44,789 nt of DNA from a virus: the IMG/VR virus record IMGVR_UViG_3300032401_000025, positions 1 through 44,789 of that record; one strand, 5' to 3'. Under the pieces are notes generated by a model. It was not told the DNA's origin. It ran no database searches and worked only from the letters and a program-made list of their open reading frames with translations. How positions within the stretch are numbered: position 1 is the stretch's first letter; each line of letters starts with the position of its first letter. Position numbers and translations under genes: made by a program. Positions 1 through 44,789 of the stretch are shown piece after piece.

Positions 1-56
1 TAACAAAGTATTTCAAATACGTATACCAAACAAATAAATCGATTAAATAAAAAAAC

Positions 57-845
57 ATGGGAATTATAACGTTTACATTAAAAAAGATAGCTCTTAAAAA
101 TAAATCATCTATTTATAAAAATGATAAAGTATTGCAGGATTTGCATGATGAATTTTTATTTTTATCTCCATTATTTTTTAAATTATTAAATTTAATAATA
201 AAGCGAAAATTCAATATATGGTGGAATTATCAAAAATATACGTATTTATTGTATACGGTTGTTTTTATATCATTATTTATAATAATATACTTATTTACAG
301 TTAATAAGAATAATAATAATAATGTAAGTGTACAATATATCGAAATACGTAATAACAATGACTCTACTGTTATAATAAAAGACTTAATAAACAAAGATAT
401 AAAAAAATATTTTGATTATATAGCTTCAACAGAAGTAAAATACACAAAAGAAGACCCAGCTGGTTATAAAACTATAAATGAAAAAAGCGATGCATGGGGA
501 AGATACCAAATGCTAAAAACAACTAGAAGTTTTTTTGAAAAACAAGGACTACAATTCTCTAAAAACTTTTTTCTATCTACACCTGAATTTCAAGATATGT
601 TAATGTTTCTTTATTTAAAAGAAAATGATAGACAGCTAACTGTCAATGGTGTTTATAAATATAGTGGTAAAACGATAGATGGGTATTATTTAACCCAATG
701 TGGGTTGTTATCTATGAGCCACGCTATTGGGGCAACTGGTGTTAAAAAATTTATACAAAATAATTGTGATGAAAACTCTATTTCAAAAGGAGCTCCAGGT
801 GCATATAAAAGATTAACTATGCAAAAATATAAAATCATTTTTTAA
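57..845 (+). CDS. membrane-anchored muralytic enzyme (lysozyme/transglycosylase-like)
   Basis: 262 aa. A basic N-terminal part leads to one strongly hydrophobic segment at about residues 61-82, so the protein is probably tethered in the inner membrane with its C-terminal half outside. That half (about 115-262) looks like a lysozyme/lytic transglycosylase fold: an acidic residue at E126 in an IASTE context is the candidate catalytic acid, followed by AWGRYQM (146-152), which resembles the GxYQ(M/I) signature of such enzymes, and later a GLLSMSHAIGATGV helix. It would cut peptidoglycan for lysis or entry. No cleavable signal peptide is apparent. The family call rests on motifs only, and the next gene lies 173 bases downstream. 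Confidence 0.5.
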   Translation: MGIITFTLKKIALKNKSSIYKNDKVLQDLHDEFLFLSPLFFKLLNLIIKRKFNIWWNYQKYTYLLYTVVFISLFIIIYLFTVNKNNNNNVSVQYIEIRNNNDSTVIIKDLINKDIKKYFDYIASTEVKYTKEDPAGYKTINEKSDAWGRYQMLKTTRSFFEKQGLQFSKNFFLSTPEFQDMLMFLYLKENDRQLTVNGVYKYSGKTIDGYYLTQCGLLSMSHAIGATGVKKFIQNNCDENSISKGAPGAYKRLTMQKYKIIF

Positions 846-1018
846 TCTAATTAATTAAAATACAATATAATAAATCACATATTATATAATAAATTAGCAC
901 GGTTTATTATTAATAGTAAATTTTAAATTTATAATTCATAAACAAAAAATATAAACAATTATTATTTTATTATGCTTATTTTTAGTAATTTTATTATCTT
1001 AAAACAAAGTGTGAATTA

Positions 1019-1729
1019 ATGATAATATATATAGGTGACATACATCGCAATTTTTTTCAACTTAAAGAAGAAATAATAGGTAATAAATTAAAAAAATGTT
1101 TTTTAATATCTACAGGTGATTTCGGTATAGGTTTTAATGATATTATCGATAATGACGATTTAAATACGTTAAATTCATTCCTTTCGTCAAGAGATATTAC
1201 AATGTATGTTGTAAGAGGAAATCACGATAACCCTAATTATTTTAATAATAATTATCATTATTCTAATCTTTTTTTATTAAAAGATTATTCCGTTGTAAAT
1301 ATATCTGGTATAAATCATTTATTTTTAGGCGGCGCTATATCTGTAGATAGATATATAAGAAAACAACATAATTTAAAAAATATAAATAATTTATGTTATT
1401 GGCCTGATGAATTATTCAATTTAAAATCAAATAAATTAACTAAATTAAGAAATATAGATATAGTAGTAAGCCACACTTGTCCATCATTCACTCACCCAAT
1501 ACAGTTTGGTAATTTAAATAATTATTTTATTAAAGACCAAAGTTTGAAAGAAGAATTAATAAATGAAAGACAAAAGATGTCAGAAGTATTTAATATTTTA
1601 AAACAAAATAACGAAATAAAATACTGGATATATAGCCATTTTCACCAAAATCATACTGAATTAATAAACAAAACGTGGTTTTATTTATTAGATGTTATGG
1701 AGTTTAGAATAATACATGATAAGAAATAA
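1019..1729 (+). CDS. calcineurin-like metallophosphoesterase
   Basis: 236 aa with the ordered metal-binding motifs of the calcineurin-like phosphoesterase superfamily: GDIH (D7, H9), STGDFG (D34), RGNHDN (N68-H69-D70), VVSHTCP (H152) and IYSHFHQ (H207, H209). The enzyme should bind two divalent metals and hydrolyse a phosphoester. The substrate (protein, nucleotide or nucleic acid) cannot be told from sequence. The start is the ATG in an A-rich context and the length is usual for the small family members. The following gene begins 8 bases later, so they are probably co-transcribed. Confidence 0.85.
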   Translation: MIIYIGDIHRNFFQLKEEIIGNKLKKCFLISTGDFGIGFNDIIDNDDLNTLNSFLSSRDITMYVVRGNHDNPNYFNNNYHYSNLFLLKDYSVVNISGINHLFLGGAISVDRYIRKQHNLKNINNLCYWPDELFNLKSNKLTKLRNIDIVVSHTCPSFTHPIQFGNLNNYFIKDQSLKEELINERQKMSEVFNILKQNNEIKYWIYSHFHQNHTELINKTWFYLLDVMEFRIIHDKK

Positions 1730-1737
1730 TAAATAAA

Positions 1738-2031
1738 ATGAAAGAATGTATTTTAAAACAAGAAGAAAAGCAAAAAATATGTAAAAAAATAGGCGTAAAG
1801 GACTTGCAAAAAGTATCTATAGGTCATTTATTTTTACAGAAATATGATACATCAATACAATTAATCAACACATCAAATAATGTTTTATTAGATTATTTAT
1901 TAGAATATAGATTAGAAGTCGAGAAAACGCTTAAAAAAAGTAAAAAAACAAATGCTAATTGGTATTTAGATGAATTAGATGTAATTGATAGAATAATAAA
2001 ATTAATATCGGATGAAAAGAACCTCCAATAA
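1738..2031 (+). CDS. hypothetical protein
   Basis: 97 aa, not recognised. It is predicted to be mostly helical and Lys/Glu/Leu rich, with no hydrophobic segment, signal peptide or cysteine motif. The gene starts just after the phosphoesterase and its 3' end overlaps the next start by 20 bases, so it belongs to the same transcription unit. No function is proposed. Confidence 0.6.
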   Translation: MKECILKQEEKQKICKKIGVKDLQKVSIGHLFLQKYDTSIQLINTSNNVLLDYLLEYRLEVEKTLKKSKKTNANWYLDELDVIDRIIKLISDEKNLQ

Positions 2032-3130
2032 GATAAACGAGAGTCATTTTGAAATAAACAAAGCACTTATAGTAGATTGGGATTACTACGATTCATTTTT
2101 AAAATTAAAGGAATTGGTTAATGAGATAGGGTTTTTACATAATACAAGTATAAAAGGATTAGTAATAGATTTCAGAAATAACCCCTCAGTTGTAAAAAAA
2201 TGGATAGGTCAATTACCAAAAGAAGAATCAAATATTTTATATGAAAAATATAAAGCCATTTCATCTTATAAGATGCAAATGGTTGCAATAAAATCAAAAG
2301 CATATGGTAATGTAAACTCAAGTTATCATAAAATAGTAAAACCGGCATATGATGTTAGATTAGATGAATTTGGGGCTGAAATAATAGAGTATTTTAGTAA
2401 ATTTTACTCTATAAAAGAACTCATACATATATTAAAAAAAGAAAAAAAATTAGATATACATAAAGAAGATTTAGCTTTATTTAGAGCTAAACACTTCGAT
2501 AAAATAGAAGAATTAAAAAGAGAATACAAAGATGATTTAGATGTAGTTAGACTTTTTCATAAAAAGAGCCGTTTAGAAGAATATAGTGATTTATATGAAG
2601 ATAGAAAGTTAATTTATGAAATTAATGGTAAACGCGGTGATGATATGAAACTACTTCTTCAAATATTAAAAGAAGTAAAACAGGAAGTTGAAGGGGATTT
2701 GGTTTTAGGCGGTAGCGTTGATTTAAATTTACAAGGAACGGTTCAATCACATATCATAAGTTTAACACAAAAAGAGTTATGTATAAAAGATATTATTATA
2801 TCAAGAGTCGCTACTAAATTAAGATGTAACCCATTATTTTTACTAAATAAATTACATAATAGTCATTATAATAAATACAATGGTTTTGGTAAAACATTAG
2901 ATTTAAGTGATGATAATCCAATATATCCTAGTGCTATGGTGTATGACATGGATTCATTAAAGAAAAATGCAGAAAACAATAGAAATATTAATTTAGCTAA
3001 TAGTAAAATAGAAGATGTTCCGTTTGAAGAGGTTAAATTAGGTGATGAATTGAAAGAAGATATAATAAGTAAAATAAAAAGAAAAAGAGCTGAAATAAAC
3101 GACACTAAAGATAAAATAGATAAAAACTAA
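2012..3130 (+). CDS. uncharacterised helical protein, possible small-terminase-like
   Basis: 372 aa, soluble, helical and highly charged, with no membrane segment. Around residues 210-250 it has a stretch of the form MKLLLQILKEVKQEVEGD followed by a short beta-type VDLNLQGTV. That layout loosely recalls the oligomerisation region plus beta tail of some phage small terminase subunits. The first 60 residues could hold a DNA-binding helical domain. This is a resemblance by eye only: no large terminase gene lies nearby, and a scaffold or replication-accessory role is equally possible. The C-terminus is a basic/acidic helix. The start at the ATG overlapping the upstream gene is the only good candidate. 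Confidence 0.5.
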   Translation: MKRTSNKINESHFEINKALIVDWDYYDSFLKLKELVNEIGFLHNTSIKGLVIDFRNNPSVVKKWIGQLPKEESNILYEKYKAISSYKMQMVAIKSKAYGNVNSSYHKIVKPAYDVRLDEFGAEIIEYFSKFYSIKELIHILKKEKKLDIHKEDLALFRAKHFDKIEELKREYKDDLDVVRLFHKKSRLEEYSDLYEDRKLIYEINGKRGDDMKLLLQILKEVKQEVEGDLVLGGSVDLNLQGTVQSHIISLTQKELCIKDIIISRVATKLRCNPLFLLNKLHNSHYNKYNGFGKTLDLSDDNPIYPSAMVYDMDSLKKNAENNRNINLANSKIEDVPFEEVKLGDELKEDIISKIKRKRAEINDTKDKIDKN

Positions 3131-3134
3131 ACAT

Positions 3135-3356
3135 ATGCAAGAAAAAAATTCAGTAAATTTTCCAAATCATAACGATACACCAAAGCATAAGTATTTATAT
3201 ATTAAAGCTAAATTATTTGATGAATATATAGAGCGTTTGAAAAAGATAATAAGTGCGGTGAATGTAAGCGGTTTATCAAATACAGATAAATTACATATGA
3301 AAAATGATTTATGTAACTGGTTTAAAGGACAAGTTGATGGTGAAAAAACAGAATAA
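3135..3356 (+). CDS. small hypothetical protein
   Basis: 73 aa, not recognised. It is a soluble, probably helical protein with a central LKKIISAVNVSGLSNTDK stretch. It begins 4 bases after the previous stop and overlaps the next gene's preferred start by about 20 bases, which supports an expressed operon member. Confidence 0.55.
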   Translation: MQEKNSVNFPNHNDTPKHKYLYIKAKLFDEYIERLKKIISAVNVSGLSNTDKLHMKNDLCNWFKGQVDGEKTE

Positions 3357-3594
3357 TATACATATAGAAATAATAAAGATTTATTCTGATTCTAATGTTT
3401 TAACATTGATTGGTGATTCTATTTTAGATGAAAATATATTCACAACATTAAAAAATGAGTTCGAATTTACCAACGGTATATTATCATTATTTGGAAGGGT
3501 ATTAGTATTTAGTACTAACAATTCTTCAGATATTAAGTTATTAACATCATACGCAACCAAATATTTAAAAATGAGTGTAAAAAATATTGAGTAA
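3337..3594 (+). CDS. small hypothetical protein
   Basis: 85 aa from the ATG at 3337 (N-terminus MVKKQNNIHIEI). An upstream in-frame ATG at 3304 would overlap the previous gene by 53 bases and add an unlikely N-terminus, so 3337 is preferred. The protein alternates beta-type strands with short helices, and has no cysteine, no membrane segment and no motif I recognise. Confidence 0.5.
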   Translation: MVKKQNNIHIEIIKIYSDSNVLTLIGDSILDENIFTTLKNEFEFTNGILSLFGRVLVFSTNNSSDIKLLTSYATKYLKMSVKNIE

Positions 3595-3606
3595 TAAAAT
3601 CAAAAT

Positions 3607-3903
3607 ATGAAAAAAATAAATTATTTAATAAACGCTTACGGTACTTGCATTACTTTAAAGAACATGCCTAAAACATCTAAAATCTTACCTAAATTTCAAG
3701 AAGTACTGATAGCTGTATATGATAATACTACACCAATAAAAGTATATTGTGAAGAAAATGATTATTTAGAAGTAATTAAAGAAATTAGAAAAAAATCTAA
3801 TACTCAATATAATTATGATGTTGTCGGTATACATTTACAAGATATTAAAACAAAACCAGTCATATTAATAGCACCTAAAAGACTATTAAGTAATACAAAA
3901 TAA
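3607..3903 (+). CDS. small hypothetical protein
   Basis: 98 aa, not recognised. It has mixed alpha/beta character with short hydrophobic strands (KVYCEENDYLEVIKEIRKK, then VILIAPKRLL). It is the last gene before an inverted repeat with a T-run and before nrdG, so it probably closes the first small operon. Confidence 0.55.
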   Translation: MKKINYLINAYGTCITLKNMPKTSKILPKFQEVLIAVYDNTTPIKVYCEENDYLEVIKEIRKKSNTQYNYDVVGIHLQDIKTKPVILIAPKRLLSNTK

Positions 3904-3904
3904 T

Positions 3905-3939
3905 AATTAATTAAAAATTTTAATTTTAATTAATTTTTT
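3905..3939 (+). terminator. probable intrinsic terminator before nrdG
   Basis: A perfect 12-bp A+T stem (3905-3916 paired with 3924-3935) with a 7-nt loop is followed by a T-run ending at 3939. It lies in the 61-base gap between two genes. The stem has no G or C, so termination could be weak. It may also act on the opposite strand. Confidence 0.5.
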
Positions 3940-3964
3940 AATATTTTTATTTCATAATAACCCA

Positions 3965-4492
3965 ATGAATCATTATTACACTAATTGCTTAATAAATAAC
4001 TCTTTTTTGGACTATCCTAACAATGAAGACCAATGTATTTCGATTTATATGTTAGGTTGTGATATAGGGTGCATGGGATGTATTAATAAATCATTGGCTG
4101 ATATAACTATTGAAAATGATAATAAAATCACTATAAGTGTAATTAAATTGATAGAATTATTAAAAATAAAATCTAAAAATACAAAAAGTAATAAAATATG
4201 TTTATTAGGTGGAGACCCACTTTTTAATAAAAATATAGACTTTACTAGAGAGTTATTGATCAGCACTAATAATTTATTTGATTTTTGCGTATATACAGGG
4301 TATGATATAGATTATGTAGTAAAAAACGATATAAGTGGATTTAAATTTATAAAAACGGGTAAATATATAGAAGAATTAAAGCAAGAATCATTAAAAACAG
4401 ATGATTTTATACAATTCGCTTCAAAAAATCAACATTTATACGATTCACAATTTAATTTATTGTCAAAAGAAGGTAAATACTATTTTAATTAA
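3965..4492 (+). CDS. nrdG: anaerobic ribonucleotide reductase activating enzyme (radical SAM)
   Basis: 175 aa, the usual length for NrdG. The radical-SAM cluster motif CxxxCxxC is at C32, C36 and C39 (GCDIGCMGC), followed by a GGDP motif (82-85) that matches the SAM-binding GGE-type motif of this family. The enzyme uses a 4Fe-4S cluster and S-adenosylmethionine to place a glycyl radical on NrdD. Its partner nrdD begins 21 bases downstream, which makes the assignment firm. A 4Fe-4S radical enzyme implies function under anoxia. Confidence 0.92.
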   Translation: MNHYYTNCLINNSFLDYPNNEDQCISIYMLGCDIGCMGCINKSLADITIENDNKITISVIKLIELLKIKSKNTKSNKICLLGGDPLFNKNIDFTRELLISTNNLFDFCVYTGYDIDYVVKNDISGFKFIKTGKYIEELKQESLKTDDFIQFASKNQHLYDSQFNLLSKEGKYYFN

Positions 4493-4500
4493 TAATAAAA

Positions 4501-4516
4501 AGGGGAGATAAAAATG
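4501..4516 (+). promoter_or_regulatory. strong Shine-Dalgarno before nrdD
   Basis: AGGGGAG at 4501-4507 sits 6 bases before the nrdD ATG (4514). Almost every other start in the window lacks such a sequence and has A-rich leaders instead. It may mark a gene acquired from, or tuned to, a different translational background. Confidence 0.5.
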
Positions 4517-7081
4517 TTCACAGATGATGTAAGAACCAATAGAACTTTAAAAAATATAAGGAAGTCTTTAGAAGATAATTTAAAAATCAAATATAATATT
4601 GAAGATAAAGATATAATTGATAATATTTTAAAAATACACGGATTACATAAAGATAATTTTGATTTCGTATCAAACATTGCAAAAATAATCAATGAAAGAT
4701 TAAACGATATAAGTATAGATGCTAATTCAAATAAGAATGAAAAAACTATCGAAGGTATTAATCAAGAAGTAATGGCGTCAACTAAAAAATTAGTTGGCTT
4801 TGATTATTTATATCGAGTGATGAAAGATAATTACGGACAAGAAGAAGCTAAAAGATTAGTAGGTGAAATGTTAGATTTATCTATAGGTATATCCGACTCC
4901 ACTCAATTAATGAAACCATATTGTTACGCTATAGACGCATCAAAATTAATTACTATAGGTAGACCATTCGGTCAACTACAATCAAAAGGAGCTAAAAGAG
5001 TAAGTTCATATATATCGTCTTTATGCGAAACAGTTCATCAATTAAGTAATCATTTAGCAGGTGCTTGTGCTGTTGGTACATTCTTTTTAGATATAGCTCA
5101 TTTATGCATATATAAACATAAATATTCATTATTTCAATTAAGAGATGATAATAATTTAAGAAAACAAATAGAAAATGAATTTCAACAATTCGTACATTCA
5201 GTAAATCATTTATCAAGAAATGCTAATGAATCACCGTTTACGAATATTTCTATATTTGATAGAGAAAAAATTAAAACATTAATAAATGATGATAATTTTG
5301 GATGGTATTTTGAAAAAAATGAAATATTAAATGAATTAATCTTTCAAGAACAGAATCATCTTTTAGCAAAAGATATAAGTAATGAAAAAATAAATGAAGA
5401 ACAATTCATTACCGAATATATAATTACATTACAAGATTTGTTTTTAGATTTCTTCGATAAAGGAGACCCACTACAAGGTGGAATGCCATATCGCTTTCCA
5501 GTGTGTTTTAAAGGGTCTGAATTAATTATAGTAAACGATTCTTTAATCGATTTACAGAGTTTTATAAAGAATGAAGGTTGGCGCGATGTATCTGATAAAA
5601 ATTTTTATACAGAATATGAAGGAACCCCTGTTAAAATTATGAAAACTTACAAGGGGTTAAGTAAAAATTTTGTTAAGATAAAATCTAAGAATGGGGTGGG
5701 AAAAGATATTATAGTAACGCCAGAACACAAATTTCCTACAAATAAAGGATTAGTGGCTGCAAAGGATTTAAAAAAGGGTGACAGAATCTGTTTTTATAAA
5801 AAGGAATTGAAAAATTCATTTACAAGTTTTATTAAGGTAGAAGAATTTTTGAAAGAAGAAGAAAAAACAAGGCGCCGTCATCAAAACAGAAAAGATAGTT
5901 TTATTGTACATTCTGCAATTCCATTTGAAGAGGAATTACCGGTGGAAGTTTACAATATTGAAGTAAATAACGAAGAACATTTGTTTACTTTACCTTGTGG
6001 GGTAAATACTTCAAACTGCACTGTAAATATTTCTAAAAAAGAAAACGGTGAAATTAAAATATTAGATAAAAAATTTCTACATGATATATGTAAAAGAGAC
6101 ATATATAGATATAATATATTTACATCAGAAGGTACAAAAACCGCAAGTTGCTGTCGTTTGATTAATAATTCTGAAATGTTAGAACTAGCATCTCAATCTA
6201 ATTCTTTCGGCGGCGCTTCAGTTAGTTTAGGTTCACATAGAGTCGTAACAATAAATATGAATAGAATAGCTTTAGAGTGTGAATCTGAAGAAAATTATTA
6301 TGAAATATTAAACAATAGATTAGAATCTACAGCTAAAGTATTAAAATCACATAAAGATTTAATTAAAACACTAACAGATAAGGGATTGCAATATTTTGTT
6401 AAATCAGGGTGGATTCAATTAAATAGACTATTTTCTACGTTTGGTATACTTGGAGTATATGAAGCTAATGAAACACTAAGAAAAAGATTTAATATAGATA
6501 ATAATAAAGATTTAATAGGTGAGATATTAATATTTTTTAATAATAAAGTAAATCAATTATCTAAAGAATATAATATAATAGGTAATATCGAAGCTATCCC
6601 AGGCGAATCATTCGCAGTTAGATTATGTGACGTAGATAAAATAATATATAATAAAGAAAAGGTAAATTACGAATTATATTCTAATCAATTCGTACCACTA
6701 TGGGAAGATAGTACTATATGGGAAAGAATGGCCATAGACGGTAAATATAATAAGTTGATAACTGGCGGTGGGATAGTACACTGTATGATAGGTGAAAAAG
6801 TAACAGCATCTCAAGCTGAAAAGATAATAAAATATTCTATAGAATCAGGTTGTGAACATTTTGCATTAAATGCTGTATACAGTAAATGCATAAAAGGACA
6901 TGTATCATTCGGTAAAAAAGAAATATGTTCAATATGCGGTGAGCATATAGAGGATATGTTTACACGAGTAGTTGGATTTTTTGTACCAGTATCTAGTTGG
7001 AATAAAACACGTAGAGAATGGGAATTTCCTAAAAGAACTTTCGTTTTAAAAGAAAATATTAAATCATCTGACAATCAATAA
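4514..7081 (+). CDS. nrdD: class III anaerobic ribonucleotide reductase, intein-containing
   Basis: 855-aa precursor; removing the 171-aa intein (residues 331-501) leaves 684 aa, normal for NrdD. The enzyme reduces ribonucleotides to deoxyribonucleotides with a glycyl radical and supplies dNTPs for phage replication without oxygen. Visible signatures are SCCRL (C546-C547, active-site cysteine region), the following GSHRVVTINMNRIAL strand, and the C-terminal glycyl-radical motif RVVGFF with G821. The metal-site region before it reads C792-x3-H796 ... C805-x2-C808, so one position usually held by Cys may be His here. No N-terminal ATP-cone is evident. NrdG is encoded directly upstream. Activity requires intein removal, because the insertion splits the conserved PV/CTVNIS segment. 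Confidence 0.93.
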   Translation: MFTDDVRTNRTLKNIRKSLEDNLKIKYNIEDKDIIDNILKIHGLHKDNFDFVSNIAKIINERLNDISIDANSNKNEKTIEGINQEVMASTKKLVGFDYLYRVMKDNYGQEEAKRLVGEMLDLSIGISDSTQLMKPYCYAIDASKLITIGRPFGQLQSKGAKRVSSYISSLCETVHQLSNHLAGACAVGTFFLDIAHLCIYKHKYSLFQLRDDNNLRKQIENEFQQFVHSVNHLSRNANESPFTNISIFDREKIKTLINDDNFGWYFEKNEILNELIFQEQNHLLAKDISNEKINEEQFITEYIITLQDLFLDFFDKGDPLQGGMPYRFPVCFKGSELIIVNDSLIDLQSFIKNEGWRDVSDKNFYTEYEGTPVKIMKTYKGLSKNFVKIKSKNGVGKDIIVTPEHKFPTNKGLVAAKDLKKGDRICFYKKELKNSFTSFIKVEEFLKEEEKTRRRHQNRKDSFIVHSAIPFEEELPVEVYNIEVNNEEHLFTLPCGVNTSNCTVNISKKENGEIKILDKKFLHDICKRDIYRYNIFTSEGTKTASCCRLINNSEMLELASQSNSFGGASVSLGSHRVVTINMNRIALECESEENYYEILNNRLESTAKVLKSHKDLIKTLTDKGLQYFVKSGWIQLNRLFSTFGILGVYEANETLRKRFNIDNNKDLIGEILIFFNNKVNQLSKEYNIIGNIEAIPGESFAVRLCDVDKIIYNKEKVNYELYSNQFVPLWEDSTIWERMAIDGKYNKLITGGGIVHCMIGEKVTASQAEKIIKYSIESGCEHFALNAVYSKCIKGHVSFGKKEICSICGEHIEDMFTRVVGFFVPVSSWNKTRREWEFPKRTFVLKENIKSSDNQ
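5504..6016 (+). other. mini-intein coding segment within nrdD
   Basis: In-frame 513-bp insertion encoding 171 aa (residues 331-501 of the NrdD precursor). It begins with Cys (CFKGSELIIVND, intein block A) and has a block-B-like IIVTPEHKF with the T-x-x-H pair. It ends with VEVYNIEVNNEEHLF (block F) and VNTSN followed by Cys+1 (block G). The penultimate residue is Ser, not the usual His. About 90 residues separate the splicing blocks and show no LAGLIDADG or HNH motif, so it is a splicing-only mini-intein. Exteins join as RFPV-CTVNIS. The segment uses more AAG and GGG codons than the flanking gene, consistent with separate ancestry. Confidence 0.9.
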
Positions 7082-7219
7082 ATTATAAATTCAAGTAAAC
7101 TTTTCGTTTAACATATATAAACATTTAATGTATTAATTTTAAACAAATTATACATTCCAAATTGTTTTTTCTATTGTTTTTTATGTTAATTTTATACCAT
7201 AATTAATTTTTAAAAAATT

Positions 7220-7678
7220 ATGAAAAAACCATTAATGGTATATTATCATAAATATAGTAACAACGATATATTTTCAATTAATACGATAAATAATGAAACA
7301 TCTTATTATGATGAAAATGGTGAGTTGATTAAAATAGAATTAATTAAGCAAATAAACAGTTATAAGGTTTTATTTAATTTCGTTCAAGATGATAAGTTAA
7401 AAAAACCATTAACTGTAGAACAATTTTTAATTAAATATAAATATTTAGTTGATTATATAATATATATAGTAAAAAAAGAAAATGGTGATAAAATTAAATT
7501 ATTATATAATCTAAATACTTATAAATGGTATGGTAAAATAAAATCTCAAAAACCATTTGAATTATCTTCAGGTAATATATTATTTCGATATAATAAACAA
7601 GCTGTAAGAATACAATTAAACGATAGTATATTACAACAAATGTGGTTAGAAAATAAAATAAACATTTTTAAAAAATAA
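7220..7678 (+). CDS. hypothetical protein
   Basis: 152 aa, not recognised. It is soluble and rich in Lys, Asn, Tyr and Ile, with beta-type strands near the N-terminus and at LSSGNILFRYNKQAVRIQL. The upstream gap of 138 bases shows no hairpin I can support. The next gene begins 4 bases after its stop. Confidence 0.6.
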   Translation: MKKPLMVYYHKYSNNDIFSINTINNETSYYDENGELIKIELIKQINSYKVLFNFVQDDKLKKPLTVEQFLIKYKYLVDYIIYIVKKENGDKIKLLYNLNTYKWYGKIKSQKPFELSSGNILFRYNKQAVRIQLNDSILQQMWLENKINIFKK

Positions 7679-7682
7679 AATT

Positions 7683-7880
7683 ATGATTACTACGATAACT
7701 TTTTACTTTTTTACTTCCTTTTTCTGCATAGCAGGTACAGGAGCAGCCACCAAACATACTTCTGATTTGGTTGGTATTTTTAAAAACAAACGTGAATTTA
7801 AAAAAGAATTAAAAACCAATAATAATAACATTGATACAATTAAAATAACCAATTTTAGAAATAAATATATTAAAGAATAA
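7683..7880 (+). CDS. small protein with hydrophobic N-terminus
   Basis: 65 aa. Residues 3-20 (TTITFYFFTSFFCIAGTG) are hydrophobic, then the chain turns hydrophilic and basic. It could be a small membrane protein or a weak signal peptide; no lipobox is clear. Not recognised. It directly precedes the compositionally odd patch at 7.9-8.14 kb. Confidence 0.45.
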   Translation: MITTITFYFFTSFFCIAGTGAATKHTSDLVGIFKNKREFKKELKTNNNNIDTIKITNFRNKYIKE

Positions 7881-7914
7881 AATAAACAATAATTACTAAT
7901 TTAAAACAATCAAA

Positions 7915-8064
7915 ATGAAAAAACTGATGATTTAAGTCGTAGCATCTTGCTTTGTTGTAAGCGTTGCTAATGCTTCTACATTGAAGCCAACAAGCAAAGC
8001 TGTATGCAATGGTTCAATCCCTTACCCTGCACCTTATTGTCCTCCACCAAACGGAAGTAAATAA
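7915..8064 (+). pseudogene. secreted Pro/Cys-rich peptide ORF broken by a TAA in its signal peptide
   Basis: Reading from ATG 7915, the frame gives MKKLMI, a TAA at 7933-7935, then VVASCFVVSVANA and a 29-residue tail containing two Cys and several Pro (PYPAPYCPPPNGSK) up to TAA at 8062. With the internal stop read as an amino acid this is a textbook small secreted peptide of 49 codons: a Lys-Lys start, a hydrophobic core and a cleavage-type ANA. No good start codon exists after the stop. The stretch is clearly richer in G+C than its neighbours. It is either a recently inactivated gene, a sequencing error, or a host-derived fragment. Confidence 0.55.
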
Positions 8065-8073
8065 GTAAGATTT

Positions 8074-8137
8074 AAAGGTAGTGGCGAGGATAGGTATCAT
8101 TGTCTTAACCAATATCGCCTTTTGAGCCACTACTTTT
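8074..8137 (+). terminator. hairpin with T-run; terminator or end of a small RNA
   Basis: GTAGTGGC (8078-8085) pairs perfectly with GCCACTAC (8126-8133). The stem extends through a G-U pair and A-T pairs into the T-run, about 12 bp in all. The long apical part contains a second, partly competing arm: GGCGA (8083-8087) can pair with TCGCC (8115-8119). Mutually exclusive stems before a T-run can indicate an attenuator or a structured RNA, but a simple terminator of the broken ORF upstream fits too. Confidence 0.6.
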
Positions 8138-8161
8138 TTAAATATTAATAATTTAAATATT

Positions 8162-8587
8162 ATGGAAAATAATTTAAAAAAAGCATTAGATTGGTGGAAT
8201 AATCTACCGATACAAAATTTAGAAAATATGGAAGATAGTTTGGTGAATTATTGTATGAAATATTATAGTAAAAGCCCTTACGAAGGTTTATCTAATGAAC
8301 AGATACTCCATATTTGGAGTTGTGAGAATAAAAAAGAGGTATTAACAGATGAGGAGATAAAATTTATGAAGAGTTTTGGTTATCCCGATGAAGAACTCCT
8401 TATACGGAAACAAATCCCTAATAGTATAAAGTCATTTCAATACGAAAAAGACCATAAGTTAATTCATATAATAGGCTCGGGTTCTAGTGGTAAATATTTT
8501 GTTATAGAAGAGGATACTTCTAAAGGGCACAATCTAATACAAATGAACAAAGAACAAATAAAAGAAATTTACGGAATTACTATATGA
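8162..8587 (+). CDS. hypothetical protein
   Basis: 141 aa, not recognised. It is soluble, with an acidic/aromatic N-terminal half (ALDWWNNLPIQNLENMEDSL) and a C-terminal beta-type part (KLIHIIGSGSSGKYFVIEED). It is the first gene after the hairpin at 8.1 kb, and its TGA overlaps the next start as ATGA, indicating translational coupling to the small lipoprotein. Confidence 0.6.
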   Translation: MENNLKKALDWWNNLPIQNLENMEDSLVNYCMKYYSKSPYEGLSNEQILHIWSCENKKEVLTDEEIKFMKSFGYPDEELLIRKQIPNSIKSFQYEKDHKLIHIIGSGSSGKYFVIEEDTSKGHNLIQMNKEQIKEIYGITI

Positions 8588-8739
8588 AAAATAAATTTAA
8601 ACCTACAACAGTATTTTGGACAATATATTTAATCATTGTAATGATTTTAGCTATATCGTTTACATTTATAGTATTTACAGGATGTAATAGTAAATTTAAA
8701 GGATATAAACCAAAAATTTCGCTAAGGTTAAACTATTAA
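8584..8739 (+). CDS. small membrane/lipoprotein (possible spanin component)
   Basis: 51 aa. Residues 8-30 form a hydrophobic segment ending in VFTGCNS, a lipobox-like motif with the candidate lipidated Cys followed by Asn-Ser. The 20-residue tail is basic. The start overlaps the previous stop (ATGA), which supports expression. A short lipoprotein in a phage could be an outer-membrane spanin or a unimolecular spanin, or act in superinfection exclusion. The size, lipobox and nearby single-TM protein (9417) are the only support. Confidence 0.5.
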   Translation: MKNKFKPTTVFWTIYLIIVMILAISFTFIVFTGCNSKFKGYKPKISLRLNY

Positions 8740-8773
8740 ATATAAAATAATTACGGGCTCAGATTTAAAAAGT

Positions 8774-9037
8774 ATGAAAATACCAAAAACCACAGAAAAA
8801 AAGCCTTATATAAAATTTAGATTTGATAGAAACGGTAAGATTACTAAATTATTCGCGACATCCGATTGGTGGGGCGGAATAAATAGTGGGTTTCATGATT
8901 CTAACGGCGGTGAAGGTAATACATGCAAACCTAAAGATTTAAATAGATATATTAAATTTTACAAACTCAAAAGAATAAAAGAAATTAAAATAGAGATTAA
9001 AAGACTTAAAAATGAATTAGATAATCTAAGTAATTAA
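8774..9037 (+). CDS. hypothetical protein
   Basis: 87 aa, not recognised. The N-terminal part has beta-type YIKFRFDRNGKITKLFATSD, then a Gly/Trp-rich loop (WWGGINSGFHDSNGG), and the last 35 residues form a Lys/Glu/Leu helix that looks like a coiled coil. It is followed after 2 bases by the HTH gene. Confidence 0.55.
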   Translation: MKIPKTTEKKPYIKFRFDRNGKITKLFATSDWWGGINSGFHDSNGGEGNTCKPKDLNRYIKFYKLKRIKEIKIEIKRLKNELDNLSN

Positions 9038-9039
9038 CT

Positions 9040-9414
9040 ATGGAAAAAACTTTAACAGAACAAATAAAAGACTTAATCGAAAGTTTAAACGTTAAATATA
9101 TAGAAAATTTTGAAGTTGGTAAACTACAAGAAGAAAAATTTAAAATTATCATTTTGCGAAATATTATTGAAATCAAAAAAGAAATAGAAATTTTAAAAAC
9201 ACAAAAGGCAGAAAGTAATTTACTTTCTACAAAAGAAGCAATGGATTTCTTAAAAGTAAGTAAAAGAACTTTATGGAAATATAAAGATGATAAGATTTTA
9301 TCTTACTCACAAATAAAGGGAAAGATTTATTTTAAATTGCCAGACTTAAATAACTTTATTGAGGAACATTATGTACCTGCTGAAAATAAATTAAAATATA
9401 AAAGGAGAAGTTAA
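9040..9414 (+). CDS. excisionase/MerR-type helix-turn-helix protein
   Basis: 124 aa. An N-terminal charged helix (1-58) precedes a typical winged-helix excisionase-type domain at about 61-112: LLSTKEAMDFLKVSKRTLWKY, then a turn and the wing KIYFKLPDLNNFI. The family binds DNA as a regulator or recombination directionality factor. No integrase is encoded in the window, so a transcriptional role is more likely. Bacteroidota mobile elements commonly carry such proteins. Confidence 0.8.
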   Translation: MEKTLTEQIKDLIESLNVKYIENFEVGKLQEEKFKIIILRNIIEIKKEIEILKTQKAESNLLSTKEAMDFLKVSKRTLWKYKDDKILSYSQIKGKIYFKLPDLNNFIEEHYVPAENKLKYKRRS

Positions 9415-9419
9415 TTATG
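9401..9419 (+). promoter_or_regulatory. Shine-Dalgarno-like sequence before the 9417 gene
   Basis: AAAGGAGAAG at 9401-9410, inside the 3' end of the HTH gene, lies 6 to 9 bases before the ATG at 9417. It encodes Lys-Arg-Arg residues of the upstream protein, so it may be coincidental. Confidence 0.3.
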
Positions 9420-9701
9420 GGCGAAGAAAAATATATAACTAAAAGACGTATATATATAGGTACGTTATATGCAATAGGTATTTTAATGGCTTTATCGGTA
9501 ATGATTATTGAAACTTGTGAAGCTGTTAAAACGGATAAAGAAATTAAAGTTTTAAAAAGTAAACCGAGTAAGCTACAAAAAGACTTTATTATCACATCAG
9601 ATAGTTTAAAGCAAAAAGATACGGTAATTAAAAATTTAAATTCTAAGTATATAGATAGTACCGAAGCTTTACTAAAAGAATTATACGATAGATATGAATA
9701 A
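9417..9701 (+). CDS. single-TM coiled-coil protein (i-spanin-like)
   Basis: 94 aa. A short basic N-terminus, a hydrophobic segment at about 12-32, then a hydrophilic helical region (37-94) rich in Lys, Ser, Leu and Asp that could form a periplasmic coiled coil. This is the architecture of Rz-type inner-membrane spanins. A small lipoprotein is encoded 0.4 kb downstream (10110) and another upstream (8584), either of which could be the outer-membrane partner. No sequence motif proves the role. Confidence 0.5.
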   Translation: MGEEKYITKRRIYIGTLYAIGILMALSVMIIETCEAVKTDKEIKVLKSKPSKLQKDFIITSDSLKQKDTVIKNLNSKYIDSTEALLKELYDRYE

Positions 9702-10107
9702 ATCTGATTATTTAAAGTTTAGTAAATATTTAATAAGTAAAGTAAATAAAAACATTACTGAAGTAAATCTATCATCTATAATAGATAATTATTATACTGA
9801 AGTATTATCTAAAGATTTAAGAATGCTAGATGTTTTATATGCTATAAAATCAAGATACGATATTAAAGATTTAAGAGAGTTAAAAATTAAGACTAAGAAA
9901 CGTAATATTTCTGATGCTAGGCATGTAGTATTCTATTTACTCTATTTAAGAGATAGGTATAAAACATTACAACTAATAGCAGATGTATTTACCATGAACC
10001 ACTCGTCAGTTTTACACGCATGTCGTAAAGTAAATAATACAATGGATATAGATAAAGAATATAAAGATTTTATTAATTATTGTAAATCGTGTTTTAAATT
10101 AAAATAA
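9694..10107 (+). CDS. DnaA domain IV-like DNA-binding protein
   Basis: 137 aa. The C-terminal half (71-137) matches the DNA-binding domain IV of DnaA: ISDARHVVFYLLYLRDRY, then LQLIADVF and the signature-like MNHSSVLHACRKV (101-113). The AAA+ ATPase domain of DnaA is absent; the N-terminal 70 residues are helical and unrecognised. The protein should bind DnaA-box-like DNA and could compete with host DnaA or mark the phage origin. It overlaps the upstream gene by 8 bases. Confidence 0.85.
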   Translation: MNKSDYLKFSKYLISKVNKNITEVNLSSIIDNYYTEVLSKDLRMLDVLYAIKSRYDIKDLRELKIKTKKRNISDARHVVFYLLYLRDRYKTLQLIADVFTMNHSSVLHACRKVNNTMDIDKEYKDFINYCKSCFKLK

Positions 10108-10109
10108 GT

Positions 10110-10259
10110 ATGAAGTACATCATTATATTACTATTATTCACGATACTATTAAGTGGTTGTAGTTCAAGTAAGTTATGCCCTGCGATGTATCATCAGAAAC
10201 ATAAATCAACTTATGAAGCATTCTCACACCCCGGATTTAGAATAGTAATTAAAAAATAA
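10110..10259 (+). CDS. small lipoprotein (possible o-spanin)
   Basis: 49 aa. The N-terminal signal MKYIIILLLFTILLSGCSSS carries a clear lipobox (L-S-G-C) with lipidation at C17, leaving a 33-residue mature basic peptide with one further Cys. The gene begins 2 bases after the DnaA-domain gene. Size and lipobox fit an outer-membrane spanin partner for the single-TM protein at 9417. A generic small lipoprotein is the alternative. Confidence 0.6.
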   Translation: MKYIIILLLFTILLSGCSSSKLCPAMYHQKHKSTYEAFSHPGFRIVIKK

Positions 10260-10603
10260 ACGTATTAAATATTTTAATAAATTATTAATTAAATAAAAAT
10301 AAAAATATGACATCAAAAATAATAGAAAGAGAAGTAGAACAAAATCCCCATAAACCAATTAAGATTTTCACATAAGTATAAATTATAAAAAACAAACGAC
10401 ATGGAACTAAATTTAATTGAAACAAAAGAAATAAGATATAAGTTAGAAATAAATGAAAGATAAAAATAGAAAGAATATAGATTATAAAGATAAAGAGACA
10501 TCTAACACTAAAAAGATAAGATAACATAATAACATAATAAATAATATCATATAAAGAATCAAACAGCGAAGCTCTATATACATTATTACGAACTGTAAAA
10601 ATT
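10260..10603 (+). other. 343-base region without a convincing gene
   Basis: Very A-rich. Two tiny open frames start with ATG in A-rich contexts, 10307-10375 (22 aa, MTSKIIEREVEQ...) and 10401-10463 (20 aa, MELNLIETKEIRY...). Neither has a recognisable feature. From 10464 to 10603 I see neither a gene nor a hairpin. The strand bias (few T) makes apparent minus-strand frames here artefacts of composition. Confidence 0.4.
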
Positions 10604-10891
10604 ATGACCAAATACAGAAGAAATAAACAAGATGATGAAATATTTTTAGCAATACTTCCAAAATGGAATGCTATTTTAGATGAAGCGTCTAATGGTAGGT
10701 ATAGAAATACAAATACAAATGATAACATAGATGGAAGTTTACTAACCGAAGCATTAAATCTTGTTTGCTTAGAACATAAATGGACAAAGGAGGATTTTGG
10801 GGAATACCAAAGTACATTGGGCGGTGATAATTTTTATTGGTTATATAATAGTATATTATTATATATAGGAGCACGGTTTGGTTGTTTTTAG
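10604..10891 (+). CDS. hypothetical protein
   Basis: 95 aa, ending in TAG. Not recognised. It is acidic and soluble, with Trp residues in ILPKWNAILDEASNG, HKWTKEDFGEYQ and FYWLYNSILLYIGARFG; the last stretch is hydrophobic and may be an amphipathic helix. It stands between two gene-poor stretches, so it may be an independent unit. Confidence 0.5.
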   Translation: MTKYRRNKQDDEIFLAILPKWNAILDEASNGRYRNTNTNDNIDGSLLTEALNLVCLEHKWTKEDFGEYQSTLGGDNFYWLYNSILLYIGARFGCF

Positions 10892-11277
10892 ATGTTTTAT
10901 AAATTAATGTGAAAAATAGTTTTGTTTTTGTAGTGAGACAAGTAGACTAATTAGTTGAAAAATAAATAGTTATAAAATAGCATATTTTTAAAAAAAATAG
11001 TAAAAATTAAGTAGAAATATTTGAAAATCATTAATGACATTATACTCAATAAGTTATATATAAAATATATATAATATGTTTGATATTAATCAATTAATTA
11101 AGATAACCATAAATTCAAATAAATAATTATGATAAATATATTTTATAATGATGAACAAGACATATATGATGAAATAGTAAAAATATTTTCAGATTATATA
11201 GAATAATTTATTTTATTTTATAATAAAATTTTATATTTTTATAAAAACAATTAAAAACAATTAAAAAAAATAATTTT
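10892..11277 (+). other. 386-base gene-poor region before the head module
   Basis: The longest gap in the window. It contains one 25-aa acidic open frame (11129-11206, MINIFYNDEQDIYDEIVK...) that I cannot support further, and, at its end, a near copy of the candidate late-promoter element (11229-11244). Otherwise it is A+T-rich sequence with no clear hairpin or repeat. It marks the switch from accessory to virion genes. Confidence 0.45.
11229..11244 (+). promoter_or_regulatory. candidate late-promoter element (variant copy)
   Basis: TTTTATATTTTTATAA, equal to the 17-nt element found at 17049, 29495, 32056 and 38075 but missing one T. It ends 33 bases before the start of the first head-module gene at 11278. 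Confidence 0.4.
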
Positions 11278-12327
11278 ATGAGCGAAGGTTTAAATTTAAA
11301 TCTATTTTCAAATAGATATGATTACACAGAACAATATTTTAATGAAATTATATTAAAATCTAATAAATTTGAGGTTTTTAAAAAATCAACTATAGATACT
11401 TATAAAAGTAAAATAAACGAACTTATTAAAAAAGGAGAAGAAAACAATATCTCAGAAGAACAATTTGAAGATATATTAAAAGCAAACACTGATTTAAATA
11501 ATCTTTCTTATAAAATAGTTCAATTAGATAATGGAACACAATTAGAGGTATATTTAAGAGAAAAAATAGAAAAAGCTGTAACACCTAATATTCCAGGCAA
11601 AAGGGGTTTACCAGAAGGAACTATCAGAGATTGGAAGGGTGGAAAATATATTAAAAGAGCTGGTGAATGGAAGGAATATAAAGAAGGGGTACGTGCTAAG
11701 AAAGAAGACAAAAAAGAAGAGAAGAAAGACGAAAAGAAAGACGCTAATAAACCAGAGTCTTACACTAAAGAAACTTCAACTGAAGATTTAAAAAAATTCA
11801 CTGAAAAACCTGAAGCAGATGAAAAATTAAAAGAAGTTGCTAAAAAAGAGTTAGAAAACAGAGAAAGAGTTAATAAAGAAGAACCTATTAAAACACAAGA
11901 AAAGAAAGAAGATAAAAATAAAAATTATGAATTAGTTAAAGAGGGTAATTTTTTACGTATTACAGCCATTAGAGATTTTAATGGTATTAAAAAAGGCGAA
12001 AAAGGTGGTTTAATAGAAAAAGAAAGTAATTTACAAGGAAATGCTTGGGTATCTGAAAATGCTAAAGTATCTGGAGATGCAGTAATATCTGAAAACGCTA
12101 AAGTATATGGAGATGCAGTAGTATCTGAAAATGCATCAGTATCTGGAAATGCTAAAGTATTTGGAGATGCTTGGGTAACTGGAAATGCTAAAGTATCTGG
12201 AAATGCATCAGTATCTGGAAATGCTTGGGTATTTGGAGATGCTAAAGTATCTGGAGATGCATCAGTATCTGGAAATGCTAAAGTATCTGGAGATGCAGTA
12301 GTATCTGAAAATGATAGAATATACTGA
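11278..12327 (+). CDS. hexapeptide-repeat (beta-helix) head-module protein
   Basis: 349 aa. Residues 51-70 hold an ISEEQFEDILKAN motif shared with other head proteins. At 111-133 comes LPEGTIRDWKGGKYIK...WKEY, a shared W-K module. A Lys/Glu-rich linker (140-215) follows, including STEDLKKFTEKPEADEKL. Residues 220-253 read as a RITAIRDFNGIKKGEKGGLIE cap, and 254-345 are about 15 hexapeptides of the form [SFYT]-[GE]-[ND]-A-x-V, typical of a left-handed beta-helix. A virion fibre, decoration or assembly role is inferred from its place just before the portal. The TGA at 12325 is probably secondary: the sequence after it resembles a module of the 15443 gene. Confidence 0.65.
   Translation: MSEGLNLNLFSNRYDYTEQYFNEIILKSNKFEVFKKSTIDTYKSKINELIKKGEENNISEEQFEDILKANTDLNNLSYKIVQLDNGTQLEVYLREKIEKAVTPNIPGKRGLPEGTIRDWKGGKYIKRAGEWKEYKEGVRAKKEDKKEEKKDEKKDANKPESYTKETSTEDLKKFTEKPEADEKLKEVAKKELENRERVNKEEPIKTQEKKEDKNKNYELVKEGNFLRITAIRDFNGIKKGEKGGLIEKESNLQGNAWVSENAKVSGDAVISENAKVYGDAVVSENASVSGNAKVFGDAWVTGNAKVSGNASVSGNAWVFGDAKVSGDASVSGNAKVSGDAVVSENDRIY
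12037..12312 (+). repeat. tandem 18-bp coding repeats (hexapeptides)
   Basis: About 15 tandem units of 18 bp, variants of GGAAATGCTAAAGTATCT, encode the beta-helix hexapeptides of the 11278 protein. Near identity of many units at DNA level (not only protein level) indicates recent expansion or gene conversion, and the copy number may vary between isolates. Confidence 0.85.
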
Positions 12328-12404
12328 GATGCATTTGAACATAAAGATAAAAGAGATAAGAATAATTTAAAAATAAATTATATAATAAAGCATTATAATA
12401 AAAA

Positions 12405-14069
12405 ATGCCTAAAAAAAATAAAATAGCAACTCAACAAACAAATAAAGATATAATACAAGAATTTGAAGAGCTCCAAAAACAAGGAGCTTTAGCTGTTATA
12501 GGAACTGAACAATTACTACAAAAGGCCCTAACATCTAAAGACCCTGAGACTTTATTAAAAGCTAATACTTTATTTAGTAAATATTACGGTCAACAAGAAA
12601 AAGGATTACCTACAAAATCCTATTTCATGGACCCTTATATGATGAGTCAATCAATGGGGTTTAAAGATAAGCTCACAGGGGTGACTTATGATACTTTAAG
12701 GCGAATGGCTATATCTCCTATTATAAAAGCTATAATCACAACTAGAGTTGAACAAGTGGCGGCATGCTCACAATATCAAGAAGACGACCAAAAACTAGGT
12801 TGGAAAATAAGAAAAAGAAAATCAAAAAAAGACGAACAATTAAATAACGAAGATAAAAAAACAATAGAAGAAATAGCAGAATTTATTCAAAGTGGTGGTT
12901 GTTTAGGCGATGTATGGAGTACTGATGATTTTGATAAGTTTTTGCGTAAATTTACAAACGATAGTTTAACATTAGACCAAGCTACTTTTGAAGTTAGAAG
13001 AGATAGAGCAGATAGGTTAATAGATTTTATAGTGACAGATGGAGCTACTTATCGATTGGCTATGAATAAAGAAAAAACAGAAGATAATGTTGTTATAAAA
13101 AATAACATAGAATATTATCCATCTTACGTTCAAATATTAAATCAAGTTATTTACGCAGAGTTTTATCCATGGGAGTTATGTTTCGGAATAAGAAACCCAG
13201 AAACAAGTATAAGAAAAAATGGATATGGAAGAAGCGAACTAGAGGATATGATTAAAATAGTTACATGGATGTTGTATGGAGATTCATACAATGGGAACTT
13301 CTTCAGTCAAGGCGCAGCCCCAAAAGGTATATTAAAATTATCTGGAAATATAAATGAATCAAGATTAGCTGAATTTAGACAGCAATGGCAAGCACAAGTG
13401 GCCGGTGTAAAAAATTCTTGGAAAACCCCCGTAATAGAAGCAGATAAGATGGAGTTTGTAAATATGCAAATGTCTAATCAAGATATGCAATTTGCCCACT
13501 GGCAAGAATATTTGATAAAACTTACATGTGCATTATATAAAATGGACCCAAGTGAAATAGGGTTCCAAATGAATGGTACAAATTCTTCTTTATTTGAAGG
13601 GGATAAACAATATAAATTAGAATTTTCACAAGAAAAAGGATTAAAACCATTATTAAGATTTATAGCAGCTAACATTAATAAATATTTAGTAAGACAAATA
13701 AATAAAGATTTTGAATTTACTTGGACTGGGTTAGATGTAGAAAATCAAGATAAGGTATTAGATGCTGATATTAAAAAACTTGGTAATTTCATGGGATTTA
13801 AAGAAATAAGAAAAAAATACGGATTACCAGAAGATTTAAACGAAGAAGATATGATTTCAAATGGTATATACTATCAATGGAAAATATCTCAAGCACAGCA
13901 ACAACAAATGGAAGGTGATACCAATACTACAGATGAAGTTAATAATGAACCAATGAATGAAGAAGAGCAAACAACTGAAGAAAGTAATCCATTTGAAAAT
14001 GAAGAAAACAACCCATTTTTAAAATCATTTAATAAATGGATAGATGTATTAATACACGAAGATAAATAA
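12405..14069 (+). CDS. portal protein
   Basis: 554 aa, typical portal length. Family-like features include the N-terminal clip/stem region with GVTYDTLRRMAISPIIKAIITTRVEQVAA, a central DGATYRLAMNKE and VIYAEFYPWELCFGIRNPET segment, GYGRSELEDMIKIVTWMLYGDSYNGNFF, and the later KLTCALYKMDPSEIGF, as in phage portal (SPP1 gp6/HK97-type) proteins. The last about 60 residues are acidic and Asn/Glu rich. The portal forms the dodecameric DNA-entry ring at one capsid vertex. It lies in the head operon, following the hexapeptide protein by 77 bases. Confidence 0.85.
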   Translation: MPKKNKIATQQTNKDIIQEFEELQKQGALAVIGTEQLLQKALTSKDPETLLKANTLFSKYYGQQEKGLPTKSYFMDPYMMSQSMGFKDKLTGVTYDTLRRMAISPIIKAIITTRVEQVAACSQYQEDDQKLGWKIRKRKSKKDEQLNNEDKKTIEEIAEFIQSGGCLGDVWSTDDFDKFLRKFTNDSLTLDQATFEVRRDRADRLIDFIVTDGATYRLAMNKEKTEDNVVIKNNIEYYPSYVQILNQVIYAEFYPWELCFGIRNPETSIRKNGYGRSELEDMIKIVTWMLYGDSYNGNFFSQGAAPKGILKLSGNINESRLAEFRQQWQAQVAGVKNSWKTPVIEADKMEFVNMQMSNQDMQFAHWQEYLIKLTCALYKMDPSEIGFQMNGTNSSLFEGDKQYKLEFSQEKGLKPLLRFIAANINKYLVRQINKDFEFTWTGLDVENQDKVLDADIKKLGNFMGFKEIRKKYGLPEDLNEEDMISNGIYYQWKISQAQQQQMEGDTNTTDEVNNEPMNEEEQTTEESNPFENEENNPFLKSFNKWIDVLIHEDK

Positions 14070-14093
14070 ATAATAATTTAAAATAAAACAAAA

Positions 14094-14264
14094 ATGAACT
14101 CAAAAATTTTATTCGTTAATGCAAGCACAGGAGATATTCAATTAATATCTACTACAACTTATTCACAAAAATATAATGAAATGGTAACAGCCGGTTATAC
14201 GCCGACTTATGTAATAAAAGGATGGCATGTAAGATTAGGTGCACAAATAGATAGTTTGATTTAA
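14094..14264 (+). CDS. small hypothetical protein
   Basis: 56 aa, in a good A-rich start context. The sequence SKILFVNASTGDIQLISTTTYSQKYNEMVTAGY is beta-type with no membrane segment. It is not recognised but its codon usage matches the neighbouring head genes and it fills the gap after the portal. Confidence 0.5.
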   Translation: MNSKILFVNASTGDIQLISTTTYSQKYNEMVTAGYTPTYVIKGWHVRLGAQIDSLI

Positions 14265-14267
14265 TAT

Positions 14268-14456
14268 ATGTGTGAGGTTTGTGATATAAGTAAAGCTGAG
14301 AAACCTAAAAAACTTTCTAAAAAATTAAGGGATTTACCACGCTTTAAATGTATATTAGAATACGAAGCTGATTTTAAAAAAAAATATGAAATAGAATTAA
14401 AAAAAATGGCTTATGAAATATCTAAAAAATTTGCTAAAACTATTTTAAAAACATGA
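14268..14456 (+). CDS. small hypothetical protein
   Basis: 62 aa, strongly basic. N-terminal MCEVCDISKAEKPKK contains a CxxC pair, then a Lys-rich helix follows. The start is 3 bases after the previous stop and the TGA overlaps the next ATG as ATGA. Possibly a small nucleic-acid or protein-binding head-assembly factor; function unknown. Confidence 0.5.
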   Translation: MCEVCDISKAEKPKKLSKKLRDLPRFKCILEYEADFKKKYEIELKKMAYEISKKFAKTILKT

Positions 14457-15409
14457 GAATAAATAATTTAGAAGATATAATAAATAATAAAAAGCAACTA
14501 AAAGTACTTACCCAAATAGATAACCAAGTAATACAAGATAGTGCTGAAATTATAGATTATTCTAAATTATTCGGTAATGAAGCAAATGGAGGTCAGCAAA
14601 TAACACTTGATAATTTAGATATACATAATAAATTTAAAACTAATTTACAAAATCAATTTTTTAAAGGTGGTAAAGAAGCTAATATTTCAGAAGAAAGGGA
14701 TTGGAAAATAGGAAAGGTTAGAAAAGTCGCCCCTAATAAATGGGTTAAAGTATCTACAAACAACACAAAAGAAAGTGAAGGCGATATCGATTATAGATAT
14801 AAAGTAGTTTTACAAGACGGAAAACCTAAAGCAGTTAAAGAACCACTTACCAAAGACCAAATAAAATTTTATGGGCAAAGTTCTTATGCTAAAGATGAAA
14901 AACCATTATCAATAGAATTAAAATTAGATAATGAGCAAAAACATATTTATAATACAGTATTTAATAATATAAATACGATTCGTCCATATGATGTGTTTTG
15001 GAAAGAGAGTGAAGGGCTTGAAAAAATGAAAAAATATTGGAATTCATATATCCCAAAAGAAGCCAATACGGAGAATAATATTCATAATTATATAAGATTA
15101 TTAAATAAGTTAAAAGAATCGCGTAGCGGCTATCAAAATGCCTCTAGTGATATAGAAAAAATATTAGCTAAAAAATATTTACCTAAAATCGATTATTTGT
15201 TAAAAGAAGGTGAAAAATTAAAACCTTTATTTGAAGAATTTTTAACTGTAATTGAAAAAACTAAACAAACAAATAAGGATTTACTATCACAAATAGAAAA
15301 TAAACGCTTAAAAACAAGAGAAAAAGAAGAAAGTAAGTTATCTCAAGATGAGAAAGAAGCTAGAATGAGAGGGTACGGACAAAATTCTCATAATTGGACA
15401 GGTGATTGA
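14453..15409 (+). CDS. head-module protein with shared W-K module
   Basis: 318 aa, charged, mostly helical, no membrane segment. Residues 81-100 (ERDWKIGKVRKVAPNKWVKV) are the module also present in the 11278, 15443 and 38123 proteins. The middle part (165-285) is helical with long Lys/Glu stretches (coiled-coil-like), and the C-terminus ends ARMRGYGQNSHNWTGD. It is translationally coupled to the 14268 gene. Its position between portal and minor head protein suggests a capsid-assembly or internal/ejected head protein. The overall family was not recognised. Confidence 0.55.
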   Translation: MRINNLEDIINNKKQLKVLTQIDNQVIQDSAEIIDYSKLFGNEANGGQQITLDNLDIHNKFKTNLQNQFFKGGKEANISEERDWKIGKVRKVAPNKWVKVSTNNTKESEGDIDYRYKVVLQDGKPKAVKEPLTKDQIKFYGQSSYAKDEKPLSIELKLDNEQKHIYNTVFNNINTIRPYDVFWKESEGLEKMKKYWNSYIPKEANTENNIHNYIRLLNKLKESRSGYQNASSDIEKILAKKYLPKIDYLLKEGEKLKPLFEEFLTVIEKTKQTNKDLLSQIENKRLKTREKEESKLSQDEKEARMRGYGQNSHNWTGD

Positions 15410-15442
15410 AAAATATATTATATTTATATAAAATTTATAAAG

Positions 15443-16951
15443 ATGAAAAATCAATTTGAAGAAATTTTAAAAGCTAATGAAGATATTAAAAATAATATTT
15501 TAGAATCCTTTGAAAAAGGTGGTAAACGTGCTTTAAAACATGAAGATAAATTAGGCGAAGGCGCTAAAAAAAGAGAAAAGTTACTACCTAAAGATAAAGT
15601 AGCTGTAGTAATGAAAGAATGGAAAAAAGGAACACTACATTCAGGTTCAGGTGAAAAAGTTAAAGATAGAAAACAAGCCATCGCAATAGCAATGTCAGAA
15701 GCAGGTCTATCTAAAGCCGAACTAGATGACGATAAGTATACAAAAACAGAAGTAGATTATGAAAAAAAAGCAAGTGATGAATTAGAATCTTGTAAGTTTT
15801 GTATAAATTATATCAAAGATAATAAATGTCAATTAGTAGATGGTGAAATAAGTCCATTAGGTACATGTAATATGTTTGACAATATTGAAGAATCTGAAAA
15901 AATAGAAAAAGCAGAAGAAATAGTTTATTTAGATAATCCATTTATAGACAATATTGAAAAAGGTGTAGCAGTAGCTGGTGAAGAAAGAGATTGGAATGAT
16001 GGAAGATATAAAAAACAAACTGATGGAAGTTGGGTTAAAATAAGTGATAAAAGAGAAGGTAAAGAGGAAAATAAGAAAGAAGAGAGTAAAGATATAGATG
16101 TATTATTTAATAAAATGCATGAAAAACTTCAAGACGAAGGGTTTCTTTTTTCGGGTGGGGATAGAGCAACATTAGCTAATTTGATAGAGCGTAAAAATGG
16201 TAATGAAAAAGAAATATTAGAAAGTGCTAGACTAGCATTTGAACATGAAGATAAAAGGGATAAGAAAGAAGATAATAAACATTTAATAGATTCAATAAAA
16301 GACCTATCTAAAAAAGTTAATGAATTACGTTCTAAAAATGCTCCTTTCGAAGAACACTATAAAGTACAAAATGAAATATTTACCAAAGTAAAAGAACTAT
16401 ATGCAAAAGAAAATCCAGGTAAAACATTAGGGTTAGTTGAATATGATAAAAAAATATCTGAAATTTTAGGAATAAAACCATTTTTAGAAGCTAATAAAGA
16501 AAAGAAAGAATCATCAGCTAAAGAAATGTTAAAAGAACAAATAAAAGATAATTTCGAAGATAAAAATGTAGCTAATAAAAAAGAAGATGATAATAAATTA
16601 AACAAAGCATTAGAAACACTTTTAAATAAATCTAAACAATGTGATAAAATAGAAAAGCATTATATGGATATGCAAGATACAGAAGCTAATCTATCCAACA
16701 AGTCTCTTAAATCAGTAAAAAGTTTAGAAGAAATAGCTAAAGAAAAATATAATGAAGATGAATATGAAAAAGGATTAGCTGATTTAAGAGGTGAATTGGA
16801 ATTAGGTGTGGATATAGAAAAAGAACATACTAATGACGAAGAAGAAGCTAAAACTATAGCATTACAACATTTAGCAGAAGACCAAAAATATTATACAAAA
16901 GCAAAACCTAAAAATTGGGCTAAAAAAGAGATAGAAAAAGAAGATAAATAA
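15443..16951 (+). CDS. multi-domain head-module protein (DUF6496-like, Cys4 and DUF5661-like parts)
   Basis: 502 aa and highly charged. In order: FEEILKANEDI (5-15, a motif shared with 11278); a DUF6496-like segment at 54-90 (VAVVMKEWKKGTLHSGSG ... RKQAIAIAMSEAG); a four-Cys motif C117-x2-C120-x8-C129-x12-C142 of the metal/cluster-binding kind found in phage head proteins; the ERDWNDGRYKKQTDGSWVKI module (181-200); an AFEHEDKRDKK segment; a long coiled-coil-like region; and a C-terminal IEKEHTNDEEEAKTIALQHL ... YYTKA segment (458-487) like DUF5661. A composite assembly or virion-internal protein is inferred. Family names come from memory of motifs. A strong terminator follows. Confidence 0.6.
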   Translation: MKNQFEEILKANEDIKNNILESFEKGGKRALKHEDKLGEGAKKREKLLPKDKVAVVMKEWKKGTLHSGSGEKVKDRKQAIAIAMSEAGLSKAELDDDKYTKTEVDYEKKASDELESCKFCINYIKDNKCQLVDGEISPLGTCNMFDNIEESEKIEKAEEIVYLDNPFIDNIEKGVAVAGEERDWNDGRYKKQTDGSWVKISDKREGKEENKKEESKDIDVLFNKMHEKLQDEGFLFSGGDRATLANLIERKNGNEKEILESARLAFEHEDKRDKKEDNKHLIDSIKDLSKKVNELRSKNAPFEEHYKVQNEIFTKVKELYAKENPGKTLGLVEYDKKISEILGIKPFLEANKEKKESSAKEMLKEQIKDNFEDKNVANKKEDDNKLNKALETLLNKSKQCDKIEKHYMDMQDTEANLSNKSLKSVKSLEEIAKEKYNEDEYEKGLADLRGELELGVDIEKEHTNDEEEAKTIALQHLAEDQKYYTKAKPKNWAKKEIEKEDK

Positions 16952-16985
16952 ATTTTATGTCTGAGTTTTTTTAATTAATTGTGTT

Positions 16986-17023
16986 AAATCCTTTATTTAA
17001 ATTTCGAATAAAGGATTTTTTTT
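16986..17023 (+). terminator. strong intrinsic terminator
   Basis: Perfect 12-bp stem AAATCCTTTATT (16986-16997) with AATAAAGGATTT (17007-17018), a 9-nt loop, and a run of T to 17023. It ends the 11278-16951 unit and precedes the next promoter-like element by 25 bases. Confidence 0.9.
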
Positions 17024-17048
17024 ATTTATATTTTTTATTTGTCATAAT

Positions 17049-17065
17049 TTTTATTATTTTTATAA
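17049..17065 (+). promoter_or_regulatory. candidate late-promoter element
   Basis: Exact copy of the 17-nt element TTTTATTATTTTTATAA, ending 21 bases before the ATG at 17087. With the 15 bases downstream it is identical over 32 nt to the copy at 29495-29526. It lies directly after a strong terminator, as a promoter should. Confidence 0.5.
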
Positions 17066-17086
17066 AAGTACATAAATATTATAAAT

Positions 17087-17449
17087 ATGCAAGCAGAAAA
17101 TAAACCATCATTAACAGAAGTCTTAATACAAGATTATGATATAAGTAAGGGTGATAAGGTTATATCCAAGGAAATAAACGGAAGCTGGACATATAGCATA
17201 CATATAATAGGAAAAGATATGACAGATACGTTGGATTCAACTGTATCTTTATTTGGTACTAATGACGATAAATTAGATGAAAAATATTGGTACGATTTAT
17301 CAAAATCAGTAACATTAAATTCAGCTGATTGCGGAAAAGTGATGGATGGTTACTACTTATCTCCAAAATATATAATATTAAAAATTAAACAAAATACATG
17401 CACCGGAGGTTTAGTAACAATAATAAGTACATTAAGTAGAGCATTATAA
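17087..17449 (+). CDS. hypothetical virion-type protein
   Basis: 120 aa, beta-rich, Ser/Thr-rich and acidic, with no membrane segment. Its WTYSIHIIGKDMTDTLDSTVSLFGTNDDK ... VMDGYYLSPKYIILKIK pattern suggests a small beta-sandwich such as a virion decoration protein, but no family is recognised. It is the first gene after the candidate late promoter and its codon usage resembles the well-expressed genes. Confidence 0.55.
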   Translation: MQAENKPSLTEVLIQDYDISKGDKVISKEINGSWTYSIHIIGKDMTDTLDSTVSLFGTNDDKLDEKYWYDLSKSVTLNSADCGKVMDGYYLSPKYIILKIKQNTCTGGLVTIISTLSRAL

Positions 17450-17468
17450 ACCATAAAAAATAAATAAA

Positions 17469-17750
17469 ATGGCAGTATTAAATTTATCTAACTCACACGG
17501 AGTTAACGTAACTTATAGAACAGATTTATTAAAGGGAAATAACGGTAATTTTACTGTTATGAGTATAAGTGATATGAGTGATTCAGAAATCGAACACGGA
17601 TTAGATTTTCAATTATTAGTACATGATTTAGGGGAATTTGTGAATTTCACAAAAGCACATAATTTAAAATTAACTAGAACTGATTCAGATAATACAATAA
17701 CAACGTATGATTATACTGACGAATCTGATTCAGGTAGTATCTTCATCTAA
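17469..17750 (+). CDS. small acidic hypothetical protein
   Basis: 93 aa, acidic, Ser/Thr/Asp rich and beta-type (VNVTYRTDLLKGNNGNFTVMSIS). It follows 17087 with a 19-base gap and is followed by a perfect 16-bp hairpin. Together with 17087 it may encode an abundant virion surface protein and be a target of the downstream glycan genes; that is inference. Confidence 0.5.
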   Translation: MAVLNLSNSHGVNVTYRTDLLKGNNGNFTVMSISDMSDSEIEHGLDFQLLVHDLGEFVNFTKAHNLKLTRTDSDNTITTYDYTDESDSGSIFI

Positions 17751-17770
17751 ACATAATATTGTTTATTAAA

Positions 17771-17810
17771 CAATTACTTTAATATAGTTTAATTTATATT
17801 AAAGTAATTG
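17771..17810 (+). terminator. perfect 16-bp inverted repeat, probable (partial) terminator
   Basis: CAATTACTTTAATATA (17771-17786) pairs perfectly with its complement at 17795-17810 around an 8-nt loop. The following sequence (TATTAAAAAG) is a poor T-tract, so it may act as a leaky terminator or attenuator between the two small proteins and the glycan cassette, or protect a 3' end. Confidence 0.6.
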
Positions 17811-17826
17811 TATTAAAAAGAATTAA

Positions 17827-18390
17827 ATGAATAGAATCACAATAATAAATCATTTTATAAAAAAAAATGATTATAAATCGTATTTAGAAATAGGTTGTCA
17901 AAACAATACCACATTTAATAATATAAACATTATTCATAAGGTTGGGGTAGACCCAGAAAAAGGCGGTACTAATAAATGTACTTCCGATGAATATTTCGCA
18001 ATACATAAAGATAAATTTGATATAATATTTATAGATGGATTACACCATTCAGAACAAGTAGATAAAGATGTTATAAATTCACTAGCTTGTTTAAATGAAG
18101 GTGGAACAATTATAATGCATGATTTATTACCTGAAGACGAAAAAATGCAAATAATTCCAAGAGAAACTAAAGCATGGACAGGTGATGTTTGGAAGAGTTG
18201 GGTTAAGCTACGCCAAAATAGAGATGACTTAAACATGTTTGTTATAAATACAGATATGGGTTGTGGAGTAATTACTAGGGGTAAACAAAAAAAATTAATA
18301 AATAAATTAGAATTAAATTACAATAACTTTGCTAAAAACAAAGAAAAATGGATGAATATCATAAGTCCAGAGGATTTCTTAAATAAGTAA
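17827..18390 (+). CDS. class I SAM-dependent methyltransferase
   Basis: 187 aa. It has the Rossmann-type motifs of the O-methyltransferase 24-like group: motif I YLEIGCQNN (22-30), VGVDPEKGG, then KFDIIFIDGLHHSEQVDKDVINSLACLNEGGTIIMHDLLPED. This SAM-dependent enzyme often accompanies glycan loci and methylates sugars or their precursors. It is the first gene of the glycan cassette. The substrate is not deducible. Confidence 0.8.
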   Translation: MNRITIINHFIKKNDYKSYLEIGCQNNTTFNNINIIHKVGVDPEKGGTNKCTSDEYFAIHKDKFDIIFIDGLHHSEQVDKDVINSLACLNEGGTIIMHDLLPEDEKMQIIPRETKAWTGDVWKSWVKLRQNRDDLNMFVINTDMGCGVITRGKQKKLINKLELNYNNFAKNKEKWMNIISPEDFLNK

Positions 18391-18403
18391 TTTTAAATTC
18401 ATT

Positions 18404-19102
18404 GTGAAAAATATCGCGATTTATACATGTAATTTCAACAATTATGATGATTTCCATGAACCATCTTATATTGATAGCAAAGTAGATTATTATTATTTTA
18501 CCGATACAAATTACAAATCAACGAAATTCAATATACGTAAAATAGATTTTAATAATTTTAGTTCTTGTCCTCAAAGAGCGGCTAGATACGTAAAAATAAA
18601 TTCACATATAGTTTTACCACAATATGAATATACTATATGGGTAGACTCTTCTTTCATTATCAATTTTACAAACACCGAAGAATTTATTAAAAAAGCATTA
18701 GCTAATAAACAAATAGCGTGTTATAAACACGGTTCTATAAATAGTTTTCAAACATGTATATATGATGAAGCTAGAGTATGTATAGAGGCCGGTTTAGATA
18801 ATAAGGACCTGATAACGAACCAGATGATTAAGTATAAAAAAGAGCATTACCCAGCTAATCGTGGTTTATTTTCATCTGGATTAATAGTAAGGAAAAATAC
18901 ATATGATATACAAAAATTTAATTCTATTTGGTGGAGTGAGATTTTTAATGGAAGTAAAAGAGACCAATTATCACAAATGTACGCAGCTTGGAAAATGAAT
19001 ATTGAAATTAATAAGATAGATGATGGTTATAATATATACAACAATCCATACATAACTAAATTTAAACACATACATAAACAAAAACAATTAATAAAAAAAT
19101 AA
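18404..19102 (+). CDS. DUF616-type glycosyltransferase
   Basis: 232 aa, started at GTG 18404 because no ATG precedes the conserved IAIYTCNFNNYDDF strand. It matches the DUF616 (TOD1/MUCI70-like) glycosyltransferase pattern: YYYFTD, SCPQRAARYVKINSH, YEYTIWVDSSF, GLFSSGLIVRKN and KRDQLSQMYAAWKM. In the family this is a GT-A-like fold that transfers sugars. Part of the cassette; acceptor unknown. Confidence 0.75.
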   Translation: MKNIAIYTCNFNNYDDFHEPSYIDSKVDYYYFTDTNYKSTKFNIRKIDFNNFSSCPQRAARYVKINSHIVLPQYEYTIWVDSSFIINFTNTEEFIKKALANKQIACYKHGSINSFQTCIYDEARVCIEAGLDNKDLITNQMIKYKKEHYPANRGLFSSGLIVRKNTYDIQKFNSIWWSEIFNGSKRDQLSQMYAAWKMNIEINKIDDGYNIYNNPYITKFKHIHKQKQLIKK

Positions 19103-19106
19103 AGTA

Positions 19107-19883
19107 ATGGAAATAAACTTAACTACAAACGATGTATATAAAAGGTTATCGCAAGCATTAGAACTCGAATTATCATATTCTTTACTACGTATAGGTGATG
19201 GTGAAGCTATATTATTAAGCGGATTTGATGATAGAGCACGTTTAAATAAATTTTTTATAAAACAATTTGGATATATATTAGAAGATAAGCACGTAGAAGA
19301 AATAATAAATAATTTAATAGAAGCATATGAAAATTGTTCTTTAATAGGTATTCCAACAAAGTTACATACTGAAAAAATAGGTGGGTATTGGAAAAAAGCT
19401 TCAGAACTATTGAAAGAAAAAGTTAAAAGTATAAAAGACAGAGTAGAATACTGTTCTATAGATGTTCATACGGATATGTTAAAAGCAGGTTGTTTAGATG
19501 AGTTATTAAAACAAGTAGATTCTGTTTATTATATTTCATGTAGGGATTTGAACGAAGGATTTAAAAGAAAATACCCAAATATTAAAAACGTACATTCATA
19601 TATTATAGCACCTGAAAGCGTATACACCCCTGATTATGTTGGTAAGAAACATTATCCAGAGCAATTTAATGAAATAAAAGAATGGATAAACAGTTTAGAT
19701 AATTTAAGTGGAAAGCTTTGTATAATTGGAGCTGGTTGCATCGGGAAAATATATAGTAATTGGTTTGCGAATAAAGGAGCTGTTAGTGTAGATTTAGGTA
19801 ATGTGTTAGATTTATGGTATGGAAAAATAACCAGAGGACCACAAAGAGGAGCTCAATCATTTAATGATTTATATAAATTATAA
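19107..19883 (+). CDS. GT-D-type glycosyltransferase
   Basis: 258 aa. The LLRIGDGEAILL motif near the N-terminus (R28-I-G30-D31-G32-E33) and the C-terminal KLCIIGAGCIGKIYSNW ... VSVDLGNVLDLWYG match the GT-D (DUF1792) glycosyltransferase family, in which the D-G-E element binds metal and UDP-sugar. It begins 4 bases after the DUF616 gene. It is predicted to extend a glycan chain; sugar and linkage unknown. Confidence 0.75.
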   Translation: MEINLTTNDVYKRLSQALELELSYSLLRIGDGEAILLSGFDDRARLNKFFIKQFGYILEDKHVEEIINNLIEAYENCSLIGIPTKLHTEKIGGYWKKASELLKEKVKSIKDRVEYCSIDVHTDMLKAGCLDELLKQVDSVYYISCRDLNEGFKRKYPNIKNVHSYIIAPESVYTPDYVGKKHYPEQFNEIKEWINSLDNLSGKLCIIGAGCIGKIYSNWFANKGAVSVDLGNVLDLWYGKITRGPQRGAQSFNDLYKL

Positions 19884-19887
19884 AATT

Positions 19888-20505
19888 ATGGAAGAAGTAA
19901 GCAAACAAGAAGTAGATTTCTATAAAACAATTATAGGAGAATTGAAATTAGTTATAGATGTTGGTTGTAAAAACGATAATATATTTTATGAATTAAATAA
20001 TAATTTAGAAATACATTTGTTCGACCCAATGAAAAACCCTAGTGTTATTTTAGAAAAAATAAAAGATAAACTAAATATAAAATTCAATAATTACGGATTG
20101 GGTAGGGAAGAAACTAAAATAGATTTATATTATCAGTACGGTTCTATGATGCATAGGACAGAAGAGCCAAAATTTGATGATTTACATGATACATTTAAAG
20201 TAAAATTAAGAACATTAAAAAATTATTGCGTAGAAAACAATATAGAAAAAATAGACTATTTAAAAATAGATACAGAAGGTTGGGATTTTGAAGTAATGTT
20301 AGGTTTGGGTGATATGAGATATAATACCAAATATATTCAATTTGAAAAATTTGATTATTATGCAAATAATGAAACACTTAAAGACATATTAAGATATTTT
20401 AAAAACTGGAATTTATATGAAGTCGGTGGCAAACCATTAAATTATTTATTTACTTTGGAAGAACTTACACAATTAAAAAAAATAGAGGTATGGAAAAAAA
20501 ATTAA
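19888..20505 (+). CDS. FkbM-family methyltransferase
   Basis: 205 aa from ATG 19888 (MEEVSKQEVDF); an in-frame ATG at 19864 overlaps the previous gene and is less likely. FkbM-type features are LVIDVGCKNDN (motif I), IHLFDPMKNPS, then KIDYLKIDTEGWDFEVMLGLG, the family hallmark. Such enzymes O-methylate sugars or polyketides. It overlaps the next gene by 16 bases. Confidence 0.82.
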   Translation: MEEVSKQEVDFYKTIIGELKLVIDVGCKNDNIFYELNNNLEIHLFDPMKNPSVILEKIKDKLNIKFNNYGLGREETKIDLYYQYGSMMHRTEEPKFDDLHDTFKVKLRTLKNYCVENNIEKIDYLKIDTEGWDFEVMLGLGDMRYNTKYIQFEKFDYYANNETLKDILRYFKNWNLYEVGGKPLNYLFTLEELTQLKKIEVWKKN

Positions 20506-21374
20506 AGATAGAAAAAAATAAATTGTATTTAGTTACAGGTGGTACTGGGTTTTTAGGTAAATCATTAATAAAAAGAATATTAGAACAAGGTGGACTTATT
20601 AGAGTTATATCAAGAAATGAAGGTAAATTAATAGAATTAAAACAAGCATTTCCATCTATAGAAATACTAACAGGTGATATATGTGATGTACATAGTATAC
20701 ACCAAGCATGTATGAATATAAACGGTATATTCCACTTAGCAGCAGCTAAACATGTAGGATTAGCAGAAACACAAAGTAGAGAGTGTATAAAAACAAACAC
20801 TATAGGTAGTTTAAATATATTAGAAGAAACATCTAAATCAGATATGGATTTTATATTAGGTATAAGTACAGATAAAGCCGCACAGGTTTCAGGTGTATAT
20901 GGGGCATCTAAAATGTTAATGGAAAAATTATTTAGACAATTTGAAAGTAACAATACACAAATAGAATATAGAATTGTTAGATATGGCAATGTATTATATT
21001 CAACAGGTTCAGTATTGTGTAAGTGGAAAGAAAGAATAAAGAACGCAGAACATATAGTTATTACAGAACCATTAGCAACTAGATATTTTTGGACAGTAGA
21101 ACAAGCTATAGATTTGATATTTAATTGTATGGAAAATGCTACTAATAGTTCTCCATTTTGCCCAGAAATGAAATCTATATCAATAGGTGATTTATTATTA
21201 GCAATGGTTGATAAATACTTACCACATGATATAGATAAACAGATATACTTAAATAATGTAAAAACAATAGGTTTACAAAAAGGAGAAAATTTACATGAAA
21301 AGATATTAGAAGATGGAAAAAATTCTAATGAAGTAGAAAAATTTACTATAGAAGAAATAATAAAAATGATATGA
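20490..21374 (+). CDS. NAD(P)-dependent UDP-GlcNAc 4,6-dehydratase-like (PseB/FlaA1-type)
   Basis: 294 aa extended short-chain dehydrogenase/reductase. It has the Rossmann motif VTGGTGFLG (T16-G23), FHLAAAKHV, STDKA (S126-K129) and YGASK (Y137, K141), then RYGNVLYSTGSV and LATRYFWTVEQAIDLI, close to the PseB/FlaA1 pattern. The T-D-K and Tyr spacing agrees with that family's active site. Reaction: dehydration (and, in PseB, 5-epimerisation) of UDP-GlcNAc to a 4-keto-6-deoxy sugar. The DegT aminotransferase at 22905 is the natural next step. It is slightly shorter than usual (about 330). Confidence 0.8.
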   Translation: MEKKLKIEKNKLYLVTGGTGFLGKSLIKRILEQGGLIRVISRNEGKLIELKQAFPSIEILTGDICDVHSIHQACMNINGIFHLAAAKHVGLAETQSRECIKTNTIGSLNILEETSKSDMDFILGISTDKAAQVSGVYGASKMLMEKLFRQFESNNTQIEYRIVRYGNVLYSTGSVLCKWKERIKNAEHIVITEPLATRYFWTVEQAIDLIFNCMENATNSSPFCPEMKSISIGDLLLAMVDKYLPHDIDKQIYLNNVKTIGLQKGENLHEKILEDGKNSNEVEKFTIEEIIKMI

Positions 21375-22144
21375 AAAAATTTAAAGGTACTTGGGTTCCG
21401 ATAGAGTCATCATATATACAAGCATGTAGCGAAATAATAAATAGAGATATACATAATTTTAAAAGACACTCTGTTTACTCTAAATTTATAAGTCCGGGTA
21501 AACCTTTAAGCGTAGCAATGGAATATTATAAATACATTGAAAAAAAATATTTTTATCTTTATTCTTTTTTTGATAAATTTTCAACAAATGATTCAATCGG
21601 AGATCCAATAGTACATGATTTAGAAGGTATTAAATTATCTTCAAGTACTTTACAAATGATAAAAATATTAGGAGATATACAATTATATTTTGGGGATTTA
21701 AATAATAGTGATATTATAGAAATAGGTGGCGGTAATGGGGGGCAATGTAAGATTATATCTGATTTAATCCAATTCAACTCATACACTATAATAGATATAA
21801 AAGAAAGCCTGAAAATAGCTAAAAGAAGTTTAGAGAAATTAGTCGATGAAAATATCTTTAAAAAAATATTATTTATTGATATTAATGAGATAAAATTAAA
21901 AAATAAATATGATTTAGTAATAAGTAACTATTGTATTTCTGAATTAAACATAGAAGGCCAGATCTTTTATATAAAAGAGGTAATAAGTAAATGTAATAAT
22001 GCTTATTTTTTAATGAACTGCAATCAAACATCAATAAATTTATTCGTACTTAAATTAAGTGAATATTGTAGTAAAATAAATATTTCGTTTGAGACACCTG
22101 CGGTAAATAATAAGAATAACCATCAAATAATTTGTGCAAAATGA
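21371..22144 (+). CDS. putative sugar O-methyltransferase (copy 1)
   Basis: 257 aa. It starts MKKFKGTWVPIESSYIQAC, with SAM motif I IIEIGGGNGGQ, later YDLVISNYCISELNIEGQIFY, as in the putative sugar O-methyltransferase family seen in capsule loci. It is a paralogue of the 24581 gene: the same N-terminal GTW, FIS and IG(D/A)P landmarks and the ISELxxxGxxFYIKxVI segment. Coupled to the dehydratase (ATGA) and to the next gene. Donor SAM; acceptor presumably a sugar of this pathway. Confidence 0.72.
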   Translation: MKKFKGTWVPIESSYIQACSEIINRDIHNFKRHSVYSKFISPGKPLSVAMEYYKYIEKKYFYLYSFFDKFSTNDSIGDPIVHDLEGIKLSSSTLQMIKILGDIQLYFGDLNNSDIIEIGGGNGGQCKIISDLIQFNSYTIIDIKESLKIAKRSLEKLVDENIFKKILFIDINEIKLKNKYDLVISNYCISELNIEGQIFYIKEVISKCNNAYFLMNCNQTSINLFVLKLSEYCSKINISFETPAVNNKNNHQIICAK

Positions 22145-22908
22145 TTTATATACACGAAACTAATCATAGTTTTTTTAAGTCTTTAGCGAGGGTTGTTAAG
22201 TATTATTTGCAACAATCGGGTATAGAATCTGCAATAATTAAAAATATTGCTAGTGAAGATATAGATATAACCGATGAAAATATTTATATATTGAATTATA
22301 TCTCTTTTAAAGAAGGAATAAGAAAGAAAAAATATATAGCAATACAAACAGAGCCATTACATTGTAAAGACTTTAAAGAATATAAAATATGGTTAAATAA
22401 CGCAATAGAGGTATGGGATTACTCTACAAATTTACATATAGGGTATTCTAAAATATGGAAAATAGAAAAAGAAGAGAGTAAAGATATAGATGTATTATTT
22501 TACGGGGCTTTAAATGAAAGAAGAATAAATATTTTAGATAATGTAAAAAAAACAATACCTAATATTGTTATTTTAGAAAACATATACGGTAAAAACTTAG
22601 AAAAAACATTAATAGATACTAAAATCGTTTTATGTTTTTTTTATTATGATAATTTAGATAACGATATGTCAAGAATAGCTCCATTAATATGTAAAAGAAA
22701 TTTTTTAATAGCTGAAACATGTGAACATTCTAATTTTAATTGGTTGAAAGAATGTATAGTTACAAGTAGCGTAGATAAATTAGGCGAGCTATGTAAATAT
22801 TATTTAGATAACCCAGCAGAAAGATTAAAACAAATAGACAAAAGTTACGATTATTTAAAAAATAACTATTCATTTAATATACAAAACACTTTAATAAAAA
22901 ATATATGA
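22141..22908 (+). CDS. GT-B-like glycosyltransferase
   Basis: 255 aa from ATG 22141, which overlaps the previous stop as ATGA; a start at 22132 would only add MCK. The segment KDIDVLFYGALNERRINIL followed by KTLIDTKIVLCFFYYDN ... RIAPLICKRNFLIAETCEH is the C-terminal Rossmann pattern of a GT-B type glycosyltransferase acting on nucleotide sugars. The N-terminal part is short. Its end overlaps the aminotransferase gene by ATGA. Confidence 0.65.
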   Translation: MIYIHETNHSFFKSLARVVKYYLQQSGIESAIIKNIASEDIDITDENIYILNYISFKEGIRKKKYIAIQTEPLHCKDFKEYKIWLNNAIEVWDYSTNLHIGYSKIWKIEKEESKDIDVLFYGALNERRINILDNVKKTIPNIVILENIYGKNLEKTLIDTKIVLCFFYYDNLDNDMSRIAPLICKRNFLIAETCEHSNFNWLKECIVTSSVDKLGELCKYYLDNPAERLKQIDKSYDYLKNNYSFNIQNTLIKNI

Positions 22909-24008
22909 TACCACTATTCAAAGTACATATGACACCAAATATTGGTGCTAAATTAGAAGAAGTTTTAATGTCTGGGTTTATTGGCCAGGGTAAAAAAGTA
23001 GAAGAATTTGAAGATTTTTTAAAATGTATTTTACAAAATAAATATATTTTGACTGTAAATTCAGCTACTTCAGCATTACATACATTATTACATATGTTTA
23101 AGGAAAAGGATTGTGAGGTATTAACTTCACCATTAACCTGCACAGCTACTAATTGGCCAATATTAGCTAATGGTATGAAAATAAAATGGGTTGATGTAGA
23201 TGATACTTGTAATATGGATTTAGAAGACCTTGAAAGAAAATTATCACCTACTACAAAAATAATAATGTTAGTTCATTGGGGTGGTTATCCAATTGATTTA
23301 ACGAAAATACAGCAAATAAGAGAAAAGTGTTTAGAATTATATGGATTTATGCCTATTGTTATTCAAGATTGCGCTCATTCAATGAAAAGTACATATAAAG
23401 GTAATCAATTAAGCTGTTATTATAATGGAGCATATTCATTTCAAGCAATAAAACATTTTACAACAGTAGATGGTGGTTGCTTGTTTGTTAACAGCAAAGA
23501 AAATTATGAAAGAGCTAAATTATTAAGGTGGTATGGCATAGACAGAGAATCTAATAAAAAGGATTTTAGATGCGAAGAAAACATTTATGAATGGGGATAT
23601 AAATTTCACATGAATGACGTTAATGCAACTATAGGTATACACAATTTACCAGCTATTGATTTTGTAGTTTCCAAACATAGAAATAATTCTAATTATTTTG
23701 ACACTGCTTTATTAAATACAAGTGGTATTACAGTAATAGAAAAAGAACAAGATAGAATTTCATCACAATGGATTCATACTATACATATAGAAAGAAGAGA
23801 TGATTTTATAAAATATATGACAGAAAAAGGTATAATGACTTCTAGAGTACATGAAAGAAACGATAAACACACTTGTGTAAGCGACTTTAAAACACAATTA
23901 CCCCAATTAGAGAAAGTTGTTAAAACAATGGTTTGTATACCAAATGGGTGGTGGGTGGCAAATGAAGATAGGGAATATATTACAGAAACTATAAAGAAGG
24001 GTTGGTAA
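22905..24008 (+). CDS. DegT/DnrJ/EryC1/StrS-type PLP aminotransferase
   Basis: 367 aa, full family length. The PLP lysine is K183 in SFQAIKHFTTVDGG. Other family landmarks are NSATSALHTLL (substrate/PLP phosphate loop), IVIQDCAHS with D155, and the C-terminal SSQWIHTIHIERRDDF. It aminates the 4-keto sugar made by the PseB-like enzyme, so the pair should give a UDP-4-amino-4,6-dideoxy sugar. Coupled on both sides to neighbours. Confidence 0.88.
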   Translation: MIPLFKVHMTPNIGAKLEEVLMSGFIGQGKKVEEFEDFLKCILQNKYILTVNSATSALHTLLHMFKEKDCEVLTSPLTCTATNWPILANGMKIKWVDVDDTCNMDLEDLERKLSPTTKIIMLVHWGGYPIDLTKIQQIREKCLELYGFMPIVIQDCAHSMKSTYKGNQLSCYYNGAYSFQAIKHFTTVDGGCLFVNSKENYERAKLLRWYGIDRESNKKDFRCEENIYEWGYKFHMNDVNATIGIHNLPAIDFVVSKHRNNSNYFDTALLNTSGITVIEKEQDRISSQWIHTIHIERRDDFIKYMTEKGIMTSRVHERNDKHTCVSDFKTQLPQLEKVVKTMVCIPNGWWVANEDREYITETIKKGW

Positions 24009-24009
24009 T

Positions 24010-24584
24010 ATGGAAAAATTAGAAAAATTAAAAAGGGAAATAGGCATACATAAATATGTATACTTGGATACACTATATGATGAAGTTATAAAAAATACAC
24101 CATCGAAAATAATAGATTTTGGTACTAAAACAGGGCTAACAGCTATAACAATGGCATTAGCTTTAAAAGAATTAAATAATAGTGGTCATATAATAACATA
24201 TGATAGTTGGGATGAAAATGTAAAAGATTGTTTGAAAGGTCATAATTTTACTTATAATGAAGCTAAAGAAAATATAGAAAGATATAGTGTTGAAAATATA
24301 ATTAAAATAAAAACAATGGATTTTTGGGATTGGGTGACTAATGTAGAAAATTTTGACATGATGTATATTGATATAGATAACGATGGTGGTAAATTATTAA
24401 AATTATACAACTCAACGATTCAATTAATACAAGGTGGAGCTATAATATTATTTGAAGGGGTTCTATCGAAAGAGACAATGTTCCATGGATGAAAGATAGA
24501 GTGAAAATAAACGGCGTAAAAAACAAAATACATTATACAATAATAAATGAAAAATTTCCATCATTATCAAAAATAAGTATATGA
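24010..24584 (+). pseudogene. class I methyltransferase gene broken by a frameshift
   Basis: The frame from 24010 gives 160 aa ending FEGVLSKETMFHG at 24492. It contains IIDFGTKTGLTAITMAL (SAM motif I), IITYDSWD and FDMMYIDIDND. If one G is added to the G-run at 24457-24460 the reading becomes FEGGSIERDNVPWMK and continues to TGA at 24584, giving about 191 aa with the expected EGG...RDNVPWM end and an ATGA overlap with the next gene. A single-base deletion, or a homopolymer sequencing error, is therefore likely. Residues after the break are lost in the frame as written. Confidence 0.8.
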
Positions 24585-25387
24585 AGTTCGACGGAACGTG
24601 GAAACAACCAAAAAAAGAAAAATTTAAAGAAGCTTGTAGAAAAGCAATAGAAACTGATTTGAAATATTTCAAAACAGATGCAGATTATTGTCAATTTATA
24701 AGCGTAAATGCTAGGCCATATCAATATACAAGAATACATGGTCATTATATAAAAGACAACTATCCTGAAATGTTAACCCCAAATGTTTTAGATATATGTA
24801 AGGCAAGTGATGCTATAGGTGCTCCTAGTTTATATGACGTTTTTGGAAGACAAATATCAGCTGGTTCTATGCTTTATTTAAAAGTAATGACTGATATGGA
24901 AAAGAGATTTTATTTACAAAAATGTAAAAACATAGTTGAAATAGGCCCTGGTTATGGTGGATTAGCTAATATTATAGTTAATTATGTACGAGTGATAAAA
25001 AATTCTAAACTATTAGAAAAATATAGATTGATAGATATAACAGAGAGTTTAGATGTTGCAAAATTATTTTTACACAAAACTAATCACAATTATGAAAAGT
25101 TTGTATTTGAAGACACAGATAATATAACTATCGGTCAAGATATAGATTTGGTAATAAGCAACCACTGTATTTCAGAATTGGATAAAAATGGAATAATGTT
25201 CTATATTAAACACGTCATACAGCACGCCGAACATGCATATTTTTTAACGTCTTTTAGGGACATAATGATGATGTATTATTTTATAGGGCAAATGGCAAAG
25301 CATTTTAAAAGAATAGAAATTTTACCAGAAGAACCAACATTTAATCAAATAAAAGATAATAGAATAATAATTTGTAGTAAAAAATGA
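24581..25387 (+). CDS. putative sugar O-methyltransferase (copy 2)
   Basis: 268 aa and paralogous to the 21371 gene. It shares GTW near the N-terminus, QFIS, IGAPSLYD, motif I IVEIGPGYGGLA and VISNHCISELDKNGIMFYIKHVI, but is otherwise diverged. SAM-dependent methylation of a sugar is inferred. Its ATG overlaps the TGA of the reading frame restored for the frameshifted gene upstream. Confidence 0.72.
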   Translation: MKFDGTWKQPKKEKFKEACRKAIETDLKYFKTDADYCQFISVNARPYQYTRIHGHYIKDNYPEMLTPNVLDICKASDAIGAPSLYDVFGRQISAGSMLYLKVMTDMEKRFYLQKCKNIVEIGPGYGGLANIIVNYVRVIKNSKLLEKYRLIDITESLDVAKLFLHKTNHNYEKFVFEDTDNITIGQDIDLVISNHCISELDKNGIMFYIKHVIQHAEHAYFLTSFRDIMMMYYFIGQMAKHFKRIEILPEEPTFNQIKDNRIIICSKK

Positions 25388-26184
25388 TGAATAATTATAT
25401 CGTTACTTGTGATAAAACAGCTTGGATATTAAACACCACAATACATCTATATAATAAATATTGTGATAGTATGTTTGATATATGTACACCAATTATATTA
25501 GGGTTTACAGAAAGGCCAAAAACTTTAGATAATTGTATTTTTATGTCTATAAAAGATAAACAAGAAACAATACAAACATGGACTAGAGATTTATACAATG
25601 TTATCAAAGAAGATAAAAACGAATTTTGCATATTTTCATTAGATGATTATTTACCTATCGATTATTTTAATAAAGATATATACGAAAAGGTTTTTAAATT
25701 AATGGAATCAAATGAGAATATAGTTAGATATGAGTTCAGTTACGGGGCTAGTCAAAAAAAAGAAATAGAAATCATAGAAAACCACGACACATTTAAAATA
25801 TTTAAACTAGCTCAAACAGCGCCATATAGAATAAGTTGTCAAATATCTTTATGGAGAACGAAACATTTATTATCATATTTAAACAATGATTGGACGCCGT
25901 GGGAATTTGAAATTAAAGGTTCTAAATTAGCTTATAATGATGGAAAAGAAGTCATAGGAACACTCGAAAATCATTGTATGAGGTATATAGAAGAAAGTGC
26001 ATTATCTAACAGACACCCCGGGTGGATAAATGTTTTAGGATTAAAGCATAAAGATAGAGAGGAGTTAATAAAGTTAGGTTACATAGATGAAAACAAAATA
26101 CAATACGGTATGGCTAAAGGAGATAATCCAAAAGAATTTGATATAAATAAAATAGGTATGAAATATTTGAAGTTTTATAGGTAA
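25384..26184 (+). CDS. probable glycosyltransferase (GT-A-like)
   Basis: 266 aa. An N-terminal NYIVTCDKTAWILNTTIHLYNKY strand-helix and FCIFSLDDYLPIDYF (a DxD-like D-D pair after a short strand) are typical of GT-A enzymes, as is a later PYRISCQISLWRTKHL segment. It resembles glycosyltransferases of bacterial capsule clusters by pattern only. The start overlaps the previous stop, and the next gene begins within its stop codon. Confidence 0.6.
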   Translation: MMNNYIVTCDKTAWILNTTIHLYNKYCDSMFDICTPIILGFTERPKTLDNCIFMSIKDKQETIQTWTRDLYNVIKEDKNEFCIFSLDDYLPIDYFNKDIYEKVFKLMESNENIVRYEFSYGASQKKEIEIIENHDTFKIFKLAQTAPYRISCQISLWRTKHLLSYLNNDWTPWEFEIKGSKLAYNDGKEVIGTLENHCMRYIEESALSNRHPGWINVLGLKHKDREELIKLGYIDENKIQYGMAKGDNPKEFDINKIGMKYLKFYR

Positions 26185-26720
26185 TGATATATTTTTTTAC
26201 ACCATATAGTTTTGAGAAAAGACTCGGAAGAGCATATAATGATTATATACAGCTAGTACCAAATGATGATGATTGGATATGTTTAGTAGATGCAGATGTT
26301 ATGTTTTTAACCCCTGATTTTGGGCACCAATTACAAGAAATAATAAATTTATATCCAGATACTGGTTTATTTACATGTTATACTAACAGGGTTGGTACGT
26401 TAGAGCAATGTTGGACAAATCAAATATCTGAAAATTCTGATATTAAATATCATAAAATGTTAGCCACTCAATTACAAAGAGAAAGAAGGTTATTGGTAAA
26501 ACCGTTGAAGAAGATAATAAGTGGGCATTTAATGTTATTTAAAAAAAGTACATGGAAACACATAGGTGGATTTAGAACAGTTGGTATATTAGCAGTAGAT
26601 AATTATTTCAGTAAAGCTGTTTTAAATCTAAATATGCCTATATTACTTATGGAAGGAGTATATGTATTACATTATTATAGATTATTAGAAGGCCGTGTTT
26701 TTAGAAACCATTTAAAATAA
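26184..26720 (+). CDS. family 2-type glycosyltransferase
   Basis: 178 aa. DDDWICLVDADVMFLTPDF (D36-A37-D38) is the metal/nucleotide-binding DxD. LLVKPLKKIISGHLMLFKKSTWKHIGGFRT and VDNYFSKAV match the acceptor region of GT2 enzymes. It is shorter than full GT2 proteins because the usual N-terminal nucleotide-binding strand region is reduced to MIYFFTPYSFEKRLGRAYND. Overlaps the previous stop by one base. Confidence 0.7.
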   Translation: MIYFFTPYSFEKRLGRAYNDYIQLVPNDDDWICLVDADVMFLTPDFGHQLQEIINLYPDTGLFTCYTNRVGTLEQCWTNQISENSDIKYHKMLATQLQRERRLLVKPLKKIISGHLMLFKKSTWKHIGGFRTVGILAVDNYFSKAVLNLNMPILLMEGVYVLHYYRLLEGRVFRNHLK

Positions 26721-26724
26721 TTAT

Positions 26725-26871
26725 ATGTCATTTGCATTAAAAACAACAGAATTATTTAGTAATTTGATAACCATCAATATACAAATATCTTTTAATAAGA
26801 AAAGAATAAAATTGAGATTAAATAAATTAAAATTATTCGGTATAAATATAAAAAGCAAAGGTAATGTCTAA
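26725..26871 (+). CDS. small basic hypothetical protein
   Basis: 48 aa starting 4 bases after the glycosyltransferase stop. Very basic and helical (SFNKKRIKLRLNKLKLFGINIK), not recognised. Spacing supports it as a gene but it could be a remnant of a longer one. Confidence 0.35.
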   Translation: MSFALKTTELFSNLITINIQISFNKKRIKLRLNKLKLFGINIKSKGNV

Positions 26872-26921
26872 GGTTAGTGAAATTTTTAAATTAATTTATA
26901 AATATTATTAAAATTAAAATT

Positions 26922-27038
26922 ATGGCAAGAAGAAAAAAAAGAAAATCACACATATCTATGAAATTAAGATATGAGTGTTTAATGATTTTTATAAATTTAG
27001 CTAAAAACAAGAGACTTAAACCGATTAAAGTATGGTAA
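26922..27038 (+). CDS. tiny basic hypothetical protein
   Basis: 38 aa beginning MARRKKRKSH, extremely basic, in a good A-rich start context. Possibly a nucleic-acid-binding peptide; no further evidence. Confidence 0.35.
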   Translation: MARRKKRKSHISMKLRYECLMIFINLAKNKRLKPIKVW

Positions 27039-27057
27039 ACTTTATTTTTAAATTATA

Positions 27058-27792
27058 ATGATAGATGTAATAATTCCTTTAGGTATAGGGAGTAAATGGG
27101 AAAATAACGAACTCAGATATTGTTTACGAAGTTTAGAAACTAATTTTTTAGACTTAGGTATAATATATTTAGTAGGACATAAACCTGATTGGGTAAAGGA
27201 TATAGTGCATATAGAAAGTGAAGATACATTTCTACATAATAAAGATGCTAATATTATTAAAAAAACATTATTAATATGTGAAAGAAGGTCTGTATCTGAT
27301 TATATTATGAGAATATCTGATGACCAATTATTATTACAACCTATGTTTAGTAGAGAAATAAAACCATTATACCAATTAGAATTAAACGAATCATATTTTC
27401 AGAAAATGAATAGATGGAGAAGAAGATTAAAAAATTCATTCGAAGTATTAAAAAAAGACAAAATAGAAAAGATATATAACTATGAAACACATATACCAGT
27501 CATATACGATAGAAGGCGATTTATAGATACATATACTAAATATAAAGATTGGGCTATTGATGGGGCCGGATATACCATAAATACGATGTATTTTAATAAT
27601 ATAAAATGTGATAAAGTAAAACTTACAAATGAAAAAGCATGCTTTGAACAACCCGTACAAACAGTAGAAGAAATAATAAAAATGTTAAAAAACAAATTAT
27701 ATTTAGGTTATAATGATAACGGGTTAAATGATAATTTAAAACAAGTTATAAAAGAACTATTTCCAAAAAAATCTAAGTTTGAAAAATTTTAA
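27058..27792 (+). CDS. glycosyltransferase/Stealth-like sugar-phosphate transferase
   Basis: 244 aa. The opening MIDVIIPLGIGSKWENNELRYCLRSLE, with NELRYCLRSL, and the later SDYIMRISDDQLLLQP and NYETHIPVIYDRR recall the conserved regions of Stealth-type capsule phosphotransferases (ELRY.LRS, nDD, and the HiP block). It could instead be a GT-A glycosyltransferase. It is the last catalytic gene of the cassette before the tRNAs. Confidence 0.55.
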   Translation: MIDVIIPLGIGSKWENNELRYCLRSLETNFLDLGIIYLVGHKPDWVKDIVHIESEDTFLHNKDANIIKKTLLICERRSVSDYIMRISDDQLLLQPMFSREIKPLYQLELNESYFQKMNRWRRRLKNSFEVLKKDKIEKIYNYETHIPVIYDRRRFIDTYTKYKDWAIDGAGYTINTMYFNNIKCDKVKLTNEKACFEQPVQTVEEIIKMLKNKLYLGYNDNGLNDNLKQVIKELFPKKSKFEKF

Positions 27793-27807
27793 TTATATTT
27801 ATACGTT

Positions 27808-28020
27808 ATGGAATTTATAGTGTATTTTGAAATATTTGGAAAAAAATTAAAAGTGGAAATAGAAGCTGATAATGAAATACATGCTGAAAACAAAATAAAA
27901 AATAGAATAAAGTTTCATAAAATAGAAAAGAAAGTAAATAAACGAAACCAAGAAGATTTATATAAAAATTTAAGAGATACACCACTAGGTGATATATTTA
28001 ATAAACTTCCATGGTTATAA
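27808..28020 (+). CDS. small hypothetical protein
   Basis: 70 aa, beginning EFIVYFEIFGKKLKVEIEADNE, a beta-hairpin-like N-terminus followed by a Lys-rich helix. Not recognised. It lies between the cassette and the tRNA-CAU gene. Confidence 0.5.
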   Translation: MEFIVYFEIFGKKLKVEIEADNEIHAENKIKNRIKFHKIEKKVNKRNQEDLYKNLRDTPLGDIFNKLPWL

Positions 28021-28026
28021 ATATAT

Positions 28027-28099
28027 AGCGGGGTAGAGCAGTGGTTAGCTCGTCAGTCTCATAATCTGAAGGTCGTTGGTTCGAATCCAACCCCCGCTA
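28027..28099 (+). tRNA. tRNA with CAU anticodon (Met; initiator-like scaffold)
   Basis: Cloverleaf: acceptor AGCGGGG/CCCCGCT, D-arm GAGC/GCTC, anticodon loop CTCATAA, T-arm GTTGG/CCAAC, discriminator A at 28099. CCA is not encoded. The D-stem has the A11:U24 pair characteristic of bacterial initiators, and the surrounding sequence recalls initiator tRNA. However, the three anticodon-stem G:C pairs of initiators are missing and a U-U mismatch closes the loop, and position 1:72 is a paired A:U. It may be an elongator Met, tRNA-Ile2 (lysidine-modified CAU) or a modified initiator. Confidence 0.9.
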
Positions 28100-28107
28100 C
28101 AAATTAT

Positions 28108-28181
28108 TGTCTCTTAGTGTAATTGGCTAACATGTCAGATTTTGATTCTGAAGAGTCCTAGTTCGAGCCTAGGAGAGACAA
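28108..28181 (+). tRNA. tRNA-Gln (UUG anticodon)
   Basis: Acceptor TGTCTCT/AGAGACA, anticodon stem TCAGA/TCTGA around loop TTTTGAT (anticodon TTG), T-arm CCTAG/CTAGG, no encoded CCA. It reads CAA, the preferred Gln codon in this A+T-rich DNA. It lies 8 bases after the CAU tRNA, in tandem, and 15 bases before the HAD gene. Confidence 0.93.
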
Positions 28182-28196
28182 CAAAATATAAACAAC

Positions 28197-28529
28197 ATGA
28201 TATTCGCAATAGATTTTGATGGTACTTTAGTAGAACACAAATATCCAGAAATCGGAGAAGAAATACCAAAAGCATTCGAGTGTTTGAAAAAATTAAAAAA
28301 AGAAGGACATAAATTAATTTTATGGACTTGTAGATATGATGAAGGGGATAGAAAAGATTTAACAGAAGCAGTCGTGTTTTGTAAAAATAAAGGTATAGAA
28401 TTTGATGCTGTTAACGCTAATATACCAGGTTTATCTTTCAATCCATATCCCAAAATATATGCCGATATATATATAGATGACAGGGCATTATATTGTAATT
28501 GGGAAGAAATAAGTAAAATAATCTTATAA
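28197..28529 (+). CDS. small HAD-superfamily hydrolase (BT0820-like)
   Basis: 110 aa. It has HAD motifs DFDGT (D6, D8), LILWTCR (T44), a Lys at K86 and IYIDDRA (D94-D95). This compact form resembles small Bacteroides/phage HAD proteins (BT0820 type). A phosphatase acting on a small phosphorylated metabolite or nucleotide is expected. It ends directly at the next start (28530). Confidence 0.82.
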   Translation: MIFAIDFDGTLVEHKYPEIGEEIPKAFECLKKLKKEGHKLILWTCRYDEGDRKDLTEAVVFCKNKGIEFDAVNANIPGLSFNPYPKIYADIYIDDRALYCNWEEISKIIL

Positions 28530-29465
28530 ATGTTATCTCAAAAACAAATACAAGAATTATTACAATTAGTAGAAGATTATCATTTATCATTCGTTGCACA
28601 AAATATAGGTACAGATATTCTATCTGAAAAAGATATAAATAGACTATTAAAAGCAGGTTTTACAAAGGAATTATTACACCATGCGGCAACCGATATGGAC
28701 TATGCATTTAAATTCGGTATTATATCTGAAGTAATAGGAAAAGCAGCTGCGCAAAAAATGACATTTGATGGATTAAAAAAATATATAAATAGCGGTCAAT
28801 TCATACCATTAACACAATACGAAAAAGACGTATTAACTGCAGTAAAAAATCAATCTTATAAAGATATAAAGGGATTGGGTAATAGAATAGTAGATGGTAT
28901 AAAAAATATATTTAATAAAGAAAATAAGCAAAAAAGAATAAAGTACGAAAAAATAATACAAGAAGAAGCTATAAAAACAATCCAAAATAGAGAAACAATA
29001 AAAGATTTTGTCAGTAGATTAGGCGAAAAAACTAAAGATTGGAATAGAGATTTAGGTCGTATATGTGATTATGTGATGCATAAAGCGTTCGATGAAGGTA
29101 GAGCAATATCTATTTTAAGAAAATCAGGTAAAGATGCGGAAGTATATAAAGACGTATATACCGGCGCTTGTGATAAATGTCAAGAACTATATTTAACAAA
29201 TGGGTTATTAAGCCAACCTAAAGTTTTTAAATTAAAGGAATTAATAGCTAATAGAGATAATATCGGAGTATCTAAAGATAAATGGAAACCAGTATTAGGA
29301 CCAACTCACCCTTTTTGCCGCTGTACTACCCACGAAACCCCATTAGGGTTTGAATTTGATGAAAAAACAGGTGGTTATACTAAAGAAGATAAAAATTGGA
29401 CTAGAAAAATTGAAAGACAATCTAAAATAAAAATAAAAATAGGAAAAGAAGAGAAACTAATTTAA
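28530..29465 (+). CDS. minor head / head morphogenesis protein (Mu F/SPP1 gp7-like)
   Basis: 311 aa. The helical N-terminal two thirds precede a C-terminal segment typical of phage minor head proteins: VYKDVYTGACDKCQELYL (C214, C217) and VLGPTHPFCRCTTHE (H270-P271-F272-C273-R274-C275). These Cys/His positions form the family's conserved metal-binding-like site. The protein usually binds portal and helps head assembly or DNA ejection. It is separated from the portal gene by the glycan cassette here. Confidence 0.8.
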   Translation: MLSQKQIQELLQLVEDYHLSFVAQNIGTDILSEKDINRLLKAGFTKELLHHAATDMDYAFKFGIISEVIGKAAAQKMTFDGLKKYINSGQFIPLTQYEKDVLTAVKNQSYKDIKGLGNRIVDGIKNIFNKENKQKRIKYEKIIQEEAIKTIQNRETIKDFVSRLGEKTKDWNRDLGRICDYVMHKAFDEGRAISILRKSGKDAEVYKDVYTGACDKCQELYLTNGLLSQPKVFKLKELIANRDNIGVSKDKWKPVLGPTHPFCRCTTHETPLGFEFDEKTGGYTKEDKNWTRKIERQSKIKIKIGKEEKLI

Positions 29466-29494
29466 CTCATATAAAATTATAAAATAATAAAAAA

Positions 29495-29511
29495 TTTTAT
29501 TATTTTTATAA
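29495..29511 (+). promoter_or_regulatory. candidate late-promoter element
   Basis: Exact 17-nt element TTTTATTATTTTTATAA, ending 23 bases before ATG 29535. Together with the following AAGTACATAAATATT it is identical to 17049-17080. Confidence 0.5.
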
Positions 29512-29534
29512 AAGTACATAAATATTTATATAAT

Positions 29535-30125
29535 ATGGATTTGATACAAAAGTCATTAGAAACGCTTAACGTACATTTAGAAACCAAGGAAACGGTTATA
29601 AAAGATACCACTGGTAAATTACGTAAAATGAGGGTTATATCAAGTAAAGACAAAATAAATAAAAGTATATCAGATAATATAGCATCGGATAATATCTGTT
29701 TTCAAAAAACAGGGAAACAAATAAAAGAAAAATTAGAAATAAAAAAAGAACAATTAGAGCAAACTAAGCAAATAAATTTATCTAATTTAATCAGTATCAA
29801 AAATAAAATAAATATCGAACCGACTTGTTATATAAGTAATTGGCAATTAAGAGGGGTTAATATACCGAAAGAAACACTACCAAAAGAATATGCCACAGAA
29901 TTAATATTTACAGGATATAAAGACACTAATGAAATAATTAACATAAGGCAAACTAATACTGTAAGTGAAGAAGATAGAAACAGCATGCAAGAATATAATA
30001 ATATATTGCCAGAGTATATAAATATTATAGTAGAATGTGTTTATATTAAATCACTTATTAATAATTTAGAAGATAATAAAAAATACACTTTAACAACCCA
30101 ACAATTAGTTAATTTAGATTTTTAA
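29535..30125 (+). CDS. hypothetical head-module protein
   Basis: 196 aa, soluble and Lys/Asn/Ile rich. The N-terminal KETVIKDTTGKLRKMRVISS is a beta-type basic stretch, then helix and a mixed region. It was not recognised. As first gene after the candidate promoter in a unit with the Nudix protein and protease it is likely a head-assembly factor. Confidence 0.5.
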   Translation: MDLIQKSLETLNVHLETKETVIKDTTGKLRKMRVISSKDKINKSISDNIASDNICFQKTGKQIKEKLEIKKEQLEQTKQINLSNLISIKNKINIEPTCYISNWQLRGVNIPKETLPKEYATELIFTGYKDTNEIINIRQTNTVSEEDRNSMQEYNNILPEYINIIVECVYIKSLINNLEDNKKYTLTTQQLVNLDF

Positions 30126-30135
30126 ATTATATAAA

Positions 30136-31134
30136 ATGATAACAAACTTACGTAACATATTAAACATTAATACCATAGAGGACATATATATACAATATAT
30201 TCAATTAGAAGAATCACTCAATATATATAAATCGGAATTAGATGAGTTAGTATTACAACAATACGATTTCACGGAGGGATGTAGAAGTAAAATTAACGAA
30301 TTAACTAATTCTATAGTTAAGGGCAATGATGACGGGCACGATTTACATAATATCAAAAAGAACATTTTAAAAAAATACAATGAACGTTATGTTTCTTATA
30401 TAGAAGAATGCGCTGAAATTAAAAAGAATATTGAAAAAACAGAAACCAAAATAAACAATATAATCAAATCCAACCCCATTCTTATAGATAAAGAAAAAGA
30501 AGATTTTTTTAAATCAATAATAATTATAACTAACGCATATTCAAATAAACAAATATCCGACCAGAGATTTGATGTAATAAAAAAACAAATAAAAAATAAA
30601 ATTATAGAAAAAGGGTGGGGTGTTAGCATATTAACTAATACTATTAAAAGTAATAAAATAAACAATCTAAAAAAATCATTATTCCCAGAGGTAATAGAAC
30701 ACATAAAAGAATTATTAAAAAATAAGAAAAAGAAAAAAACAATTTACGTAGATGCTATAATTAAAAATAATAAAGATGAAATATTATTTTTGAAAAGAAC
30801 GTCACAAAGTAATTTTGAGCCAAATAAATGGGGCTTACCAGGCGGACATTTAAATGAAGGTGAAACATTAGAAGAAGGTATTAAAAGAGAAGTAATTGAA
30901 GAAACAGGTATAGAAATAAAAGATTGTAAAAAAATATTTACATTCGAATCAAAAGATTGTATAATATATTATTTTGAATGTATTCCGGTTAATGATAAAT
31001 ATGAAGTCACATTAGTAGAAAACGAGCACTCTAATTATATTTTTAGTAAAAATTGGAATGAATTAGAATTATTGGTTGATTTAAAAAATAATTTGGAGAA
31101 AATATATAATAAGGAGTATAAAATTAACAATTAA
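30136..31134 (+). CDS. Nudix hydrolase with helical N-terminal domain
   Basis: 332 aa. Residues 1-200 are helical/coiled coil, including AYSNKQISDQRFDVIKK (134-150), a motif shared with the prohead protease C-terminus. Residues 201-330 are a Nudix domain with the complete box: G237-x5-E243-x7-R251-E252-V-x-E-E-T-G-I. It should hydrolyse a nucleoside diphosphate linked to another moiety. The same motif as the protease plus the position inside the head operon suggest it is recruited to capsids, perhaps packaged. Confidence 0.85.
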   Translation: MITNLRNILNINTIEDIYIQYIQLEESLNIYKSELDELVLQQYDFTEGCRSKINELTNSIVKGNDDGHDLHNIKKNILKKYNERYVSYIEECAEIKKNIEKTETKINNIIKSNPILIDKEKEDFFKSIIIITNAYSNKQISDQRFDVIKKQIKNKIIEKGWGVSILTNTIKSNKINNLKKSLFPEVIEHIKELLKNKKKKKTIYVDAIIKNNKDEILFLKRTSQSNFEPNKWGLPGGHLNEGETLEEGIKREVIEETGIEIKDCKKIFTFESKDCIIYYFECIPVNDKYEVTLVENEHSNYIFSKNWNELELLVDLKNNLEKIYNKEYKINN

Positions 31135-31138
31135 TACA

Positions 31139-32023
31139 ATGAAGCAAGATAGATTTAATTTTTTTATCCCTGGTATAGAGATAAATAAAGCAAAAGATAA
31201 AGATGGAAATGAAATAATGAAGGTTGGTGGAATAGCTTCTACAGCGGAAAAAGATACCGATGAAGAATATTTAGATCCATCGGGTTACGATACTTCATAT
31301 TTTTTAAAAAACGGGTTTGTAAATTGGGACCATCGTCAAAAAACAGGTGGCCCACAATTTATTATAGGAGAACCAACAATAGCAAAAATAACACCAAAAA
31401 ATGAATTTTATATAGAAGCAGAGTTATACCCAGATTCAAAATTAGCACGCAACGCATACGACCTTGCTAAAACATTAAACAATCATTCAAAAACACGTAA
31501 ACTAGGATGGAGTATTGAAGGAAAGGTATTGGCTAGGGATGAAAAAAATCCAAAAATAGTTACAAAGGCGTTAATTACGGGGGTTGCGATTACACCTTCA
31601 CCCAAAAACGGTGGAACTTGGTTAGACATAGTTAAAGGTAATATTCAAAATGAAGAATTAGTGTATGATGAATTTGAAATAGAAGTAGAAAAAGGTGAAG
31701 AAGGAAATGTATTAGAAAACGATAAAAATTTAGCTAACGGCGGTAAATACTATATATTAGACGTAACTAAACCTAATGGTGATAGAATATTAGTAGATAA
31801 AGAGTTCAATATTCAAGTTATAACTAAAGCCCTAATGGCTACAGAAGGTACCGGTAAAGTTCTCAAGAAAGAAGATGTAGAAAAACAATTAAAATATCCT
31901 AATATTGTAGTTAAATCTTTGGTTACTATTGTAAAAGCATATGAAGATGGATTAATAAATGAAGAAAGATTTAATTATATAAAGTCAAAAATAAAAAATA
32001 GTTATTTTAATCATAATGAATAA
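31139..32023 (+). CDS. prohead protease
   Basis: 294 aa. It follows the N-terminal plan of phage prohead proteases: GGIASTAEKDTDEEYLDPSG, then YFLKNGFVNWDH (H65) and KLGWSIEGKV (S125), the expected His and Ser positions of the S78-like nucleophile pair, then KALITGVAITPSPKN. The C-terminal 150 residues are charged and end with AYEDGLINEERFNYIKSKIKN (267-287, in two parts). It matures the capsid by cleaving the scaffold. The gene precedes scaffold and capsid genes, the usual order. Confidence 0.82.
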   Translation: MKQDRFNFFIPGIEINKAKDKDGNEIMKVGGIASTAEKDTDEEYLDPSGYDTSYFLKNGFVNWDHRQKTGGPQFIIGEPTIAKITPKNEFYIEAELYPDSKLARNAYDLAKTLNNHSKTRKLGWSIEGKVLARDEKNPKIVTKALITGVAITPSPKNGGTWLDIVKGNIQNEELVYDEFEIEVEKGEEGNVLENDKNLANGGKYYILDVTKPNGDRILVDKEFNIQVITKALMATEGTGKVLKKEDVEKQLKYPNIVVKSLVTIVKAYEDGLINEERFNYIKSKIKNSYFNHNE

Positions 32024-32055
32024 AAAAACTAAAAAATATTTTTTTTAAAAGAATA

Positions 32056-32072
32056 TTTTATTATTTTTATAA
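32056..32072 (+). promoter_or_regulatory. candidate late-promoter element
   Basis: Exact 17-nt element ending 53 bases before ATG 32126. It sits in a 38-base block (32035-32072) that matches 38054-38091 with two differences, including a shared T-run 15 bases upstream. Confidence 0.5.
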
Positions 32073-32125
32073 AAATAGTTTAATTATTGTAAATAAATAA
32101 TTGTTAAAAGTTAAATAAAAAGTTT

Positions 32126-32965
32126 ATGGCTGAAGAAAACAAATCAGAAAAAGCAATTGTTGAAATAACACCAGAAACAATTCAAAAATCCTTAGAAATT
32201 TTAGGTATTTCTGAAGAAGAATTACAAAAAGCTGAATCTAAAGAAGCCCCTGAGGCTGGAATTTCTTCTAAAGAAGAAGTAGAAAAAGAAGCTAAACAAG
32301 AAGGTGAATCAGTTGAAACTGAAACAGAAGAAGAAGAAGAAGAAGAAAAAGATAAAGAAGATAAGAAAAAAGTTAAAAAAGATAAGAAAGAAGACAAAAA
32401 GGAAGAAAAAGAAGAAGTTACTGAAGACAAAGAAGAAGAAAAAGAAGAAAAGATGGAAAAGTCTTTAGAACTCGAATCTATAAAGGAAAGTGTAAATTTT
32501 GAAGATTTAATCAAATCTCAAAGTGAAGTTTATTTAAATGAAATTAATTCTTTAAAAGAAATGATTTCTGGTTTAATTAAAACTAACGATGATAAATTTC
32601 AAGCACTTGGTATTTTAAAAAAGGGTGAGTTAGACACATTAAATGAAATAAGTGAAAGAGTTAATCATTTGGAAAGACAACCACTAGCTCGAAAATCAGT
32701 TATTTCTACTACAGCTATTGAAAAAGCATTCGATAGTGAAGAAAATAACGATGGAAGAGTACGTTTAAGTTTAACTAAAAACAAAAAAGAAATATTAGCT
32801 GAATTAAATAAAGGATTAGGTATAGATTTAAACGACCCAAGCGCTGATTTAAGTAAAGCTAATAATACATATTTAGAAGCGTTATCATCATATGAATCAA
32901 CAAGGCAACTAGAAAAAGCTGTTATAGTTGATTTATTTAAAAAGAATATAATTATCACCCAATAA
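32126..32965 (+). CDS. acidic scaffold-like protein
   Basis: 279 aa. An extremely Glu/Lys-rich stretch (65-115) is followed by a helical region (SLELESIKESVNFEDLIKSQ, then EVYLNEINSLKEMISGLIK) and a C-terminal helix. This composition and the position between prohead protease and major capsid fit a capsid scaffold that the protease degrades. No sequence family identified. It is probably not a virion component if it is cleaved away. Confidence 0.65.
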   Translation: MAEENKSEKAIVEITPETIQKSLEILGISEEELQKAESKEAPEAGISSKEEVEKEAKQEGESVETETEEEEEEEKDKEDKKKVKKDKKEDKKEEKEEVTEDKEEEKEEKMEKSLELESIKESVNFEDLIKSQSEVYLNEINSLKEMISGLIKTNDDKFQALGILKKGELDTLNEISERVNHLERQPLARKSVISTTAIEKAFDSEENNDGRVRLSLTKNKKEILAELNKGLGIDLNDPSADLSKANNTYLEALSSYESTRQLEKAVIVDLFKKNIIITQ

Positions 32966-33033
32966 GTGATTAAATATAAAATAGAAATTGTATAATAAAA
33001 CCGGTAGTGTTAATTAAAATTATAAATTAATAA

Positions 33034-34512
33034 ATGGAAAATTTAAGAATGGGCGTTGGTCTATCAGACTACGCAGTAGAAGGGATGGGGGAAATGGCAG
33101 CTACCGATATGCAAGAATTACAGAAAGCTTTAGCAGCTACTGAATTAAGAGGTAGTGACGTGTCAGCATCAAGTGGTGCACCGTTAAAAGTTGAGTCATT
33201 AGAAAACATCTTAAAAATTATTACTTTCCAAGAAAGTGATATTCAATTCTGGAAAAGAATCCCAAAACTTCCAGCTTTCAACACAGTTGAAGAATATAAT
33301 CAATTAGTTTCTGTAGGCAGTGGTCGCGGCGGATTTACCAATGAAGGTGAATTAGGTGAAGAAGACGATTCAACTTACGTTAGAAAAGCACAGTTGGTTA
33401 AATTTATCAACAAAGTAAAATCAGTTACACACCCAATGCAGTTAGTAAACACAATGGTTGGTAACATTATTCAAAGAGAAACAAAGAATGGTACTTTAGA
33501 AGTATTAAGAATTGCTGATAAAGCATTAACATTCGGAGATTCTTCAATTATACCACAAGAATGGAATGGTCTTTACAAACAACATTTTGATGGTTTTGCA
33601 GGAACACTTGACCAATATCAAGATTCTAATTCAGTTGTAGATTTAAGAGGAAAAGCTTTAACAGAAGCAGCTATTGAATCAGCTCAATTAGGTATTATTG
33701 AAAATTATGGAGAAGGTAATTTACTTGCAGCAGCTCCAGTTGTATTATCTAATTTTGTTAAAAGATTCCACGAATCTAAGCTTATCCAACCAGCAGCTCC
33801 TTATACAACTGCAGGTGTAATGGGTCAAAGAGTTAAAACTTTCGCATCTCAATTTGGTGATATCGAATTGATGTATGATAAGTTTATGAAACAAGACCCT
33901 CCTCGTTATGTAAGCGCAGCTAAATTATCTCCAAAAGCACCTGAAGCAATCATTCCAGACGGAGTGACTCCAGTAGCAGCTACAGTAGATACTTTAAATA
34001 GATTCGGTACTGCATTTGCAGGTGATTATTTTTACGCAGTAGCTTCAGTTAATAGATATGGTGAAGGTCCTTTAACAGCTTTGTCAGCAGGAACTATCGC
34101 AATCACATCAGCTAAATCAGGTGATGTTAAATTTGCAGATGGTGGTGGAACTTATCCAGCTACAGGTTATAGAGTTTATAGGTCACAAGCTAATCCAGCT
34201 ACAGTTATCGGTACAACACCAATGTATCCTTTGTTTTCAGTATCAGTTGCTCAATTAGCTGCTGGTTATGACGGTGCAGGTGCAGGTATTGTTCGTGATA
34301 GAAATAGATTTATTGCTGGTACAGAACAAGCTCTATTAATTCAAAACAATGATGAATGCTATTCTTTCAAACAATTAGCACCATTAATGAAAATGGACCT
34401 TGCATTATTAGCTCCAGCTGTTCGATTTATGATTTTGCTTTATGGAACACCTCAATTATATGCTCCAAGAAAAGCTACAAGATTAATTAATATCGGAAGC
34501 GATCTTACATAA
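33034..34512 (+). CDS. major capsid protein (HK97-type fold expected) with Ig/FnIII-like insert
   Basis: 492 aa. The N-terminal part (about 1-60) is helical (delta-like), then LKIITFQESDIQFWKRIPKLPAFNTVEEYN and KFINKVKSVTHPMQLVNTM, typical of capsid proteins of Bacteroidota phages. Around 305-425 lies a compact beta-rich block with YFYAVASVNRYGEGPLTALS and TGYRVYRSQ, the pattern of an FnIII/Ig-like domain, probably exposed on the shell. Codon use is slightly G+C richer than in the neighbours, as in highly expressed genes. A strong terminator follows. Confidence 0.85.
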   Translation: MENLRMGVGLSDYAVEGMGEMAATDMQELQKALAATELRGSDVSASSGAPLKVESLENILKIITFQESDIQFWKRIPKLPAFNTVEEYNQLVSVGSGRGGFTNEGELGEEDDSTYVRKAQLVKFINKVKSVTHPMQLVNTMVGNIIQRETKNGTLEVLRIADKALTFGDSSIIPQEWNGLYKQHFDGFAGTLDQYQDSNSVVDLRGKALTEAAIESAQLGIIENYGEGNLLAAAPVVLSNFVKRFHESKLIQPAAPYTTAGVMGQRVKTFASQFGDIELMYDKFMKQDPPRYVSAAKLSPKAPEAIIPDGVTPVAATVDTLNRFGTAFAGDYFYAVASVNRYGEGPLTALSAGTIAITSAKSGDVKFADGGGTYPATGYRVYRSQANPATVIGTTPMYPLFSVSVAQLAAGYDGAGAGIVRDRNRFIAGTEQALLIQNNDECYSFKQLAPLMKMDLALLAPAVRFMILLYGTPQLYAPRKATRLINIGSDLT

Positions 34513-34536
34513 GCAATATAGCTTAATATAAATTAG

Positions 34537-34570
34537 AACCTCCTTCAATTTAACTTGGAGGAGGTTTTTT
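34537..34570 (+). terminator. strong intrinsic terminator after the capsid gene
   Basis: AACCTCCTTCAA (34537-34548) pairs with TTGGAGGAGGTT (34555-34566) with a single G-U, a 6-nt loop, then T-run to 34570. The most G+C-rich stem in the window. Confidence 0.92.
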
Positions 34571-34607
34571 ATTAAAAACAATAGTATTAATTTTAAAAAA
34601 TGTAAAA

Positions 34608-35036
34608 ATGGAAAAGGTAAAAATAAAAACAAATCGTGAACACAGATTTAATAGGTTAATGGTAATAGAAGGTGAAACAGTATTATTTGACAATAGCGGT
34701 ATTGGTTATATTAATACAGATACTTGTAACAAAATTACAGATATAGCTGATTATGATATAGAAATATTATCTGAAGTTGAGAAGAAAAGTGAAAAAAACA
34801 AAATTGAAAGTAAAAAAGAAGTTGATGTTCAAGAAGTAAAAAAAGAAGAAAAGATAGAACAAGTAAGTGATAATAAAATAAATAAAGACAAAGACAATAA
34901 ACAAAAAGCAAAAGAATTAGCAAAATTAAAAATAGAAGATTTACAAGATATTGCAAAAAAGGCAGAATTAAAGACTAGCGAATGGGAACATCTAGATAAA
35001 TTATCTCTTATTAAATACATAATAAAAAAAATGTAA
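34608..35036 (+). CDS. head protein with C-terminal SAP/Rho-N-like helix pair
   Basis: 142 aa. N-terminal 60 residues are beta-type (RFNRLMVIEGETVLFDNSG). A Lys/Glu linker follows, and the C-terminal about 40 residues LAKLKIEDLQDIAKKAELKT plus LIKYIIKK form a SAP or Rho-N-like helix-extended-helix. Such tails occur on phage head-completion or decoration proteins. Position between capsid and connector supports a head role. Confidence 0.5.
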   Translation: MEKVKIKTNREHRFNRLMVIEGETVLFDNSGIGYINTDTCNKITDIADYDIEILSEVEKKSEKNKIESKKEVDVQEVKKEEKIEQVSDNKINKDKDNKQKAKELAKLKIEDLQDIAKKAELKTSEWEHLDKLSLIKYIIKKM

Positions 35037-35040
35037 ATAA

Positions 35041-35802
35041 ATGATAAATTTCAAAATACAATATAATAAAAATACATTACCAATATCAGTTAATGAATTT
35101 GTAGATTTATATTTATATGGGGTACCACTAACAGATAAACACGGTAATACTATACCAGCGAATACATTAAAATTTTACATACAATCAGCTCAAGAAGAAA
35201 TAGAGCATTATTTGGGAATAAAATTACAAAAGCAAATAATAGAAGAATCTAAAGACTATTTTTTAAGTGATTGGCAAGCATGGGGGTACATGAGAACAGC
35301 ATATCCAGTTAATAAAATATTTGAATTAAAAGGATTTGTTAACACAGTACAACAAATGGATATTCCGAAGGAATGGTTATCTATAAAATACGGGACTGAA
35401 CAAAATATGAGGTTTAGACAGATAAATGTTGTCCCCGTCGCTGCCACTAGTGTACAATACAGTACAATATATTCAGGTGTAGTTCCACTAGGTTTCTTTG
35501 CAAATTCAACTATACCTAATTATTGGAAAGCTGTATACACAACGGGTTTTGATATAATACCAAAAGATATACTTAATTTTATAGGTAAGTTTGCTGCAAT
35601 AGGAGTATTTCATTTATTGGGTGATTTAATTTTAGGGACACCAGGGATTACAAGTAAAAGTATATCGATAGATGGCTTATCACAGTCATATACAACTCAA
35701 TCAGGGTTTTCACAACGAATTAATGGGTATATGAAAGATTTAGAAATAGCTAAAGAACATTTATATAATTATTATAAAGGAGTTACAGTAATATCTTTAT
35801 AA
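35041..35802 (+). CDS. head-tail connector protein
   Basis: 253 aa. The layout resembles phage gp6/gp15-type connectors: VNEFVDLYLYGVPLTD, SAQEEIEHYLGIKLQKQIIEES, DWQAWGYMRTAYPVNKIFEL and YTTGFDIIPKDILNFIGKFAA, then GITSKSISIDGLSQSYTTQS. The connector ring sits below the portal. Its gene is 4 bases downstream of 34608. Confidence 0.7.
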   Translation: MINFKIQYNKNTLPISVNEFVDLYLYGVPLTDKHGNTIPANTLKFYIQSAQEEIEHYLGIKLQKQIIEESKDYFLSDWQAWGYMRTAYPVNKIFELKGFVNTVQQMDIPKEWLSIKYGTEQNMRFRQINVVPVAATSVQYSTIYSGVVPLGFFANSTIPNYWKAVYTTGFDIIPKDILNFIGKFAAIGVFHLLGDLILGTPGITSKSISIDGLSQSYTTQSGFSQRINGYMKDLEIAKEHLYNYYKGVTVISL

Positions 35803-35803
35803 A

Positions 35804-36577
35804 ATGACAAAACCTATAATAAATAAAACAGCCCCTGAAATGTATCGATTTCCTAGGCAGGATTTTGTTAAAGAAGATTTTAATTCATTAATATATCAAA
35901 AGGGATACGAATTATATCACGAAAAAGCCATTCGTTGCAGCTGTAAGATTAAAGGAATGGACAATCTATCTAGTTGTAAGAATTGTGGTGGTAGCGGTTG
36001 GGTATTTCTAAATAAAGTTAAAACAAGAATGGTTCTCCAAAGAATGAATATCGAAACTAAATTTAAAGAATGGAGTGAAGAAAAAATGGGGACAGTGTCA
36101 GTATCTTGTAATGATACCGACTCAATAGCTTTTATGGATAAATTAACATTAGTTGACGGTGAATCCGTACATAGTCAAAATATATATCCCGTATTATATA
36201 ATGATAAATTATTTTCATATACAAATTATTATATAAAAGAAATAACAGATTGTTATTTATTTATAGACCCAAATCAAAAACTAAAAAGATTAAAAGAAAA
36301 TGATGATTTTACATTTGAGAACAATGTATTTTATTTGAATGGAAAATATTATAAAGAAGATGGATTAAGATTATCTATAAGATACAAACATTTATTAACA
36401 TTTCACGTAATAGATAGTTCACGTGATGTAATGCGTTCTTTTGTTATAAATGAAGATAGTGGCAAAGACGAACCATTAGCATTTCCTTTGCACGGGATTG
36501 CACGTAGAGCTCATTACGTAATCGACTACGAAAAGTTCAATAGTAATTACATATTTTCAAATGATTACACTCCATGA
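35804..36577 (+). CDS. neck protein with N-terminal zinc-ribbon-like Cys motif
   Basis: 257 aa. Residues 45-63 hold C45-x-C47-x10-C58-x2-C61 with a GGSGW turn, like a zinc-ribbon/DnaJ-type knuckle. The remainder is beta-type (TVSVSCNDTDSIAFMDKLTLVDGESV, then RLSIRYKHLLTFHVIDSS). Stopper or neck role is inferred from position between connector and tail-completion genes. Confidence 0.6.
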   Translation: MTKPIINKTAPEMYRFPRQDFVKEDFNSLIYQKGYELYHEKAIRCSCKIKGMDNLSSCKNCGGSGWVFLNKVKTRMVLQRMNIETKFKEWSEEKMGTVSVSCNDTDSIAFMDKLTLVDGESVHSQNIYPVLYNDKLFSYTNYYIKEITDCYLFIDPNQKLKRLKENDDFTFENNVFYLNGKYYKEDGLRLSIRYKHLLTFHVIDSSRDVMRSFVINEDSGKDEPLAFPLHGIARRAHYVIDYEKFNSNYIFSNDYTP

Positions 36578-37353
36578 TACCTATAGAAATAGATGTTGGT
36601 GGTTTAGCCGAAGAATTTTCTTTATCTAATAATCAAATAGATGAACTAGTATCATATGTTGTTATGGGGGTCACTAGTGTTGCATACGAACAATGGAAAA
36701 GAATAGCATCTAGGGAATTAAAGGGTAGTCGTGAAATTTATGTAAACTCACTTATTTTAGGTGACGAGGGTCCATATATCGGTTTTGTAAAGTTATCAGC
36801 TGGTAAATCACCTCTTCCAAATATGTTAGAAAATGGAATACCAGCGTTTGATATGAAAGACGGGTTTTCACATGGACCAAAAGTAAAAGTTAAAAAAGGC
36901 GGTGGTTGGTATACAACTATTCCATTCAGATTCGTAACATCAAATTCATTAGGTGAAAGTTCTATATTTGTAGCAAAAATGCCTAAAGAAGTAGAAAATG
37001 AAGCTAAAAAATTATTACCAAAAGAAAAATTAAAAATAAATAATATACCAGAACAATATAGAGTACCTAAAGTAGGAAAAGAAAAAATAGGAGAAAATAA
37101 AGTATTTGAAAAATATAAACAAAAGACATCTATATTTGAAGGTTTAACAAAAACTAAATTACAAGGAAGTTCAAAACATACTCAATATATAAATTTTAGA
37201 AGAGTGTCAGATACAAGTAATCCAGAATCATGGATTCACCCTGGATTTACAGCTCTTAATTTAAAAGATAAAACACTAAATAGTTTAGATTTATTTAATC
37301 AAATAGATAGATTGATAGACCAATTTTTAGAAGCTAAAGGATTTGGAAAATAA
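36574..37353 (+). CDS. HK97 gp10-like neck/tail-completion protein
   Basis: 259 aa; overlaps the previous stop by 4 bases. Features are an N-terminal helical part (VVMGVTSVAYEQWKRIASRELKGSREIY), then PYIGFVKLSAGKSPLPNMLE, a long charged helix, and RRVSDTSNPESWIHPGFTA, the SWxHPG-type motif seen in tail-completion proteins. It links tail and connector. Confidence 0.6.
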   Translation: MIPIEIDVGGLAEEFSLSNNQIDELVSYVVMGVTSVAYEQWKRIASRELKGSREIYVNSLILGDEGPYIGFVKLSAGKSPLPNMLENGIPAFDMKDGFSHGPKVKVKKGGGWYTTIPFRFVTSNSLGESSIFVAKMPKEVENEAKKLLPKEKLKINNIPEQYRVPKVGKEKIGENKVFEKYKQKTSIFEGLTKTKLQGSSKHTQYINFRRVSDTSNPESWIHPGFTALNLKDKTLNSLDLFNQIDRLIDQFLEAKGFGK

Positions 37354-37365
37354 AAAATAAAAAAC

Positions 37366-38031
37366 ATGATAAATATACCAGAAATCATATTATATAATCA
37401 TTTAGAATACTTCTTACAGTATATAAGAAAAGATTTGATAGAAACGACAGATGAAAGAAAAACTTTCTTATATCAAATATTAAACGGTATAGAATTAAAG
37501 AAATTAGGATTAAATTACTATACAGAAGCAAAAGATATTTTTTTACGAGATAGAACACACCCTAGATGCTTAGAGATTAGAATGTTTTTCGACGCAGATA
37601 GAGCTGCTATACCAACAATACATATAAATTTACCATCAGAGCAAGCATATCAAGATGGTTTAGGTGTAGATACTGGTTATCAAGAAAATATAGTAGATAC
37701 TACAGGTGAAACATATTACGAAACACACACTAGAACATTTAACAGTACTTATCAAATAATAGTATCTAGTGATAATACTAATGAAGTAATAATAATATAT
37801 AATGTATTAAAAGCATTTTTAATTGCTATATTAGATTTAATCGATTTAGCTGGATTAAGGAATTTAAAATTAGGTGGTGGAGATTTGCAATTAAATCCAG
37901 AAATAGTACCACCTCATATATTTATTAGAGCATTAACTTTGAACTGTTTTATAGAGATGACAGTGCCAACAACGATAAAAAATAAAATAATAAAAGATAT
38001 AGAATTGGGGTCAACTACCCCACATATATAA
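37366..38031 (+). CDS. probable tail terminator
   Basis: 221 aa. A helix, beta-strands (IHINLPSEQAYQDG), then TYQIIVSSDNTNEVIIIYNVLKAFLIAILDLIDLAG resemble the small tail-terminator fold with its central helix. It was assigned mainly from position just before the tail sheath unit. Confidence 0.5.
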   Translation: MINIPEIILYNHLEYFLQYIRKDLIETTDERKTFLYQILNGIELKKLGLNYYTEAKDIFLRDRTHPRCLEIRMFFDADRAAIPTIHINLPSEQAYQDGLGVDTGYQENIVDTTGETYYETHTRTFNSTYQIIVSSDNTNEVIIIYNVLKAFLIAILDLIDLAGLRNLKLGGGDLQLNPEIVPPHIFIRALTLNCFIEMTVPTTIKNKIIKDIELGSTTPHI

Positions 38032-38074
38032 AATATAAAAATATATTTTTTAAAATATTTTTTTTAAATGAAAA

Positions 38075-38091
38075 TTTTATTATTTTTATAA
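38075..38091 (+). promoter_or_regulatory. candidate late-promoter element
   Basis: Exact 17-nt element ending 31 bases before ATG 38123, inside a block (38054-38091) nearly identical to 32035-32072. It precedes the tail sheath unit. Confidence 0.5.
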
Positions 38092-38122
38092 GTATAGTTA
38101 ATTAAAATTAAAATAAAACCAC

Positions 38123-38527
38123 ATGAACATACTCCACAATCTTAATGTAACTAATAAAAACGAAATTTTAAAACAAGATTTTATTAATTTAGTTAAATCA
38201 CAAGATTTAGAAATCTTTACAGATAAGCAATTATTACAATATATTAAGGATATAAAAGACGATTTTTTACAAAAAGGAGAAGAATTTGAATCTTCTGAAG
38301 AATTAAAACACTTGAAAGAATATAAAGTATTAGATGGTAATAACGTTAATACATATTATGTTCGTTCTATTTATGATTTAGAAAAAGCCGAAACATGTTC
38401 AGAGGAAGGTTATCCAGAAAACGAAGAAAAAGAATGGAAGAAAAAAAAGATGATAAAAAAAGACGGTAAATGGATTAAAAAAGAAGAAGAACAAGTTGAA
38501 GATAAAGAAAAAGAAATTAAAGAATAA
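38123..38527 (+). CDS. small charged tail-module protein with shared W-K module
   Basis: 134 aa, helical, with Lys/Glu-rich C-terminus EKEWKKKKMIKKDGKWIKK (102-120), a shortened version of the module in three head proteins. N-terminal 90 residues are helical and acidic. It precedes the sheath gene by 18 bases. Function unknown; a role as assembly or processing tag is inferred. Confidence 0.5.
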   Translation: MNILHNLNVTNKNEILKQDFINLVKSQDLEIFTDKQLLQYIKDIKDDFLQKGEEFESSEELKHLKEYKVLDGNNVNTYYVRSIYDLEKAETCSEEGYPENEEKEWKKKKMIKKDGKWIKKEEEQVEDKEKEIKE

Positions 38528-38545
38528 AAATAATAAAAAGTATAT

Positions 38546-40213
38546 ATGGCAACAAAGATAGTATTTGGAAATAAAACTATAAGTGAACCAGGCACATATT
38601 CACGTTTTAAAAGTGGAATTAATAATCCACCCTCATCATTGTCATTCGGTAATGTAATATTGATAGACACTGGTTTGGGAAGTGGTTATGGTGGTGGCGC
38701 GATAGCAGGTACATTAACTAATGGTAAAGCGGCTATACAATCTTTTTCAACACTAACTGATTTTAAAAACACAATACGTGGAGGTGCATTTAATCGTGCG
38801 GCTAAGTGGTTATTTTATCCAGATAAAAACAGAACAGTAAAAGGTGTAGATAATTTATATTTTATATCTGCAAAAGCAGCAACACCTGCTGAATTAACGT
38901 TTACATTTGGAGACCATTCAACATCAACATCTATAATCGATGGCGGTGAAATAGTATTACAAGTATTAAATGAAGGCACTGTTGGAAATGGGGTATTAAG
39001 TGGTTCTGATTTGATACAAGGTTATGCTGGTAAAATGAGAGCCGGTGTATTAGATAATACAAAATATATATTTGATTTTTATGTAGGTACTTATACTGGT
39101 ACAGACAGCGATGGTGACCCTTACGGTGATTTAGAATTAACAAACTGTTTAATACCACAATTGATAGTATCATCTAAAGAAGTGTCAACAATATCTGAAT
39201 TAGTAACTTGGATGAATACTAACGCTACATTTAAACAATATTTTAAATTAAAAACATCTACGGTAGATGCTGATTCAATAGACGCTACAGATTTATCATT
39301 TTATTCTTCTAGTTATAATTTAGCAATAGGTGGAACTGAAACTTACGGAAGTACATATGTTACAAGTATAATCGAATCTATCGGTGATTTAGACTTCACG
39401 TTTATATTATCAGATAAATACGCAACAAATGGAAAACATGCATATAACGCAAGTTTAGTTGAATATTTAGCAAGTGCTAGATATGGACAATTTTTGATTA
39501 TCGGTGGTGGAAATGATGCTAATGCATTAACAGGGACTAACAGCTCTACAGATATAGCTGAAAATTTTAATACAACAAAGGTAGTAGTTGTACACGCCGG
39601 TTTAAAGAAAACTAAGATAGATGGAAGTGGATATAAGGAATATGATTCTTTTATCAAAGCAGCCGCCGTAACTGGAAGAATAGCCGGTTTAGAACCACAA
39701 GTTCCAGGTACATTTAAAACAATAGATATGGATGCTGATATGCATGATATGAAAGAGAAAGAAAGATTATTAGCATTAGATAAAGGAGTATTGTTTACAA
39801 AATATGATTCCGAATTTGGAGCATTCATTATAGAACAATCCATAAATACACTTCAAAATAATGATTATTTAATTGATGCAGTAGGAGATTCATATGAAGT
39901 TTCTATCGAAAGAATAAAAGCGCAATTAAATAAAGAAATTATAATTAATGCTAAAAGACAATTATTATCTCAGCCAAGTGGAGTAACTAGAGGTTCGTTA
40001 AGCGCAGCTACAGTTAAAACATGGACTGAAGGTTTTCTAACAACAAAAGAAGTTAATTCATCACAAGGATTAGATAATTTAATACTTTCATTTGGAAATG
40101 TTATTGTATCTGTAGTAGGAGATACTTATAAAATAGATTACGATTTCGTTCCAAATTATCCTGTTAATAAATTATTGTTCACAGGTACAATTACGGATAG
40201 TGCTATTGTTTAA
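38546..40213 (+). CDS. tail sheath protein
   Basis: 555 aa. The opening ISEPGTYSRFKSGINNPPSSLS and the C-terminal region with KGVLFTKYDSEFGAFIIEQSINTL and IERIKAQLNKEIIINAKRQLL ... TVKTWTEGFLTTKE match contractile sheath proteins of myoviruses. The sheath surrounds the tube and contracts at infection. Tube gene follows 23 bases downstream, the usual order. Confidence 0.85.
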   Translation: MATKIVFGNKTISEPGTYSRFKSGINNPPSSLSFGNVILIDTGLGSGYGGGAIAGTLTNGKAAIQSFSTLTDFKNTIRGGAFNRAAKWLFYPDKNRTVKGVDNLYFISAKAATPAELTFTFGDHSTSTSIIDGGEIVLQVLNEGTVGNGVLSGSDLIQGYAGKMRAGVLDNTKYIFDFYVGTYTGTDSDGDPYGDLELTNCLIPQLIVSSKEVSTISELVTWMNTNATFKQYFKLKTSTVDADSIDATDLSFYSSSYNLAIGGTETYGSTYVTSIIESIGDLDFTFILSDKYATNGKHAYNASLVEYLASARYGQFLIIGGGNDANALTGTNSSTDIAENFNTTKVVVVHAGLKKTKIDGSGYKEYDSFIKAAAVTGRIAGLEPQVPGTFKTIDMDADMHDMKEKERLLALDKGVLFTKYDSEFGAFIIEQSINTLQNNDYLIDAVGDSYEVSIERIKAQLNKEIIINAKRQLLSQPSGVTRGSLSAATVKTWTEGFLTTKEVNSSQGLDNLILSFGNVIVSVVGDTYKIDYDFVPNYPVNKLLFTGTITDSAIV

Positions 40214-40236
40214 TAAAAATATAATAATTATAATAT

Positions 40237-40740
40237 ATGGCTAATACAAAAGTTTTAACAGGAGCAATAGGAATAATCAAGGTTGGTAACACTGTTATCG
40301 GGAAAATGAAAGGAATACGTGTTACTGAAAACGTTCAACGTGGAGAAGTAAGAGGTATCGGAACAATAGTTCCATCTGAATTACCAGCTTTGAGTTGGAG
40401 AGGTACTCTTACATGTGATTTTTTTGCTATAGATTTAAAGCAATCACAAATTCCAGGTGCAATAAATAGAGATGTATCTGCTGCAACATATAACACTTCA
40501 TCATCTACTGAAAAGTGGGTTGATCAAGTAACATTACAAGAAGTAGGAGTACAGATAGATATTTATAAAAAAATACCACTATCAACAAATGCTCAAACAG
40601 GAATTATAACACCAGACGAAGAACCGTATGCAACAATAAAAGAAGCATTTTTAGATTCAGAAAGTTTTGATGTTACTGAAGGGCAAATTTCTGGTAGAAA
40701 TCAATCTTTTATGTATAAATCACCAATTTTGTATGTTTAA
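40237..40740 (+). CDS. tail tube protein
   Basis: 167 aa. The pattern GAIGIIKVGNTVIGKMKGIRVTENVQRGEVRGIG, with LSWRGTLTCDFFAIDLK, and the strand-rich remainder fit tail tube proteins. The gene follows the sheath and is followed by a terminator. Confidence 0.8.
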   Translation: MANTKVLTGAIGIIKVGNTVIGKMKGIRVTENVQRGEVRGIGTIVPSELPALSWRGTLTCDFFAIDLKQSQIPGAINRDVSAATYNTSSSTEKWVDQVTLQEVGVQIDIYKKIPLSTNAQTGIITPDEEPYATIKEAFLDSESFDVTEGQISGRNQSFMYKSPILYV

Positions 40741-40773
40741 TAATTAAGTTTTGATGTTTGTACGTTTGTCAGG

Positions 40774-40805
40774 GAGGTGGTTGGAATTCTAATCACCTCT
40801 TTATT
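40774..40805 (+). terminator. intrinsic terminator after the tail tube gene
   Basis: GAGGTGGTTGG (40774-40784) pairs with CTAATCACCTC (40789-40799) with two G-U pairs and an AATT loop, followed by TTTATTTA. Stem of 11 bp. Confidence 0.85.
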
Positions 40806-40840
40806 TATAAGTAAGTGAATAATTAAATAAAAATCGTAAA

Positions 40841-41236
40841 ATGAAAGAATTGCAAAAAAAAATCAATGTAAAAATTAAGGAAAATAATTATGATATTAAT
40901 TTTCCAACAAATGCTCAATTTATCGAAATAGAGAATAAGAAGATAGCATTAGCTAACGGTATGTATAGTAATTTAGTGACTAGTGGAATGATTAATTCTA
41001 ATAGAGCATTAGATTTAATCGATGTTATATCTTATTTTTCAGTATTAATACCAGGTTTAAATAAAGATTTAAGAGTAAATAATTTACTAGAGCTAAACCC
41101 AGTAGATACCATACAAATGGTTAAAGTATTTAAAAAAGAATTTTTTCCATGGTATAAAGAATGGTTAGATATATTAAAACAATATGATGAAGACGAAGAA
41201 GAAGAACCGATAGAAAATAATGATGCTAATGAATAA
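40841..41236 (+). CDS. probable tail assembly chaperone
   Basis: 131 aa, acidic C-terminus (DEDEEEEPIENNDANE). Position between tube and tape-measure genes is that of tail assembly chaperones, and the size fits. The next short ORF has its start only 5 bases downstream. No slippery heptamer is evident at the end. Confidence 0.6.
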   Translation: MKELQKKINVKIKENNYDINFPTNAQFIEIENKKIALANGMYSNLVTSGMINSNRALDLIDVISYFSVLIPGLNKDLRVNNLLELNPVDTIQMVKVFKKEFFPWYKEWLDILKQYDEDEEEEPIENNDANE

Positions 41237-41241
41237 TATAC

Positions 41242-41562
41242 ATGACATCAGAAAATATAAAAAATTTTATATTCCAATGGAATTCTACTTTTCCTTTAGA
41301 TTACCGTTGGAGGAAAAAACACAATATATCATTCGGCTCTGATAAACATTTACTAATGAATCAAATAGATATTTATATCGATATTCAAGAAGACAATTTA
41401 ATAAAAAAATATTTTAAAGATAAAGATAAAAAGGAAAAAGACTTACAAATATATAGAGATACCGGTAATTGGTTGAAAAAAAGAAACGAAGATATAAAAA
41501 CATCTAAAAAAGAAATAGACAAATGGTTTGATGATTTCGATGTTTCAAAATTAAATAAATAA
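41242..41562 (+). CDS. small protein, possible second chaperone
   Basis: 106 aa, basic and helical (DYRWRKKHNISFGSDKHLLM, then IYIDIQEDNLIKKYF). It sits where the second tail chaperone is commonly encoded. Its reading frame is opened by a TGA only 9 bases before the ATG, so a frameshift fusion with the upstream gene is unlikely. Confidence 0.5.
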   Translation: MTSENIKNFIFQWNSTFPLDYRWRKKHNISFGSDKHLLMNQIDIYIDIQEDNLIKKYFKDKDKKEKDLQIYRDTGNWLKKRNEDIKTSKKEIDKWFDDFDVSKLNK

Positions 41563-41564
41563 AA

Positions 41565-43397
41565 ATGGCTGAAGCAACATTAAGATTTAAAGGGGATGCT
41601 AAAGGTCTAAGAGACGATTTAAAAAAGACATTTGATGAGGCATCTAAATATGCTCGTGAAACTATGTCTTCAGCATTACAAGATGCATTTCTTAAGGGTG
41701 GAAGTTTTAGGGATATTAGAAGAACATTAGAATCTAATTTAAAGCCAATACTTGACGAAGCTAGTAAAAGTAGAACCGCTTATCTACAAGAAACCGGTAA
41801 CATAGAAGATAGATATGGAAGAGCTTTACGTGGAGCTGCTACAGAGGGAACGCGTACTCAATTAAAAAGAGACCAGGAAAGAGAGTTAGAAATCGTAAAA
41901 CAAAAATATGAAGCAGAGCTTAAAGCATATGAGATTTTAGAAAATATGGTTAACTCTTTATACGGGGTTGGTCAAGATTTATTAAAAGATAAAAAAGAAG
42001 CTCAAAGCTTTGTCGGTAGAGTTAAGAGTGGTAAAGGTGCTACTGAAGATGAAAAATTCATTGCAAAGTTTGTTGAAGCTGAATTAGGTAGAGAGAAAAA
42101 AGAAGGTCAAAAAGGCGCATTAGGGTTTTGGGGTACTGCAGGTGCAGTAGCAGTTGGTGATATAGCCGCTGATGTAATTAAAAATGCAATAGGTAAAGTC
42201 GGTGGGCTTTTAACAGAATCCACTACTTCAGAAAAAGCAGCACAAGCAGCTATACAAGCTGGGGGTGGACTTGGCGCAGCAGCCGCATCAGGAATACCGA
42301 TAGTTGGTCCATTTTTAGCTAAATTAATAAGTACTGCAACTGATACTTGGTCAGCTGAAAGAGAAGTGCATCGACAAGCTAGAGAAAAAGAATTAATAAT
42401 GAGTTATGGTTATAGGGGTGTAACAGGTGGAAGACATGACCCAGGTGATATATTACAAAGATTTGGAATATCAGTTGCAGATACATACCCGATAGCTACT
42501 ACAATGGCAAGAGCGTACGGAACATCTAAAAATATTACAGGTAAAGTAGAAGAATATTTAGGATTAACAAGGGGATACGGATTAGACCAATCATTAGTTA
42601 CTAGATTAGCGGAAACGGCAAGACATGAAGGTGGTGCCTATGGAGGTACTATGGCTATGCAAACTGCTGAAATAGTTAAACAAACTATGCAAAAAGTCGA
42701 CCCAACATTAGGAACTGGGGATAGAACTGAATTAAGTAGATTTATACAAATAAATAATTCATTGATGGAGATGATAGCTAAAAACACTGGTTCTACTAGC
42801 GCATATACTACATCAGCTATGATGGCATCATTTGCAGGTGGTAAAGGGTTTTTTGATGTTAGAAATCCAATGTTTACAGGAACACTAGAAGGAATGCAAT
42901 CAGCATTAATGAATCCTAAGAATGAATTTCAACAAGCTAGAAGATTCGCAACGTTAGCTAATTTAAAACCAGGAGCGTCATATTGGGATATATTAGGAGC
43001 ACAAGAAAAAGGAATGGGAGAACCAGGGTATTTGTCCGCAGTTGTAAAAAACTTAGAAAGTTCATTTGGTAAAAACGACTATTTCAAATTAGCTTTAAAA
43101 AATGAATTTGGTTGGAATATAGGTCAAACAGACCAGTTTTTAGAAATGTGGAATAAAGACAAGAGCAGATTTCAAAATATGTCTGAAGAAGATGTAAGAA
43201 AAGAATTAGATAAAAATAAAACTACGTCTATTGACATAGCATCTAAATACACAACTGAAGAACAAAAAGAAACTGTAAAATTTCAAAATGAAGCAGCATT
43301 AGGTGCTATTGAAGCAATTAAAAACAACATGGATAATATTTTAAAAATATTTAAAGCTAATCAAGATAAGGTTTGGAGTGTTAGATATACAAAATAA
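41565..43397 (+). CDS. tail tape measure-like protein
   Basis: 610 aa. The N-terminal MAEATLRFKGDAKGLRDDL is the common start of tape-measure proteins. A coiled-coil region follows (about 20-150), then hydrophobic Gly/Ala segments (GFWGTAGAVAVGDIAADVIKNA and AAAASGIPIVGPFLAKLIS) that could insert into membrane at ejection. It is short for a tape measure, implying a short tail. Its TAA overlaps the ATG of the next gene by one base. Confidence 0.65.
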   Translation: MAEATLRFKGDAKGLRDDLKKTFDEASKYARETMSSALQDAFLKGGSFRDIRRTLESNLKPILDEASKSRTAYLQETGNIEDRYGRALRGAATEGTRTQLKRDQERELEIVKQKYEAELKAYEILENMVNSLYGVGQDLLKDKKEAQSFVGRVKSGKGATEDEKFIAKFVEAELGREKKEGQKGALGFWGTAGAVAVGDIAADVIKNAIGKVGGLLTESTTSEKAAQAAIQAGGGLGAAAASGIPIVGPFLAKLISTATDTWSAEREVHRQAREKELIMSYGYRGVTGGRHDPGDILQRFGISVADTYPIATTMARAYGTSKNITGKVEEYLGLTRGYGLDQSLVTRLAETARHEGGAYGGTMAMQTAEIVKQTMQKVDPTLGTGDRTELSRFIQINNSLMEMIAKNTGSTSAYTTSAMMASFAGGKGFFDVRNPMFTGTLEGMQSALMNPKNEFQQARRFATLANLKPGASYWDILGAQEKGMGEPGYLSAVVKNLESSFGKNDYFKLALKNEFGWNIGQTDQFLEMWNKDKSRFQNMSEEDVRKELDKNKTTSIDIASKYTTEEQKETVKFQNEAALGAIEAIKNNMDNILKIFKANQDKVWSVRYTK

Positions 43398-44789
43398 TGG
43401 ATAAATATTATAAATATTCACACAATACTAAAACGATAAATACTATACAGGATTTCGTATTTCAATTAAATTCTTTAGTATCGAGTTGGTCTATTGTTGG
43501 TTTTATGAAATATGACGGAGAAACTGGGGTAACTAATTTAGAAAGGGTATATAATTCATATAATCCTAGTGAAAAAGAACAATATAAAATAAAATTTGAA
43601 AATGATAAAATTTTTATAGATTCGTTGTCCCAACAAGAAGCCGATAATATAACCGATATAAATAGCATATCTTTGACTTTATTAAAAACAAATACAGAAT
43701 TACTTATTCCGTTTGATAGATTAAATAATGAGATATTAGCAACAGAAAGCACTCAAATATTTTCCATAAGTACAAAGGCTTTCTTAGGTGATGGTTTAGA
43801 AAAAATAAAAAAAGATATTCAAAATAATTCATATAAACAGGTTTATAAAAACGAATTTCAACAAGATTTACCACAAATAACTGTTTGGATGTGGTGTAAG
43901 GCATTAGCTGAAAAACAACAAGATAAATATGATTTACACGGAGATATAATAAACCTAACTCCATTTATATCTAATTTAGACACTAGTGTAAGTAAAGACG
44001 GCGGTAATTGGAATATAAGTTTACCACCGTTGAGTTGTTATTATGATAACGGATGGAAATTAAAAAATGTAAATATTACAAATGAAAAAACATTTGAATA
44101 TCATTCATCAGAGCAAATATATGAAAATTCAAATAACAAAAGAAGTGAGTTATTTTTTAAAAACATAATAGGTGAAAATGATATAATATTTATTAGATTT
44201 GAAGCACTTGAAAAAGAAATAATTACCAATAAAAATAATACTAAGAACGATGACAAGACTAACAATAGATTAGAAACAACAAAAGATTTTATTATATCTA
44301 AAGACAAATTACCAAATAATATATACGATATGATAGGATTAGTAGATGGTACATCTATAAACACTACATCAAATGATATTAATATAAATATAAGTGGTAG
44401 AGATTTAAAAAAATTATTAACAGATGATGGTTGTTATTTTACACCATTAGATTTCATTGGTACAGATGGTCAAGGTATGTTTGCTAATGAAATAGAAGAG
44501 CAATATATAGATAGAATAGATGGTAAGTGGATGAACTTAATGTCAAAGTCAGACAAATCTATCAATTTTGCTATTAAATTAATAGTAAATGCACTAGGTA
44601 AAATAAAAATATCTGAAGATAATTTATTTGATGCATATGGTAGAAGTGGTAAAGGTACAAAAGAAGAACCACTAGATACTAGAAGTAAATTTTTTAAATT
44701 GGATATAGATAGTCGTAAAAGAATAAATGAAAAAAGACGACAAATTGATGATTATGAAAAACAAACGAGAGAACAAATTAAATTATCAT
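43397..44789 (+). CDS. baseplate/hub-like tail protein, truncated by the window end
   Basis: At least 464 aa with no stop before the window ends. Begins MDKYYKYSHNTKTINTIQDF. A segment NINISGRDLKKLLTDDG around residues 330-346 resembles the I-x-G-R-D-L motif of tail hub or baseplate proteins. The position immediately after the tape measure supports this. The C-terminal part is missing. Confidence 0.55.
   Translation, partial: MDKYYKYSHNTKTINTIQDFVFQLNSLVSSWSIVGFMKYDGETGVTNLERVYNSYNPSEKEQYKIKFENDKIFIDSLSQQEADNITDINSISLTLLKTNTELLIPFDRLNNEILATESTQIFSISTKAFLGDGLEKIKKDIQNNSYKQVYKNEFQQDLPQITVWMWCKALAEKQQDKYDLHGDIINLTPFISNLDTSVSKDGGNWNISLPPLSCYYDNGWKLKNVNITNEKTFEYHSSEQIYENSNNKRSELFFKNIIGENDIIFIRFEALEKEIITNKNNTKNDDKTNNRLETTKDFIISKDKLPNNIYDMIGLVDGTSINTTSNDININISGRDLKKLLTDDGCYFTPLDFIGTDGQGMFANEIEEQYIDRIDGKWMNLMSKSDKSINFAIKLIVNALGKIKISEDNLFDAYGRSGKGTKEEPLDTRSKFFKLDIDSRKRINEKRRQIDDYEKQTREQIKLS

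What the first reader, a model, noticed from the sequence alone, without database searches (positions are those of the whole stretch)
5504..6016. Splicing-only mini-intein inside anaerobic ribonucleotide reductase
The NrdD frame carries a 171-residue insertion with intein blocks A, B, F and G, starting with Cys and ending in Asn before Cys+1, and with no endonuclease motif. The penultimate residue is Ser instead of the usual His, which can slow the Asn-cyclisation step and might make splicing conditional, for example on redox state or temperature. The insertion splits a conserved strand near the active-site SCCRL segment, so the enzyme should be inactive until spliced.
Basis: partly seen in the sequence, partly recalled or inferred. 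Interest (0 to 1): 0.75.

Follow-up and report, generated by a model that had tools for sequence, protein, structure and literature searches.

The report
Self-splicing mini-intein in phage NrdD
A phage gene for the oxygen-free enzyme that makes DNA building blocks carries a small self-removing protein insert (a mini-intein) at a site not seen in any relative examined, with an altered set of splicing residues, which makes it a testable example of an intein changing position and chemistry.

Summary
The NrdD frame (4514-7081) carries a 171-residue in-frame intein at exactly 5504-6016, starting at Cys1 and ending in Ser-Asn before Cys+1. It passes the TIGR01445 cut-off, falls below that of PF14890, and no endonuclease domain was matched. 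A 51%-identical phage NrdD has the exact empty site (RFPV|CTMNIS), and none of 49 relatives has an intein there. Spliced NrdD keeps its radical-chemistry residues.

(1) The insert is most similar, end to end, to a large family of NrdD inteins sitting 45 residues downstream, directly before an essential SCCR-motif Cys. It scores 50 bits against that family's profile; seven other inteins score 12-25. It therefore looks like an offshoot that moved site and lost its endonuclease. (2) The penultimate His was lost while a block-F His is present. All 38 distinct SCCR-site inteins show the reverse: penultimate His, no block-F His, Cys at F:4 (here Asn). A block-F His is known to take over Asn cyclisation, so ordinary class 1 splicing is expected.

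Conditional splicing has no support beyond the Ser, which other phage inteins share. New variant of a known kind; splicing itself is untested.

The parts
3965..4492 (+). nrdG-like activase gene (radical SAM/Fer4_12), directly upstream of nrdD
   Evidence: PF13353 39.4 bits over cut-off
4514..5503 (+). NrdD N-extein, residues 1-330, ending ...GGMPYRFPV
   Evidence: PF13597, NF006127; homologue alignment
5504..6016 (+). 171-residue mini-intein (Cys1 to Asn171)
   Evidence: TIGR01445, PF14890 below cut-off, SCCR-site intein profile 49.8 bits at exactly these coordinates; fold search hits are inteins
5504..5533 (+). block A, CFKGSELIIV, Cys1 nucleophile
5717..5728 (+). block B T-P-E-H (T72, H75)
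   Evidence: sequence; aligned with the TxxH of other inteins
5954..5956 (+). block F position 4: Asn151 (Cys in all 38 distinct SCCR-site relatives)
5978..5980 (+). block F His159 (Pro in 35 of 38 SCCR-site relatives, His in none)
6011..6016 (+). block G end: penultimate Ser170 and terminal Asn171
6017..7081 (+). NrdD C-extein with stop, starting with Cys+1 (CTVNIS...)
6152..6154 (+). second Cys of the SCCR motif (spliced residue 376), aligned with essential C330 of T. maritima NrdD; insertion site of the related inteins
   Evidence: alignments; PMC4493059
4922..4924 (+). Cys137 (PYC), aligned with residue 79 of T4 NrdD; another NrdD intein site in L003, L015, L067
6974..6976 (+). glycyl-radical Gly (spliced residue 650), aligned with Gly621 of T. 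maritima NrdD

Best explanation
This is a class 1 mini-intein in a phage NrdD gene. After translation, Cys1 makes a thioester with the N-extein, Cys+1 takes it over, Asn171 cyclises to cut the C-terminal joint, and the exteins join as ...RFPV-CTVNIS..., giving an active 684-residue anaerobic ribonucleotide reductase. Asn cyclisation is probably helped by block-F His159 in place of the lost penultimate His. By descent it is most likely an offshoot of the widespread SCCR-site NrdD intein family that settled 45 residues upstream in the same protein and lost its endonuclease. Shown: sequence, boundaries, empty site, kinship by profile, residue swap. Inferred: splicing chemistry, the role of His159, the relocation.
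For: All class 1 nucleophiles are present. Exact empty site in L003, 51% identical, and no intein there in 49 of 49 relatives. Full-length match to SCCR-site inteins, 50.1 bits against 12-25 for seven other inteins and at most 6.7 for 200 shuffles; 49.8 bits from first to last model position at 5504-6016. The best PDB intein scores 41.1 bits on a profile of this family, over part of it. The fold model's matches are inteins and other HINT proteins (confidence 61). SCCR-site family: penultimate His 38/38, block-F His 0/38, F:4 Cys 38/38, while the window has S, H, N. A block-F His can stand in for the penultimate His (PMC5050341). The catalytic Cys and Gly residues of NrdD are intact.
Against: No splicing data. 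PF14890 is below its cut-off. The kinship margin over the best PDB intein is modest (49.8 against 41.1 bits), the intein tree is weakly supported with a long window branch, and the endonuclease was cut out of most relatives by hand before profiling. No second copy at this site exists in the sample, so selection on the insert cannot be measured. F:4 is Asn, not among the residues (Asp, Cys, Trp) reported as commonest there.
Confidence: 0.8

Rival explanations
1. Splicing is conditional: the Ser170/His159 arrangement, or a disulfide among Cys1, Cys165 and Cys+1, holds the precursor until a signal (redox, temperature) allows splicing, so NrdD is switched on only without oxygen.
For: Penultimate residue tunes precursor build-up in a phage intein (PMC5050341); redox control is known for a mycobacterial DnaB intein (PMC6195587, title and abstract only). 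Cys165 lies six residues before the last residue.
Against: In the tested phage case the non-His residue made splicing faster, not slower. Cys at the 165 position also occurs in relatives that have penultimate His (L111, L128, L140). No regulatory element was seen.
Confidence: 0.1
2. The intein is decaying: loss of the penultimate His and an altered block F leave it slow or able only to cleave, and the NrdD gene is on the way to being non-functional.
For: Three conserved active-site positions have changed compared with the related family; PF14890 below cut-off.
Against: 171 in-frame codons without a stop, all nucleophiles and TxxH kept, and the NrdD exteins keep the invariant catalytic residues checked, with nrdG intact next to it. 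A block-F His is present where relatives have none.
Confidence: 0.12
3. The intein was gained at FPV|C independently from another intein lineage, and its likeness to the SCCR-site family is convergence or shared distant ancestry.
For: Low overall identity, about 26%; weakly supported tree; a TFIIB intein reaches 41 bits on a profile of the same family.
Against: End-to-end match, the FTLPxGxxT ending shared with 53 NrdD inteins, best score among all non-member inteins compared.
Confidence: 0.3
4. The insert is not spliced and stays as a folded HINT domain in NrdD.
For: Splicing was not tested.
Against: F-P and T beside the joint are invariant and no relative carries an insert there; both splice junctions are complete.
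Confidence: 0.04

Closest known systems
NrdD inteins at the SCCR motif of phage and bacterial class III RNR (for example L050, L052, L059, L069, and Nitratidesulfovibrio phage SRB7757)
   Same: Same host protein, CF start, block B TxxH in most...FTLPxGxxTxN|C end, full-length profile match
   Different: They sit 45 residues downstream; 35 of 38 distinct ones are 325-357 aa (LAGLIDADG found in L052); all have penultimate His, F:4 Cys and no block-F His
Putative inteins and split nrdD genes reported in phages (Clostridium phage c-st, Lactococcus phage 949, Jug phages)
   Same: Intein or intein-like insert in a phage nrdD gene (PMC3653736, PMC12363816)
   Different: Insertion sites are not given in the passages read; sequences were not compared here
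Class 1 phage inteins lacking the penultimate His (mycobacteriophage Bethlehem RDF and others)
   Same: Class 1, phage gene, Gly, Lys or Ser at the penultimate position (PMC5050341)
   Different: Different host genes; the RDF intein carries an endonuclease
gp41-1 and NrdJ-1 mini-inteins (solved structures)
   Same: Splicing-only HINT domain with a similar block B region and fold
   Different: Different host proteins; gp41-1 and NrdJ-1 are naturally split inteins (own knowledge)

Membership tests
Class 1 intein | Cys or Ser at position 1 | tested here: met
   Cys1
Class 1 intein | Block B TxxH | tested here: met
   T72-P-E-H75
[quoted passage not shown]
   N171 then Cys+1
Class 1 intein | Penultimate His (common, not obligatory) | tested here: not met
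   Ser170; exceptions that splice are known
Class 1 intein | Intein-less homologue with exact empty site | tested here: met
   L003 RFPVCTMNIS; also Cys at this position in L017, L050, L051
Class 1 intein | Curated profile cut-offs | tested here: inconclusive
   TIGR01445 passed, PF14890 not
Class 1 intein | HINT fold | tested here: inconclusive
   Foldseek matches are inteins, but model confidence is only 61
Class 1 intein | Protein splicing activity | not testable with these tools
   needs expression
Mini-intein | No homing endonuclease domain | tested here: met
   171 aa, no LAGLIDADG, HNH or GIY-YIG match
SCCR-site NrdD intein family | Full-length sequence match to the family | tested here: met
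   50.1 bits, model 1-168 on residues 1-171
SCCR-site NrdD intein family | Insertion directly before the second Cys of SCCR | tested here: not met
   Inserted at spliced residue 331, not 376
SCCR-site NrdD intein family | Penultimate His, F:4 Cys, no block-F His | tested here: not met
   Ser170, Asn151, His159
Class 2 intein (KlbA type) | Ala at position 1 with Ser at the penultimate position | tested here: not met
   Ser170 matches but residue 1 is Cys
Class 3 intein | No Cys or Ser at position 1, Cys at F:4 | tested here: not met
   Cys1 present, F:4 is Asn

The most novel reading that the evidence does not exclude
An intein family that normally sits at the essential SCCR cysteine of NrdD produced a member that moved to a second site 45 residues away in the same protein, lost its endonuclease, and exchanged its Asn-cyclisation helper (penultimate His to Ser, block-F Pro to His, F:4 Cys to Asn) while keeping splicing.
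Probability: 0.45. Interest if true: 0.6.

Novelty: new variant of a known kind. Interest (0 to 1): 0.45.

Why it matters
Inteins are usually tied to one site by their homing endonuclease, so related inteins at different sites of one protein are uncommon and informative (own knowledge). Here a reciprocal pair can be compared directly: SCCR-site inteins with penultimate His and no block-F His, and this one with block-F His and no penultimate His. Single and double swaps would test whether these two histidines are interchangeable helpers of Asn cyclisation. More broadly, NrdD in phages is a hot spot: inteins sit before two active-site cysteines and now at a third conserved segment.

Tried and rejected
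Alternative C-terminal boundary GVN|TSNC: rejected, because it would leave three extra residues where every relative aligns without a gap. Search for other inteins at the same site by N-junction pattern PYRFPxCxxG in viral contigs: three chance matches only. Search with the intein protein in viral contigs and phages: no close relatives. The first scan of bacterial genome contigs found nothing; the second, with a better alignment, found 17 NrdD relatives. Single-sequence structure prediction failed (confidence 34); with an alignment it reached 61. Base composition does not mark the insert as foreign (27-30% GC against 18-29% in neighbouring windows). Clostridium phage c-st, reported to have an NrdD intein, was deliberately not fetched because it is a toxin-carrying phage.

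Full report
What is there. The window is part of a contractile-tailed phage contig (portal 12405, major head protein 33034, tail sheath 38546). An nrdG-like gene (3965-4492) is followed by an 855-residue NrdD frame (4514-7081). Residues 331-501, nt 5504-6016, are a 171-residue insert with CFKGSELIIV at the start, TPEH as block B, VYNIEVNNEEHLF as block F and TSN before Cys+1. TIGR01445 matches it over its cut-off from residue 1; PF14890 matches at E 1.1e-6 but under its cut-off. No endonuclease domain was matched.

Boundary and empty site. In L003, a phage NrdD 51% identical over 680 residues, the same place reads NGMPYRFPVCTMNISK without an insert. Across 49 distinct contigs with the site covered, none has an insert there. 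F328, P329 and T332 are invariant in an 11-sequence alignment and position 331 is variable (C, V, T, S or A). Cys at 331 with an empty site occurs in L003, L017, L050 and L051, so Cys+1 is compatible with the enzyme. After excision the residues aligned to the essential SCCR cysteines (C329 and C330 in T. maritima, PMC4493059), to residue 79 of T4 NrdD and to the glycyl-radical glycine (Gly621 in T. maritima) are all present.

Kinship. Other NrdD inteins turned up at two recurrent sites, directly before Cys137 (L003, L015, L067) and directly before Cys376 of SCCR (L018, L050, L052, L053, L059, L067, L068, L069). A scan for the ending FTLPxGxxTxNC, which leaves the penultimate residue free, gave 63 stretches in viral contigs; 53 end THN|CR and none but the window continues C-T. 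Thirty-eight distinct SCCR-site inteins could be cut out: three are mini-inteins (140-151 aa), 35 are 325-357 aa, with a LAGLIDADG domain shown in L052. A profile of their splicing parts matches the window insert from end to end at 50.1 bits; seven other inteins from these contigs score 12-25 bits and 200 shuffles at most 6.7. A smaller profile hits the window contig at exactly 5504-6016, 49.8 bits, while the best intein in the Protein Data Bank gets 41.1 bits over part of the profile. A tree leans the same way but with weak support and a long branch. I take descent from the SCCR-site family as likely, not proven.

Active site. The 38 SCCR-site inteins all have penultimate His and Cys at F:4, and none has His at the block-F helper position (Pro in 35). 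The window intein has Ser170, Asn151 and His159. The literature describes F:13 as most often His and a block-F His as able to take over the role of the penultimate His; it also reports Gly, Lys and Ser at the penultimate position in mycobacteriophage inteins, one of which (Gly) splices completely and is slowed when His is introduced (PMC4031507, PMC5050341). Class 2 inteins also have Ser there, but with Ala1. So the Ser points to an alternative helper, not to a slow or conditional intein. That His159 is this helper is inferred from its position two residues before the conserved Phe, as in other block-F motifs.

Fold. With a 20-row alignment the model reaches a mean confidence of 61 and pTM 0.45. 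Foldseek against solved structures returns inteins at the top (RecA, DnaB, gp41-1, NrdJ-1) and Hedgehog domains lower down. This supports HINT, but the end region is poorly modelled.

Verdict. A real class 1 mini-intein, most likely functional, at an NrdD site unseen in the relatives examined, with a reworked helper set. Inteins in phage nrdD are known (PMC3653736, PMC12363816), so this is a new variant of a known kind. Splicing, the role of His159 and any conditionality need the bench tests listed.

Noticed in passing
L018:3986-7723: NrdD is split at SC|C: the first ORF ends in an N-intein half, a separate 394-aa ORF of no Pfam family follows, then a C-intein half plus C-extein. This looks like a natural split intein around a free-standing gene (fractured-gene arrangement) directly at the SCCR cysteine.
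   Followed up: partly
L018:7828-8796: GIY-YIG endonuclease ORF whose C-terminal end is a second copy of the last ~35 residues of NrdD (DYLTRVVGFFTPVSSWTKIRREWEFENRKF), as if it had captured the end of the gene.
   Followed up: partly
L067:344-6238: One NrdD gene in a Neomarinimicrobiota MAG contig carries four apparent inteins: at Cys137, two close tandem ones near residues 229 and 240 (both ending ISGN|S, penultimate Gly), and at the SCCR site.
   Followed up: partly
L017:4999-5314: nrdD is interrupted a few residues after the FPVC site by about 300 bases with stops; no Rfam group I intron match, nature unknown.
   Followed up: partly
viral contigs L088-L150: SCCR-site NrdD inteins are very common in IMG/VR (53 stretches with the THN|CR ending), and one is in the cultured Nitratidesulfovibrio phage SRB7757 (L152), whose record has no annotation.
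   Followed up: partly
L008:730-2742: NrdD of this phage contig is open only with TGA read as Trp, so the phage appears to use a recoded genetic code.
   Followed up: no
window 17827-27792: A block of sugar and surface-polysaccharide-type genes (DegT aminotransferase, Polysacc_synt_2 epimerase, glycosyltransferase-like, methyltransferase-like) sits between the portal and head genes of the phage.
   Followed up: partly
window 28027-28181: Two tRNA genes side by side.
   Followed up: no
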